From assembly GCF_900129615.1 (NCBI RefSeq), contig NZ_FQWI01000001.1:310001-374000 (forward strand): 64,000 bases of DNA, given 5' to 3'. Both the position numbers and the translations under genes were made by a program. Source of the stretch: Pectobacterium carotovorum. GTDB taxonomy: Bacteria; Pseudomonadota; Gammaproteobacteria; Enterobacterales; Enterobacteriaceae. Below, piece by piece: positions 1-64,000 of this stretch; position 1 is the first letter of the stretch; each line of letters starts with the position of its first letter. The notes below the pieces were generated by a model that saw nothing but the letters and a program-made list of their open reading frames with translations, ran no database searches and was not told where the DNA came from.

Positions 1-343
1 TCACGATAACCGGCTTGGCAAGATTTTCCAGCATAAATGAGAGCGCAGATGCGGTGAACGCCATCGTGTCAGTACCATGCAGAATCACGAAACCGTCATA
101 ATCATCGTAGTGGTTTTGAATATCGTCCGCGATGGATTGCCAATCCGCTGGCGTCATGTCAGACGAATCGATTAGCGGGTCATATTCATGAATCGTGAAC
201 GATGGCATTTCTTCGCGGTGGAATTCCGGCATTTTTGCCAACTGCTGCTGTAAATGGCCGGATACTGGTACATAGCCATTAGCAGAGCGCTGCATACCGA
301 TGGTGCCGCCCGTATAGGCGACATAAATGGATTTCTTTCGCAT
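1..343 (-). CDS. ansA: L-asparaginase I, cytoplasmic (N-terminal part)
   Basis: The left edge of the window cuts the gene, leaving about 114 N-terminal residues. The protein begins MRKKSIYVAYTGGTIGM. The TGGTIGM segment carries the first catalytic threonine of the asparaginase family, and the later HGTDTMAFTASAL stretch carries the second catalytic Thr-Asp pair. The enzyme hydrolyses L-asparagine to aspartate and ammonia; the absence of a signal peptide fits the cytoplasmic type I form rather than periplasmic AnsB. It lies downstream of sppA on the same strand, as in E. coli, but a strong hairpin (389-429) sits between them, so it probably has its own promoter. The start at 343 is the only ATG that fits the family N-terminus. 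Confidence 0.93.
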   Translation of the reverse strand, partial: MRKKSIYVAYTGGTIGMQRSANGYVPVSGHLQQQLAKMPEFHREEMPSFTIHEYDPLIDSSDMTPADWQSIADDIQNHYDDYDGFVILHGTDTMAFTASALSFMLENLAKPVIV

Positions 344-344
344 G

Positions 345-400
345 GTGGTGTGAGTCAGGATTAAACCGAGAATTATAGAGGGAAAAACAGCCCGGTAATA
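345..400 (-). promoter_or_regulatory. Putative ansA promoter
   Basis: On the minus strand a perfect TATAAT lies at 372-377, with a poor -35 (TATTAC) 17 bases upstream. That -35 falls inside the stem of the sppA terminator hairpin. Placement is inferred from consensus only. Confidence 0.35.
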
Positions 401-429
401 CTATCATAAGCAATGACTATTACCGGGCT
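383..429 (-). terminator. Rho-independent terminator of sppA
   Basis: A perfect 12-bp stem (AGCCCGGTAATA, 389-400, pairing with 418-429) is followed on the minus strand by a run of five T (383-388 region). It lies downstream of sppA, beyond the ERIC element, so the sppA transcript should include the ERIC before ending here. Confidence 0.75.
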
Positions 430-555
430 ATACCCGTCATACTTCAAGCTGCTTGTGCGTTGGCTTCCCTTACTCACCCCAGTCACTTACTGGTGTAAGC
501 TCCTGAGGGTTCGTTCGGTTGCCGCCTTCACGCAACTCGAATTATTTAGGGTACA
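429..555. repeat. ERIC element (127 bp), copy A
   Basis: This is a full-length enterobacterial repetitive intergenic consensus. It starts TATACCCGTCAT and ends TTATTTAGGGTA, and its centre contains ACCCCAGTCACTTACT and GTAAGCTCCTGAGGGTTCG, which match the two conserved arms used as ERIC primer sites. It occupies the space between the sppA stop codon (577) and its terminator stem, which touches the element at 429. Confidence 0.9.
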
Positions 556-576
556 TATGGGCGGCTACTGTAAACG

Positions 577-2427
577 CTACCGGACTTCTCCGCAGGTGAG
601 GCAAAATGCGTAACGGTTCTGCGGGTCGTTCAGGTTATTCATGATGGACGGCTGTGACTGCATGGCTTCCGCTAGTTGTGCGACCGGTGCTGGCAGCATA
701 GACTGGACGGCAACGGGCAGCAGGGCATAAACGGAAGCGTTCACCTGATTCAGCATCGTGTCGAGCAAACCTGGCTGTTCGGCATACCAGTTCAACTGAT
801 ACTGTCCCAGTTTTGCCAGCTCGGCTGCTTTCTTCACGGCGTCATCAAAATCACCGATCTGATCGACTAACCCGTTTTCTTTCGCGTCGCTACCGACCCA
901 GACGTGACCTTGTGCGATCTGATCGATCTGCTCTGGCGTTTTCTTACGTGCCTGCGCCACGATATCGATGAAGTTCTTATAACCGCGTTCGATACTCAGC
1001 TGCATCATCTGCGAGAATTCAGGCGGCAGCGATTTCGTAATTGACAGATCGGCGAGCGGAGAAGTGGCAACGCCATCCGTGTGGACGCCAAGGCTTTCCA
1101 GCGAATCCTCGAACGTGGTAATCACGCCAAAAATACCGATAGAACCAGTCAGAGTACTGGCGCTGGAGATGATTGCGTTCGCTGGTGTTGAGATCCAGTA
1201 GCCGCCCGATGCTGCCATACCGCCCATAGATACCACGATCGGTTTACCTGCCAAACGGAGTGCCATCAGTTCTGAGCGAATCAGCTCTGACGCAGTGACG
1301 CTACCGCCGGGGCTATTGACGCGCAGTACCAGCGCTTTGACTTTAGGATCGAGGCGCGCGGCGCGAATTTGTGCTGCCGTGGTATCGCCGCCGACCATTC
1401 CCGGCGTTTCCGGACCGTCAATGATTGCCCCATTAGCAAACACCACCGCGATCTGGCTGTTGTTTTGCACTGGCGGTTTGATGGCGTAGTCGTAAATGCT
1501 GATGAAATTAAAGTTGTTCTTCTGGCTATTCCAGCCGAACGCTTTAACCAGCGATTGCTCGGTCACGGAACGTGATGCCACTTCATCGACCAGCTTGTTA
1601 TCCAGCGCATAGCGTGCTGTATCGCCCTGAACGGCCTGCAAGCCTGCAATGATGCTGGTTGCGCCCGGGAAGAGCTGCTGAGGTGTAATCTGGCGGTTAG
1701 CAGAAACGGTATTTAAATACTGCTGCCACAGGGCGTTGATCCAACGGCCATCGGCATCGCGCGCAGCAGGTGACATATCGTCACGCAGATACGGCTCAAC
1801 GGCTGACTTATAGGTTCCCACACGGAAGATATTGGTGGTCACTTTCAGCTTGTCCAGCATGGACTTGAAGTAGAGATTGTTGGTCGCGAAACCGTGTAGA
1901 TCAACACTGCCTTGTGGCGTCAATGACACCGTATTGGCAAAACTGGCCAAATAGTATTGAGACTGGTTGTAGCTGTCGCCGACCGCATAAATAGGCTTGC
2001 CGCTATCGCGGAATTCGCGCAGCGCTTTACCGATGTATTGCAGAGACGGTTGGTCGGCACCGGTAAAGTCGCTGAGATCCAGCACCATGCCCGTGATGTT
2101 GTCGTCACTCTTTGCCTGACGAATACTGTCGACGATATCGAACAGTGAGTTCTCCTGGCGACGGTTGTTCGATGCGCCGAAGAATTCGCGTCCTAGTTGA
2201 CGCAGTTTATTGTTAACGGTGGGTTGATCAACGACCACGCCCGTCAGATCGACCAACAGCGCACCTTTCGTGGTCTCTTCCGGCGTCGTTTTTACCTGTG
2301 AGTAGATCCCAACACCCACTAAAATCAGAGCAATAAGGAAAATATTGAGAATAAATTCTCTGATAAAATTAAGCAGACGCCATGTCCACTTAAAAAATCC
2401 GCTAAAAATTCGCCACAATGTGCGCAT
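577..2427 (-). CDS. sppA: Signal peptide peptidase A (protease IV), inner membrane
   Basis: The protein has 616 residues, the usual length of the long SppA form with two tandem S49 domains. It degrades cleaved signal peptides in the inner membrane. A single N-terminal membrane segment covers about residues 24-43. The Ser-Lys dyad is visible: Lys207 in GTYKSAVEPY of the first domain and Ser407 in GGMAASGGYWIS of the second, corresponding to K209 and S409 of E. coli. The start at 2427 has GGAG a few bases upstream. It is divergent from ydjA, as in E. coli, and ansA follows it. The second S49 protease of the window, sohB, has only one domain. Confidence 0.96.
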   Translation of the reverse strand: MRTLWRIFSGFFKWTWRLLNFIREFILNIFLIALILVGVGIYSQVKTTPEETTKGALLVDLTGVVVDQPTVNNKLRQLGREFFGASNNRRQENSLFDIVDSIRQAKSDDNITGMVLDLSDFTGADQPSLQYIGKALREFRDSGKPIYAVGDSYNQSQYYLASFANTVSLTPQGSVDLHGFATNNLYFKSMLDKLKVTTNIFRVGTYKSAVEPYLRDDMSPAARDADGRWINALWQQYLNTVSANRQITPQQLFPGATSIIAGLQAVQGDTARYALDNKLVDEVASRSVTEQSLVKAFGWNSQKNNFNFISIYDYAIKPPVQNNSQIAVVFANGAIIDGPETPGMVGGDTTAAQIRAARLDPKVKALVLRVNSPGGSVTASELIRSELMALRLAGKPIVVSMGGMAASGGYWISTPANAIISSASTLTGSIGIFGVITTFEDSLESLGVHTDGVATSPLADLSITKSLPPEFSQMMQLSIERGYKNFIDIVAQARKKTPEQIDQIAQGHVWVGSDAKENGLVDQIGDFDDAVKKAAELAKLGQYQLNWYAEQPGLLDTMLNQVNASVYALLPVAVQSMLPAPVAQLAEAMQSQPSIMNNLNDPQNRYAFCLTCGEVR

Positions 2428-2711
2428 GATATCTCCATGAACGGGTAAACAGCGTGTGCCCTACGTCCTTCAACTCGCCCTCTGGCAAGTGATGAAGCAC
2501 AAGGAGTGATAGTATCCTAATGAGCGGACAGTAAAAAGTCAGCATTAAATCGCCGCAGAAGCGCGCCCTGTCAGGGTTATCTTGTAACAAAACTTCTACT
2601 TGTGCTAACGTGGCGCGCAACGTTGCCGTACAGTCATTTCTACTGTAGAAGTGGCTTGCCGTAGAACTGAATTGTACCGCAGAAATTATATTGCCAGACA
2701 GGAGATGTGCG

Positions 2712-3263
2712 ATGGATGCTCTTGAATTGCTATTGAATCGTCGTTCGGCCTCGCGCCTGACCGCACCAGCACCGACGGGTGACGCATTGAATAACATTAT
2801 CCACGCTGGTATGCGTGCGCCGGATCATGGTGCGATGCAGCCGTGGCGCTTTTTTATGATCGAAAATGACGGTCTGGATCGTTTTAGTTCGCTACTGACC
2901 CGTGCGGCGCAGCAGGAAGGGTTGGATGAAGCAGGTATTGATAAAGCGCGTCAGGCGCCTTATCGTGCGCCGCTGATTATCACCGTTGTTGCCCATTGCG
3001 AAGAGAACCCGAAAGTCCCGCTGTGGGAGCAAATTGTCTCCGCAGGCTGTGCGGTTCAGGCCATGCAGATGGCGGCATTGGCGCAGGGCTTTAACGGCAT
3101 CTGGCGTAGCGGTGCCTGGACGCACAATGCTTTGGTGCGCGAAGCGTTCAACTGCCGTGAGCAGGATGAAATTGTCGGTTTCCTCTATCTGGGGACTCCA
3201 CAGCTCAAAGCCTCGACGACAGTCACGCCGCTTGATACCGACGCGTTTGTTCACTACTTCTGA
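2712..3263 (+). CDS. ydjA: Nitroreductase family protein YdjA
   Basis: This 183-residue protein has the E. coli YdjA length and starts [16 protein letters not shown], the conserved flavin-binding Arg-Ser region. It belongs to the small FMN-dependent, NAD(P)H-using nitroreductases; the physiological substrate is unknown. [12 protein letters not shown] and [11 protein letters not shown]-like motifs are typical of the family. An upstream ATG at 2691 is open, but CAGGAG at 2698-2704 places translation at 2712. It is divergent from sppA. In E. coli selD and topB follow; here selD is missing and topB follows after 96 bases. Confidence 0.93.
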
Positions 3264-3359
3264 TCGTCATCTCTTGAATAATATCGATTTCCACCCCGTT
3301 TTACAGCGTGCTTTCCCGCGAGTTGCGCGGGAAATGCCCAGTCTGCTTGATGGTGAATA

Positions 3360-5285
3360 ATGCGACTTTTTATTGCCGAAAAGCCCAGCCTTGCGCGGGC
3401 GATTGCAGACGTGTTACCCAAACCGCATCGACGCGGCGATGGCTTTATTGCCTGCGGCCAGAATGATGTTGTGACGTGGTGCGTGGGACACCTGCTGGAG
3501 CAGGCGCAACCGGATGTTTATGATGCGCGCTATGCTCGCTGGTCGCTCACCGATCTCCCTATCATTCCCCAGAAATGGCTGTTGCAGCCGCGACCCTCGG
3601 TCAGTAAGCAGCTCAACACCATAAAAAAGCTCCTGAATGACGCCACCGAAGTGATTCATGCGGGAGACCCCGATCGTGAAGGACAACTGCTGGTGGATGA
3701 GGTACTGGAATACCTTTCCCTGCCGGAAGAAAAACGCCAGCAGGTACATCGTTGCCTGGTTAACGATCTCAATCCACAGGCGGTAGAACGTGCCGTTTCT
3801 CGTCTTCGTGAGAACCGAGAATTTATCCCCCTGTGTGTGTCGGCGCTGGCGCGTTCCCGAGCGGACTGGTTGTACGGTATTAACATGACCCGCGCCTATA
3901 CGATATTAGGGCGCAATGCGGGCTATGACGGCGTGCTGTCGGTTGGCCGCGTGCAGACACCGGTGCTGGGACTGGTGGTGCGACGAGATGAAGAGATAGA
4001 AAACTTCGTTTCCAAAGATTATTTTGAAGTGAAAGCCCATATCGTAACGCCTGCCGATGAGCGTTTTGTCGCGCTATGGCAGCCCAGCGAATCCTGCGAA
4101 CCTTATCAGGATGAAGAAGGGCGCTTATTGCATCGTTCGCTGGCGGATCATGTCGTCAAGCGTATCGAAGGCCAGCCCGCATTTGTCACCAGCTATAATG
4201 ATAAACGGGAATCAGAAACCGCACCGCTGCCTTATTCGCTGTCGACGTTACAGATCGAAGCTGCGAAGCGTTTCGGGCTTAGCGCACAGCAGGTGCTGGA
4301 CGTGTGCCAGAAGCTCTATGAAACCCATAAGCTGATTACGTACCCGCGTTCCGACTGTCGCTATTTGCCAGAGGAGCATTTTGCTGGACGTCATGCCGTC
4401 TTGAATGCCATATCCGTACACCAGCCAGACCTGTTGCCACAGCCGGTTATGGATGTGGATCGGCGTAACCGCTGCTGGGACGATGGTAAGGTCGATGCTC
4501 ACCATGCGATTATTCCTACCGCCCGCAGTGCAAGTGCCTCGCTGACGGAGAATGAGCGCAAGGTGTATGGTTTAGTCGCGCGGCAGTACATCATGCAGTT
4601 CTGCCCAGACACCGTGTTTCGCAAGTGCGTCATTGAACTGGATATCGCGGGCGGTAAATTTATTGCCAAAGCGCGATTCCTGGCCGAAGCCGGGTGGCGC
4701 ACGTTGTTAGGCGGCAAAGAGCGGGACGAAGAAAACGAAGGCATGCCGTTGCCCGTAGTGGCAAAAGGTGATGAATTACTGTGTGAACGCGGTGAGGTCG
4801 TTGAGCGCCAAACACAGCCACCGCGGCCGTTTACCGATGCCACATTGTTATCGGCGATGACGGGTATCGCGCGTTTTGTGCAGGACAAAGAACTAAAGAA
4901 AATCCTGCGGGCGACCGATGGGTTAGGAACCGAAGCGACGCGCGCGGGTATTATCGAGTTATTGTTTAAACGGACATTCTTGTTTAAGAAAGCTCGCTAT
5001 ATTCACGCGAGTGAAGCGGGGCGGGCGTTAATTCACTCACTGCCTGCGAGCGCGGCGCATCCTGACATGACCGCACATTGGGAAGCCACGTTGACGCAAA
5101 TTAGCGAGAAAAAATGTCGCTATCAGGATTTTATGCAACCGCTGACGAACTCCTTGCAGGAGTTGATCCAGCAAGCGAAACAAAACGGTGCGGTGAGGGC
5201 GTTTAAAGGGCTTTCTGCACCGCCGTCGGGTGCATCAAAACGGCGCAAGCCTCAGACTAAAAAAGCGAAGGAGCAGGAGCAATGA
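3360..5285 (+). CDS. topB: DNA topoisomerase III
   Basis: This type IA topoisomerase of 641 residues decatenates replicating DNA. The Toprim domain starts at residue 1 ([19 protein letters not shown]), with the acidic AGDPDREGQ motif at about 101-109. The catalytic tyrosine is Tyr328 in [11 protein letters not shown], the same number as in E. coli. The C-terminus is rich in Lys and Arg ([15 protein letters not shown]), as expected for DNA binding, and there are no zinc-ribbon repeats, unlike TopA. The stop codon overlaps the start of ynjH by four bases (ATGA), suggesting translational coupling. The ribosome site is weak (GGTGA). Confidence 0.96.
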
Positions 5286-5572
5286 AATCGTTAGTGTCTT
5301 TGTGTGTCGCCAGTGTGATGCTAGTGCTGCCCACGCTGGCGCAGGCTAATCGTGGCGGAACAGATATTGTTGTTCCCGTTCCACCGGAAGTGTGGGGAGC
5401 AGGGACGGCGGTGCGTGAGCAAAATAACAACTGCCTGCGCTGCTGCGTGTATGAAAACAGGAACTATTCTGAAGGCGCGGTAGTAAAGGTCGAAGGAGTG
5501 ATTCTGCAATGCGTGCGAGACAAGCAAACGCTGGGAACGAATAACCTGATATGGCAGTTGGTTAAGCAATAA
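5282..5572 (+). CDS. ynjH: Small secreted cysteine-containing protein, DUF1496 (YnjH-like)
   Basis: The product is a 96-residue precursor with a clear signal peptide ([22 protein letters not shown], cleavage near residue 22), so the mature protein should be periplasmic. It contains [21 protein letters not shown] and a later LQC. This cluster of cysteines and the [11 protein letters not shown] segment are characteristic of DUF1496, represented by YnjH in E. coli. The function is unknown. The gene overlaps topB by four bases. A terminator follows at 5617. Family assignment is by recalled similarity. Confidence 0.8.
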
Positions 5573-5616
5573 CCGTGCGTTAAAAAGCACTACGACTAAT
5601 ACTTCTACGAATTTTA

Positions 5617-5656
5617 ATCACCGCTGTGGCTTTGATGCACAGCGGTGATGTTATTT
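5617..5656 (+). terminator. Terminator after topB-ynjH
   Basis: A 12-bp perfect stem ATCACCGCTGTG (5617-5628) pairs with 5638-5649 and is followed by GTTATTTTT. It separates topB-ynjH from the convergent xthA. Confidence 0.8.
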
Positions 5657-5687
5657 TTACTGCGTACTATCTCTACAGCGAAAATTT

Positions 5688-6494
5688 CTACAACGAAAAC
5701 TGCGCCCAGATCGGTGCATGGTCGGACGGTTTTTCCATCCCTCGAATATCGTAATCAATACCGGTAGCGACGCAGCGTTCGGCCAGGAACGTACTGGCAA
5801 GAATCAGGTCAATACGCAGGCCACGGTTGTCATCGAACCCGGCAGAACGGTAGTCAAACCACGAAAAACGATCGTTGCTGTCTGGATTCGCGGCACGGAA
5901 GGTGTCGATAAGCCCCCAGCCTTGCAAACGCGCCATCCATTCGCGCTCTTCCGGCAGGAAAGAACATTTACCAGTACGCAACCAGCGCTTACGGTTCTCT
6001 TCGCCGATGCCGATATCCAGATCGGTGGGGCTGATATTGACATCACCCATCACAATCAGCGGTTGTGTTGCACTATGGTGCTGTTCCAGATAGGTTTGCA
6101 GATCCTGATAGAAGCGCGTCTTGGCGGGGAATTTCACCGGGTGGTCGCGGCTTTCTCCCTGCGGAAAATAGCCGTTAACGACAGTGAGTGTGCCGTGCTC
6201 GGTGGCAAAATCTGCCATGATGATCCGGCGCTGTGCATCGTCTTCATCCGTTGGGAAACCGCGACGAACCGCAATGGGCTGCTCTTTACACAGGAGTGCG
6301 ACGCCGTAGTGACCTTTTTGTCCGTGATAATAAACGTGGTAGCCGTACTGGCTGACATCCTCTAACGGAAACATGTCATCGTGGACTTTCGTTTCCTGCA
6401 ACCCGATCACATCCGGCTGGTGTTGTTCGATAATGGCGGCCAACTGATGAGGGCGCGCCCGCAGGCCATTGATATTAAAAGATACAACTTTCAT
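5688..6494 (-). CDS. xthA: Exonuclease III
   Basis: The protein has 268 residues, the E. coli length. It is the main AP endonuclease and 3'-5' exonuclease of base-excision repair. The endonuclease/exonuclease/phosphatase fold is shown by [13 protein letters not shown] at the N-terminus, the metal-binding Glu in [23 protein letters not shown] with the catalytic Asp and Asn, and the C-terminal [11 protein letters not shown] with the catalytic Asp-His. An upstream in-frame ATG at 6506 would add four residues (MAAN); 6494 matches the family start. It is convergent with ynjH and monocistronic. Confidence 0.96.
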
Positions 6495-6715
6495 GTTCGC
6501 TGCCATTCGCTAAAAAATGTGACCAGATGGTAGCAGAAAATGGGGCATGGCGTCACGGCGAGGCTACGCTTTCGAATGGGGTTACTGGGCTTATTGCTGT
6601 GGCTTCAGAGACGGTTGGCGCAGATGAGAATCGTTAAAAATAAGATTCACTTATATTCAGTTGAACATGAGGCTTGTCGACCGCTATACTCCGCACCTCG
6701 CAGGAGAGAGGGCGC

Positions 6716-6739
6716 ATACCCGTCATTATTTAGGGTATA
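6716..6739. repeat. ERIC remnant: two element ends joined
   Basis: ATACCCGTCAT, the left end of ERIC, is joined directly to TATTTAGGGTATA, the right end, with the roughly 100-bp core missing. Comparison with copies at 429-555 and 27697-27823 shows a shared AT at the junction, which fits deletion between short homologies. Confidence 0.65.
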
Positions 6740-6804
6740 AAATGACGCTCCGCCGAAGGCGCAAACTCCCATAATCGCTCAGGCTACCCTAACTGCGAAT
6801 TCCA

Positions 6805-6900
6805 TTGAAGCCAACTGGAGAGAGGTTGCCATGCAACCCACCGAAGGGGCAAGCAGCACTGCTGCGTAAACTCTCAGGTAAAGCGGACAGAGGGAGTGGC
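6805..6900 (+). ncRNA. Glycine riboswitch, single aptamer
   Basis: The conserved blocks of the gcvT-type glycine aptamer are present in order: CTGGAGAG (6815-6822), ACCGAAGGGGCAA (6840-6852), AAACTCTCAGGTAAA (6868-6882) and GGACAGAGGG (6885-6894). CTCTCAG pairs with the GGAGAG block. Only one aptamer is visible, unlike the tandem arrangement before gcvT. The next gene, a TRIC-type channel, starts 22 bases later, and its ribosome site AGGA (6910-6913) lies just after the aptamer. No terminator stem with a T-run is seen in between, so control of translation initiation is the likelier mode (inference). Confidence 0.88.
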
Positions 6901-6921
6901 ACATTTCACAGGATAACTTGT

Positions 6922-7548
6922 GTGCTGACTTACATCTATCTGATCGCGATTACGGCAGAGGGGATGTCCGGGGCGCTGGCCGCTGGACGTCGTAATATGG
7001 ATATTTTTGGGGTAGGCATGATTGCCTTCATCACCGCGCTTGGCGGTGGCACCGTTCGCGATATTCTCCTTGGTAATTATCCCATCGGCTGGACGCAGCA
7101 TCCCGGCTATATCTACCTCACCATTGGTGCGGGTCTTTTCACGATTATCATTGCGCGCTTCATGCACCATTTGCACCGACTCTTTCTGGTGCTGGATGCG
7201 ATGGGACTGATTGCCTTTACGGTCATTGGTTGTAACGTCGCACTGCAACTGAATTATTCAACGACGGTGGTGGTTATGGCGGGTATCGTAACCGGGATTT
7301 TCGGTGGGATATTGCGTGATATTTTCTGTAACCGTACGCCAATGGTGCTGAAAAAAGAGCTGTACGCCAGCGTCTCACTTTTAGTCGCACTTCTCTATCT
7401 TGGGTTAAAGTCGCTTAACGTTAATCACGATATTAACCTGCTGGCGTCATTCAGCATCGGTTTGGCCGTGCGTCTGGCGGCCATTCGCTGGTCGTGGCAA
7501 CTCCCGGTGTTTTCTTATGTTCCGGGACGCTGGAAAGGGAAGGCGTAA
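6922..7548 (+). CDS. yicG: TRIC-type cation channel family membrane protein (YicG/UPF0126-like)
   Basis: Reading from the GTG at 6922 gives 208 residues, close to E. coli YicG (205), beginning LTYIYLIAITAEGMSGALAAGRR. The open frame continues upstream to 6805, but that part is the riboswitch RNA; AGGA at 6910-6913 supports the GTG. The protein has two repeated UPF0126/TRIC units of three membrane helices, each with a glycine-rich turn: ALGGGTVRDILLG and GIFGGILRDIFC. Bacterial TRIC proteins form potassium-conducting trimers, but a riboswitch for glycine in front suggests a role in glycine or ammonium handling (inference). The substrate is unproven. Confidence 0.9.
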   Translation: MLTYIYLIAITAEGMSGALAAGRRNMDIFGVGMIAFITALGGGTVRDILLGNYPIGWTQHPGYIYLTIGAGLFTIIIARFMHHLHRLFLVLDAMGLIAFTVIGCNVALQLNYSTTVVVMAGIVTGIFGGILRDIFCNRTPMVLKKELYASVSLLVALLYLGLKSLNVNHDINLLASFSIGLAVRLAAIRWSWQLPVFSYVPGRWKGKA

Positions 7549-7712
7549 GGTTATCTTTCCCCATTCCATACAATTACGCTGATTATTGGTGCGAGTGGCA
7601 GTGGGGAAATAACGCTATGCGTTGCCGAACCCTGGTCGAAGGTTCTCACCTTCCCCTAATGGGAATCTAGTACTTTGGCGTTGGGATTTAATTCAGAAGT
7701 GTTGCTTTGAAA

Positions 7713-7797
<85 letters not shown>

Positions 7798-7837
7798 ACT
7801 GGCCTTGCTGCAAGACGCTTTCGCTTCAAGCGGGGCG

Positions 7838-7866
7838 CATCATATCAAATGACGCGCCCCTGTAAA
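7838..7866 (-). promoter_or_regulatory. tRNA-Tyr promoter with GC-rich discriminator
   Basis: On the minus strand: -35 TTTACA (7861-7866), a 16-base spacer, -10 TATGAT (7839-7844), followed by the discriminator GCGCCCC. This is the layout of stringently controlled stable-RNA promoters and looks nearly identical to my recollection of the E. coli tyrT promoter. Confidence 0.85.
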
Positions 7867-7951
7867 GCGGTATATATCAAAAATAAATGCGGTTGCCGTT
7901 TTTTTATTCCGTTCGGCGCATCCTTATACAAAAAGATGGCCGATCAACCAA

Positions 7952-8800
7952 TTACAGAATAATGGTGCGGTTACCGTAGACAAAAACACGCTGTCCGAGC
8001 ACGCGGTACAGCGCACGACTCAGGACATTTTTCTCAACGTCTCGGCCGGCACGCATCATGTCGTCGCCCGAATAAGTATGGTCGACATGAATAACGTCCT
8101 GCATGATGATCGGACCTTCATCCAGATTATCGTTGACGTAGTGTGCCGTCGCACCAATGATTTTTACACCGCGCTCGTAAGCCTGATGGTACGGGCGAGC
8201 ACCGATAAAAGCGGGTAAGAACGAATGGTGAATGTTGATCACCTGATTCGGGTAGTGCTGAACAAAGGCCGGTGTCAGCACTCGCATATATTTCGCCAGC
8301 ACGACGTAATCAGGTTTGTATTGGTCGATCTGCGCGATCATCTTTTGATCGTGCTCTTCGCGAGTCAGTCCTTCATGGCTGACCAGATGGAAAGGAATAT
8401 CAAACCGCTCGACCAGCGTCTGTAAGGTATCGTGGTTGCCGATGACGGCAGAGATTTCGACATCCAAACCACCGTAGGCGCTTTTCATCAACAGATCGCC
8501 CAAACAGTGGGCCTCTTTCGTCACCAGAACGACGATGCGACGACGGCCAGCTGCGGTTAATTCGCGAGAAGATCCTTCGGGAAGCGCGCTATCCAGATCG
8601 GCTAACAGCGTGGTGTCGTTGAAAATCCCTTCCAACTCGGTCCGCATGAAAAAGCGGCCAGTGCGATGATCGACAAACTCATTGTTTTGCACGATGTTCA
8701 GTTCGTGCTTATAACAAATATTCGTAATTTTCGCGATGAGCCCTTTTGCGTCGGGGCAAATGGTTCGTAATACTTTTCTTTGTATATTTTGGGATTGCAT
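7952..8800 (-). CDS. purU: Formyltetrahydrofolate deformylase
   Basis: The 282-residue protein hydrolyses 10-formyl-THF to formate and THF, supplying formate for PurT and balancing one-carbon and glycine pools. An N-terminal ACT-type regulatory region (LRTICPDAKGLIAKITNICY) precedes a formyltransferase domain with INIHHSFLPAFIGARPYHQAYERGVKIIGATAHYV, containing the catalytic Asn-His-Asp set. The frame is open to a TTG at 8821, but the ATG at 8800 gives the family N-terminus (MQSQNIQRKVLRT) and has AGGA upstream. It is followed, across tRNA-Tyr, by the glycine-riboswitch gene, which is a suggestive neighbour. Confidence 0.96.
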   Translation of the reverse strand: MQSQNIQRKVLRTICPDAKGLIAKITNICYKHELNIVQNNEFVDHRTGRFFMRTELEGIFNDTTLLADLDSALPEGSSRELTAAGRRRIVVLVTKEAHCLGDLLMKSAYGGLDVEISAVIGNHDTLQTLVERFDIPFHLVSHEGLTREEHDQKMIAQIDQYKPDYVVLAKYMRVLTPAFVQHYPNQVINIHHSFLPAFIGARPYHQAYERGVKIIGATAHYVNDNLDEGPIIMQDVIHVDHTYSGDDMMRAGRDVEKNVLSRALYRVLGQRVFVYGNRTIIL

Positions 8801-8883
8801 GAGCGTGTGGATCCTGTCCAAAAACTAAAATAACGATCTTATGGTAACGCAGCAATAAGGCCGCGTGGGCGACTGCCTGTGTT

Positions 8884-9351
8884 CTATTGTCCGCAACACT
8901 TTTTGTATTTTTTGCCGGAACCACACGGGCAAGGTTCATTTCTGCCTGTCTGCAAATGAACGCCGTCTATATAGTACCAGCGATCCTGCTGGCGAAGGAA
9001 GCGTGAGCGCTCTCGCATCACTTCTGTTCGCTGATTGTCGCTTTCAGATATATAACGTGCGGCGAATTCCACATAGCCCTCATCGGGTGTTTTTCCGGGA
9101 GACGTTGCCAGTATAGTAAGGCCGAGCCACTGTGAATTCTGGCAGCTTTCCGCGAGGGATTCGCGCCATTTCTCGGGCTGAAGATCGGGATGCCAGGTGG
9201 CGATAAGGTAATCGACATCGTGTTTGACATAGGCGGTATAGCGCGATCGCATTAAGATGGCGGGCTCAGCCGCTGTTGCGGCATGCGTGAGGTAGGGTTG
9301 ACAGCATGCGTTATACTGCAATCCACTGCAACAGGGGCAAGATTCTGACAC
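8884..9351 (-). CDS. ychJ: YchJ, SEC-C zinc-motif protein (UPF0225)
   Basis: The 155-residue protein carries a cysteine motif near each end: [14 protein letters not shown] at the N-terminus and [17 protein letters not shown] at the C-terminus. The latter is a full SEC-C zinc-binding motif like that of SecA. The middle is an NTF2-like domain ([22 protein letters not shown]). The function is unknown. The GTG start at 9351 follows AGGAG at suitable distance and matches the family length (152 in E. coli); the open frame upstream to 9405 is not supported. The N-terminal motif reads CCSG where the E. coli protein has CGS. Confidence 0.92.
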
Positions 9352-9483
9352 GACGTCTCCTGAAGAAAATTTAAGATAAAAACTGATAGATAATAAACAG
9401 ATCACTATGCAGGATGCCGATATGTTACCTAAGAAACTCTACGTGTAGCAATGTGCGCTAAAATGAAGGCAGGTGGATCGATC

Positions 9484-10389
9484 ATGCAGCGGAAAAAAAT
9501 TGGAATAGCCTTGGGATCTGGGGCAGCGAAAGGATGGGCGCATATTGGTGTATTTAATGCGTTAACAGAAATGGGGATAGAGGTTGATGTTGTGGCTGGT
9601 TGTTCTATCGGCGCGCTGGTTGGTGCGGCGTATGCCACAAACAATCTCTCCTCAGTGGATCGCTGGGTCAGGGCGTTTGGCTACTGGGACGTGATTCGAC
9701 TGATGGATCTCTCCTGGCAGCGCGGCAGTTTGTTGCGTGGCGATCGTGTTTTTAATAGTGTGAAGCATTTGTTACATACAACACAGATTGAAGACTGTGC
9801 TATTAAATATGGCGTAGTGACGACCAACCTCAGTACAGGGCGTGAGCTCTGGCTGACCGAAGGTGACTTGCATCAGGCTATGCGGGCGTCTTGCAGTATG
9901 CCCGGCCTGCTATCCCCCGTTCGATTTAACGATTACTGGCTGGTGGATGGCGCGGTGGTTAACCCTGTTCCCGTTTCTTTGGCGCGGGCAATGGGAGCCG
10001 ATATCGTGATCGCAGTTGATCTCCAGCACGACGCTAGCCTTAATCATCAGGATTTGCTGTCGATCAAACCGACGGCGTCAGACATTGATGTGGAGAATGT
10101 TCCGCAAGATTGGCGTAGCAAAATTCGGGAACGCTTACTGCGGGGCCGCCGTCAGCAAGCGGAAAGTTCGCCAACGGCGATGGAGATAATGAGTACGTCT
10201 ATCCAAATTCTGGAAAATCGGTTGAAGATGACGCGGATGGCTGGCGATCCGCCTGATGTGCTGCTGCAACCACATTGTCCCCAGATTGCTACCTTAGATT
10301 TTCATCGGGCGCAGGAGGCGATTGAGGCGGGTTATAAAGCGGTGGAAAAGATGCGTGATGAATTGTTGCCGCTAGCGAAAAAGGCATAG
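9484..10389 (+). CDS. rssA: Patatin-like phospholipase family protein RssA
   Basis: At 301 residues this equals E. coli RssA. Patatin features are clear: the oxyanion loop ALGSGAAKGWAHIGV near the N-terminus, nucleophile Ser in AGCSIGALVG (G-x-S-x-G), and the dyad Asp in LVDGAVVNPVPV. Activity on lipids is predicted but the role is unclear. Upstream in-frame starts exist at 9451; the ATG at 9484 has GGCAGG before it and fits the family. It stands directly before rssB, as in other enterics. Confidence 0.94.
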   Translation: MQRKKIGIALGSGAAKGWAHIGVFNALTEMGIEVDVVAGCSIGALVGAAYATNNLSSVDRWVRAFGYWDVIRLMDLSWQRGSLLRGDRVFNSVKHLLHTTQIEDCAIKYGVVTTNLSTGRELWLTEGDLHQAMRASCSMPGLLSPVRFNDYWLVDGAVVNPVPVSLARAMGADIVIAVDLQHDASLNHQDLLSIKPTASDIDVENVPQDWRSKIRERLLRGRRQQAESSPTAMEIMSTSIQILENRLKMTRMAGDPPDVLLQPHCPQIATLDFHRAQEAIEAGYKAVEKMRDELLPLAKKA

Positions 10390-10507
10390 TGAAACGCGCT
10401 GCATGGAGTTAAAGCACACGCAGTGAAGAAGACAGGGTGTGCCGTCTATTCGGCACACTGGCGCTAAAGCAGGTGTGATTATTCGGTGTTTGAAGTAAGG
10501 GGTACTG

Positions 10508-11524
10508 ATGGAACAACCACTAGCGGGTAAGCATATTTTAGTCATTGATGACGAGGCCGTTTTTCGATCTGTGCTCGCTGGTTATCTGACTTCTCTTGGG
10601 GCGTCAGTTCAGGAAGCAGTTAATGGATTAGATGCGCTAAGTACTCTTGAACATTACCAACCCGATTTAATGATTTGCGATCTGAATATGCCGACGATGG
10701 GAGGAATCGAGTTCCTTGAACGTCTGCGCCTGAAAGACAACGACACGCCAATACTGATCATTTCTGCAACCAGCCAGATGGCGGACATCGCCAAAGTCTT
10801 GCGGCTTGGTGTTCAGGATGTGTTGCTGAAGCCGATTCGTGACTATGCACGTTTGCGTGAAGCAGTGATGTCCTGCCTGTATCCTGATATGTTCACCTCA
10901 CAGCTGAATGAGATGGATCAACTCATGCAGGACATGGATTCCCTGAATCAATCTCCTGAAGCCGTCACCAAACTGCTTGCTCAGCTACAGCCGCCCGTTC
11001 AGCAAACGCTTGCTCGTTGCCGTGTTAACTATCGTCAGTTGACGGCAGCGGAACAACCGGCGCTGGTGTTGGATATTGCCGCGCTTTCGGAGACTGAGTT
11101 AGCGTTCTATTGCCTTGATGTTACCCAGGGCGTCAATAATAGTGGGACGCTGGCAGCGTTACTGCTTCGAACCTTGTTCAATGGGGTGCTTCAGGAGCAT
11201 TTGGCCGATCAACAACACCGTTTGCCGTATCTGCCGACGTTATTAAAGCAGGTAAACCAACTGTTGCGGCAGGCGAGCCTGGACGGTCGTTTTCCTTTAC
11301 TTGTTGGGTATTATCATCAGCAGTTAAAACAGTTGATACTGATTTCCGCCGGGCTAAATGCGACGCTGAACGTTAACGGACAGCAGATAGCGTTGAATAG
11401 CGGTGTCCCTTTAGGAACGCTTGAAGGCGCTTATCTCAACCAATTGAATTATCAGTGTGAAGCATGGCAATGCCAGATATGGGGCGGTGGCGGTCGTTTA
11501 CGACTGATGTTGACGACAGAATAG
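10508..11524 (+). CDS. rssB: Two-component response regulator RssB, sigma-S adaptor for ClpXP
   Basis: The protein has 338 residues. The N-terminal receiver domain holds VIDDEAVFR with the acidic pocket, Asp58 in LMICDLNMP as the phosphorylation site, and the conserved Lys in VLLKPIRD. The C-terminal half resembles a degenerate PP2C phosphatase fold rather than a DNA-binding domain. RssB binds RpoS and delivers it to ClpXP. An AAGGGG ribosome site precedes the ATG. A weak hairpin (AATACC/GGTATT, 11557-11576) with a T-rich tail separates it from galU. Confidence 0.95.
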   Translation: MEQPLAGKHILVIDDEAVFRSVLAGYLTSLGASVQEAVNGLDALSTLEHYQPDLMICDLNMPTMGGIEFLERLRLKDNDTPILIISATSQMADIAKVLRLGVQDVLLKPIRDYARLREAVMSCLYPDMFTSQLNEMDQLMQDMDSLNQSPEAVTKLLAQLQPPVQQTLARCRVNYRQLTAAEQPALVLDIAALSETELAFYCLDVTQGVNNSGTLAALLLRTLFNGVLQEHLADQQHRLPYLPTLLKQVNQLLRQASLDGRFPLLVGYYHQQLKQLILISAGLNATLNVNGQQIALNSGVPLGTLEGAYLNQLNYQCEAWQCQIWGGGGRLRLMLTTE

Positions 11525-11729
11525 TCTGATAGCGCGAGATGGTACGGGTTTCAGGTAATACCCCTCTTTCGGTATTATTTTTTATTTCCTACTATGTAGG
11601 GAGTTATCTTATTTTTATTGAACGGTAACGTTGGGACAAGCGTGCTCTTGTTAAAGTCGTTATACTCTTGCGGTTATCTTGATTAGATAAATAAAGTTCA
11701 TTATTTGAACGGTATATAAGAGGCTGTTT

Positions 11730-12641
11730 ATGTCTATTGTGAATAAAAAAGTAAAAAAAGCGGTCATACCGGTTGCTGGATTAGGGACGCGTATGCTGCC
11801 TGCCACCAAAGCCATTCCTAAAGAAATGCTGCCGTTGGTAGATAAACCGCTGATCCAATATGTTGTTAATGAGTGTATCGCAGCAGGGATTAATGAAATT
11901 ATTCTCGTTACACACTCTTCTAAGAATTCTATCGAGAACCATTTCGATACCAGTTTTGAACTGGAAGCCATACTGGAAAAACGCGTTAAACGTCAGCTGT
12001 TGGAAGAGATCCAATCCATCTGTCCTAAGCACGTCACCATTATGCAAGTGCGTCAGGGGTTAGCCAAAGGGCTTGGCCATGCCGTATTGTGCGCGCATCC
12101 GTTAGTCGGGGATGAGCCTGTCGCGGTTATTCTGCCAGATGTGATTATTGATGAATATGAATCCGATCTGAAGAAAGATAACCTGAGCGAAATGCTGCAG
12201 CGCTTCTCTACGACAGGCCATAGCCAGATTATGGTTGAGCCTGTTGAAAATGTAAGTAGCTATGGTGTGGTTGATTGCAAAGGCGTGGAATTAAAAGCAG
12301 GGGATAGCGTACCAATGGTGGGCGTGGTTGAAAAACCTAAGGCTTCCGAAGCTCCTTCTAATTTAGCCGTCGTTGGTCGTTATGTACTCTCTGCGGATAT
12401 TTGGTCTCTGCTGGAGAAAACACCGCCAGGCGCAGGTAATGAAATTCAGTTAACCGATGCCATCGCAATGTTGATGGAAAAAGAAACAGTAGAAGCGTAT
12501 CACCTGAAAGGTGTGAGCCATGACTGTGGTAATAAATTAGGCTATATGCAGGCATTCGTTGAATATGGTTTACGCCATGATGGTTTAGGCCAGGAATTTG
12601 CGCAGTGGTTGCAGGAAACGATTGAAGCCGAAGAAAAATAA
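11730..12641 (+). CDS. galU: UTP--glucose-1-phosphate uridylyltransferase
   Basis: The 303-residue enzyme makes UDP-glucose for LPS core, osmoregulated glucans and trehalose. The nucleotidyltransferase signature [27 protein letters not shown] is at residues 12-38, and [21 protein letters not shown] is in the middle. RBS AGAGG precedes the ATG. The gene follows rssB and is convergent with hns, separated from it by a perfect bidirectional terminator (12736-12767). Confidence 0.97.
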
Positions 12642-12735
12642 CAAAATGTAATGATTGCTCTCTGTTTACAAAAAACAGAGAGCAGCCAAAAATGGCGACA
12701 TATCTGTTTTTCTTTGCAATATGCGTTACCAAAGA

Positions 12736-12767
12736 AAAACCCCCGATAGTTATCGGGGGTTTTTTCG
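12736..12767. terminator. Bidirectional terminator between galU and hns
   Basis: Perfect 10-bp stem ACCCCCGATA (12739-12748) pairs with 12751-12760, flanked by A5 on the left and T6 on the right, so it can end both converging transcripts. Confidence 0.88.
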
Positions 12768-12787
12768 TATTCAGTACTTATAAACGA

Positions 12788-13195
12788 TTACAGCAGGAAA
12801 TCGTCTAAAGATTTGCCTTGCTCTTCGATCGCTTTCTTGATTACTGCCGGTGTACGACCCTGGCCAGTCCAGGTTTTAAGTTCGCCGTTTTCGTCAGTGT
12901 ATTGATATTTTGCTGGACGGGCAGCGCGCTTGCTTTTACCTGCAACCTTAACTGAACCTAAAGACTGCAATAATTCGTTAGGATCAATACCGTCTGCAAT
13001 CAGCATATCGCGATATTGCTGCAATTTACGCGCACGTTCTTCAACTTCAGCCTGAACCTGGCTATCTTCTTCGCGGCGTTCATTAACCACGACTTCCAGT
13101 TTTTCCAGCATTTCTTCCAAAGTATCCAGGGTACATTCTCTTGCCTGGGCACGCAGAGTACGGATGTTGTTAAGAATCTTTAGTGCTTCGCTCAT
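12788..13195 (-). CDS. hns: Histone-like nucleoid-structuring protein H-NS
   Basis: The product has 135 residues. The N-terminal two thirds is a charged coiled-coil oligomerisation region ([22 protein letters not shown]). The C-terminal DNA-binding domain holds [24 protein letters not shown], with the QGR AT-hook-like loop at TGQGRTP. H-NS silences AT-rich and horizontally acquired DNA. It sits between galU and tdk, the normal enteric position. Its expected partner of the Hha/Cnu family is encoded at 61776-61991. Confidence 0.97.
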
Positions 13196-13236
13196 TGTGA
13201 TAATCTCAAATAATATTATTGGTGGCGTGTAGTGTG

Positions 13237-13265
13237 ATAATAGAGTGCTATTTTCCTTTCTGCAA
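13237..13265 (-). promoter_or_regulatory. Putative hns promoter
   Basis: On the minus strand TTGCAG (13260-13265), a 17-base spacer and TATTAT (13237-13242) form a plausible sigma-70 promoter 40 bases upstream of the hns start. The surrounding region is very AT-rich, which fits H-NS autoregulation (inference). Confidence 0.5.
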
Positions 13266-13589
13266 TAGTCAAATTTGTAAGTTTGTTAAAAAACATCATT
13301 TTTAAAACAGAACTCACATCGTATGTTACATAAATATAAATACTTTCCTGTTATCAAAAAAATACATTTGGTATGCCGTTTTTCTCCCTCAAACGGCAGA
13401 GAATGACTTATTGATGCCGCACCGTTGTTATAAGGAACGTTTATATCCTTTATCATAACAGACCGTTGCTGGCGGGCGTATGGACAAAAATGTGGCCGAG
13501 GAATAGCCCATTGCGCAGCGTGAAGACGAGTTGTTACAATAAGTGTTTACGACACGAAGATCATATAGCCTGCCTTTTGGAGTAACCGA
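13266..13589. other. hns-tdk intergenic region
   Basis: This stretch between divergent hns and tdk has an AT-rich part next to hns (13266-13375) and a more mixed part before tdk. No further coding frame or RNA gene is recognised. GGAG at 13579-13582 is the tdk ribosome site. Confidence 0.5.
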
Positions 13590-14186
13590 GTGGCCCAACT
13601 TTATTTTTATTATTCTGCAATGAATGCAGGGAAATCGACGGCGCTATTGCAGTCATCATATAACTATCAGGAGCGCGGGATGCGCACGCTGGTGTTCACT
13701 GCAGAAATAGATAATCGGCATGGCGTGGGGATCGTAAGTTCACGGATCGGCCTTTCTTCCCCAGCATTATTGTTTAATCCGCAGACATCCTTATTTGGAT
13801 TGCTGGAGAAAGAGCACCGTGCTCAGCCTGTCGATTGTGTATTAATTGATGAATGTCAATTTTTAACCCGTGAGCAGGTAAGTGAGCTTTCCGATGTCGT
13901 GGACCAATTAGATATCCCGGTATTGTGCTACGGGTTGCGGACTGATTTTCGTGGCGACTTGTTTTCCGGGAGTCACTATTTATTAGCGTGGGCAGATAAG
14001 CTGATCGAGTTAAAAACGGTCTGCCATTGCGGCCGTAAAGCCAACTGCGTATTGCGGTTAGATGCACAAGGTAATGCTGTCCACGAAGGGGAGCAGGTCG
14101 TTATTGGCGGCAATGAGAGCTATGTTTCCGTGTGCCGCAAGCATTATAAAATTGCGCTGGGATTAACCCGTAAAGAAAGCGAGTAA
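13590..14186 (+). CDS. tdk: Thymidine kinase
   Basis: The 198-residue type II thymidine kinase phosphorylates thymidine in the salvage pathway. The P-loop [14 protein letters not shown] lies at residues 8-21, with LIDECQFL as the Walker B and catalytic Glu-containing segment. A zinc site is formed by CHCGRKANC and the later VCRKH. Translation starts at GTG, with GGAG upstream. It is divergent from hns and convergent with adhE. Confidence 0.96.
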
Positions 14187-14261
14187 GTCGGTTAAATATC
14201 CGGCAGGCGGGGCGATTAATAAACGGCGTATTGATGCGTGTCTATGCTGAGTACGAGTAAT

Positions 14262-14292
14262 AAAAATGCCCAACCTTAAAGAGGTTGGGCAT
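14262..14292 (-). terminator. Terminator of adhE (also serves tdk region)
   Basis: Perfect 11-bp stem ATGCCCAACCT (14266-14276) pairs with 14282-14292. On the minus strand the stem is followed by a T-run. A second hairpin, CCGCCTT/AAGGCGG, lies nearby at 14307-14326. Confidence 0.75.
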
Positions 14293-14340
14293 CATTGAGA
14301 GATAAACCGCCTTTAGGCTAAGGCGGTGACAGCCAGAACG

Positions 14341-17016
14341 TTAATGTGCAGCTTTCTTGCTGGTTTTAGCAGCCTTGGCTACAGGCTCAACCGCTTCCGT
14401 TTTTTCTTCTTCAGAGAACTTACGACCATAGTATGTATCCAGCAGAATCTGTTTCAGTTCGGAAATCAGCGGGTAACGCGGGTTAGCGCCGGTACACTGA
14501 TCGTCGAACGCATCTTCTGACAGCTTATCGACCTTAGCCAGGAAATCGGCTTCCTGTACGCCCGCTTCACGAATAGACGTTGGAATCCCCAGTTCGGTCT
14601 TCATTTCTTCCAGCCAGTTCAGCAATTTCTCGATTTTCTGCGCGGTACGATCGCTTGGTGCGGTCAAACGCAAGTGGTCGGCTATTTCCGCGTAGCGACG
14701 GCGAGCCTGCGGACGGTCATACTGGCTGAACGTCGTCTGCTTGGTCGGGTTGTCGTTCGCGTTATAGCGAATTACGTTTGAGATCAGCAGGGCGTTAGCC
14801 AGGCCGTGCGGAATATGGAATTCTGAACCCAGCTTATGCGCCATGGAGTGACAGACGCCGAGGAAGGCGTTGGCAAATGCGATACCTGCAATTGTCGCGG
14901 CGTTATGCACACGCTCACGGGCAACCGGGTTTTTCGCGCCGTCACGGTAGCTGTCTGGCAAGTTTTCCTTCAGGAGTTTCAGCGCTTGTAACGCCTGTCC
15001 ATCTGAATATTCGTTTGCTAGCACAGAAACATAGGCTTCCAGTGAGTGGGTTACGGCATCAAGCCCGCCAAACGCACACAGCGATTTCGGCATATTCATG
15101 ACCAAATTGGCATCAACAATTGCCATATCTGGCGTCAGCGCGTAGTCCGCCAACGGATATTTCTGCCCGGTGGCATCGTCGGTCACTACGGCAAACGGTG
15201 TGACTTCAGAACCGGTACCGGATGTAGTGGTGATCGCCACCATTTTGGCTTTGACGCCCATTTTCGGGAACTTGTAGATACGTTTACGGATATCCATAAA
15301 GCGCAGCGCCAGCTCTTCGAAGTGTGTCGTAGGATGCTCATACATCACCCACATGATCTTCGCGGCATCCATCGGAGAGCCGCCGCCCAGCGCAATAATC
15401 ACATCCGGTTTGAAGGAATGCATTTGTTCCGCGCCTTTACGCACGATGCTCAGCGTTGGGTCAGCTTCAACTTCGAAGAACACTTCGGTCTCCAGTCCGT
15501 GCTGTTTCAGTACAGACGTCACCTGATCGACATAGCCGTTGTTGAACAGGAAGCGGTCGGTCACGATAAATGCACGTTTTGCACCATCGGAGGCGACTTC
15601 TTCAAGGGCGATAGGCAGTGAACCACGACGGAAATAAATGGATTTAGGAAGTTTATGCCACAACATATTCTCTGCTCGCTTGGCTACCGTTTTCTTGTTG
15701 ATCAAGTGCTTCGGACCGACGTTTTCGGAGATGGAGTTTCCGCCCCAAGAGCCACAGCCCAGCGTCAGAGACGGAGCGAGTTTGAAGTTGTAGAGATCGC
15801 CGATCCCCCCCTGAGAAGCCGGGGTGTTAATCAGGATTCGCGCCGTTTTCATCATATTGCCGAAATGATTCACGCGTTCTGGCTGATTGTCCTGATCGGT
15901 ATACAGGCAGGATGTGTGACCGATGCCACCCATTGCGACCAGTTTTTCCGCTTTAATGACGGCGTCATTGAAGTCTTTCGCACGGTACATCGCCAGCGTT
16001 GGAGACAGTTTTTCATGGGCAAACGGTTCGGATTCATCGACGGCCGTCACTTCACCGATCAGCACTTTGGTGTTTGCAGGGACGGTGATCCCTGCCATTT
16101 CTGCGATCTTCGGCGCAGGCTGACCCACAATATCGGCGTTCAGCGAACCGTTTTTCAGCAGAATACCCTGTACGGCATGCAGTTCTTTGCCTTTCAGCAT
16201 GTAGCCGCCGTGGGTGGCAAAACGTTCACGTACAGCATCATAGACGCTGTCTACCACGATGACTGACTGTTCTGACGCACAAATTACACCGTTATCGAAG
16301 GTTTTCGACATCAGAATAGACGCCACGGCACGCTTGATATCCGCGGTTTCGTCAACGACAACAGGCGTGTTACCGGCACCTACGCCAATTGCTGGTTTAC
16401 CGGAGCTGTATGCGGCTTTCACCATACCCGGGCCGCCAGTCGCCAGAATCAGGTTGATATCGGGGTGGTGCATAAGCTGGTTGGACAGCTCGACAGAAGG
16501 CTGATCGATCCAGCCGATGATGTCTTTCGGCGCGCCTGCTGCAATGGCTGCTTGCAGAACAATATCGGCAGCTTTATTGGTCGCATTTTTTGCACGCGGA
16601 TGAGGAGAGAAGATAATCCCGTTACGGGTCTTCAGGCTGATCAACGCTTTAAAAATCGCGGTAGACGTGGGGTTAGTGGTGGGCACAATACCGCAAATCA
16701 GGCCAATCGGCTCGGCAATCGTAATGGTACCGAAAGTGTCATCAGTAGAGAGGATGCCGCAGGTTTTTTCATCCTGGTAGGCGTTATAAATGTACTCGGA
16801 GGCGAAGTGGTTTTTGATGACTTTGTCTTCCACGATCCCCATGCCAGATTCGGCAACCGCCATTTTTGCCAGCGGGATACGGGCATCTGATGCAGCGAGT
16901 GCGGCAGCGCGGAAGATTTTGTCCACTTGTTCCTGAGTGTAAGTGGCAAATTCCTGCTGTGCCTTTTTCACTCTTTCGACCAATGCGTTAAGTTCAGCAA
17001 CGTTGGTTACGGCCAT
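14341..17016 (-). CDS. adhE: Bifunctional acetaldehyde-CoA/alcohol dehydrogenase
   Basis: This fused enzyme of 891 residues regenerates NAD during fermentation by reducing acetyl-CoA to acetaldehyde and then ethanol. The N-terminal aldehyde dehydrogenase domain has the catalytic Cys246 in DNGVICASEQS. The C-terminal iron-dependent alcohol dehydrogenase domain has GGGSPMDAAK for NAD and the iron ligands in GVCHSMAHKLGSEFHIPHG. The C-terminal tail is Lys/Ala rich (KAAKTSKKAAH). AGGAGAG precedes the ATG. It forms filamentous spirosomes in relatives. Anaerobic regulation is likely, but no confident site was found. Confidence 0.97.
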   Translation of the reverse strand: MAVTNVAELNALVERVKKAQQEFATYTQEQVDKIFRAAALAASDARIPLAKMAVAESGMGIVEDKVIKNHFASEYIYNAYQDEKTCGILSTDDTFGTITIAEPIGLICGIVPTTNPTSTAIFKALISLKTRNGIIFSPHPRAKNATNKAADIVLQAAIAAGAPKDIIGWIDQPSVELSNQLMHHPDINLILATGGPGMVKAAYSSGKPAIGVGAGNTPVVVDETADIKRAVASILMSKTFDNGVICASEQSVIVVDSVYDAVRERFATHGGYMLKGKELHAVQGILLKNGSLNADIVGQPAPKIAEMAGITVPANTKVLIGEVTAVDESEPFAHEKLSPTLAMYRAKDFNDAVIKAEKLVAMGGIGHTSCLYTDQDNQPERVNHFGNMMKTARILINTPASQGGIGDLYNFKLAPSLTLGCGSWGGNSISENVGPKHLINKKTVAKRAENMLWHKLPKSIYFRRGSLPIALEEVASDGAKRAFIVTDRFLFNNGYVDQVTSVLKQHGLETEVFFEVEADPTLSIVRKGAEQMHSFKPDVIIALGGGSPMDAAKIMWVMYEHPTTHFEELALRFMDIRKRIYKFPKMGVKAKMVAITTTSGTGSEVTPFAVVTDDATGQKYPLADYALTPDMAIVDANLVMNMPKSLCAFGGLDAVTHSLEAYVSVLANEYSDGQALQALKLLKENLPDSYRDGAKNPVARERVHNAATIAGIAFANAFLGVCHSMAHKLGSEFHIPHGLANALLISNVIRYNANDNPTKQTTFSQYDRPQARRRYAEIADHLRLTAPSDRTAQKIEKLLNWLEEMKTELGIPTSIREAGVQEADFLAKVDKLSEDAFDDQCTGANPRYPLISELKQILLDTYYGRKFSEEEKTEAVEPVAKAAKTSKKAAH

Positions 17017-18057
17017 AATGCTCTCCTGATAAATGTTAAACTCTTTCAGTCAATTGTTCGCCGGATAGAACAGTATAGATAAACGAGCGGGGTACGTTTC
17101 CGTTACTGGGCTATTCTTTTCTGCCTATTTCGCATTAATTGACTCAAAGAGCTTGTCAGCCGCCGTTGTGGCGTGATTGTTGCTTTTTAAAATACTGTAA
17201 CCGCCGATATCGTAATTTTTTGAAATATTGTTTTGAAATTACGTAAAAATTAAGAAGATATGCGTGTCTGTTACGGTATGAGTTGAGCATACCTATTTGT
17301 GGGTGCCTTTTTTGTGATCAATATCGAATTTTCTTTAAGCTGACACCATTCAGCAGATTGGTGTTGATAACGACTATCATTAACAGGACAAGATCAGTGG
17401 CTTTCTACTCAAAAGGGATTGTAAGGGATGGGGCGGGCACTAGAGCGGAACATTGTTAGGGGGACATTCCGGACACGACATTGTGCACATCATGGGAATG
17501 ACCTGTTCGTATAAAACGTATTCGTATAAACGATGCTTATATCTTAATCGGGTTAGTTATTTTACGCGCACCCTACCGTAAGGGAATCGCGTGCTACTGT
17601 CGTGCAAGATGAGTAACGAAGTTGTTAAAATAATAACATTCCGGTCAGATAATGACGCGGACAGGTAAGCATGCATCATCATTTTTGTGCTGTGAAAATG
17701 ATAAAACCCACTACGATGTTTTTTTGTTCAAAATCTATAAATTGCTGAATATTTAAAAAATATCTGCAAATAAATAGAAAAAACATTGTTTATCATAGGG
17801 TTAATGATTGAGTCGAATGATTGAAATAAAACGTTTACCGAGCTATAGTAAAGAAAATTAAGCAACATCAATGTAAAAATATTGGCGAATGTGTCTGCTT
17901 TTGATAGCTTCGAGTGTCGACCTGCTATTCGTTATTCACCCATAAATTAATTTTATGATTTATTTGGATAATGGGCGATCTTTTCTGCTCTATGTGACGG
18001 CGATTTTTACGCGTAGAGTCCGGTATGGCGTTGTATCAAGACAGGGGCGTTTATAAA
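17017..18057. other. Long non-coding gap between adhE and oppA
   Basis: About 1 kb without a coding frame of useful length on either strand. It is AT-rich, with several poly-A/T stretches in 17690-17870. In E. coli ychE lies here; I see no trace of it. The gap should hold the divergent promoters of adhE and oppA, but no operator is clear enough to assign. Confidence 0.6.
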
Positions 18058-19695
18058 GTGAAAACTCGCAAAACAAAACGATGCTTTGTTACCAGTATGA
18101 TTGCCGCAGCAGTGATGGCGTCATGCGTGAATGTTCAGGCTGCTACTGTACCTGCCGGTGTTGAGCTGGCGAAAGAGCAGGTTCTGGTGAGAAACAATGG
18201 CGCTGAGGTGTCATCACTGGATCCGCATAAAATAGAAGGTGTGCCGGAATCCAACGTCGCGCGCGATCTATATGAAGGGTTGGTGATTTCCGATCCGGAT
18301 GGACACCCGATTCCTGGCGTGGCTGAGCGTTGGGAAAGCAGCGATTTTAAAGTCTGGACATTCCATTTACGCAAAGACGCCAAATGGTCGAATGGCGAAC
18401 CGGTTACCGCACAAGATTTCGTTTATAGCTGGCAGCGTCTGGCCGATCCGAAAACCGTTTCTCCTTATGCTAGCTATTTGCAATATGGTCATCTGCTGAA
18501 TATTGATGACATTATCGCCAGCAAAAAATCTCCCGATACACTGGGCGTAAAAGCACTCGACGACCATACGCTGGAAGTGACATTAAGCGAGCCGATCCCT
18601 TACTTTTATAAATTACTGAATCACTCATCTCTGTCTCCGGTAAATAAAGCGGCGGTAGAGAAGTTTGGTGATAAATGGACCCAGCCGGAAAATTGGGTAG
18701 GGAATGGCGCCTACCGCCTGAAATCCTGGGTCGTGAATGAGCGGCTTGTGCTGGAGCGTAATACCCAATATTGGGATAACGCCAAGACCGTGATTAATCA
18801 GGTCACCTATCTGCCGATTGCTTCTGAAGTGACAGATGTTAACCGTTACCGTGCGGGTGAAATTGATGTCACCAATAATAAGTTGCCCATTGAGCTATTT
18901 CAGAAGCTAAAAAAAGAAATCCCACAAGAAGTTAACATCAATCCCTACCTCTGCACGTATTATTACGAAATCAATAATCAGAAACCGCCATTTAACGATG
19001 TTCGGGTACGTACGGCTCTGCGCATGGGGCTTGATCAAGACATATTGACCAACAAAGTGAAAAATCAGGGCGATATTCCTGCCTATGGTTATATTCCTCC
19101 GTTTACGGACGGCTTGAAAGCGCATACGCCAGAGTGGTTTACCTGGCCACAGGCGAAACGTAATGAAGAAGCGAAAAAACTGTTGGCGGAAGCGGGCTAT
19201 ACCGCAGAGAAACCGCTGACGTTTAATTTGCTCTATAACTCGTCAGATTTGCATAAAAAAATGGCGATTGCGGCGGCATCGATCTGGAAACAGAATCTGG
19301 GCGTTGACGCGAAGTTGGAAAACCAGGAATGGAAAACTTATCTCAGCACGCGTCATCAAGGCAATTATGACGTTGCGCGTGCCGGATGGTGTGCGGACTA
19401 TAACGAACCGACATCGTTCCTGAATAGCATGCTGTCAGACAGTAGTAACAACACGGCGCATTATAAGAGCGCGGCGTTCGACAAGCTGATGGAGCAGGCG
19501 GTTCAGGCGAAAACGGACGATGAACGTGCGCAAGTTTATCAGCAGGCAGAATCGCAGTTGGATAAAGATGCGGCGATTGTACCGGTCTATTATTACGCGA
19601 ACGCTAGACTGATAAAACCTTATGTCGGTGGTATTACTGGCAAGGATCCGTTGGATAATCTACGGGTGAAGGATCTCTATATCATTAAGCATTAA
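18058..19695 (+). CDS. oppA: Oligopeptide ABC transporter substrate-binding protein OppA, copy 1
   Basis: This periplasmic peptide-binding protein of family SBP_bac_5 gives 545 residues from GTG 18058, or 556 from the ATG at 18025. I prefer the GTG because it aligns the signal peptide with the next paralogue (…SCVNVQA then ATVPAGV) and has CAGGGG upstream. It is highly similar to the following gene over its whole length: GAEVSSLDPHKIEGVPESNVARDL, DFVYSWQRLADPKT and GWCADYNEPTSFLNSMLSDSS are shared. Differences cluster in places such as LLNHSSLSPVNKA against LPVYVAMSPINKA near residue 185, which could alter peptide preference (inference). A hairpin at 19768-19794 separates the two copies. Confidence 0.92.
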   Translation: MKTRKTKRCFVTSMIAAAVMASCVNVQAATVPAGVELAKEQVLVRNNGAEVSSLDPHKIEGVPESNVARDLYEGLVISDPDGHPIPGVAERWESSDFKVWTFHLRKDAKWSNGEPVTAQDFVYSWQRLADPKTVSPYASYLQYGHLLNIDDIIASKKSPDTLGVKALDDHTLEVTLSEPIPYFYKLLNHSSLSPVNKAAVEKFGDKWTQPENWVGNGAYRLKSWVVNERLVLERNTQYWDNAKTVINQVTYLPIASEVTDVNRYRAGEIDVTNNKLPIELFQKLKKEIPQEVNINPYLCTYYYEINNQKPPFNDVRVRTALRMGLDQDILTNKVKNQGDIPAYGYIPPFTDGLKAHTPEWFTWPQAKRNEEAKKLLAEAGYTAEKPLTFNLLYNSSDLHKKMAIAAASIWKQNLGVDAKLENQEWKTYLSTRHQGNYDVARAGWCADYNEPTSFLNSMLSDSSNNTAHYKSAAFDKLMEQAVQAKTDDERAQVYQQAESQLDKDAAIVPVYYYANARLIKPYVGGITGKDPLDNLRVKDLYIIKH

Positions 19696-19767
19696 TCCGC
19701 TGTTGTTTACGGTTTGATGCAAATGAAGTGAGCAAGCAGTGATTAATTTGGTGTTTAATCTCTGGTT

Positions 19768-19794
19768 ACCCATTCCTGCCATGTGGGAATGGGT
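19768..19794 (+). terminator. Hairpin between the two oppA genes
   Basis: Stem ACCCATTCC (19768-19776) pairs with 19786-19794. There is no strong T-run, so it may be a partial terminator or an mRNA-stability element rather than a full stop. Confidence 0.4.
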
Positions 19795-19886
19795 CGTGAG
19801 TCGAATCGATTAATCGTTTTCTCACAGTGCTCTAATTCAGGAATCGTGCTGGGATAACTAACACGACAACATTACAGGAGAAAATA

Positions 19887-21524
19887 ATGACACACATCAC
19901 AACTAAAAAAAGAGTAGCTGCCGCTATTATCGCGGCATTAAGTAGCACGATGGCTGTTTCTGCCTTTGCCGCGACCGTTCCCGCAGGCGTTCAGTTAGCA
20001 GAAAAACAGGAATTGGTTCGTAACAACGGTGCTGAAGTATCCTCTCTTGACCCGCATAAAATCGAAGGCGTGCCGGAATCCAACGTGTCGCGCGACCTGC
20101 TGGAAGGGTTGGTGATTTCCGACGTTAACGGCAAAACCAGTCCCGGCGTAGCAGAAAGCTGGGATAACAAAGATTTTAAAGTGTGGACATTCCACCTGCG
20201 TAAAGATGCCAAATGGTCCAACGGTGAGCCGGTTACCGCACACGATTTCGTCTATAGCTGGCAGCGTCTGGCCGATCCAAAGACGGCATCGCCTTACGCC
20301 AGCTATCTGCAATATGGTCATCTGCTGAATATCGATGACATCATCGCCGGCAAAAAATCTCCAGATACGCTGGGCGTAAAAGCGATCGACGATCATACCT
20401 TTGAGGTGACGCTCTCCGAAGCGGTGCCTTACTTCTATAAGCTGCCTGTTTACGTTGCGATGTCCCCAATCAATAAAGCCGTCGTTGAAAAATTCGGTGA
20501 AAAATGGACGCAGCCGCAAAACTGGGTCGGCAATGGTGCTTACAAGCTGAAAAGCTGGGTCGTAAACGAAAAAATGGTGCTGGAGCGTAACCCGCAATAT
20601 TGGGACAACGCCCATACCGTGATTAACCAAGTGACGTATTTGCCGATCGCGTCTGAAGTGACGGACGTTAACCGCTACCGCAGCGGTGAAATTGACATGA
20701 CGTACAACAACCTGCCGATCGAACTCTTCCAAAAGCTGAAGAAAGAAATCCCGGATGAAGTGAAGGTTAACCCGTACCTGTGTACCTACTACTACGAAGT
20801 TAACAACCAGAAGCCGCCGTTTAACGACGTACGAGTCCGTACCGCGCTGCGTCTGGGTCTGAGCCAGGATATTCTGACCAACAAGGTGAAGAATCAGGGC
20901 GACATTCCTGCCTATGGTTTTGTTCCTCCGTATATCGATGGCCTGAAAGCGTCAGTACCGGAGTGGTTCACCTGGCCACAGGCGAAACGTAATGAAGAAG
21001 CGAAAAAACTGTTGGCAGAAGCGGGCTATACCGCCGACAAACCGCTGACGTTGAACCTGCTGTACAACACCTCCGATCTGCATAAAAAGATGGCGATTGC
21101 CGCGGCTTCTATTTGGAAACAGAATATCGGTGTGGACGTTAAGCTGGAAAACCAGGAATGGAAAACCTTCCTCAGCACCCGTCATCAGGGAACCTATGAT
21201 GTTGCACGTGCCGGATGGTGTGCGGACTATAACGAACCTTCAACCTTCCTGAACAGCATGCTGTCCGACAGCAGCAGTAACACCTCACACTATAAGAGCA
21301 AAGAGTTTGATGCACTGGTGGCGAAATCCTTGCAGGTGAAAACCGATGAGGAGCGCGCTGCGGTTTACCAGCAGGCGGAGTCGCAGCTGGATAAAGACGC
21401 TGTCACCATACCGGTCTATTACTATGCGAATACCCGACTGGTGAAACCTTATGTTGGTGGATTAACGGGCAACGATCCGCAGGATAATGTTTACGTGAAA
21501 GATCTTTATATCATCAAGCACTAA
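19887..21524 (+). CDS. oppA: Oligopeptide ABC transporter substrate-binding protein OppA, copy 2
   Basis: The precursor has 545 residues with signal peptide MTHITTKKRVAAAIIAALSS…VSAFA. It captures periplasmic oligopeptides for OppBCDF. A strong ribosome site (AGGAGA) precedes the ATG, and the codon choice is more GC-ending than in copy 1, suggesting high expression. It lies 53 bases before oppB, so it is the copy placed as in the standard oppABCDF operon. oppA is a well-known target of the sRNA GcvB in enterics; I did not map a pairing site here. Confidence 0.96.
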   Translation: MTHITTKKRVAAAIIAALSSTMAVSAFAATVPAGVQLAEKQELVRNNGAEVSSLDPHKIEGVPESNVSRDLLEGLVISDVNGKTSPGVAESWDNKDFKVWTFHLRKDAKWSNGEPVTAHDFVYSWQRLADPKTASPYASYLQYGHLLNIDDIIAGKKSPDTLGVKAIDDHTFEVTLSEAVPYFYKLPVYVAMSPINKAVVEKFGEKWTQPQNWVGNGAYKLKSWVVNEKMVLERNPQYWDNAHTVINQVTYLPIASEVTDVNRYRSGEIDMTYNNLPIELFQKLKKEIPDEVKVNPYLCTYYYEVNNQKPPFNDVRVRTALRLGLSQDILTNKVKNQGDIPAYGFVPPYIDGLKASVPEWFTWPQAKRNEEAKKLLAEAGYTADKPLTLNLLYNTSDLHKKMAIAAASIWKQNIGVDVKLENQEWKTFLSTRHQGTYDVARAGWCADYNEPSTFLNSMLSDSSSNTSHYKSKEFDALVAKSLQVKTDEERAAVYQQAESQLDKDAVTIPVYYYANTRLVKPYVGGLTGNDPQDNVYVKDLYIIKH

Positions 21525-21577
21525 TAATAATGGCTGGCGCACGCTGTTGTGCTGCCAGCCTTTTATAGGTACGAGCA

Positions 21578-22498
21578 ATGTTAAAATTTATTCTTCGCCG
21601 CTGTTTAGAGGCGATTCCGACACTATTTATCCTGATCACCATCTCGTTTTTCATGATGCGATTGGCACCCGGTAGCCCTTTTACCGGTGAGCGTAACTTA
21701 CCGCCGGAAGTGATGGCGAATATTGAAGCCAAATACCATCTGAACGATCCTATCATGACGCAGTACGGTAACTACTTGCTGCAATTGGTGCAGGGTGATT
21801 TCGGCCCTTCCTTTAAATACAAAGACTATTCCGTGAACGATCTGGTCGCGACGTCTTTCCCGGTTTCTGCAAAACTGGGGGCTGCTGCATTTATTCTGGC
21901 GGTTATTTTTGGTGTGAGTGCTGGTGTGATCGCCGCGCTGAATCAGAATACGAAATGGGACTATACCGTGATGGGCTTTGCCATGACGGGGGTGGTGATA
22001 CCCAGCTTTGTTGTCGCGCCGTTACTGGTGCTGATTTTTGCCATTACGCTGCGGTGGCTGCCCGGTGGTGGCTGGAACGGCGGGGCACCCAAATATATGA
22101 TTTTACCGATGGTGGCGCTGTCGTTGTCTTATATCGCCAGCATCGCGCGTATTACTCGGGGATCGATGATCGAGGTTTTACACTCTAACTTTATCCGCAC
22201 CGCGCGCGCCAAAGGGCTGCCGATGCGCCGCATCGTTCTGCGCCATGCGTTAAAGCCAGCGTTGCTGCCTGTGCTTTCCTATATGGGGCCGGCGTTTGTG
22301 GGGATTATTACCGGTTCGATGGTGATTGAAACCATTTTTGGTTTACCCGGCATTGGGCAACTGTTTGTGAACGGCGCACTGAACCGTGACTATTCACTGG
22401 TACTGAGTCTGACGATTCTGGTCGGCGGCTTAACTATTTTATTTAATGCGATCATTGACGTGCTCTACGCTGTTATCGATCCGAAAATTCGCTATTAA
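21578..22498 (+). CDS. oppB: Oligopeptide ABC transporter permease OppB
   Basis: A permease of 306 residues with six membrane segments. The first is residues 9-28 (AIPTLFILITISFFMMRLAPG). The EAA loop that contacts the ATPases is FIRTARAKGLPMRRIVLRHALKPALLPVLS. It pairs with OppC to form the channel. It lies 53 bases after oppA and 11 bases before oppC. Confidence 0.97.
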   Translation: MLKFILRRCLEAIPTLFILITISFFMMRLAPGSPFTGERNLPPEVMANIEAKYHLNDPIMTQYGNYLLQLVQGDFGPSFKYKDYSVNDLVATSFPVSAKLGAAAFILAVIFGVSAGVIAALNQNTKWDYTVMGFAMTGVVIPSFVVAPLLVLIFAITLRWLPGGGWNGGAPKYMILPMVALSLSYIASIARITRGSMIEVLHSNFIRTARAKGLPMRRIVLRHALKPALLPVLSYMGPAFVGIITGSMVIETIFGLPGIGQLFVNGALNRDYSLVLSLTILVGGLTILFNAIIDVLYAVIDPKIRY

Positions 22499-22509
22499 TT
22501 GGGGGCGTT

Positions 22510-23418
22510 ATGTTTTGGAATCGAAAAAACGTTGAAGCGTTAGAGAACTTCACCGAGCAGGCTGAGATTGAAGGGCGCAGTTTGTGGCAGGATGCGCGTC
22601 TGCGCTTTATCCACAACCGTGCGGCGCTGGCCAGTCTGTTTGTTTTAGCTGTGATTACCGTGTTCGTGATTTTCGCCCCGATGTTATCTGCATTTGACTA
22701 CGCGGATACCGACTGGGGAATGATGTCAGCCGCGCCGGATATGACATCTGGCCACTACTTTGGTACGGATTCCTCCGGTCGTGATCTGCTGGTACGTGTT
22801 GCCATCGGTGGACGTGTGTCGCTGATGGTTGGCGTAGCCGCGGCGCTGGTTGCCGTAATCGTCGGAACGCTGTATGGCGCGATGTCAGGTTATCTGGGCG
22901 GGAAAGTGGATTCGGTGATGATGCGTCTGCTGGAAATCCTCAACTCATTCCCGTTCATGTTCTTCGTTATTCTGCTGGTGACGTTCTTCGGGCAGAACAT
23001 GCTGTTGATCTTCGTGGCTATCGGTATGGTGTCCTGGCTGGATATGGCGCGTATCGTGCGCGGCCAGACGCTGAGCCTGAAACGTAAAGAGTTCATTGAA
23101 GCGGCGATGGTTTCCGGTGTCTCCACGCGCGGTATCGTATTACGCCACGTTGTGCCTAACGTGCTGGGTGTGGTGGTCGTTTACGCCTCTCTGCTGGTGC
23201 CAAGTATGATCCTGTTCGAGTCCTTCCTGAGCTTCCTGGGTCTGGGAACGCAGGAACCGTTAAGCAGCTGGGGGGCCTTGCTGAATGATGGTGCGAACTC
23301 AATGGAAGTGTCGCCGTGGTTACTGTTCTATCCGGCGGCGTTTTTGGTTGTCACGCTGTTTTGTTTTAACTTTATCGGCGATGGCCTGCGTGATGCCCTC
23401 GACCCGAAAGATCGCTGA
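22510..23418 (+). CDS. oppC: Oligopeptide ABC transporter permease OppC
   Basis: The second permease subunit has 302 residues. A cytoplasmic N-terminal tail of about 40 residues precedes the first membrane helix (ALASLFVLAVITVFVIFAPML). HYFGTDSSGRDLLVRV is the conserved OppC-type N-terminal motif. The EAA loop reads EAAMVSGVSTRGIVLRHVVPNVLG. GGGGGCG upstream serves as ribosome site. It is the partner of OppB. Confidence 0.97.
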   Translation: MFWNRKNVEALENFTEQAEIEGRSLWQDARLRFIHNRAALASLFVLAVITVFVIFAPMLSAFDYADTDWGMMSAAPDMTSGHYFGTDSSGRDLLVRVAIGGRVSLMVGVAAALVAVIVGTLYGAMSGYLGGKVDSVMMRLLEILNSFPFMFFVILLVTFFGQNMLLIFVAIGMVSWLDMARIVRGQTLSLKRKEFIEAAMVSGVSTRGIVLRHVVPNVLGVVVVYASLLVPSMILFESFLSFLGLGTQEPLSSWGALLNDGANSMEVSPWLLFYPAAFLVVTLFCFNFIGDGLRDALDPKDR

Positions 23419-23429
23419 GGAATATCAAC

Positions 23430-24425
23430 ATGAGCAAAATTGAGTTAACTGGCGCGCACGACGCGCTGCTACATGTTCAGGATCTCCGGGTAACGTTCAA
23501 AACGCAGGACGGTGATGTGACGGCGGTTAACGACCTGAACTTCACGCTCAATGCCGGTGAAACGCTGGGGATTGTTGGGGAATCTGGCTCCGGTAAATCA
23601 CAAACCGCGTTTGCGTTGATGGGGCTACTCGCGCGTAATGGTCGTATTGGCGGCTCGGCGCGTTTTCGTGGCAAAGAGATTCTCAATTTGCCGGAAAGCC
23701 AACTGAATAAGCTGCGTGCTGAAGAAATCAGTATGATTTTCCAGGACCCGATGACCTCGCTGAACCCGTATATGCGCGTCGGCGAACAGCTGATGGAAGT
23801 GCTGATGTTGCACAAACGCCTGAGCAAAAGCGAAGCGTTTGAAGAGTCGGTCAAAATGCTGGATGCGGTCAAAATGCCGGAAGCGCGCAAGCGCATGAAG
23901 ATGTATCCGCATGAGTTTTCCGGCGGGATGCGTCAGCGCGTGATGATCGCAATGGCGCTGCTGTGCCGTCCGAAGCTGCTGATTGCCGATGAACCGACCA
24001 CGGCATTGGATGTAACGGTTCAGGCGCAGATTATGACGCTGCTGAACGAGCTGAAGCGCGAGTTTAATACCGCCATCATCATGATTACCCATGATCTGGG
24101 CGTGGTCGCCGGTATTTGTGACAAAGTGCTGGTGATGTATGCCGGGCGCACGATGGAATACGGTGTTGCACGCGATGTCTTTTATCACCCGAGCCACCCG
24201 TATTCCGTCGGCCTGCTTAATGCTGTGCCACGTCTGGATGCGGAAGATGAAGTGCTGGCAACCATTCCGGGTAATCCGCCTAACTTATTACGCTTGCCGA
24301 AAGGGTGTCCGTTCCAACCCCGCTGCCCGTATGCGATGGATGTCTGCCATAGCGCACCGGCGCTGGAATCTTTTGGTGATGGCCGCTTGCGCGCCTGCTT
24401 TAGAGCGATTGAGGAGGTGGTATGA
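23430..24425 (+). CDS. oppD: Oligopeptide ABC transporter ATP-binding protein OppD
   Basis: The ATPase has 331 residues. Walker A is GESGSGKSQ, the signature motif FSGGMRQRVMIAMAL, and Walker B LLIADEPTTALD, with the H-loop ITHDLGV. The C-terminal oligopeptide-transporter extension holds a cysteine cluster, GCPFQPRCPYAMDVCHSAPALE, which in relatives binds an iron-sulfur cluster. It forms a heterodimer with OppF, whose start overlaps its stop by four bases. Confidence 0.97.
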   Translation: MSKIELTGAHDALLHVQDLRVTFKTQDGDVTAVNDLNFTLNAGETLGIVGESGSGKSQTAFALMGLLARNGRIGGSARFRGKEILNLPESQLNKLRAEEISMIFQDPMTSLNPYMRVGEQLMEVLMLHKRLSKSEAFEESVKMLDAVKMPEARKRMKMYPHEFSGGMRQRVMIAMALLCRPKLLIADEPTTALDVTVQAQIMTLLNELKREFNTAIIMITHDLGVVAGICDKVLVMYAGRTMEYGVARDVFYHPSHPYSVGLLNAVPRLDAEDEVLATIPGNPPNLLRLPKGCPFQPRCPYAMDVCHSAPALESFGDGRLRACFRAIEEVV

Positions 24426-25456
24426 ACAACGCGGACGAAAAAAAGGTGTTGTTAGAAGTGGACGATCTGAAAGTCCACTTTGACGTCAGAGATGATAAGC
24501 AGTGGTTCTGGCAGCCGCCGAAAAAACTGAAAGCGGTCGATGGTGTGACGCTGCGTTTATATGAAGGCGAAACGCTGGGCGTGGTGGGCGAGTCTGGCTG
24601 CGGCAAGTCTACGCTGGCGCGTGCCATTATCGGTCTGGTAAAAGCGACCGACGGACGCGTCACCTGGCTGGGGAAAGACCTGCTGGGCATGAGCGCCGAT
24701 GAGTGGCGCGCCGCGCGTAGTGACATTCAGATGATATTCCAGGATCCGCTGGCATCGCTGAACCCGCGTATGACGATCGGCGAGATTATTGCTGAGCCGT
24801 TAAAGGTTTATCATCCAGAACTGGATCGACAGACGGTAAAGGATCGTGTGAAAGCGATGATGCTGAAGGTTGGGCTGCTGCCAAACCTGATCAACCGCTA
24901 TCCGCATGAATTCTCTGGCGGGCAGTGTCAGCGTATCGGCATCGCACGCGCGCTGATTCTGGAGCCGAAGCTGATTATTTGTGATGAACCGGTTTCCGCA
25001 CTGGACGTGTCGATTCAGGCACAGGTGGTTAACCTGCTGCGTCAGTTGCAGCGTGAAATGCGCCTGTCGCTGATTTTTATCGCCCATGACTTATCGGTTG
25101 TGAAGCACATTTCCGATCGCGTGCTGGTGATGTATCTGGGTCATGCGGTAGAGCTGGGAACGTACGATCAGGTCTATCAAAACCCGCAGCACCCGTATAC
25201 GCGTGCGCTGATGTCTGCTGTGCCGATTCCCGATCCCGATCAGGAACGAAACAAGCAGATACAGCTGCTGGAAGGGGATTTACCGTCACCGATTAATCCG
25301 CCATCGGGCTGTGTGTTCTGCACCCGCTGTCCGATTGTCGGCCCTGAGTGTTCGAAAACCCGACCATTGCTGGAAGGGAGCTTTACGCACGCGGTTTCGT
25401 GTTTGAAGGTCGATCCGCAGGCATTGTTACCGGCGCAGGAAGCAGAAGTTCAGTAA
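24422..25456 (+). CDS. oppF: Oligopeptide ABC transporter ATP-binding protein OppF
   Basis: The second ATPase has 344 residues, slightly longer than E. coli OppF (334) at the C-terminus (DPQALLPAQEAEVQ). Walker A GESGCGKST, signature FSGGQCQRIGIARAL, Walker B LIICDEPVSALD. The C-terminal cluster SGCVFCTRCPIVGPEC mirrors that of OppD. It begins ATGA, overlapping oppD, which indicates translational coupling. A GC-rich hairpin follows at 25483. Confidence 0.97.
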   Translation: MNNADEKKVLLEVDDLKVHFDVRDDKQWFWQPPKKLKAVDGVTLRLYEGETLGVVGESGCGKSTLARAIIGLVKATDGRVTWLGKDLLGMSADEWRAARSDIQMIFQDPLASLNPRMTIGEIIAEPLKVYHPELDRQTVKDRVKAMMLKVGLLPNLINRYPHEFSGGQCQRIGIARALILEPKLIICDEPVSALDVSIQAQVVNLLRQLQREMRLSLIFIAHDLSVVKHISDRVLVMYLGHAVELGTYDQVYQNPQHPYTRALMSAVPIPDPDQERNKQIQLLEGDLPSPINPPSGCVFCTRCPIVGPECSKTRPLLEGSFTHAVSCLKVDPQALLPAQEAEVQ

Positions 25457-25482
25457 CCCGTTTATCGGTGACTGATGTAAAA

Positions 25483-25508
25483 AAGGCGTCTCCTGCGGGA
25501 GACGCCTT
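25483..25508 (+). terminator. Terminator-like hairpin after oppF
   Basis: Perfect 11-bp stem AAGGCGTCTCC (25483-25493) pairs with 25498-25508 around a TGCG loop. The T-run on the plus strand is poor; on the minus strand the preceding A-run would supply one. Confidence 0.65.
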
Positions 25509-25551
25509 GCATTGCTGACAATGTACGTTGAGCGTTGATAATGGATAGATC

Positions 25552-25692
25552 GTAAAGACGCTGTGAATACATCCTTGTACGCTCGAGCCGCGTAGATATG
25601 AATCTCATCCCTGAGATTCACCCTTGCAGGGCCGTCGCAAGCGACGTTCAAAGGCGTTCCTGACGCCTTTGTCCCTGTCGCGGACGCTTTAC
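25552..25692. repeat. Multi-hairpin intergenic element, possible MITE-like repeat
   Basis: This 141-bp segment starts GTAAAGACGC and ends GGACGCTTTAC, imperfect terminal inverted repeats. Inside are three perfect hairpins: TGAATCTCA (25599-25607 with 25612-25620), CGTCGC (25633-25638 with 25641-25646) and AAAGGCGT (25650-25657 with 25663-25670). It also contains GCTCGAGCCGCG. No coding capacity is evident. Only one copy occurs in this window, so repeat status is inferred from structure and from my impression of similar intergenic sequences in soft-rot bacteria. Confidence 0.5.
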
Positions 25693-25774
25693 TCTTCTAT
25701 TCCATTATCACCGTTTTCGTTTCGTAAATAGAATTACCCGAGTTTTCAGACGCTTTGCATTGAGGCGAAACGAA

Positions 25775-27614
<1,840 letters not shown>

Positions 27615-27696
27615 AAAAGCAGCACAGTTCCCTTCTGCAAAGAATTAACAAAGTGTACGCATAGATTTATAAAAGGGGAAATGCCTTTCCTCTGAA

Positions 27697-27823
27697 TATC
27701 CCCGTCATACTTCAAGCTGCATGTACGTTGGCTGCGTTCAGTCACCCGAATCACTTACTTATGTAAGCTCATCGGGATTCCCTCTCTTGCCGCCTTCACG
27801 CAACTCGAATTATTTAGGGGATA
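27697..27823. repeat. ERIC element (127 bp), copy B
   Basis: Full-length ERIC with perfect terminal inverted repeats TATCCCC (27697-27703) and GGGGATA (27817-27823). The core carries the conserved GTCATACTTCAAGCTGC and CTTCACGCAACTCGAAT also found in copy A. It lies between the divergent cls and yciY genes. Confidence 0.9.
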
Positions 27824-27866
27824 AACGTTATATAAGAAGAGAATGGCGGAGAGCGTGATTCACTGA

Positions 27867-27894
27867 TTGTCGTCACGCAGTCGGGGGGTATAAT
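27867..27894 (+). promoter_or_regulatory. Putative yciY promoter
   Basis: TTGTCG (27867-27872), a 16-base spacer and a perfect TATAAT (27889-27894) lie 34 bases before the yciY start and 44 bases after the ERIC end. Confidence 0.55.
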
Positions 27895-27927
27895 GCCCAG
27901 CGCGAGTGGATTAACAAGAGTCGCATA

Positions 27928-28104
27928 ATGAAACGCAGTCGGAATGAAGTGGGTCGCTGGCGGATGCTACGTCAGGTCCAGCGTAGAAGAAGTCGCTGGT
28001 TGGAGGCTCAATCACGTACGTATCGTCATATTCGCTCTGCCCGTTATCTGCAACAAAAGCAGCAACGACGAGCATTGCTCTATGCGGTAACCTACGACTG
28101 GTAA
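27928..28104 (+). CDS. yciY: Small basic protein YciY
   Basis: A 58-residue frame begins MKRSRNEVGRWRMLRQVQRR and is very rich in Arg and Gln. The N-terminal half is nearly identical to what I recall of E. coli YciY (57 residues, MKRSRTEVGRWRM…), and the gene holds the same place upstream of cls on the opposite strand. A good promoter precedes it and a strong terminator follows at 28115, which supports it as a real gene. Its function is unknown; the charge suggests nucleic-acid binding (inference). Confidence 0.8.
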   Translation: MKRSRNEVGRWRMLRQVQRRRSRWLEAQSRTYRHIRSARYLQQKQQRRALLYAVTYDW

Positions 28105-28114
28105 GCCAGTGAGG

Positions 28115-28147
28115 AAAATAGCGACCCGAGGTATGGTCGCTATTTTT
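28115..28147. terminator. Terminator between yciY and the chemoreceptor gene
   Basis: Stem AAATAGCGACC pairs with GGTCGCTATTT around CGAGGTAT, with a T7 run on the plus strand and an A-run on the other side, so it may serve both convergent genes. Confidence 0.85.
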
Positions 28148-28168
28148 TTAGCTTATTCCCTTATCGGC

Positions 28169-29842
28169 TCATCCCATAGCCGGAATGCGCGGTGTCATTT
28201 CTCTCTGATCAATCATCAGATTAACCTCAGACTCTGTTGAGGGCAGGATGAACAGCGATACCGAGGTATTTAAGCGTTCCGTTTGCTCCAGCAGTGAGGC
28301 GAAAGTGTGTGCGGAGGCTTCAACCTGTCCCGCATTTTCTCTGACGGTATCGTTCAGCGTGCTAAGTCGGGCGGTGACTTCATGAATGCTTTCGTTCTGC
28401 TGATGCGATATTTCCGAGATTTCGCTCAGAAACGTGCCCGTGCCTTTCGCCGTCTGAATGATATTCTGCAGGCTGTCATTCAGTTTGTTCACCAGTCGTG
28501 TTCCGGCGGTTACGCTGTTGTCTGAATCACGAATCAGCACATTAATATTTTGTGCAGAATGGCTGCTTTGCGAAGCCAATGTACCGACTTCCCGCGCGAC
28601 AACCGCAAAGCCTCGTCCCATCGTCCCGGCTCGTGCGGCTTCAATTGCGGCATTCAACGACAAAATGTGCGTCTGAAACGCCACGTTCTCTATCATCCCA
28701 ATGGCTTCTGTCATCTCACGCGTTCTGCCTGCAATGTCTGACATCGCCACCTTGACGTCATTCATCATCGTCTCACCCTGTGCGGCAATCTTGCTGGTAT
28801 CTTCCGCGTGCAAATTAGCCTGTTGAGTATGCTGGGTATTTTGTTCCAGATGCTGACTAAGCTGAATAATATGTTCTGTGGTGACTTTGAGCTCGTGGGA
28901 TTGGCGGTTCGCCTGTTCGGAAAGCCGGTGGTTATCTGTCGCGACCCGATCAACCTGCGTCACCATGTGGTCAACGCCCTGACGAACCTGATTGACCAAG
29001 GTCACCAGACCTTCCTGCATTTGGATAACGCTGGTATTGAGCTGTTCAACTTCGCGTGTACCGCGTGTCTTTGTACTGACCGAATGCGAAAGGTCACCCG
29101 CGGCGATCAGTTTTAAATGAGCGATGATGTGCGTCAGCGGACGAATAATGATCCGACTCACGCCAATCCACACGGCGATGGCGATAACCAGCAAGAGGCC
29201 TAGAACCGTAATGAAAATTGTTTTTGCGTTATCGAGAGAGGATAAAAATTGTTGGCCATGCTGTTTTTGTAGCGCATCGGTATCTTGCAAATAGTGTGAA
29301 TACTTCTGGGTAAAATCACTTTGATAGGCCTGTACCGGGACGGCAAAGAAAATATCGATCTGATTAGTGGTTTTTATTCCCTCAGCTAGCTCGACGAGCC
29401 CGGAATAAAGCTGGCTGTAGCTCTTTTTCAAATCCACAAAAGCCGTCGTGTCTGCTTCAGGTGTCGTAGTTGTTTCCAGTTGCTGGTAATGCGCTTGTGC
29501 CTGTTTGAGAGACACTTCGGCCTCATCCATCAGGCTGTGCCAGCTACCTTCAGATCCAGTTTCTTTGTCTACCAACAAATAAATGCCCGCGCGGTTGAGC
29601 TTGTCGCTGGCATTCATCACTTCCATCCGCGCCTTATCCATCAACGCTTGCTGCTGGCGGAGGCCCTCGTTAGCGGAAATATCCTGCCGAACCTGAGTCA
29701 TTGTTTGAGAAATGACACCGACGGAAACCAATTGCAGTAAAGAAAATAACCCAATGATCAATAACAATCCGGAGAGAATACTGAGGCGATGACGGCGGCG
29801 GATAGTAGCAACTCCGTTTCGCAAAATCGCAGGCATTAACAT
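28169..29842 (-). CDS. Methyl-accepting chemotaxis protein
   Basis: The 557-residue transmembrane receptor has TM1 at about 20-44 (LSILSGLLLIIGLFSLLQLVSVGVI), a periplasmic four-helix ligand domain to about 200, TM2 near 207-230, then HAMP. The signalling hairpin tip reads AFQTHILSLNAAIEAARAG, identical in character to Tsr/Tar. The ligand cannot be deduced. The C-terminus ends EMTPRIPAMG, without the NWETF-type pentapeptide that tethers CheR and CheB, so adaptation may depend on other receptors. GAGGG precedes the ATG. In E. coli kch occupies this place; here the receptor lies between yciY and yciI. Soft-rot bacteria carry many such receptors. Confidence 0.93.
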   Translation of the reverse strand: MLMPAILRNGVATIRRRHRLSILSGLLLIIGLFSLLQLVSVGVISQTMTQVRQDISANEGLRQQQALMDKARMEVMNASDKLNRAGIYLLVDKETGSEGSWHSLMDEAEVSLKQAQAHYQQLETTTTPEADTTAFVDLKKSYSQLYSGLVELAEGIKTTNQIDIFFAVPVQAYQSDFTQKYSHYLQDTDALQKQHGQQFLSSLDNAKTIFITVLGLLLVIAIAVWIGVSRIIIRPLTHIIAHLKLIAAGDLSHSVSTKTRGTREVEQLNTSVIQMQEGLVTLVNQVRQGVDHMVTQVDRVATDNHRLSEQANRQSHELKVTTEHIIQLSQHLEQNTQHTQQANLHAEDTSKIAAQGETMMNDVKVAMSDIAGRTREMTEAIGMIENVAFQTHILSLNAAIEAARAGTMGRGFAVVAREVGTLASQSSHSAQNINVLIRDSDNSVTAGTRLVNKLNDSLQNIIQTAKGTGTFLSEISEISHQQNESIHEVTARLSTLNDTVRENAGQVEASAHTFASLLEQTERLNTSVSLFILPSTESEVNLMIDQREMTPRIPAMG

Positions 29843-29973
29843 GATTGCTGACCCTCTGTAAATGAATAGCGGTCAAACTATCACTGTTAAATGACTAAAA
29901 TATTTCAGCTTTTGACGGGGAGGTAAAGGGCCATGATTTTCTGGTGCAACCATGACCTGTATCAATTGAACCC

Positions 29974-30270
29974 TTAAAACACTTTCTTGAATGGCTTCAC
30001 GCTGACGTGTTTATAGACGCCTGCCGTGATGTAAGGGTCGGCGTTGGCCCATGCCGTTGCCTCATCCAGCGATGTGAATTCGGCGATAATCACGGAACCG
30101 CTAAAGCCAGCCTGACCGGGATCGTCGCTGTCGATCGCAGGTAACGGGCCTGCAGTAATCAGTCGGCCCTGATCGCGTAATGCCTGTAAACGGGCAAGAT
30201 GATCCGGCCGGACCGACAGGCGTTTTGCTAATGAATCAACATTATCTTCAGCATAAATGACGTAGAGCAT
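29974..30270 (-). CDS. yciI: YciI-family protein
   Basis: A 98-residue cytoplasmic protein, the same length as E. coli YciI, starting [28 protein letters not shown] and ending [11 protein letters not shown]. It has the ferredoxin-like alpha+beta YciI fold with the conserved His in RPDHLARL and an Asp in [12 protein letters not shown] proposed as active-site pair in this family; the reaction is unknown. The frame extends upstream to 30336, but 30270 gives the family start. It is divergent from tonB, as in E. coli. Confidence 0.93.
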
Positions 30271-30476
30271 AGCGACCTCACTGGTGGGAAGGTACCCTTT
30301 TTCGTTTTGGGGCCGGGGTTGAGACCCAGCGGTCAAACGCTATCGGGTAAGAGAAACGTGTTTCTACCATCATACGTGATGTTGTTTGAAGACAATAGTG
30401 CGAGGACAATAGGTTGATTTGTCAGAGTAATCCCCCCACGACTTCGGTTTTTTTAACAATTCCACGGGTTGTTATT

Positions 30477-30495
30477 GAATATGATTGCTATTTGC
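30477..30495. promoter_or_regulatory. Candidate Fur box before tonB
   Basis: GAATATGATTGCTATTTGC matches 11 of 19 positions of the Fur consensus and lies 39 bases before the tonB start. Fur control of tonB is established in E. coli; this specific site is a consensus-only proposal. Confidence 0.4.
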
Positions 30496-30533
30496 ATTTA
30501 AACTTGGGCGGCGTAAGAGGATAAAGACAGACT

Positions 30534-31289
30534 ATGCCGCAAAAAAAGTTTTTTTTGACCCGCCGTTACTCATGGCCATTCATACTTTCAGTCGGTTTTC
30601 ACGGTTCACTGATTGCAGGCTTGCTGTACGCATCATTTAATAATTCAATCGAATTACCGCAGGAATCTAAGCCCATCAGCGTTGTGATGGTGAACCCGGC
30701 GGCCTATGAAGCGGCACCTGCTGCTAAATCTGCCCCGGAGCCAGAGCCGGTTAAGCAGCCAGAACCTGAGCCGGAACCCATACCAGAACCGGAGCCATTG
30801 CCGCAGCCGGTTCCTATGCCATTACCTGAACCAAAGCCCAAGCCGAAACCTAAACCGGAACCTAAGCCGGTGAAGAAGGTCGAGCAACCGAAGCCGGTTA
30901 AACGTGAACCGACCGTTGAAAAACAGCCGCCTTCGCCGTTTACCAGCGAAGAGCCAACGCGCAATGTGACTAATGCTCCGGTGAAGCAGGCACCTGCGCC
31001 CGCAGCAAGCACGCAGTCAAGTGGACCGCGTCCGTTGAGCCGTGCGCAGCCTCAGTATCCGGCGCGCGCGTTTTCCCTGCGCGTTGAAGGGCGGGTAAAA
31101 ATGCAGTTTGATGTGGATGACTCCGGACGTGTTGACAACGTGCGCGTGCTTTCTGCTGAGCCACGTAATATGTTCGAGCGCGATATCAAACAGGCCATGC
31201 GTAAATGGCGTTATGAGGCCGGTAAGCCAGGCAAAGATTTGGTTGTGACCATCGTCTTTAAAATTGACGGTGGGGCGGCAGTTGAATAA
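30534..31289 (+). CDS. tonB: TonB energy-transducing protein
   Basis: The 251-residue periplasm-spanning protein couples the proton gradient, through ExbB/ExbD, to outer-membrane receptors. A short basic N-terminus precedes the membrane anchor [22 protein letters not shown] with the conserved Ser and His. A long Pro-rich spacer of Glu-Pro then Lys-Pro repeats follows at about residues 63-115. The C-terminal domain begins [29 protein letters not shown]. It is divergent from yciI and convergent with yciA. Confidence 0.97.
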
Positions 31290-31310
31290 TTCACGCTGAT
31301 ATGAAAAAGA

Positions 31311-31348
31311 AACGGGGCGCCATCTTTGCAGATGACGCCCCGTTTTCG
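31311..31348. terminator. Terminator between tonB and yciA
   Basis: Long stem AACGGGGCG-CATCT pairs with AGATG-ACGCCCCGTT (31311-31343), followed by TTTTCG. It separates convergent tonB and yciA. Confidence 0.8.
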
Positions 31349-31411
31349 TTATGCCTTTATATCCGGTAACAACACATCAATTAACAAATTAAGTGCTTAC
31401 GCTACCCGATA

Positions 31412-31834
31412 TCACTCGCTTGGCGTGAAGTTGCTCTTACCTGCGGGTAGTTCACGCGGATGACCTTCTTCATCTACGGCAACGTAGGTGAATAACGCTT
31501 CGGTAGCCCGATAGCGCTGACCAATCGGCTCAGAAGAGACTTTCTTTACCCATACTTCAACGTTGACGTTTATAGAGCTACGGCCAGTGCGTAAACAACG
31601 GGCATAGCAGCAAACTACATCGCCGACGGCGACAGGTTTTAAGAACGACATCCCATCAACCCGTACGGTAACGACACGTCCCTCGGCAATTTCTTTCGCC
31701 AAAATCGCGCCGCCGATGTCCATTTGCGACATCAGCCAGCCGCCAAAAATATCTCCGTTCGCATTGGTATCGGCTGGCATTGCCAGCGTGCGGAGAACCA
31801 GTTCGCCCTGTGGTAACACGTTTTGTGTGCTCAT
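31412..31834 (-). CDS. yciA: Acyl-CoA thioesterase YciA
   Basis: A 140-residue hotdog-fold thioesterase starting MSTQNVLPQGELVLRTLAMP. NANGDIFGGWLMSQMDIGGA holds the conserved active-site Asp, and VTVRVDGMSFLKPVAVGDVV follows. It hydrolyses a broad range of acyl-CoAs. The frame upstream of 31834 overlaps yciB and is not family sequence, so the ATG at 31834 is preferred. It follows yciB by 19 bases, a probable operon. Confidence 0.95.
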   Translation of the reverse strand: MSTQNVLPQGELVLRTLAMPADTNANGDIFGGWLMSQMDIGGAILAKEIAEGRVVTVRVDGMSFLKPVAVGDVVCCYARCLRTGRSSINVNVEVWVKKVSSEPIGQRYRATEALFTYVAVDEEGHPRELPAGKSNFTPSE

Positions 31835-31853
31835 TGTGTCTATCTCGCTTTGG

Positions 31854-32423
31854 CTATTGCTGTTGCTCGCTTTTTTCTTCTTCTGACTTTTCCTGATCGT
31901 TAGGCAAGTGACGATAGATATAAACGCCACAAATCAGCGTAAACAGCAGCGTCACACCGGTCAGACCAAAGACTTTGAAATTAACCCAAACGTTTTGCGG
32001 TAACCAGAAAGCAATATAGATGTTAACCAGTCCACACACCAGAAAGAACATAGCCCAGGCAAAATTCAGTTTCCCCCAGACGGGCTGCGGCAAGGTTAAT
32101 TCTTTACCCAGCATTTTCTGAATCAGGGTCTGTTTCATCACAAACTGGCTAACCAGCAGGGCAATGGCGAACAAGGCGTAGATGATGGTGACTTTCCACT
32201 TGATAAACAGATCGTTATGGAACACCAGCGTAAGCGAACCGAAAACGACGACCATTGCAAAGGTGACCAGCGTCATTTTCTCTATTTTACGATACATCAC
32301 CCAGGTGACCACGAGTGACAACGCCGTTGCCGCAATCAGTGCACCCGATGCGATATAGATGTCATAAAGTTTATAGGCCGCAAAAAAAACGACCAACGGT
32401 ATAAAATCAAGAAGTTGCTTCAT
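31854..32423 (-). CDS. yciB: Inner-membrane protein YciB (septation protein A)
   Basis: A 189-residue polytopic protein with about five to six membrane helices; it starts [30 protein letters not shown]. It corresponds to IspZ/YciB, linked to cell-envelope integrity and interaction with the elongation and division machinery in E. coli. The charged C-terminal tail ([13 protein letters not shown]) is cytoplasmic. It precedes yciA closely. Confidence 0.95.
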
Positions 32424-32621
32424 TATGTCAATCCATCACTCAACAGTGTCGTAATCATAACCCGCGAGAGTTATCCGATAGCTCGTGCCATTATCCTTTA
32501 TTGTGGAACACCATTCCCGAGATATTGTAATAATTTGCAGAAAATTACGATTGGGTAGATAGCGAAGGAGATCTGGCGGAACTTATGCCACCAAAGCGGT
32601 GGCATAAGCAAAGGGCGGTAA

Positions 32622-33374
32622 TTAAGCGCGCAGCAGCATATAAAGGCGGAACAGATAAATGAGCAGGATTGCGGAGATCAGGTTGCCCAAGCCGTTCAGA
32701 ACCACGCCGAGCACAGTCGGTGAGGAAATCGGTAACTTCGACACAATCAGCAAAATAGCGATTTTAGCCAGTAGCCACATCACGATGGCAGGCGCGGTTG
32801 CACGCAGGTTACCGTAAGCCAGTTTGGTACTCACTTTAATGGCATTGAAAATCCCGCTTTTTTCCGTGACCACAATCACGGGGGACAAACTCAGCGCAAT
32901 AGCGAGCAGCACGCCAGGAATGACCAGAAGCATCATGCCAAGCTGGATGAGCAGGGTGCACAGCAGGATCAGGATAAGCAGACGCAGTAAAAAAGGTGCA
33001 GAGGCGCCAATTGCTCGCAGTGCACTGGTGCGATGTCCGTCAGAAACCAGCTGGATCAGCATCAGAACCCCGCCTGTCAGCAGCGCATTGCCCACTAACG
33101 CAGCAAAGGTGCCTGCTGCCGACATTTTCAGTAACACGGTTTGTTGTTCCGGTGTCATCTGCTGAATCATATCCATCAAGCCAGCTTCGACAGAAGATGA
33201 CAGATCGCTGCTGGAACTGCTCAGAATCCGTAACTCGTCTCCAGAAGGCGATAGTGCATGATTCAGTATGACAGTAATGAATGCCGTCAACAGTGACATC
33301 ATTAAGATGCTGATGAACTGGTTGCGGGTGAAATTCATTGTGTCACGGTACAACGTGTTAGCCGTGATAGGCAT
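32622..33374 (-). CDS. yciC: Inner-membrane protein YciC (UPF0259)
   Basis: This 250-residue protein is close to E. coli YciC (247). About six hydrophobic segments are evident: [22 protein letters not shown], the [19 protein letters not shown] stretch, [35 protein letters not shown] and the C-terminal [20 protein letters not shown]. Function is poorly known; it is associated with envelope homeostasis alongside YciB. AAGGAG before 33374 supports that start over the upstream extension. It is divergent from ompW. Confidence 0.94.
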
Positions 33375-33563
33375 GCAGGCTCCTTGAAAAAGATAAATCG
33401 ACAGAGAGAACTTAACTCCCAATTGTAACCTGTTAATTCGCGCTGTGGCACCCCGTCAACGATGCAATGCTGCTTTTCCCTTCACTAATAAATAAGCATG
33501 ACTTGGTTACCAAGAGTGGTTTTCCTTGCCAGCGGCGGCGTATTTTATGCGTTGCTGCCATTC

Positions 33564-33577
33564 TTGATCTGGATCAA
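33564..33577. promoter_or_regulatory. FNR box upstream of ompW
   Basis: TTGATCTGGATCAA is a perfect match to the FNR consensus TTGAT-N4-ATCAA. It lies 147 bases before the ompW start, within a 349-bp intergenic region between divergent yciC and ompW. ompW is an FNR-activated gene in E. coli. Confidence 0.75.
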
Positions 33578-33723
33578 TTCCATGAATTTTAATCAGTTAG
33601 TGATAAATGATTCAGTTCAATTTGGGCGTAAAATCTTTAAAAGATGTGATCTGGCTTAAAACAAGAATACCTACTTAGGGGTATATTTCGCTCGAAATTT
33701 AAACCCTATAAATGGAGTGGGTA

Positions 33724-34356
33724 ATGAAAAAGACATCTTTCTTATTGTTGGCAGCGGCGCTCATGCCTGCATTGGCACAGGCTCATCAAGCGGGTGATTT
33801 CATTGTTCGGGCGGGTACGGCCACTGTGCATCCAAGTGAAAGTTCGGACAATGTGCTGGGGTTGGGAGAATTTCAGGTAAACAACAATACGCAGTTGGGC
33901 CTGACCTTCAGTTACATGGTGACAGATAATATTGGCGTTGAATTACTCGCCGCCACGCCGTTCAAACATAAAGTCGGAACACCTGGTACCGGAACGATTG
34001 CGGAAGTGAAACACCTGCCGCCTTCACTGGTTGCGCAGTACTATTTTGGTGATGCTCAAGATAAATTACGTCCCTATTTAGGCGTTGGCCTGAATTACAC
34101 CCTGTTCTTCGATGAGAAATTTAATGATACGGGGAAAGGGGCTGGGTTGAGCGATCTGAACCTGAAAAACTCTTGGGGTGTTGCTGCACAAGCGGGCTTG
34201 GATTACAACCTGGATAAAAATTGGTTGGTAAATATGTCCGTGTGGTGGATGGATATCGATACCGATGTGAAGTTTAAAGCCGGTAACGATCAGCAAAGTA
34301 TCCATACGAAGATTGACCCGTGGGCATTTATGTTTGGTGTCGGTTATCGTTTCTGA
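33724..34356 (+). CDS. ompW: Outer membrane protein W
   Basis: The 210-residue precursor starts MKKTSFLLLAAALMPALAQAHQAGDFIVRAG; cleavage after AQA leaves a mature eight-stranded beta-barrel. ESSDNVLGLGEFQVNNNTQLGLTFSYMVTDNIGVELLAATPFKH is typical of OmpW, and the protein ends in the outer-membrane Phe (VGYRF). GGAG at 33714-33717 points to this ATG, not that at 33712. A terminator follows. OmpW is linked to small hydrophobic molecule passage and to anaerobic and stress adaptation. Confidence 0.96.
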   Translation: MKKTSFLLLAAALMPALAQAHQAGDFIVRAGTATVHPSESSDNVLGLGEFQVNNNTQLGLTFSYMVTDNIGVELLAATPFKHKVGTPGTGTIAEVKHLPPSLVAQYYFGDAQDKLRPYLGVGLNYTLFFDEKFNDTGKGAGLSDLNLKNSWGVAAQAGLDYNLDKNWLVNMSVWWMDIDTDVKFKAGNDQQSIHTKIDPWAFMFGVGYRF

Positions 34357-34385
34357 TTGCTAGCTTAATTTCTCTCAACGAATAA

Positions 34386-34418
34386 AAAAACGGCGAAGTA
34401 AATAGCTTCGCCGTTTTT
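34386..34418. terminator. Terminator between ompW and the KdgM-family porin gene
   Basis: Stem AACGGCGAAG pairs with CTTCGCCGTT around TAAATAG, with A-run on the left and T5 on the right, so it can work in both directions. Confidence 0.85.
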
Positions 34419-34490
34419 ATAGACAGGAAATAACAAACCAATAAAGAGAACGCTATTTTATTACAGCAATTATCTAAATGGCGTTAGCCA

Positions 34491-35210
34491 TTAGAAATTG
34501 TATTGAACACCAACGCGGTAGCGAGTTTGACGCTCGTCAGTAGTTTTGCTACCAGAAACGTTACCGACTTGAACGTAAGGTGTCCAATTTTTGTCGAATT
34601 TATAAGCCAGCTTAACATCGTGGGTCATGTCATAGTTCTCGTTGTCAGCGAGGTAGCCAACAGAACCGGATTTAGTTTTCTTGTCGTATTCAAATTCGTA
34701 TTCAATGACAAAATTCGCTGGCAGTTTGTAACCCAATGTACTGGTGATTGTGTAGCCTTTCATATCAGAAGGGGCTGAAGTACCAATGCTGTCACTTTTG
34801 CGCAGGTAGGATGCACGGTAGCGCAGGCCATAGTACAGAGAATCTGTGATGTTGGCTGTGCCTTTGATATAAGGACGATAGTTGTTGTCTTTTGAAGAGG
34901 AAACCATATTTAAGCCAGCTTCCAAACCAAAGGTTTTATCGAATTTGTACAGGTAGCTAGCGGTGACTTCGGTACCGGTGCTGACCGTTTCGTTAAACGG
35001 TTTATTTGGTGTCTTGTCGTTATCAGATTGACCCCATTTAGCTTCCATGGACAAGCCAAAGCCGTTGTCAAAACGGTGTGACATCAGCAGGCGATCTTTA
35101 TGATCGTTCTTTGCTGTATCTTTCATTTCGTGACGATAGTCAATCGTCACAGCCATGGAGCTTAAGCTGATTAAGGAGGTTACCACCATCGTCAATATTT
35201 TAACTTTCAT
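34491..35210 (-). CDS. KdgM-family oligogalacturonate-specific porin
   Basis: The 239-residue precursor has a signal peptide (MKVKILTMVVTSLISLSSMA, cleavage around residue 20) and begins VTIDYRHEMKD after it, the classic KdgM start. Alternating strands rich in aromatic and charged residues and the final VGVQYNF mark a 12-stranded outer-membrane barrel. Family members (KdgM, KdgN) admit oligogalacturonides released from plant pectin. Which paralogue this is cannot be decided from sequence alone. It has its own 386-bp upstream region and is flanked by terminators, so it is a single-gene unit between ompW and trpA, where E. coli has yciGFE. Confidence 0.9.
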   Translation of the reverse strand: MKVKILTMVVTSLISLSSMAVTIDYRHEMKDTAKNDHKDRLLMSHRFDNGFGLSMEAKWGQSDNDKTPNKPFNETVSTGTEVTASYLYKFDKTFGLEAGLNMVSSSKDNNYRPYIKGTANITDSLYYGLRYRASYLRKSDSIGTSAPSDMKGYTITSTLGYKLPANFVIEYEFEYDKKTKSGSVGYLADNENYDMTHDVKLAYKFDKNWTPYVQVGNVSGSKTTDERQTRYRVGVQYNF

Positions 35211-35546
35211 TTTATTATCCCAAGTCAAAGAGAATTATTATTTAAAAACGCGCTGCCACTTTTGTTCAGCGGTTCCATTCTATTTATTATTTCTTACAGT
35301 AATGTGAACAAGATCGTTAAAAAGAGATAATTTTAAATGATCTCAGTTCTGTGATTTTCTTCGTGTTTTACTGGAGGGATTTATGCAATTTAAAAAATAA
35401 ATAGTTACTTGGTTTATTTCTTTGTGATGGGTTTTAATAATTATTTCAATTTGAAAATATTTCTTACAATTATAATAAATTAGACATTAAATAATAATTG
35501 CGGATATTTCATTTTAATTAAATGGGAAATATTTTGAAACACTATT
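35211..35546. other. Upstream region of the KdgM-family porin gene
   Basis: Very AT-rich, non-coding. A half-conserved CRP-like site (TGTGA at 35303-35307, then TCGTT) and a loose KdgR-like palindrome around 35524-35542 (GGAAATATTTTGAAAC region) are visible, but neither is strong enough to call. Confidence 0.4.
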
Positions 35547-35588
35547 AGGCGCGCGATAGAACTTGCGTTAAGCACAAATCGCGCGCCT
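35547..35588 (-). terminator. Terminator-like hairpin after trpA
   Basis: Perfect 11-bp GC-rich stem AGGCGCGCGAT (35547-35557) pairs with 35578-35588, with a weaker inner stem. It lies 9 bases after the trpA stop codon on the minus strand. The T-run is poor, so it may act as a stabilising 3' end. Confidence 0.6.
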
Positions 35589-35596
35589 GAAAAGTG

Positions 35597-36403
35597 TTAT
35601 GAACGCGTAGCGGCTTTCATTTCACTCACAAAGGCGTGTAACTCGGACAGCATCACATCAGGCTGGTTCAGATTTTTTTCGATAATCCGTACGATCGCGG
35701 AGCCAGAAATAGCCCCCGCTGCGCCTGAGGCTAACGTTTCCCGCACTTGGGCAGGATCGGAGATGCCAAATCCTTGCAAAGGCGGGGCAGCATGATATGC
35801 GTTCAGTTTGGCAACCAGATGATTCAGCGGCAGCTGTGCGCGCTTTTCTGCCCCGGTTACACCTGCGCGTGACACTAAATAGGTATAGCCGCGGCTATAA
35901 GAGGCGATCTCGCGCAGCAATTCATCGTCAGCATTGGGCGGACAGATAAAAATGGGGGCAATGCCGTGTCGAAGCGCCGCCGTACGGAATGGGGCTGACT
36001 CCACCACTGGCACATCTGCCACCAAAACTGAATCGACGCCAACCTGCGCACAGCGCTGATAAAATTCATCAATGCCGTTGCTGAAGACCAGATTGGCATA
36101 CATCAGCAGGCCAATCGGGATTTCCGGGTATTTTTGACGTATAGCCGCCAGCATTTCGAAGCATTGGTCTGGTGTGACGCCTGCGGCAAAGGCGCGCAGA
36201 TTGGCGTCCTGAATGGTCGGGCCATCCGCCAACGGGTCAGAGAAGGGCACGCCCAGCTCTAACGCGTCGGCACCGGCGGCAATCAGCGTGTCGATAATTT
36301 TCAGGGATTGCTCGGAAGAGGGATCGCCCAGCGTAACAAATGGAACGAACGCGCCTTCTTTTTTCTCTGACAGGCGGTTAAATAACTGTTGATAGCGCTC
36401 CAT
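35597..36403 (-). CDS. trpA: Tryptophan synthase alpha chain
   Basis: The 268-residue TIM-barrel subunit splits indole-3-glycerol phosphate. Catalytic Glu is in [19 protein letters not shown] and the second catalytic Asp in the same block; [11 protein letters not shown] and [28 protein letters not shown] form the phosphate-binding part. It overlaps the trpB stop by one base (TAATG), so translation is coupled. Last gene of the trp operon. Confidence 0.97.
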
Positions 36404-37593
36404 TAGATTTCTCCCCGATCTTTCAAAATATCATGCACGGTAAAGATGTCTTTATCACCACGGCCGGACAGGTTGACCACCAGCAGTTGCTCTTTTTCCG
36501 GTTCCGCTTTAATCATCTTCAAGGCGTGTGCCAGCGCGTGGGAAGATTCCAGCGCGGGTATAATCCCTTCACCGCGGCAGAGCGCTTTGAAGGCATCCAG
36601 CGCTTCGTCATCAGTAATCGAGACATAGTCAGCGCGGCCGATGCTGTTCAGGTAGGCGTGCTGCGGCCCTACGGACGGGAAATCCAGCCCGGCGGAAATC
36701 GAGTAGGACTCTTCAATTTGTCCGTCAGACGTTTGCATCATTGGAGACTTCATTCCGAAATAGATGCCGAGGCGACCATGTTTTAACGGCGCGCCGTGCT
36801 GCCCGGATTCAATGCCCAAGCCGCCAGGCTCAATGCCGATCAGGCGGACGTCAGTATCATCGATGAAATCAGCAAACATCCCAATCGCGTTAGAGCCACC
36901 GCCGACGCAGGCGAGTACCGCATCCGGCAAGCGACCTTCTTTTTCCAGAATCTGCGCTTTGGTTTCCTCACCAATCATGCGTTGAAACTCGCGCACGATA
37001 GTCGGGTAAGGATGCGGACCAGCGGCCGTTCCCAGCAGATAGTGTGCCGTTTCGTAGCTGCCAGACCAGTCACGTAGCGCTTCGTTGCAGGCATCTTTCA
37101 GCGTGGAGGAGCCGCTGTGAACTGGGATCACTTCTGCACCCATCAGACGCATGCGGAAGACGTTCGGCGACTGACGCTCAACGTCTTTTGCACCCATATA
37201 AACGCGGCATCTCAGGCCGAGCAGGGCGCAAGCCAGCGCCGTTGCGACACCGTGTTGGCCCGCACCCGTTTCGGCGATGATTTCGCTTTTACCCATGCGC
37301 TTAGCCAGCAGAGCCTGTCCGAGCACCTGATTGGTTTTGTGCGCACCGCCGTGCAGTAAATCTTCACGTTTCAGGTACAGCTTGGTTTTCGTCCCAGCGG
37401 TCAGGTTTTTACACAAGGTTAACGCTGTTGGGCGACCCGCGTAGTTTTTCAGCAGATCGGTAAATTCGGCCTGAAATTCAGGATCTTTCTGTGCACTGAC
37501 GAAAGCCTCTTCCAACTGGCGTAACGCCGGGATGAGGATCTGCGGAACAAACTGCCCGCCGAATTCACCGAAGTAAGGGTTGAGTAATGTCAT
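36403..37593 (-). CDS. trpB: Tryptophan synthase beta chain
   Basis: The 396-residue PLP enzyme joins indole and serine. The PLP lysine is in [24 protein letters not shown], and [14 protein letters not shown] is the phosphate-binding loop. The open frame extends upstream to 37650, but the ATG at 37593 ([14 protein letters not shown]) gives the family N-terminus. It lies 16 bases after trpC and forms the alpha2-beta2 complex with TrpA. Confidence 0.97.
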
Positions 37594-37609
37594 AATTTTC
37601 CCGTCTGTT

Positions 37610-38977
37610 TTAGTGTTGCGGCTGACGTAATGTCGCAAAAACCGCAGCAATTTTATGTGAGTCTTTTTTTCCCGGTTCGCTTTCTACCCCGGAATTGAAA
37701 TCCAGTCCTGCGCAACCTTGCTGTGCCGCTAGTGCGCAGTTATCGCTATTCAGGCCACCGGCCAACAGCACGTTATCCAATGACTGATTCGCCAGCAGCG
37801 ACCAATTAAAGGTTTTACCGCTGCCGCCCTGACCGTTGTCAAACAGGTAACGATCGACGTGGGTGAGGCTGCGTTCTGGCAGCACATCCGCGATGCTCAG
37901 CGCTTTCCAAATCTGGCAGGTCGCTGGTAATTGCTGACGTAACCGGTCGATGGTCTGTTGATCTTCATCACCGTGCAGTTGAACGGCTGCTAACCCTAAC
38001 TGCGTTGTGATAGCAACGATGTGTTCGACGGGCGCATTGCGGAAAACACCGACATAGCGCAGTGGGGCGCCTGTCATCACGTCGGCGGCTTGTTTGGCGT
38101 CAACATAGCGTGGGGAACTGGCGACGAAGATTAACCCGCCGTAGAGCGCACCCGCTTGATAGGCTGCCTGTGCGTCTGCAGCGCGCGTCAGGCCGCAGAC
38201 TTTGTTCTCACCTAGAATAACGCGGCGTACTGCGTCGTTCAGATCCGGCTCGGACATCAGTGAGCTGCCGATCAGGAAGCCCTGAGCAAACGCGCTGAGT
38301 TCACGAATCTGCGCCTGGCAGTTGATACCGGATTCACTGATCACAGTGACGCCTGCGGGCAGACGCGGCGCAAGCATCCGGGTACGGTTGAGGTCAATGG
38401 ATAGATCGCGCAGGTCGCGGTTGTTGATCCCGACGACGCGCGCTTCGAGCTGAATGGCCCGCAGTAGCTCTTCTTCGTTACTGACTTCTGTTAACACGCC
38501 TAGCTTCAGGCTGTGCGCTACCTCGGCCAGTTGCTGATACTGCTCGTCGTCCAGCACGGACAACATCAGCAGAATGGCATCGGCCTGATAGTAGCGAGCC
38601 AGATAGATCTGGTAGGGCGAAATAATAAAGTCTTTGCACAACACCGGCTGATGTACTGCCGCGCTAACCTGTGGCAGGAAGGCAAAATCGCCCTGAAAAT
38701 ACTTCTCGTCGGTTAAAACGGAAATAGCAGACGCGTAACCTTTATAGACCTGAGCAATCGCTACCGGGTCGAAATCGTCGCGAATCAATCCCTTCGACGG
38801 TGAAGCCTTTTTGCATTCAAGAATAAAGGCGGGCTTATCTTGTTTCAGCGCCTGATAAAAGTCGCGCTGGCTGGGAACGATCTCATGCTGAAAAGAGGCC
38901 AGCGGCTGTGCTTTTTCTCGTTCTGCAACCCAGAGCGCTTTATCACGCACAATTTTATGTAATACGGTTTCCTGCAT
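37610..38977 (-). CDS. trpC: Bifunctional indole-3-glycerol-phosphate synthase / phosphoribosylanthranilate isomerase
   Basis: The fusion of 455 residues is the enteric trpC(F) type. The N-terminal TIM barrel (about 1-255) has [25 protein letters not shown] and VINNRDLR-like motifs of IGPS. The C-terminal barrel (about 256-455) has [11 protein letters not shown] and [15 protein letters not shown] of TrpF. The ATG at 38977 ([13 protein letters not shown]) is preferred to the frame opening at 39061, which overlaps trpD. The gap to trpD is 7 bases. Confidence 0.97.
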
Positions 38978-38984
38978 GGTTCCA

Positions 38985-39983
38985 TTATCCTCTGGCGGAC
39001 AGGGCGATAACGCGCTGATAAGCCTGTCCACTATGAATGACTTCAAGCGCCTGTTGCGCATTCTGGCGCAGATCTTCCTGTCCGAATAATCTCAGAAGCA
39101 GCGCAACGTTGGCGGCAACCGCCGCGGCGTGCGCGCGTTCACCTTTACCTTGTAGCAGTGACGCGAGAATGTCACGATTTTCTTCTGGCGTACCGCCTTG
39201 TAATGCCGACAGCGGATACGCATCCAGCCCGAAATCGCGGTGCGTCAGTTCGTAGGTTTCGATCTCGCCATTGTTTAACTCGGCAACCTGCGTTGGCGCA
39301 TGAATCGCGACTTCATCCATCCCGCCGCCGTGTACGACCGCGGCACGCTGGTAGCCCAGCACCTTCAACGTTTCGGCGATAGGGCGAACTAATTCGGGGC
39401 TATACACGCCAATCAGCGCCAGCGGTGGGCGTGCCGGGTTAACCAACGGCCCCAGCACGTTGAAGACGGTGCGGGTTTTGAGCTGCTGACGAACCGGCAT
39501 GGCATGGCGGAATCCCAGGTGATATTGCGGGGCAAACAGGAAACACACGCCCAGATCGTCCAGCGCCTGACGGGAATCCTGCGCGCTCATATCCAGCTTA
39601 ATGCCGAAAGCGGAGAGCAAGTCGGAAGAACCGGAGCGGCTGGATACGCTGCGGTTGCCGTGCTTGGCGATTTTCAGGCCACAGCTGGCAGCAACGAAGG
39701 CACTGGCCGTCGAAATGTTGATGCTGTTGGTACCGTCACCGCCCGTACCGACGATATCGGCAAATAAATAGTCAGGGCGCGGGAACGGCTGCGCATCGGC
39801 CAGCAAGGCCGTGGCGGCACCGGCGATCTCATCGGGATGCTCGCCGCGCACTTTCATGCTAATCAGCGCCGCTGCCAATTGGCTGGCTTCCAGTTCACCG
39901 CGGATAATGGCACCAAACAGCGCCTGGCTTTCCTGACGGCTGATGCTTTCCGCACGGTATAATTTTTCCAGTATGTGTTGCAT
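38985..39983 (-). CDS. trpD: Anthranilate phosphoribosyltransferase
   Basis: The 332-residue enzyme begins [17 protein letters not shown]. The PRPP-binding [21 protein letters not shown] loop and [21 protein letters not shown] are present. In E. coli this is the C-terminal part of a TrpG-TrpD fusion; here it is a separate gene. The frame is open upstream to an ATG at 40052 that also has GAGGG in front, giving a 355-residue form with a low-complexity 23-residue Ser/Thr-rich extension; the 39983 start follows AGGA. Which is used cannot be settled from sequence. Confidence 0.93.
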
Positions 39984-40066
39984 GGTCATGACATCCTGAG
40001 CAGTAGACGGTTCCCGGGTCTTAGAAGACTCTTGCGTAGAAGACAGTTGCATAATCGTATCCCTCG

Positions 40067-40645
40067 TTAAGCGAGCGCCCAGTCCAGCGTTTGTTCCAGC
40101 AGTCGAGCGCCGTGCGTGGTCAGAATCGACTCAGGATGGAATTGAAAACCACAGACGCGATCCGCATCGTTGCGCACGGCCATGACCATCGTGTTGAAGT
40201 GTGCGTTGACGGTCAGCGTCGACGGAATGTTGCTGCCGACCAGCGAGTGGTAGCGGGCAACGGGCAACGGATGCGGTAAACCGCTAAACATACCGCTGGC
40301 ATCGTGGTCGATGGCAGACGCTTTGCCGTGCAGGATTTCACCCGCCTGACCGACATGGCCGCCGTAGGCTTCCACGATGGCCTGATGGCCGAGGCAAATG
40401 CCGATAATCGGCAGCTGGCCGCGTAAACGTTGCAGCAGTTCAGGCATACAACCCGCTTCGGCTGGCGTACCGGGGCCTGGGGAGAGCATCAGGATCGGTT
40501 TTTCCATTTGCTGTAAGCGCGCGATGATGACGTCGGCAGGCAGATGGTTACGGTAAATCACGACCTGATGACCGCTGGCACGCAGTTGATCCACCAGGTT
40601 GTAGGTGAATGAATCGATATTATCGAGCAGCAGGATGTCAGCCAT
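40067..40645 (-). CDS. trpG: Anthranilate synthase component II (glutamine amidotransferase)
   Basis: The class I amidotransferase of 192 residues supplies ammonia to TrpE. The oxyanion [10 protein letters not shown] and the nucleophile Cys in [17 protein letters not shown] are visible, with the catalytic His and Glu in [13 protein letters not shown]. It overlaps the trpE stop by one base (TGATG). It is unfused to trpD, unlike in Escherichia. Confidence 0.96.
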
Positions 40646-42207
40646 CAGAAAATCTCCTTTGCATGGTGCGCACTAGCAATGGCTCGCAGTACGGCTCGGG
40701 CTTTATTACGCGTTTCGTCGGCTTCGGCCTGAGGGTTAGAATCCAGAACCACGCCCGCACCGGCCTGAACGGTGGCAATACCGTCTTCGACATAGGCGGA
40801 ACGAATGACGATGCAGGTGTCCAGATCGCCGTGCGCGGTGAAGTAGCCGACGGCGCCGCCGTAGCTGCCGCGCCGGGTTTTCTCACTTTCGGCAATCAGC
40901 TGCATGGCCCGGACTTTCGGTGCGCCGCTCAGCGTGCCCATATTCATGCAGGCGCGGTAGGCGTGCAGCACATCTAAATCTTCACGCAATGTGCCCACCA
41001 CGCGGGAGACCAGATGCATCACAAAGGAATAGCGGTCAACTTTGGTTAGGTCAGCAACGTAACGGCTGCCAGGCTGACAGATGCGCGCCAGATCGTTACG
41101 GGCTAAATCTACCAGCATCAAATGCTCAGCCAGCTCTTTATGGTCGGTACGCATTTCTAGTTCAATGCGGCTATCGAGATCGCGATCCAGTGAACCATCG
41201 GCACGGCGACCGCGCGGGCGAGTACCGGCAATGGGATAGATTTCGATTTGGCGGCTGTCGGCATCGTATTTCAGCGAGCTTTCCGGCGAGGCACCGAACA
41301 GCGTGAAATCCTGATCCTGCATGTAAAACATGTAAGGGCTGGGATTGCTATCCTTCAGCGTTTGGTAGGCGGCCAGCGGTGAAGGACACGGCAGAGAGAA
41401 ACGACGCGACGGCACGACCTGGAAAATTTCACCGATGCGGATGGCTTCCTGCATCTGGCTGACGACTTCCCCGAAGGCTTCATCGCTCTGGTTGCAGCTC
41501 AGCGTCATGTCTTCGATGGATTGGCGCGGCAGCGCCGGCGCTGGCTGGGTGAGCTGAATTTGCAGTTGTTCCAGACGCTGTTGCAGACGCTGCTTTTCGC
41601 TCTGGCTCGGCGTAAACAGGCTGGCTTGCAGGGCGGTCACACGTTTTTGGTGGTCAAGCACCAGCAGCGTTTCTGCCAGATAGAAGCAAAAATCCGGGCA
41701 ACGCTGCTGCTGGCTCAGCGCGGGTAGTTCTTCAAACCCAGCGACCAAATCGTAGGCGAACAGGCCGCCGAGGAACATGGCTTCACGCTCGTCTGTCGGG
41801 CAGGTGACCAGCGTCAGAATCTGGCGTAAGGCATCAAACACGGACAGCGAGCGCAGGCGAGCATCTTCGTCCTGCATCGCATCTGCCAGCGGGAAGGTGA
41901 GTTCACGGCCATTTGGACGCGGCTGATTGGTAATTTCTACTGGCAGCGCGGCATCCAGAAGCGGCAGAAGGCTGGCGCCGTTTGCCGTGAGTGCCTGAAT
42001 GGAAACGTGCTGGCCTAGTGCGGTGATGCGCAGCGCGCTATCTACGATTAACAGGCTTTTCAGGTTTTCCTTGCTGTCGATTTCAGCCGACTCTAACAGC
42101 AACGTTGCAGGTCTGGCACCGCAGAGCTGATGGAAGATGGCGCTGGGGTCGTTACGATAAACGGCCTCGGTACGCAGCAGTTCCAGTTTAGGTTGTGTTG
42201 TTTGCAT
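40645..42207 (-). CDS. trpE: Anthranilate synthase component I
   Basis: The 520-residue enzyme makes anthranilate from chorismate. The tryptophan-binding [19 protein letters not shown] motif lies near residues 35-55, with the feedback Ser. The C-terminal chorismate-binding domain contains [19 protein letters not shown] and [29 protein letters not shown]. It is the first structural gene of the operon, 97 bases after the trpL stop codon. Confidence 0.97.
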
Positions 42208-42235
42208 TCTTACTACCCGTTTAATGTTGTGCCCA

Positions 42236-42266
42236 TCAAATAAAAAGCCCGCTTAATTAAGCGGGC
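42236..42266 (-). terminator. trp attenuator terminator
   Basis: Perfect stem GCCCGCTTAA with TTAAGCGGGC (42247-42266) is followed on the minus strand by T5 ATTT. It lies between trpL and trpE and is the 3:4 hairpin of transcription attenuation. Confidence 0.92.
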
Positions 42267-42304
42267 CTGGGAATATCTGCATGTGTGATAACAGCAATGC
42301 GTGA

Positions 42305-42367
42305 TTAGTCCACCCGCGAGAGGGAAGAGCGCCACCAACCATGCTTCATCATTTTCTGCGTTGCCAT
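42305..42367 (-). CDS. trpL: trp operon leader peptide
   Basis: A 20-residue peptide, starting MATQKMMKHGWWRSS, carries tandem tryptophan codons at positions 11-12. Ribosome stalling there under Trp starvation prevents the 42247-42266 terminator from forming. It lies just downstream of the TrpR-controlled promoter. GAG upstream acts as a weak ribosome site. It is slightly longer than the 14-residue E. coli leader. Confidence 0.92.
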   Translation of the reverse strand: MATQKMMKHGWWRSSLSRVD

Positions 42368-42419
42368 TATCATCATCTCACTGTTTGTATACTGGTTACT
42401 GTCCGCTTACTGCGCTTGC

Positions 42420-42453
42420 GTACTAGTTAACGGGTTCGGCGATGAAATGTCAA
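42420..42453 (-). promoter_or_regulatory. trp promoter with TrpR operator
   Basis: On the minus strand TTGACA (42448-42453), a 17-base spacer and TTAACT (42425-42430). The operator CGAACCCGTTAACTAGTAC (42420-42438) overlaps the -10 and is nearly identical to the E. coli trp operator, with the central CTAG/TTAA symmetry partly lost on one side (CCCG for CTAG). Confidence 0.9.
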
Positions 42454-42551
42454 CACCTTCAATATGATTATTTTATTACTCGGAAAAACGGTGGGCATTA
42501 CCATTTGCTTCCTATTAATGGCATCATGCGGCCTTCGCATTATTCTTGTTA

Positions 42552-43436
42552 ATGGATAGGCTTGTGCCAGAAGATTCTCAACCGATATCGTCATTTCCAC
42601 TTTATGATTTGCATAGCCATACCACGGCATCTGATGGCCTTTTAACGCCGACGGCGCTGGTCAGTCGGGCGGTAGACATGCGGGTGAGCGTGCTGGCGAT
42701 TACCGATCACGACACGACGGCTGGGCTTGACGAAGCGCAGAATGCGATTGCACAGCAGGGGTTGCCGCTGAGATTGATTCCCGGCGTGGAGATCTCCACG
42801 CTGTGGGAAAACCATGAGATCCATATTGTCGGGTTGGGGATGGATAGTGCACACCCAGCGTTAACGGGGTTGCTGCAACAGCAGGCGGCGTGTCGGCAGA
42901 ATCGGGCGGAACAGATCGCTGCCCGGCTGGAAAAAAACCGCATTCCCGATGCGCTGGCTGGCGCACAGCGTCTGGCGACCGGAGGGCAGATTACGCGGGC
43001 GCATTTTGCGCGTTATCTGATCGAACTGGGCATCGCGACGAATATGAATCAGGTGTTCAAGAAATATCTGGCGAAAGGCAAAATCGGTTACGTGCCACCG
43101 CAGTGGTGCACTATCCCGCAAGCGATCGAGGCGATTCATCAATCTGGTGGTGTGTCGGTGTTGGCGCATCCGGGGCGCTACGATTTGACGGCCAAATGGC
43201 TAAAGCGCCTGTTAGCGACGTTTGCAGAAAGCGGCGGGATCGCAATGGAAGTGGCGCAATGCCAACAGGCCCCGGATGAACGTACGCAGTTGGGGCGCTA
43301 TGCGCGTGACTTCAACCTGATGGCGTCGCAAGGATCGGATTTCCACCTGCCGTGCGCCTGGATTGAGCTGGGCCGCAAGCTGTGGCTGCCTGCCGATGTC
43401 GAGCCAGTCTGGCACCATCCCGTGTTGGTCGACTAG
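42552..43436 (+). CDS. rnm: PHP-domain 5'-3' exoribonuclease (RNase AM, YciV)
   Basis: The protein has about 294 residues. The PHP metal-binding motifs are DLHSHTTASDG near residue 20, LAITDHDTT, and PGVEISTLWENHEIHIVG, ending with ASQGSDFH. E. coli YciV acts on 3',5'-bisphosphates and trims the 5' end of 23S and other rRNAs. Start choice is unclear: ATG 42552 has no good ribosome site, and GTG 42564 would also fit. It is divergent from the trp operon, which explains the old name trpH. Confidence 0.9.
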   Translation: MDRLVPEDSQPISSFPLYDLHSHTTASDGLLTPTALVSRAVDMRVSVLAITDHDTTAGLDEAQNAIAQQGLPLRLIPGVEISTLWENHEIHIVGLGMDSAHPALTGLLQQQAACRQNRAEQIAARLEKNRIPDALAGAQRLATGGQITRAHFARYLIELGIATNMNQVFKKYLAKGKIGYVPPQWCTIPQAIEAIHQSGGVSVLAHPGRYDLTAKWLKRLLATFAESGGIAMEVAQCQQAPDERTQLGRYARDFNLMASQGSDFHLPCAWIELGRKLWLPADVEPVWHHPVLVD

Positions 43437-43578
43437 CGGTACATCATTGCGTAATGGCATCGCTATCTCATGAAATAACAATCTTTTACCATCAACACGT
43501 TCTATAATAACCCTATTGCACGATGACGCGGGTTGGAATGCACAACGCCGCGAAATGTCAGACGTATGAGGTAGGGTC

Positions 43579-44199
43579 ATGAGCCAGTTTTTCTATATTC
43601 ACCCACAGAATCCGCAGCCGCGATTGATCAATCAATCGGTGGAATTTTTGCATAAAGGTGGGGTGATTGTTTATCCAACGGATTCCGGTTACGCATTGGG
43701 CTGCATGTTGGGCGAAAAGAACGCGCTGGAACGCATCTGCCGGATACGCGATCTGGGTAGCGATCATAACTTCACGCTGATGTGTCGCGATCTGTCAGAA
43801 CTGTCGACGTATGCCCATGTTGATAACTCGGCTTTTCGATTGATTAAAAATAATACGCCCGGTAATTACACGTTTATTCTGAAAGCGACGAAAGAGGTTC
43901 CTCGCCGCTTAATGAATGAAAAGCGTAAAACTATCGGCCTGCGCGTGCCGTCCAATCCTATCGCACTGGAGTTGCTGGCTGCGCTGAATGAACCGTTGAT
44001 GTCGACAACGCTGATGTTGCCGGGAAATGATTTCGCCGAATCCGATCCAGAAGAAATTCAGGAAAGATTGGGAAAACAGGTGGACTTGATTATTCATGGT
44101 GGTTCTCTGGGTCAACAGCCGACGACGGTTATCGACTTGACCGAGTCCGTGCCGCGCGTCGCCCGTGAAGGCACCGGTGATGTCACGCCGTTCCTATAA
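43579..44199 (+). CDS. yciO: YciO, Sua5/YrdC-family protein
   Basis: A 206-residue protein with the YrdC fold: IYPTDSGYALGCMLGEKNALERICRIR at residues 31-57, then NFTLMCRDLSELSTYA, and PGNYTFILKATKEVPRRLM. It is related to the tRNA threonylcarbamoyl-AMP synthase YrdC/TsaC, but YciO itself has weak or unclear activity. GAGGTAGGG precedes the ATG. In E. coli yciQ separates it from rluB; here rluB follows directly. Confidence 0.94.
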   Translation: MSQFFYIHPQNPQPRLINQSVEFLHKGGVIVYPTDSGYALGCMLGEKNALERICRIRDLGSDHNFTLMCRDLSELSTYAHVDNSAFRLIKNNTPGNYTFILKATKEVPRRLMNEKRKTIGLRVPSNPIALELLAALNEPLMSTTLMLPGNDFAESDPEEIQERLGKQVDLIIHGGSLGQQPTTVIDLTESVPRVAREGTGDVTPFL

Positions 44200-44377
44200 G
44201 CGCTACGACAGGCTGTAACAATGGGAATACAAATGGCGCGAAGATCGGTATAATCGCGCCAGCATTGAATACGATGAACGATTTTTACGTACACATTATT
44301 TTTACGTAACTTGTTGAATTTTATCAGCAGTTATGACTCCCCCCGACGCCTGGGAAGGCGACACTAGAGGTTGCTCA

Positions 44378-45262
44378 ATGAGCGAAAAGTTACAAAAAGT
44401 TCTGGCGCGCGCCGGACATGGCTCACGCCGCGAAATTGAAGTTATCATTCAGGCTGGACGCGTCAGCGTTGACGGTAAGATTGCCACTCTGGGCGATCGC
44501 GTTGAAGTGACGAAAGCCACCAAAATCCGTATTGATGGCCATGTGGTTACCGTTAAGGAAACCGAAGAGTCTGTGTGCCGCGTACTGATGTACTACAAAC
44601 CGGAAGGTGAACTGTGCACGCGTAACGATCCTGATGGTCGCCCGACGGTATTTGACCGTCTGCCCAAAATTCAGGGTTCTCGCTGGGTTGCGGTAGGGCG
44701 TCTGGACGTAAACACATCTGGCCTGCTGCTGTTCACGACCGACGGTGAGTTAGCGAACCGCCTGATGCACCCAAGTCGTGAGGTTGAGCGCGAATACGCC
44801 GTGCGTGTCTTCGGGGAAGTTGACGACGAAAAGATCAAACAGCTGAGCAAGGGCGTACAGTTGGAAGACGGTCCGGCATCGTTCCGCACTATCCGCTATC
44901 AGGGCGGCGAAGGTCTGAACCAGTGGTATAACGTGACGCTGACCGAAGGGCGAAACCGTGAAGTTCGCCGTCTGTGGGAAGCGGTTGGCGTGCAGGTTAG
45001 CCGCCTGATTCGTGTACGCTACGGCGACATCACGCTGCCGAAAGGCATTCCACGCGGTGGCTGGACAGAAATGCCGCTGGAACAGCTGAACTATCTACGT
45101 GAATTAGTGCAGCTTCCGGCAGAAACGGTATCGAAACTGCCGGTTGAGCGCGAGCGCCGCCGGGTGAAGGCGAATCAGATCCGTCGTGCGGTAAAACGTC
45201 ACAGCCAGATCAACAGTGCTCCGGCACGCCGCACTTCGCCAAAACCTAAGCGCAACGGGTAA
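44378..45262 (+). CDS. rluB: 23S rRNA pseudouridine(2605) synthase RluB
   Basis: The 294-residue protein has an N-terminal S4 RNA-binding domain ([19 protein letters not shown]…[16 protein letters not shown]) and the RsuA-type catalytic domain with the active Asp in [17 protein letters not shown]. It ends with a basic tail. AGAGG at 44366-44370 places the start at 44378 rather than 44333. A strong terminator follows. Confidence 0.96.
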
Positions 45263-45282
45263 TACCGTTATCCTTACGCTTT

Positions 45283-45308
45283 ACGGGCAGCTTTCGCTGC
45301 CCGTTTTC
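45283..45308 (+). terminator. Terminator of rluB
   Basis: Perfect stem ACGGGCAGC (45283-45291), TTTC loop, GCTGCCCGT (45296-45304), then TTTCATTTC. It separates convergent rluB and btuR. Confidence 0.88.
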
Positions 45309-45343
45309 ATTTCGCTTTGCTTATCAGCAATAAAAACTAACGA

Positions 45344-45934
45344 CTACCAGTCAATACCTTGCTGTGCTTGAATCCCGCTATCAAACGCGTGTTTTACCGG
45401 ACGCATTTCCGTCACGGTATCCGCCATTTCCAGCAAGTCACGATGGCAACCTCGTCCGGTAATAATGACCGTCTGCCCGGCAGGCCGTTGCTTTAAGGCA
45501 GTGACAACGTCACTTAAATCCAAGTAATCATAGCTAATCATATACGTCAGTTCGTCCAATACGACGAGGTCGAGCTGTGGATCGGCCAGCATGCGTTTGC
45601 CATGCTGCCAGACGTGTTGTGCCGCTTCGGTATCTGTCTGGCGATTCTGCGTATCCCAGGTAAAGCCTGTCGCCATTACCTGAAATTCCACGCCATGCTG
45701 TTGCAGCAGATTCTTCTCGCCGTTTGGCCATTCGCCTTTAATAAACTGGATCACGCCTGCCTGCAATCCGTGGCCTATCGCTCGCGTGACGGTGCCAAAA
45801 GCCGCCGTGGTTTTTCCTTTCCCGTTACCAGTGAAGACGATCAGGATACCGCGCGTTTCATTTGCGGCGGCAATACGGGCATCGACCTTTTCTTTCAGGC
45901 GCTGTTGGCGTTGCTGGTGGCGTTCATCGCTCAT
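45344..45934 (-). CDS. btuR: Cob(I)yrinic acid a,c-diamide adenosyltransferase
   Basis: The 196-residue CobA-type enzyme transfers adenosyl from ATP to cobalamin. An unusual P-loop IVFTGNGKGKTTAAFGTVTRAIGHG lies at about residues 32-56; VLDELTYMISYDYL is the Walker B region. It follows yciK by 18 bases on the same strand, the usual enteric pair. Confidence 0.96.
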   Translation of the reverse strand: MSDERHQQRQQRLKEKVDARIAAANETRGILIVFTGNGKGKTTAAFGTVTRAIGHGLQAGVIQFIKGEWPNGEKNLLQQHGVEFQVMATGFTWDTQNRQTDTEAAQHVWQHGKRMLADPQLDLVVLDELTYMISYDYLDLSDVVTALKQRPAGQTVIITGRGCHRDLLEMADTVTEMRPVKHAFDSGIQAQQGIDW

Positions 45935-45952
45935 TGTGCGTGCTCTTCTCTA

Positions 45953-46714
45953 TTATTCTGCTGGACCGGCTTTTCTGCCCGGCTGTGCATCAAAACTCAT
46001 CCCCGTCTTGCGGCGGCTGTCATCGCCCATCAGATAGAGATACAGCGGCATAATATCTGCCGGCGTTTTCAGTCTCATCGGATCTTCGTTAGGGAAGGCT
46101 GACGCACGCATTCCTGTACGCGTTCCGCCGGGGTTAATACAGTTCACCCGCAGATTTTGTGAACGATACTCTTCGGCCAGCACTTGCATCAGGCCTTCTG
46201 TCGCAAACTTGGAGACGGAATAGGCTCCCCAGCCGGCGCGACCTTCGCGACCCACGCTGGAACTGGTGAAAACCAGAGAAGAGCAAGGTGATTTCAATAA
46301 CAGCGGCAGCAGCGCCTGCGTCAGCATAAAGGTCGCATTGACGTTGACCTGCATAACCTGATGCCAGATCTCTGGCGTTTGCTGCACGATAGGGGTGATT
46401 TCCCCGAGCAACCCGGCGTTGTGGAGAACGCCATCCAGGTGTGGCACAACCTGCGCCAGTTCGTCAGCCAGTTGAAAGCACTGCGCGGAGGATAAGGCCA
46501 GCATATCGCAGACCACAACGTGCGCAGGCGTACCATGTTCCTGCTCGATCTGCTGTTTAACCGACTGAAGTTTACTTTCTGTCCGTCCTAATAAAATAAC
46601 GTGTGCGCCGTAGCGAGCGTAGGTCAGCGCGGCTTCCCGGCCAATGCCGTCGCCAGCACCGGTGACCAGAATGATACGGTTTTGCAGTAAATCGATTTTA
46701 GGCTGGTAATGCAC
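45953..46714 (-). CDS. yciK: SDR-family oxidoreductase YciK
   Basis: The 253-residue short-chain dehydrogenase has the nucleotide motif VTGAGDGIGREAALTYARYG, LHNAGLLG, catalytic Ser in SLVFTSSSVGR and the YSVSK of Tyr-x-x-x-Lys. The C-terminus DDSRRKTGMSFDAQPGRKAG is conserved in YciK. Translation starts with GTG, with AAGAGG upstream. The substrate is not known. It is cotranscribed with btuR. Confidence 0.94.
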   Translation of the reverse strand: MHYQPKIDLLQNRIILVTGAGDGIGREAALTYARYGAHVILLGRTESKLQSVKQQIEQEHGTPAHVVVCDMLALSSAQCFQLADELAQVVPHLDGVLHNAGLLGEITPIVQQTPEIWHQVMQVNVNATFMLTQALLPLLLKSPCSSLVFTSSSVGREGRAGWGAYSVSKFATEGLMQVLAEEYRSQNLRVNCINPGGTRTGMRASAFPNEDPMRLKTPADIMPLYLYLMGDDSRRKTGMSFDAQPGRKAGPAE

Positions 46715-47072
46715 AATGAATTCCTCTTACCGTGGCGCAAAACAGCCACGTTTCAGATATATAGACCTGCCATCGCGTATACGGCATGGCGAGATGCGTC
46801 GGTCGTGCCACTCGGAACGTCAGATAACGGTGCATCCGGGCAGGGTGAATGGGGGTGTTATGCCTCAAATATCGACTGTTTTCAATGAGACTGCCTCTAT
46901 TTATCCCCGTGCTGTTGTAAAAAGCAGCAGTAGGCGTAAAAACCACAGGAATAACATCGCCATATTGCGTGCCATCAGTTAGGTTATAGGAAGGGAATGG
47001 CGCACGACGTCAACGCCATGGTTGGTGAATAAACCAACATTAATTAATACGCAGTCAATGAGGACGGTGTTT
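46715..47072. other. yciK-sohB intergenic region
   Basis: Non-coding stretch of 358 bases between divergent yciK and sohB. I see no RNA gene or strong hairpin. The two promoters must lie here. Confidence 0.4.
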
Positions 47073-48119
47073 GTGGAATTACTTTCTCTGTACGGTTTAT
47101 TCCTGGCTAAGGTACTCACCATCGTGGTGGCTATTGGTGCGTTAGTCGTTTTGGCATTCGGGATGACGCAGCGTAAGCGTCCACATAAAGGTGAGTTGCA
47201 GGTCACGAATCTGGGTGAACAATATCAGGAAATGCAGCGCGAAATGCAGACTGCCTGTATGAGCGACACCGAGCGTAAGCTGTTATCCAAACAAGAAAAG
47301 AAGAAAGAAAAAGAAACCGCGAAGCAAGATAAACAGCGTGCCAAGCGCGGCGAAGAGAAAAGTGTCAAACCGTGCCTGTACGTACTCGATTTCAACGGCA
47401 GTATGGATGCGGGCGAAGTCAGTTCGCTGCGTGAAGAGATCTCCGCCGTACTCGCCGTAGCGAAACCGAAAGATGAAGTATTGCTGCGTCTGGAAAGCCC
47501 CGGCGGTGTGGTTCACGGCTATGGATTGGCGGCTTCGCAGTTACAGCGTCTACGTCAGGGCGGCGTGCGGTTGACTGTCTCGGTGGATAAAGTGGCTGCC
47601 AGCGGCGGATATATGATGGCCTGCGTGGCTGACCGCATCGTAGCGGCACCGTTTGCGATTGTAGGGTCTATTGGCGTCGTGGCACAAATTCCCAATTTCC
47701 ACCGTTTGCTGAAAAACAAAGACATTGATGTTGAGCTGCACACCGCGGGTGAATTCAAGCGTACGTTGACGCTGTTTGGTGAGAACACTGAACAAGGCCG
47801 TGAGAAATTCCGCGAAGATCTGAATGTCACCCACACGCTGTTTAAGGATTTTGTGCAGCAGATGCGCCCCTCTCTGGATATTGATTCGGTGGCGACGGGA
47901 GAGCACTGGTTTGGCACTCAGGCGAAAGATCTGGGGTTGGTTGATGCTATCGGCACCAGTGACGATCTGCTGATTGCGGAAATGGCCAGCCATGAGGTAT
48001 TAAGCGTTCGCTATACACGACGTAAACGCCTGCTGGATCGTCTGACGGGCAGCGCAGGTGATACCGCCGAACGACTGATGCTGCGCTGGTGGCAACGCGG
48101 TTCCAAGCCCCTGCTGTAA
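47073..48119 (+). CDS. sohB: Inner-membrane peptidase SohB (S49 family)
   Basis: This 348-residue protein is one-domain relative of SppA. An N-terminal membrane helix (LYGLFLAKVLTIVVAIGALVVLAFGM) is followed by a very basic Lys-rich linker, then the S49 domain with LRLESPGGVVHGYGLAASQL, catalytic Ser in VDKVAASGGYMMACVADR and catalytic Lys in EFKRTLTLFGENTE. The GTG at 47073 has AGGA eight bases before it and matches the E. coli start; the longer frame to 47022 is less likely. Confidence 0.95.
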   Translation: MELLSLYGLFLAKVLTIVVAIGALVVLAFGMTQRKRPHKGELQVTNLGEQYQEMQREMQTACMSDTERKLLSKQEKKKEKETAKQDKQRAKRGEEKSVKPCLYVLDFNGSMDAGEVSSLREEISAVLAVAKPKDEVLLRLESPGGVVHGYGLAASQLQRLRQGGVRLTVSVDKVAASGGYMMACVADRIVAAPFAIVGSIGVVAQIPNFHRLLKNKDIDVELHTAGEFKRTLTLFGENTEQGREKFREDLNVTHTLFKDFVQQMRPSLDIDSVATGEHWFGTQAKDLGLVDAIGTSDDLLIAEMASHEVLSVRYTRRKRLLDRLTGSAGDTAERLMLRWWQRGSKPLL

Positions 48120-48147
48120 TCGATGCAATATTAAGCCGTACGTAATC

Positions 48148-48174
48148 AAATGCCCGCGAATTTGCGGGCATTTG
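48148..48174. terminator. Terminator between sohB and yciN
   Basis: Stem AAATGCCCGC (48148-48157) pairs with GCGGGCATTT (48164-48173) around GAATTT; bidirectional between convergent genes. Confidence 0.75.
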
Positions 48175-48177
48175 CAT

Positions 48178-48447
48178 TTAATCGATCAAATCGTATTTTT
48201 CGGATAAAACATGCGCAAGATGTTTGAACATGTTAAATACCGCGGTGCTTTTTAAGGTCGGTATTCCGTTCTCATCGAGAAAAAATTCACCGCGAAAAAC
48301 CAATACGCCGTTTTTTTGTTCTACGCTATCAGCGACCATGCCATGCAAATAATCATCGTGATGTTTAATGATGTTATTGGCTTCAATTAATAAGCTCTGG
48401 CGGTCAATAGGGCGCTTTTCTTCGTTAACCTGATGTTCAGGTGACAT
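48178..48447 (-). CDS. yciN: YciN family protein
   Basis: The 89-residue protein matches E. coli YciN (83) with a slightly longer N-terminus. [19 protein letters not shown] and [29 protein letters not shown] are highly conserved. Its function is unknown. AGGAG upstream of the ATG at 48447 supports this start. It is divergent from topA and convergent with sohB. Confidence 0.93.
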
Positions 48448-48816
48448 GATTGTTACTCCTGTACTCACCCTTGAAAAAGGGGGGCGTTGCACTATATCAA
48501 CAAGGTTATTTCTAAAATCAACACCGCGATTTCAAAACGCAATGCGGTTATTTCAAAAGTCGCATCAAGAGAAAGGGTACTGCGATACGGTTTCAGCGTA
48601 AAGCGTAGATTATGATGCAAATGGACTACATTTTAGGCGCTTACCTGCCGATATTCAGTGTGGCAGGAAGCGGATAAAACAGGGTTTCCATGCTAATTAG
48701 GTTGCGTGCCAATATTTATCAGGTAGAGTGTGGGATTTTGCGCAGTCAGTAGAATCCGCTCTGGATGCCCCGAAAAATATCTGATTTTCAGAAGAATTCA
48801 GCAGGTAATAGTACAT
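48448..48816. other. yciN-topA intergenic region
   Basis: This 369-base region should contain the supercoiling-sensitive topA promoters. No single promoter stands out clearly enough to call; AGGTAA around 48803 is the topA ribosome site. Confidence 0.4.
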
Positions 48817-51417
48817 ATGGGTAAAGCTCTCGTTATCGTCGAGTCCCCGGCAAAAGCCAAAACGATCAATAAGTATTTAGGCAATGACTACGTGGTGAAA
48901 TCCAGCGTCGGTCATGTGCGCGATCTGCCGACGAGTGGCTCAGTCAGTAAAAAGAGCGCGGACTCAACGACTAAAGATAAAACGAAAAAGAAAGTCAAAA
49001 AGGATGAGAAATCCGCGCTAGTTAATCGTATGGGCGTCGACCCTTATCATGGCTGGAAAGCCAACTACGAAATACTGCCGGGTAAGGAGAAGGTTGTCTC
49101 CGAATTAAAAACGCTGGCGGAAAATGCCGACCACATCTATCTCGCAACCGACCTTGACCGCGAAGGGGAAGCCATTGCCTGGCACCTGCGGGAAATCATT
49201 GGTGGTGACGATCAGCGTTTTAGCCGCGTGGTGTTTAACGAAATCACGAAAAATGCCATTAAACAGGCATTTGAAAAACCAGACACGTTGAATATTGACC
49301 GCGTGAATGCCCAGCAGGCGCGCCGGTTTATGGATCGTGTGGTGGGTTACATGGTTTCCCCGCTGCTGTGGAAAAAAATTGCCCGTGGTCTGTCCGCGGG
49401 GCGCGTGCAGTCAGTTGCGGTACGTCTGATTGTCGATCGCGAGCGTGAAATTAAAGCGTTCGTGCCGGAAGAATATTGGGAACTGCACGCTGATTTGCTG
49501 GCAGGCAGCGATATTCAACTGCAAATGCAGGTGACGCACCATAACAGCAAGCCGTTTAAACCGGTTAATAAAGAACAAACGCATGCGGCGGTCAGTCTGC
49601 TTGAGAACGCGCGCTATGTGGTTGCCGATCGTGAAGATAAACCGACCAGCAGCAAACCGGGCGCGCCGTTCATCACCTCCACGCTGCAACAGGCGGCCAG
49701 TACGCGTCTTGGCTTCGGCGTGAAAAAGACCATGATGATGGCGCAGCGTCTGTACGAAGCGGGTTACATTACCTACATGCGTACCGACTCGACGAACCTC
49801 AGTCAGGATGCCTTGACGATGGTGCGTGGCTATATTGGCGAAGAATTCGGTAAGCGCTATCTGCCGGAATCAGCGAACCTTTACAGCAGCAAAGAAAACT
49901 CACAGGAAGCGCACGAAGCGATTCGTCCTTCCGATGTTGGCGTGCTGGCCGACAGTCTGAAAGATATGGAAGCTGATGCGCAGAAACTGTATCAGCTGAT
50001 CTGGCGCCAGTTCGTCGCCTGCCAAATGACGCCTGCGCAATACGACTCCACCACGCTAATCGTGGAAGCGGCCGATTATCAGCTGCGTGCCAAAGGTCGT
50101 ACGCTGCGTTTCGATGGTTGGACGAAAGTCATGCCTGCGTTGCGTAAAAATGATGAAGATCGCACGTTGCCGACCGTGGCCGTGGGCGAAGTGCTGTCGC
50201 TGCAAAAACTGCTGCCAGGGCAACACTTCACCAAACCACCGGCACGCTACAGCGATGCCTCTCTGGTTAAAGAGCTGGAAAAACGTGGGATTGGTCGTCC
50301 GTCTACCTACGCGTCTATTATTTCAACCATTCAAGATCGCGGCTACGTTCGAGTGGAGAACCGCCGTTTCTATGCCGAGAAAATGGGTGAAATCGTTACC
50401 GATCGACTGGAAGAAAACTTCCGCGAATTGATGAATTACGATTTTACCGCACGGATGGAAAGCCGCCTCGATCAGGTCGCCAATAATCAGGCGGAATGGA
50501 AAGCGGTATTGGATGAGTTCTTTAACGAATTTAGCCAGCAGTTGGAAAAGGCAGAACAGGATCCTGAAGAAGGCGGTATGCGCCCCAATGCGATGGTGTT
50601 AACCAGCATTGACTGCCCAACCTGCTCTCGTCAAATGGGGATCCGTACTGCCAGTACTGGCGTGTTCCTGGGTTGTTCCGGCTATGCACTGCCGCCGAAA
50701 GAGCGCTGTAAAACCACGATCAACCTGATACCAGAAACCGAAGTGCTGAACGTGTTGGAAGGCGATGATGCCGAAACCAACGCGTTGCGTGCCCGCCGCC
50801 GCTGTGAAAAATGTGGTACGGCGATGGACAGCTATCTGATTGATAATCAGCGCAAGCTGCACGTTTGCGGGAATAACCCAGCCTGTGACGGATATGAGAT
50901 CGAAGCTGGTGAGTTCCGCATCAAGGGCTATGATGGCCCGATTGTTGAGTGCGAGAAATGTGGCTCAGAGATGCATCTCAAAATGGGACGCTTCGGTAAA
51001 TACATGGCGTGCACCAGCGAGACATGTAGCAACACGCGTAAGATCCTGCGTAATGGCGATGTGGCTCCACCGAAAGAAGATCCGGTGCCGTTGCCTGAGT
51101 TGCCTTGCGAGAAGTCTGATGCCTATTTCGTATTGCGTGACGGCGCGGCAGGGGTCTTCCTTGCGGCCAATACGTTCCCGAAATCTCGCGAAACGCGGGC
51201 ACCGCTGGTAGAAGAACTGGTGCGATTCAAAGATCGTTTACCGGAAAAACTGCGCTATCTGGCTGATGCTCCTGCGGCCGATAACGACGGCAACAAAACG
51301 CAGGTGCGTTTCAGCCGTAAGACCAAACAGCAATATGTCTCGTCAGAGAAAGACGGTAAGGCAACAGGCTGGTCAGCGTTTTACATTGATGGCAAATGGG
51401 TTGAAGGGAAGAAGTAA
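48817..51417 (+). CDS. topA: DNA topoisomerase I
   Basis: The 866-residue type IA enzyme relaxes negative supercoils. The Toprim domain starts at residue 1 ([21 protein letters not shown]) with [10 protein letters not shown]; the active Tyr320 lies in [14 protein letters not shown]. Zinc-ribbon repeats follow after about residue 590: CPTCSRQMG…[33 protein letters not shown]. An upstream frame opening at 48730 is not supported by the family start. It is followed by a terminator, then cysB in its usual place. Confidence 0.97.
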
Positions 51418-51471
51418 CCTCTTTCTGTCACCCCGCGCATAACCCGGTTATGTGTAAGACATCGCTAAATC

Positions 51472-51497
51472 AAGCCAGCCGCAAGGCTGGCTTTTTC
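51472..51497 (+). terminator. Terminator of topA
   Basis: Stem AAGCCAGCC (51472-51480), loop GCAA, GGCTGGCTT (51485-51493) followed by TTT. Confidence 0.9.
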
Positions 51498-52771
<1,274 letters not shown>

Positions 52772-52802
52772 GCGTTATCAGACGTGCATGAGCACTAACG
52801 TA

Positions 52803-52829
52803 AAAAAGCCAGACAGTGTCTGGCTTTTT
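52803..52829. terminator. Terminator after cysB
   Basis: Stem AGCCAGACA (52807-52815) pairs with TGTCTGGCT (52817-52825), flanked by an A-run and a T5 run; may serve convergent cysB and dtpA. Confidence 0.88.
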
Positions 52830-52903
52830 GTCATCTGGCGATCACTCACTCTTCACCAATAACACTTCACACAATCATTTCCGTAAAGTGTTCTGCCTGG
52901 TTA

Positions 52904-54421
52904 TCAGGCAGAGGCTGTCGTCGTGACGGCGTCCGCAGGGGCATCGGTGACATCCTGCGTCATACGTGTCAGTTTCGGCGCAGTCAGCAGCATCAGAACG
53001 GCGATGATGCCCGTAACGATACCAATCTGCATGAAGACAGTGCTGTAAACCTCAAGAGACGCGTGCGGGTCTACAACGTTCTCAGGCACGGCCATCATAT
53101 TCGCAACGTAGCCTGCGATAATCGCAGCACCGGCTGTAGTCAGGAACCAGGCACCCATGATAAAACCCATCAGACGCTGTGGCACCAGTTGGGCGACCAT
53201 CGCCAGACCCAGACCGGAAATCATCAGCTCACCGATGCTTTGTAGCCCGTAGCAGAGGATCAGCCAGTTGACGGACACAATACCCTGATCGTTCGCCATG
53301 CTGGCACCCCACGGCAGCACCAGAAACGCGCCGGAGCACAGCACCATACCAACCGCAAACTTGTGCGCCATCGGCAACTGGTCGCCCATTTTGTTATAAA
53401 TCGCAGCCAGAAGCGGGCTGGCTACCATGATCCAGAACGGGTTGAGCGCCTGGTACTGCTCCGGCTCAAAAGCAAAACCTAAAATTGAATGCTCAACGTT
53501 GCGAATGGCAAAGAAGTTCAGCGATGTTGGCATTTGGCTATACAACACAAAGAAGACAACGGCTTCTAACATTAGCAATAACGCGACGATCATTTTCCGC
53601 CGTTCAGCGCCTTGAACAGCAAACATCTCTTTGATGAAAATAATCACGACGACCATGGCAATTAAGGCCAAAATCCAGCGAGCGATACTTTGATGGTGTA
53701 ACAACCAAGTGGACACCGCGATCAAAGCAGCAATACCAATCAGCGAATTCAATAGTTTTGGCAAATGAATCGGTTGGAAATCTGGCTGAGAACCTTGTGT
53801 GTTGACCCACTTGCGGCAGAACATAAAGTTAACCAGCGTCAGAATCATACCGACTACGCTAAGAGAGAAGGCCACGCTCCAGCCATAGTGTGCGGCAAGC
53901 CACGGCGTAGCCAGCATAGAAAAGAAGGAGCCGATATTTATCGCCATATAGTACATGGTGAAGGCACCGTCCAGACGCGGATCGTCTTTCGCATAGCAGG
54001 TAGACAGCAGGGCCGACGGGTTAGCTTTAAACAATCCGTTACCAACGGCGATGGTGGCCATACCGATATACACCCACGTCACACTGTGGCCTGAATAAGC
54101 AATCATGGTGTAACCGATCGCCAGCACGATAGCACCCAGTACGATCACACGTTTAGTGCCGAGGACTTTATCACCCAGCCAGCCGCCAATGGCGACGAAA
54201 CCGTAGACCAGCGCACTGAATGAGGAGAAAAGGGTAATGGAGTCGGTTTCGGACATACCCAGCATTTTGACCAGATAGACCGCCATAATGCCTTGCAGAC
54301 CGTAGTAGCCAAAACGCTCCCACAGCTCGATGCTAAAGATGAGATAAAACGCTTTTGGTTGTTTGAAGGCGTTCATGCTGACGCTTTCAGGGGATTCGCT
54401 GTTGTTGTTTGCTGTTGACAC
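52904..54421 (-). CDS. dtpA: Dipeptide/tripeptide proton symporter DtpA (POT family)
   Basis: The 505-residue transporter has 14 membrane segments expected for bacterial POT proteins. [21 protein letters not shown] contains the ExxERFxYY proton/peptide motif. [24 protein letters not shown] is the second POT signature. The GTG at 54421 has AGAGG upstream and gives the family N-terminus STANNN; the frame upstream of it is unrelated. It duplicates peptide-uptake capacity with Opp. It is separated from nth by a long gap. Confidence 0.95.
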
Positions 54422-55066
54422 AAAGACCTCTGATTTTACCTGTCTCGTTTTTTTTAACGAGAAAATAACAAGAGTGAGGCAGTGAAACTGCAACCTCTTT
54501 TGACTAGTTATGGGAAGGAAAAACGGCGCTATATTGACGTGATTTTACGGACAGACAAGTCATTTGACATGTTTTGTTACAAGTGGTTTTTGTCGCGGGA
54601 TAAAACCAGAAATTAAATGTTATGCAGAGTTTAATTTCATAACTTGCTTTTGCTTCAAATTATTATCTCGGTTTGTTGTATTTTGTTTTTCAAAAAGGGA
54701 TATAATCTGCCTTTTTGTTGAAATCAAGATAATATCATTAACTATGAATGAATATGCGGTTTAATCTTTTGCATATCACTAAATATGTAGTGAGTATAAA
54801 AATCCATCAAATGCGTACGATAAAATAAAATACGACATAATCACGCAAGGTGACATTCAATCACTAAATTTTCTATTAAAAATAACTTATTAGCCTTAAA
54901 TAGTGGTTACTTGTACTTTTATACAGGCTTTTGGGTAGAAGAATCCGCTACAACGCATCGAATAAACCGTCAGAGCAGAGTTGCCTGAGCAATAGGACGC
55001 AGAGAACACGCGGTTCACGTTGAGAGTGAGAGAGCGAAAGACAAAGTGGAGTGTGGAATAACCGAT
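54422..55066. other. dtpA-nth intergenic region
   Basis: About 650 bases, very AT-rich from 54540 to 54930. It contains no protein-coding frame of conviction; small open frames there lack ribosome sites. In E. coli gst lies upstream of dtpA, but no trace of it is seen. Confidence 0.5.
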
Positions 55067-55090
55067 AAAGAAGGTCTGGCGCTCCAGACC
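55067..55090 (-). terminator. Terminator of the rsx-nth operon
   Basis: Stem GGTCTGG (55073-55079) pairs with CCAGACC (55084-55090), loop of four. On the minus strand it is followed by TTCTTTATCGG. It lies eight bases after the nth stop codon. Confidence 0.7.
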
Positions 55091-55098
55091 ACAGCAGA

Positions 55099-55734
55099 TT
55101 AGGCGTCGACCTTTTCGCCGAACTCACATAGATCTTCAATCAGGCAGGAGCCACAGCGCGGTTTACGGGCAATGCAGGTGTAACGACCATGCAGGATTAA
55201 CCAGTGATGGCAGTCGACTTTAAATTCTGCCGGAACGACTTTCAGCAGTTTTTCCTCTACCTGTTCGACATTTTTACCCGGAGCGAATCCTGTCCGGTTA
55301 CTGACGCGAAAGATGTGAGTATCAACGGCAATCGTCGGCCAGCCAAATGCGGTATTCAGAACGACGTTTGCTGTTTTTCGGCCTACACCGGGTAAGGCTT
55401 CCAGTGCGGTGCGATCTTCGGGAACCTGCCCCTGATGCTTTTCCAGTAACAAACGGCAGGTCTTAATGACGTTCTCCGCTTTGCTGTTAAACAGGCCAAT
55501 CGTCTTGATGTAGCCTTTAACGCCGTCTACACCGAGTTCAAGCAGGGCTTCCGGCGTGTTGGCAACAGGGTAGAGCTTTGCCGTTGCTTTGTTGACGCTG
55601 ACATCGGTTGCCTGTGCGGAAAGCAGTACGGCGATCAGCAATTCAAACGGCGTGCTGAAATGTAGTTCAGTCGTCGGATGGGGATTGTTGTCGCGTAAAC
55701 GCGTTAAGATCTCAATCCGCTTGGTCTTGTTCAC
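55099..55734 (-). CDS. nth: Endonuclease III
   Basis: The 211-residue DNA glycosylase/AP lyase removes oxidised pyrimidines. The helix-hairpin-helix [13 protein letters not shown] holds catalytic Lys120, and Asp138 is in AVDTHIFRV. The C-terminal iron-sulfur site has C-x6-C-x2-C-x5-C spacing ([17 protein letters not shown]). It starts with GTG overlapping the rsxE stop by four bases (GTGA), so it belongs to the rsx operon. Confidence 0.97.
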
Positions 55735-56438
55735 AGCGATTCCCCTACGGCACCGGTCACCGGTGCAGTTTTCCCTTCGGCAACAGCAGCACGGGCTCGG
55801 CGTTGTTTCATTTTCTCATCGATCAAATATTTCACTGCCAGCAACAGTCCCAGACCGATAAATGCGCCCGGTGGCAACATCGCCAGCAGGAAAGGGGAAT
55901 CAAGGTGGACAACCTCAATGCGGAGAACCTTAGCCCAACTGCCCAGCAGCAAATCCGCGCCGTCGAATAGCGTGCCGTTACCCAGAATCTCACGTAAAGA
56001 ACCGAGTACCACCAGTGCGCTGGTCGCCCCCAGGCCCATTGCCATACCGTCAATGGCGGAAGGGAAAACCGCATTCTTGGAGGCAAAGGCTTCTGCCCGG
56101 CCGATAACGATACAGTTCGTCACGATCAGCGGAATAAAAATCCCCAAAGATTGATATAACCCGTAGGCGTAGGCGTTGATCAGCATCTGTACGGTGCTGA
56201 CCACCGAGGCGATGATCATGACGTAAATGGGAATACGGATTTCCGCTGGCACCCAGCGGCGTAGCGCGGAGACAGCCATGTTGGTACAGGTGAGAACCAG
56301 CGTGGTTGCCAGCCCTAATCCCAGCGCGTTAGTCGCGGTTGATGACACAGCCAGCAGGGGACACAGGCCCAGCAATTGAACCAGTGCTGAGTTGTTTTTC
56401 CATAACCCTTCAACGAAAAGTGCTTTGGTTTGACTCAT
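55731..56438 (-). CDS. rsxE: Rsx/Rnf complex subunit RsxE
   Basis: The 235-residue membrane protein has about six helices, related to Rsx[29 protein letters not shown] and [17 protein letters not shown] are characteristic and include the paired conserved cysteines of the intramembrane iron-sulfur site. It is part of the electron-transport complex that keeps SoxR reduced. It overlaps rsxG (ATGA) and nth. Confidence 0.96.
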
Positions 56439-57064
56439 TGGTTCTCTCCACAGGCGGACAGCGTATTGATTTGTGATGGCAGCGTTTGCAGGTAAAGGGC
56501 GCTGCGTTTTACGCTATTAATAACGGCGCGTGGCGTAATGGTGGCGCCGGTAAATTGATCAAACATTCCGCCTTCCTTTTTCACTGCCCAGCGGGTGTCA
56601 TGCTCGCCCTGTACCACTAGCCCAGTAAACCGAGTGATCCAGTCAGAAATCCGCACTTCGATTTTATCACCCAGCCCCGGTGTTTCATGGTGTTCGGTCA
56701 CGCGGACGCCGAGTACCTTACCGTGAAAATCGGCACCAACCAGCAGCCGAATCGCTCCAGAATAACCATCCGGCGCGGTACTTTCCAGTGCGGCGGCGAC
56801 CGGTTCACCATTCTGACGAGCGATGAAAACGCGGTGCGGTGCTGACGACCCCAATGCTGGATTAGTGACAACGTAACACTCTTTCTGAATGTCACTATTG
56901 TATAACTCGGCGGGAACGACCTGATCCAACAGCATCTTTTGTTGCAGCATCGCCTGATGCGAAATTGTGGGTTCCGTTAACATGTTCACGATGGCTGTAA
57001 TTGCCGTCGTGAATGCCGCAAACAGAGCCAGTGTCATCGCGTGGCGGCGCATAGTGGTAAACAT
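56435..57064 (-). CDS. rsxG: Rsx/Rnf complex subunit RsxG
   Basis: The 209-residue protein has one N-terminal membrane anchor ([20 protein letters not shown]) and a periplasmic FMN-binding domain. FMN is expected to be attached to Thr175 in [13 protein letters not shown]. It lies 10 bases after rsxD and overlaps rsxE. Confidence 0.96.
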
Positions 57065-57074
57065 GGTCTGCTCC

Positions 57075-58130
57075 TTAGCGATGATGGCCGTAAGCGCGTG
57101 GCTTGGTGTAATAGTCGATCAGCGGCACGGTGATATTTGCCAGCAGAACGGCAAATGCGACGCCATCTGGGTAGCCGCCGTAGGTACGAATCAACCAGAC
57201 CAGTAACCCAATCAGCGCCCCGAAAATCAGACGACCCCGGTTCGTGGTTGATGCGGTAACGGGATCGGTCGCAATGAAAAATGCGCCAAGCATAGTGGCA
57301 CCGGACAGCAGGTGTAGCAGCGGTGGCGCGAATTTCTCCGGTGCGATGATCCAGCTTAGTGAGGCGCAGAACATCAGCGACAGCAGGAAACTGACCGGAA
57401 TATGCCAGCGAATGGTGCCGCGCATCAGCAAAAACAGCCCGCCGATGAGAAAACCGATATTCACCCACTGCCAGCCAATACCGGACAGCGATTGGGCAAA
57501 CATCGGCTGTTGCAGAATGTCCTGCGGCGTTTGGCCTGAGCGCAGGCTGGTTTTAAACGTATCCAGCGGGGTGGCCTGACTGACGCCATCAACATTGTGC
57601 ATCAACTGCTGCATGGTGTGTCCGTCAGGCGTGTGTCCGGTAAAGATGATCACTAACGCATCATGAAAATCGACGGCAATGGTTTGCAGCGGCACAGGTG
57701 GCAGCCAGCTCGTCATCTGAACCGGGAAAGAGATCAGCAGCACTACATAGCCAATCATCGCGGGGTTAAAGGGGTTCTGCCCTAAGCCGCCATATAGCTG
57801 TTTGGCGATAATGATAGCGAAGACAGTTGCCATGACCACCATCCACCAGGGGGCTAGCGGCGGCAGACTGATGCCAAGCAGCACGGCGGTCAGTAGGGCG
57901 GAATTATCAGCCAGCGTGGTGCGTACGGCAAATTTTCTCAGTGACAATGTCACGCCTTCTGCGATAAGCGCAGTGGCGGACGCCAGCCCAACCTGAATCA
58001 GGTTACCGTAACCAAAGAAATAGACCTGCGCCAGCATGCCAGGCAGGCAGGCCAGAATGACCAACAGCATGATGCGCTGTGTGCGCTGCTGGTTATGTGT
58101 GAACGGTGAACTCGCAATTCTAAAAGCCAT
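57075..58130 (-). CDS. rsxD: Rsx/Rnf complex subunit RsxD
   Basis: The 351-residue membrane subunit has about nine helices. The second covalent FMN is expected at Thr187 in [13 protein letters not shown], same number as in E. coli. [19 protein letters not shown] is another conserved block. Its start follows the rsxC stop with no gap. Confidence 0.96.
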
Positions 58131-58703
58131 TTATTCCTCTTGATATGACGATGCCTGCGCGGCTTTACGGGCTTTACGGGCTTTAACGCGAGCGATAGCG
58201 GCGGCAACGGCAGCCTTACGCGGATCTTCCGGTTCTTGTACTTCCACGACGGCGATCGGCTCTGGCACCACGTCAGGGGTAGCCGACGGAACAGGCTCTT
58301 CCACGTTTGTTGTAGATTGCTGCGCGGCTTTACGAGCTTTAACGCGAGCGATAGCGGCAGCCACGGCAGCCTTACGCGGATCTTCTGGCTCTTGTACTTC
58401 AACAACGGCGACGGGTTCTGCTACTACGTCAGGGGCAGACGCCGGAACAGACTCCTCCGTGTTTGTTGTCGATTGCTGCGCGGCTTTACGAGCTTTAACA
58501 CGCGCGATAGCGGCAGCCACGGCAGCCTTGCGTGGATCTTCTGGCTCCTGTGCTTCCACGATGGAGATAGGTTCTGCCACTACGTTGGAAACCGCAGGCG
58601 CCGCCGCTTCTTCCGTACTTTCCGGGCTTACCTCAGACTGCTGTGCAGCCTTACGCGCTTTAACGCGTGCCAGAGCGGCGGCCACGGCGGCTTTGCGTGG
58701 ATC
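58131..58703 (-). repeat. Tandem repeat within rsxC, about 156-bp period
   Basis: Four near-identical units code for [11 protein letters not shown](I/L)ARVKARKAA followed by a variable Pro/Glu/Val linker. The last three units differ by few bases. The last unit has KARKARKAA, a local three-residue duplication. Confidence 0.85.
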
Positions 58704-60407
58704 GTCAAGCTCGGCAGAGGGAACATCAACTGCTGGCGTTTCTTGCTGCACCTGTTTTTCACGTGACCGTTCTTCACGCAGCTGTTCTTCACGTATTAAT
58801 GCTTTGCGGGCAGCGCGCGCGGCGATGGCGGCACTGTTATCCGGCTGTGCATCAGGGATTACCTCGATTGGCGAACCGACCTCTGTTGCGGCGGTTTGCT
58901 TACGGCGTACGCGCTCCAACGCCGCCTGAACGGCATCTTTATCCGTGGTGGATACGCCAGCCGCAGCCTGTTTATGGCGCAATTCGCGAGCCGCTTTTTC
59001 TCGTTCCAGACGGGCCTGTTTAGCATCAAAACGTACTTTGGCTTGCGCGGCACGCTGTGCCTCTTCGTCGATGGCCCGAATTTCGGCCTTTTCCTGACGG
59101 TAATACTGTACCAGCGGAATATTGCTGGGGCAGACGTAAGCACAGGCACCACACTCGATGCAGTCAAAAAGATGGTGATTGCGGGCTTTTTCGTGTTCCT
59201 GCCCACGGCTGAACCAGTAAAGCTGCTGCGGCAAGAGTCCCGCCGGACAGGCATCGGCACATTTGCTACAGCGAATACAGGATTGTTCTTCGGCAACCGG
59301 CTCCATTTCCGTGTGTGACGGCGCGAGCAGGCAGTTGCTGATTTTGACGATAGGCACATCCAGCGACGGCAGGGTAAAGCCCATCAGCGGCCCCCCCATC
59401 ACCACCATCGGCTGCTTATTGACGTGGAAGCCGCCCTGTTTGAGCAGGTGACGTACTGGCGTACCCAGTCGTGCCCAGACGTTGCCGGGCTGACGCAAGG
59501 CTTCACCCGTTAGCGTCACCACGCGTTCGGTGAGCGATTCGCCGTCGATCACGGCACGTTTGATAGCAAAAGCCGTACCGACGTTCTGCATCAGCACGCC
59601 AATGGCGGCGGAGTGTTTACCGAACGGCACTTCTTTGCCAGTCAGAATCTTGGTGAGCTGCTTGGCACCGCCTGACGGATATTTGGTTGGGATGACGCGC
59701 AGCTGCATGTCGCTGCGCTTACCCAAGGCCAGCCGCAGGGCGCTGATGGCTTCCGGTTTGTTATCTTCTATCCCAATAAGAATGCGTTTTGGCTGCAATA
59801 GGAATGACAAAATCTCGACGCCCTGAATAATCTCCTCGGCGCACTCCTGCATGAGTCGATCGTCGGCGGTAATATAGGGTTCACACTCTGCGCCGTTGAT
59901 AATCAGGGTTTCAATCCCGCGCATCCCGCCTTGTAACTTGGCTGCGGTAGGGAAACCTGCACCGCCTAAGCCTGCAATGCCAGCCTGATGCAGATGGGCA
60001 AGCAGGGTATCAACGCTTTGTGCGCGATAATCCGTAAAGGTCTGGCGCTCGCACCAGCGATCGTCGCCATCCGGCACGATGATGATGCTGAGTTCGGACA
60101 GACCAGATGGATGCGCCGTCGTGTGCTGACGAATCGCGTTCACCGTTCCCGACGTCGGTGCGTGAACGGGCAACGTGCGGCCTTTTCCCCGCGTTAACGG
60201 CTGACCGCGCAGGACTTTATCGCCGACGCTGACGCAGATCTCGCCTTCAGGGCCAAGATGCTGCTTGAGCGGAATAATGAACTGTTCTGGCAGCGGAATC
60301 TGGCGCAGTGGTATCTGGCTGGACTGCGTCTTCATTTCCGGCGGATGAATGCCTCCGTCGAAATCCCAGATCCTGTCTTTTTTAAAGGCGGAAAACAGCT
60401 TAAGCAT
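58131..60407 (-). CDS. rsxC: Rsx/Rnf complex subunit RsxC
   Basis: The 758-residue NADH-accepting subunit has the FMN/NADH region with [14 protein letters not shown] near 145-160 and two 4Fe-4S sites, [18 protein letters not shown] near 376 and [16 protein letters not shown] near 415. The remaining third is Ala/Lys/Arg/Glu-rich coiled coil ending in four copies of a [20 protein letters not shown] module at about residues 569, 624, 676 and 728, with a 52-55-residue period. Copy number may vary among strains. It overlaps rsxB by eight bases. Confidence 0.96.
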
Positions 60408-60978
60408 GTCGTTCTACTTGAATAACGCGTACTGGAATCGTATCGAGATCCCATTTCCAGTTAGCGGGAGTCGGCGCGATAGGACGTAATTCGATACAGT
60501 CTGTCGGGCAAGGGGAGACGCAGAGATCGCAGCCGGTGCACAAATCGCTGACGACGGTGTGTACCGCTTTGGTACTGCCGATGATGGCATCAACCGGACA
60601 GGCCTGAATGCACTTGGTGCAGCCGATGCAGTTGCTTTCATCGATCCAGGCAACATGGCGTGCGGGGGCTTGAACATCGGCGTCGCCTTCCAGCGGCTGC
60701 GGATCGACGTTGAGCTTTTCAGCCAGCTTCAACATCATCGCTTCGCCGCCGGGGCCACACTTATTAATACTTTCACCATTCAGCGCGACCGCTTCGGCGT
60801 AAGGCCGACAGCCGGGGTAACCGCACTGGCCGCACTGACTTTGTGGCAGCATGGCTTCCACTTCTTCCACGATCGGATCGTTTTCGACTTCAAACCGACG
60901 GGAGGCGTAACCGAGCACCAGACCGAATGCCAGCGCGAGTGCGCTTAATGCCGCAATGGCGATCCAGATAGCGGTCAT
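60400..60978 (-). CDS. rsxB: Rsx/Rnf complex subunit RsxB
   Basis: A 192-residue ferredoxin-like subunit with an N-terminal membrane helix. The Fe-S domain holds CGQCGYPGC (Cys49, 52, 57) and a later Cys; two 4Fe-4S motifs follow, [16 protein letters not shown] and [16 protein letters not shown]. It overlaps rsxA by one base (TGATG) and rsxC by eight. Confidence 0.97.
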
Positions 60979-61559
60979 CAGAATTTCACCAATCCGGTAA
61001 AGCCCATAAACGCCAGCGACATGAGGCCGGCGGTGATCAGTGCGATAGACGAGCCTCGGAAGGGCGCGGGAATATCCGACACGGCGAGACGTTCCCTAAT
61101 GGCGGCAAAGAGCACCATCACCAGCGAGAAGCCGGCCGCGCCGCCGAAACCATAAATCGTCGATTGCAGGAAACCGTGTGACAGGTTGATGTTGAGCAGA
61201 ACGACGCCAAGCACTGCACAGTTGGTGGTAATCAGCGGCAGGAAAATCCCCAGCAGGCGATATAGCTCAGGGCTGACTTTGCGTACGAACATCTCGGAGA
61301 ACTGTACCACCACGGCAAGCACCAAAATAAAAGCCATGGTGCGCAAATAGAGAATATCGAGCGGAACCAGAATAAATTCGTTGATAAGCCAGGAGAACAT
61401 GGAGCCCAACGTCATAACAAACGTGGTCGCCATGCCCATGCCAATCGCCGTCTCGAGTTTTTTGGACACACCCATAAAGGGGCACAGCCCAAGAAACTTC
61501 ACTAAGACGAAATTATTTACCAGAAGGATGCTAACAAAGAGCAATGCGTATTCGGTCAT
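60978..61559 (-). CDS. rsxA: Rsx/Rnf complex subunit RsxA
   Basis: A 193-residue membrane protein with six helices starting [49 protein letters not shown] carries the second conserved Cys. First gene of the operon. The frame opens further upstream to 61625, but the ATG at 61559 gives the exact E. coli length. In E. coli ydgK lies between this gene and cnu; it is absent here. Confidence 0.97.
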
Positions 61560-61775
61560 TACGGTGCCTAGAAAACAAAACCGGACTATTATCAGGCATT
61601 GTTGGGTTTTCGACAACATACCCAAAGTAGGGTTATCGCCGTCCCCTTCAAGGGGCGGAAGGTCAGATTCGCTTAATAAGAGAAGCGCCGGGCTATTATA
61701 CAGTAACGAGCAGGGCGTTCTGCGTAATATCCCGGAAGTAAATTATTGCATAACTATGCTTTTTATTGCTAACAA

Positions 61776-61991
61776 CTACAGAACGTGATGCCAGACGGAT
61801 TTTGGCACGCAGCCGAGATCGAACAAGCGTCCGCCGGATGCCAACTCAGCCCGCCGATGGTCCGCCGCACGATACATGTTGATGATTTCCTGACTGTCTG
61901 TCAGAGAATAATTGAGGTGATCAAAGAGTTTTTCCAGACTTTCTGTTGAGCTGACTTTCCTGAATTTGAGCAAATAGTCATTAACGGTCAT
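61776..61991 (-). CDS. cnu: Hha/YmoA-family nucleoid protein Cnu (YdgT)
   Basis: The 71-residue protein, same length as E. coli Cnu, starts [28 protein letters not shown] and contains [21 protein letters not shown], the H-NS interaction surface. It modulates H-NS silencing and binds near oriC in E. coli. The start at 61991 is preferred to the upstream extension. A GC-poor spacer separates it from rsxA, and araA ends upstream on the same strand. Confidence 0.94.
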
Positions 61992-62200
61992 GGTGATTGG
62001 TCTAATAGTTATGTGGTTGAGATGACTAAGTATATTCAAGCAAGAAAGCCTGTCTAGAGGGCGATGTAATAAAGTCCGCTTATTTTTCAACAACAAACAA
62101 ATGAAAATGAAAAATAACGGATTGACAGAAAAATGTTATGGCGTTTCGGGCAATGTCGGGCGACAGGGGGAGGGAAAATCAAAACGTGGGATGGCGAATA

Positions 62201-62251
62201 CCGATAAAGAGGCAGATTGTTCACGGACGATTAATCCATAGACAATCTGCC
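62201..62251 (-). terminator. Terminator of araA
   Basis: Stem GGCAGATTGT (62211-62220) pairs with ACAATCTGCC (62242-62251); on the minus strand it is followed by TCTTTATCGG. Loop of 21 bases is long. Confidence 0.6.
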
Positions 62252-62264
62252 CCTGAGAGCGGGC

Positions 62265-63770
62265 TTAGCGGCTACAAAGTTTGTAATACACCTCGTTCCA
62301 GCGCACCGCATCTTTGAATTCGTGGAGTCGGGTTTCGTTGTCGATCACCAGCAGTTCAATGTTCTGCATCTCGGCGTAGAGCCGCATGTGTTCGAGATCC
62401 AACGCCTGACTAAAGACGGTGTGGTGCGCACCGCCAGCCAGAATCCAGGCTTCGGCCGCCACTTCCAGCGACGGTTGCGCTTTCCAGATGGCTCGGGCAA
62501 CCGGCAGTTTCGGCAACGGGCGTGGCTGTTCGATGGTATCGACCAGATTAACCAGCATTCTGAAACGGTCGCCCATGTCGATCACGCTGGCGTTGAGGGA
62601 CGGCCCAGCCGGCGTTGAGAAAATCAAACGGGCAGGGTCGGCTTTTCCGCCAATGCCCAGGTATTGCGCATCCAGAATCGGTTTCTGCTCTTTCGCAATC
62701 GTCGGGCAAACTTCCAGCATGTGGGAACCGACGACCAGATCGTTACCGTTCTGGAAGTTATAGGTGTAGTCCTCCATGAAGGACGTACCGCCCGACAGCC
62801 CGCCCGCCATCACTTTCATAATGCGCAGCAGCGCGGCGGTTTTCCAGTCGCCTTCGCCACCAAAACCATAGCCTTGCTGCATTAGACGCTGTACCGCCAG
62901 ACCCGGCAGCTGTTTCAAGCCGTACAGGTTTTCAAAATCGGTGGTGAACGCCTGATAGCCGCCCTGTTCCAGAAAGCGTTTCATTCCGAGTTCAATCTGT
63001 GCCGCATCCAGCAGATTCTGGCGGTTAGCCCCGTTGAGTTTCACCGCATCTGTTAACTGGTAGCTGGCTTCGTACTCTTCGACCAGCGCATCGATATCGC
63101 CTTTGGAGACGGCATCAACCACGGCGGTTAAATCGCCCAGACCCCAGGCGCTGACGGAGTAGCCGAACTGGATCTGCGCGCCGACTTTATCGCCTTCGGT
63201 GACGGCGACTTCACGCATGTTGTCGCCAAAGCGCGCCACCTTCAGCTGTTTGCTTTCCTGAATGGCAGCGGCAACCCGCATCCATTTGCCAATACGGGCA
63301 TGGGCGTTCTTATCCTGCCAGTGGCCGACGACAACCTGATGCGCCTGCCGCATCCGAGCACCGATGAAGCCAAATTCACGTCCACCGTGCGCCGTCTGGT
63401 TCAGGTTCATGAAATCCATGTCCATGGTGTCCCACGGCACTTCGGCATTGAACTGGGTGTGGAATTGCAACAGCGGTTTACTGAGTACGCTCAGGCCGCC
63501 GATCCACATTTTGGCTGGAGAGAAGGTATGCAGCCAGGTCAGCAGGCCGATACAGTTATCCTGATAGTTGGCATCGCGACACAACGCCAGAATTTCGTCC
63601 GGCGTTTTCACCAGCGGCTTCAGCACCAGCTTAACCGGCAGGTTGGCCTGTTGATTCAATCCGGCGACGACTTTTTCCGCGTTCTCTTTTACCTGACGTA
63701 ACGTTTCCGGCCCGTAGAGATGCTGGCTACCGATGACGAACCAGACTTCAAGCTGCTTAAAATGATCCAT
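62265..63770 (-). CDS. araA: L-arabinose isomerase
   Basis: The 501-residue enzyme converts L-arabinose to L-ribulose, the first step of arabinose use from plant pectin and arabinan. [18 protein letters not shown] opens the protein. The metal-site region is [18 protein letters not shown] and [11 protein letters not shown], with Glu and His ligands ([12 protein letters not shown]). The ATG at 63770 is the family start; the frame opening at 63899 overlaps araB. It follows araB by 37 bases. No araD follows: the next gene on this strand is cnu. Confidence 0.96.
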
Positions 63771-63807
63771 GATGACTCCTGTAACGTGATCCCCAGAGGG
63801 ATAAAAA

Positions 63808-64000
63808 TTAGTTTTTTGCCGTAGACGCTGGGCTATAGGCCGGTTCCGCAAGGCGGCACCACTGCTGATAGCGCTCATAAAGCTGCTGATAACGGGCAAC
63901 GCGCTGGCTGTCTGGCATTAAGGTGCGCTCTATACCGCTGGCCATATGCTGCTGTGCCGTTGGGATATCGCCGTGAACGCCAGCGGCGACGGCGGCAAAG
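63808..64000 (-). CDS. araB: L-ribulokinase (C-terminal part)
   Basis: Only about 64 C-terminal residues are present, since the window ends within the gene. They read [19 protein letters not shown], then [18 protein letters not shown] near the end, as in the AraB tail. The kinase phosphorylates L-ribulose. The gene is upstream of araA in the same operon. Confidence 0.88.

Follow-up and report, generated by a model that had tools for sequence, protein, structure and literature searches.

Glycine riboswitches (Rfam RF00504) usually take the form of a tandem arrangement of two aptamers, and a 2007 survey, in its passage on this count, gives a second aptamer in 88% of the leaders with one glycine aptamer (PMC2258182). 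A singlet type-2 form with a 5′ ghost aptamer has also been described (PMC6944388); the relevant passages of that paper name aptamer II as the conserved one in the transporter contexts of Bacilli and generalize that uptake genes are expected to go down with glycine. For Pectobacterium, an RNA-seq study of P. atrosepticum presents, in the section concerned, four "glycine riboswitch" transcripts, two of which were previously in Rfam (PMC4710047).

On the protein side, the closest described systems are the prokaryotic TRIC channels 5wuf, 5h36, 5wuc, 5h35 and 5wtr. The original study behind the claim that UPF0126 genes act in glycine utilization is reportedly that of Price et al. 2018. According to a passage of a 2025 review, UPF0126 genes are important for glycine utilization in 11 bacteria and encode a predicted glycine transporter (PMC12173739). 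A structure paper, in the parts that bear on function, handles prokaryotic TRICs as cation channels and calls their role almost entirely obscure (PMC5477506). Glycine riboswitches in Pectobacterium are already known, as is the link of the family to glycine (Pfam and the review passage); what is new here is an instance of the pairing of a tandem glycine riboswitch with a TRIC gene, which carries a useful functional implication. We found no paper that names this pair, and subscription papers and supplements were beyond the reach of our search, so it may already be in print.

Two Glycine Aptamers in Series Upstream of a TRIC Gene

We analyzed a stretch of 64,000 nucleotides of Pectobacterium carotovorum (the window, whose numbering is used throughout), in which the features at issue are as follows:

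6661-6690 (+), predicted sigma-70 promoter, TTGAAC-18-TATACT
6691-6805 (+), glycine aptamer I, RF00504, 45.8 bits in the search of its own genome and 43.3 bits alone
6805-6900 (+), glycine aptamer II, RF00504, 56.8 bits, E 4.7e-9 for 64 kb
6898-6926 (+), hairpin over the ribosome site and start codon, predicted by folding (GGCAC..ACAGG AUAA CUUGU.GUGCU)
6910-6913 (+), Shine-Dalgarno-like AGGA, from the sequence, 8 nt before the GTG
6922-7548 (+), TRIC/UPF0126 membrane protein of 208 aa, Pfam profile PF03458 "Glycine transporter"
7713-7797 (-), tRNA-Tyr
7952-8821 (-), purU

The Pectobacterium leader is a tandem glycine riboswitch, with two aptamers in series before one gene. The first-pass annotation had called a gcvT-type glycine aptamer in a single copy; the RF00504 match at 6805-6900 bears out the aptamer, and the count is corrected by aptamer I directly upstream, which scores 43.3 bits when 6640-6804 is scanned by itself and aligns with model positions 1 to 94. 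Both aptamers lie above the RF00504 gathering score of 32 bits and have the consensus secondary structure. The search of the own assembly returned both of them and no further RF00504 match at E <= 0.001 among the 150 of 306 first-look candidates that were scored. Because the two aptamers have one base in common (6805), and the overlap filter of cmscan keeps only the better of overlapping matches, aptamer I is missing from the scan of the window, which itself states that one lower-scoring overlapping match was omitted. The same filter probably also hid the second aptamer in five relatives (L003, L026, L039, L050 and L056), for which one RF00504 match was reported and two aptamers are seen in the alignments. 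Overlap filtering of covariance-model matches is thus a practical trap that can make a tandem riboswitch look like a singlet.

Like other RF00504 tandems, the leader bears the blocks GGAGAG, CCGAAGG and CUCAGG, with GGAC in aptamer II, which has the complete consensus core; it differs from them in its downstream gene, which is TRIC/UPF0126, and, if the predicted promoter is right, in having hardly any leader 5′ of aptamer I. P1 of aptamer I is formed by TCGCAG (6698-6703) and CTGCGA (6793-6798), and P1 of aptamer II by GCC (6810-6812) and CTG (6815-6817) with CAG (6888-6890) and GGC (6898-6900), the outer triplet of the latter being our own reading, whereas Rfam aligns CC against GG at a more inward position.

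The alternative that this is a true singlet, with a ghost aptamer upstream at most, has scarcely any probability left. It would account for the single cmscan match in the window and for the lack of GGAC in J3/1 of the upstream copy, and the locus does resemble the singlet type-2 riboswitch in the passages describing it (PMC6944388), in that the downstream aptamer has the full consensus and the upstream partner is altered in J3/1. However, the upstream partner here is a whole aptamer, at 43-46 bits against the curated cut-off of 32, which rules out the singlet reading as far as the presence of a second aptamer is concerned. Moreover, 31 of 34 core columns (6749-6782) of the upstream copy are invariant and its GGAGAG is present in all 36 aligned leaders, which are those of the window and 35 other loci from several families, many of them near-identical. 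By text pattern, GGAC is found in J3/1 of aptamer II in 62 of 63 TRIC leaders and of aptamer I in 1 of 63, but it is also absent from aptamer I in 37 of the 87 other tandems that could be parsed out of 106 loci, so an altered J3/1 is not a peculiarity of TRIC leaders.

Promoter and Leader

Two overlapping sigma-70 matches were found in 6507-7720, where 1.1 are expected by chance. In the columns of the -10 hexamer, just 5′ of P1 of aptamer I, 28 of the 36 aligned leaders have TATACT, 6 have TATAAT and 2 have other hexamers. With this predicted promoter, transcription would start around 6695-6699, at the base of aptamer I. Tandem glycine riboswitches typically have a leader-linker helix, or kink-turn; should this promoter be the one in use, only a few bases would precede P1 of aptamer I, with little room for such a helix. 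No intrinsic terminator was found in 6507-7720, and the folding energy of the whole leader gave no signal against shuffled sequences (z -0.25).

The TRIC Protein

The assignment of the gene to the TRIC family was confirmed by a PF03458 match of 145.6 bits against a cut-off of 23.5, falling in two stretches that represent the two repeats. The best match among solved structures, by sequence, is PDB 5wuf (E 3.4e-43), and the near-full-length match and the two PF03458 repeats are the features held in common with the prokaryotic TRIC channels cited above. A PF03458 search of the own genome gave two matches, both in the gene at 6922-7548, the sole gene matched there, and P. brasiliense and P. versatile have an identical protein. 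The start codon is GTG at 6922-6924, and, as had been noted earlier, AGGA stands before it just after the aptamer. The interval 6805-7548 first assigned to the gene is that of a TTG-started open frame that runs through aptamer II; this longer frame was not upheld as the gene, which most likely begins at 6922. The name yicG is doubtful as well: the protein scores 126.1 bits with NCBIfam PRK10578, presumably the YicG model, below the curated cut-off of 326, and shares 51% identity over 195 residues with the single TRIC protein of E. coli used for comparison.

A role of the channel in handling glycine, already put forward from the sequence, agrees with the Pfam family name and with the passage of the 2025 review (PMC12173739). 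By analogy with the published fitness data on UPF0126 genes, which are the basis for it, the protein may transport glycine. Compared with the treatment of prokaryotic TRICs as cation channels in the parts of the structure paper considered (PMC5477506), the regulation found here points to glycine.

Recurrence of the Riboswitch-TRIC Pair

Of 75 loci that similarity to the TRIC protein brought together from named genomes, 66 have one aptamer or more before the gene. Tandem aptamers were recognized by text pattern in 63 of the 75 loci, and RF00504 was found in all six of these that were scanned with Rfam; among the 12 loci outside the text pattern, RF00504 is present in L024, L025 and L033. The remaining nine (L055, L059, L063, L065, L068, L069, L070, L071 and L076) have no RF00504 match, which counts against the proposal made below. 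The pair is present in Pectobacteriaceae, Symbiopectobacterium, Pseudomonadaceae, Marinobacter, Marinobacterium, Rhodocyclales and Comamonas, and also on an Azospirillum plasmid that was found separately. In two draws by protein similarity, of 398 and 369 genomes, the best-scoring matches gave 53 loci besides the window; RF00504 precedes the TRIC gene in 11 of these (L190-L194, L197, L201, L204 and L211-L213), and 42 have no such match before it. A tree of the proteins unites those of Pectobacteriaceae, Pseudomonadaceae, Marinobacter and Marinobacterium in one branch with a support of 98/100, distant from that of E. coli.

When the riboswitch is taken as the starting point, the pair is rare. 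RF00504 was found in 75 of 185 genomes of the class sample, and a TRIC gene lies downstream in 2 of the 78 loci examined there (the window included, three loci having no reading frame), which rules out TRIC as the usual target of glycine riboswitches. Similarly, in the order sample the 30 loci with the best scores all lack a TRIC gene within the approximately 3 kb examined. A rule selected the first downstream frame in the class sample, and some of its choices look spurious, which makes the sizes of the downstream clusters lower bounds: the largest has at least 43 loci, another at least 9 (L112 and eight others), and one at least 3. One member from each of these clusters, in trimmed or cut form, was compared with Pfam; the families matched were GCV_T, lipoyl synthase and a DAO-type oxidoreductase, respectively. 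Glycine riboswitches before apparent lipoyl synthase genes, at 9 of the 78 loci in the L112 cluster, are an observation in their own right.

That the pair occurs in several families supports a role of this TRIC branch in handling glycine, on grounds independent of mutant-fitness data. We tentatively suggest, with more reserve than for the single locus, that one branch of the TRIC-fold proteins consists of glycine channels induced by glycine, a tandem riboswitch turning on their synthesis. If so, control by RNA would have persisted as each lineage rebuilt its expression platform: a start-codon hairpin in Pectobacteriaceae and pseudomonads, a long anti-P1 hairpin in Rhodocyclales, and in Azospirillum a 23-codon frame whose end falls shortly after the start codon of TRIC. 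What TRIC does in bacteria would also become directly testable.

Several individual loci deserve a remark. In the Azospirillum plasmid locus (L141, 2709-2793), an ATG at 2722, located between riboswitch and TRIC gene and 9 nt after a GGAG, opens the 23-codon frame, and its stop codon TGA (2791-2793) falls a single base beyond the TRIC ATG (2787-2789), so that translational coupling is possible. L015, labeled Serratia marcescens, groups with Symbiopectobacterium in both the tree and the leader and is possibly a mislabeled genome. In L033 (Pectobacterium sp. PL152), the GGAGAG block of aptamer II is interrupted by a gap of one base, which may be an assembly error. In L217 (1087-1189) and L218 (1078-1198), both of one genus, a TwoAYGGAY RNA (RF01731; 51.8 and 60.5 bits) ends about 300 nt 5′ of the TRIC gene; this stretch resembles an intergenic palindromic repeat and is probably not a regulator.

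The Start-Codon Hairpin and the Direction of Regulation

In the window, the predicted hairpin at 6898-6926 pairs the GTG start codon and part of the AGGA, in line with the earlier claim that the start region can be folded away, and control of translation initiation by such a hairpin is the most likely output suggested by the folding models. The start codon is paired in the minimum-energy fold of all 21 distinct gamma platforms, where 15.2 are expected after shuffling, and GGC is paired to the start region in 18 of the 21 (11.0 expected). The stability of the hairpin is mildly better than that of shuffled sequences (mean z -1.36, 8 of 21 at p<=0.05), with L031 being opposite in sign (z +1.50).

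The left foot of the hairpin, GGC at 6898-6900, doubles as the outer strand of P1 in aptamer II. With two registers allowed, the outer P1 triplet is complementary in all 76 leaders parsed (85 loci were given, and 9 without an aptamer were dropped), although this corresponds to few independent events because the leaders are related. It is GCC/GGC in 68 leaders; the 8 that differ show a GUC/GAC double change (L037), a GUC/GGC wobble (L194), or a one-base shift (L035, L201, L204 and L211-L213). Because one GGC strand cannot serve both the hairpin and P1, an ON switch would follow. The mRNA of a TRIC-fold glycine channel or transporter would open with the tandem riboswitch, transcription probably starting at the foot of aptamer I, and this strongly conserved aptamer with its altered J3/1 would probably be at least a folding partner of aptamer II. 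The output would be translational, the hairpin burying the GTG; glycine binding would complete P1 of aptamer II and so loosen the hairpin through GGC 6898-6900, and more channel would then be made and glycine fed to catabolism, a direction of transport that is likewise presumed. We give this whole proposal, in which glycine turns channel synthesis ON through the tandem riboswitch, a probability of about 0.55, reflecting mixed results from folding and from shuffle tests.

The folding models bear on this direction in both senses. When the outer P1 is forced in the 36 leaders (many near-identical), the mean openness of the start codon rises from 0.16 to 0.35, but that of the Shine-Dalgarno sequence does not rise (0.47 free versus 0.37 forced), and the start remains closed (0.14 and 0.12) if only the inner P1 or the Rfam register is imposed, which indicates that the hairpin and P1 can coexist. 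The energy of pairing the P1 3′ strand with downstream sequence beats shuffled sequences in 0 of 36 gamma leaders (mean z +0.52) and in 4 of 30 beta leaders (mean z -0.66), the beta figure being rough since the start codon was picked by rule and this pick shortened the platforms of L047, L050 and L074. Competition for the P1 3′ strand thus fails as a statistical proof of an ON switch in the gamma leaders and is weak in the beta leaders. Among the 22 leaders of Rhodocyclales type, many minimum-energy folds join the P1 3′ strand to a pyrimidine tract next to the start codon, and forcing P1 raises the openness of the start from 0.45 to 0.60-0.67 and lowers that of the Shine-Dalgarno sequence from 0.67 to 0.50 (inner P1) or 0.22 (Rfam register or outer triplet).

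With the same riboswitch and gene, glycine could instead act as an OFF signal, the bound state stabilizing the start-codon hairpin and limiting uptake. This is a credible though doubtful alternative. The modeled closing of the Shine-Dalgarno sequence in the Rhodocyclales-type leaders would read as OFF, a P1 in the Rfam register leaves the hairpin intact, and the published expectation that uptake genes fall with glycine, as generalized in the passages quoted (PMC6944388), runs against an ON switch; also on the side of OFF is the preferential retention of GGAC by aptamer II, which parallels the Bacilli transporter contexts treated in the same passages. An OFF switch is at odds with the sharing of the outer P1 strand with the hairpin and with its kept complementarity. 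In Comamonas L056, moreover, CUCUCGC, immediately followed by UUUUUU, can by eye be paired with the P1 3′ strand; such a terminator-like layout would mean ON, but the minimum-energy fold of that stretch lacks this pairing. It is, on the other hand, very unlikely that the RNA is an evolutionary leftover whose control of the gene has been lost. Glycine binding and expression at this locus are predictions from sequence, and nine loci do have the TRIC protein without an aptamer; yet the near-invariant core of aptamer I in leaders of several families and the outer P1 complementarity, maintained through base changes, speak for an RNA that is still in use. With the tests of competing pairing weak or negative, glycine-ON is favored modestly.

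Neighborhood of the Locus

As stated in the first-pass annotation, purU lies beyond tRNA-Tyr, but a functional link between purU and the channel is not supported. Within 2.5 kb of flanking sequence, purU is present in 26 and xthA in 27 of the 75 loci, all of them among the 28 Pectobacteriaceae-type loci (which include Symbiopectobacterium and the record labeled Serratia), whereas both are found in 0 of the 47 other loci, most of which have the same riboswitch-gene pair. We therefore treat purU as local synteny and not as a functional partner. RtT RNA (RF00391) lies beside tRNA-Tyr in the Pectobacterium loci L190, L191 and L033, and was not found in the window at the gathering threshold. Elsewhere in the window, a tryptophan operon leader (RF00513, 80.2 bits) is located at 42239-42343 on the reverse strand.
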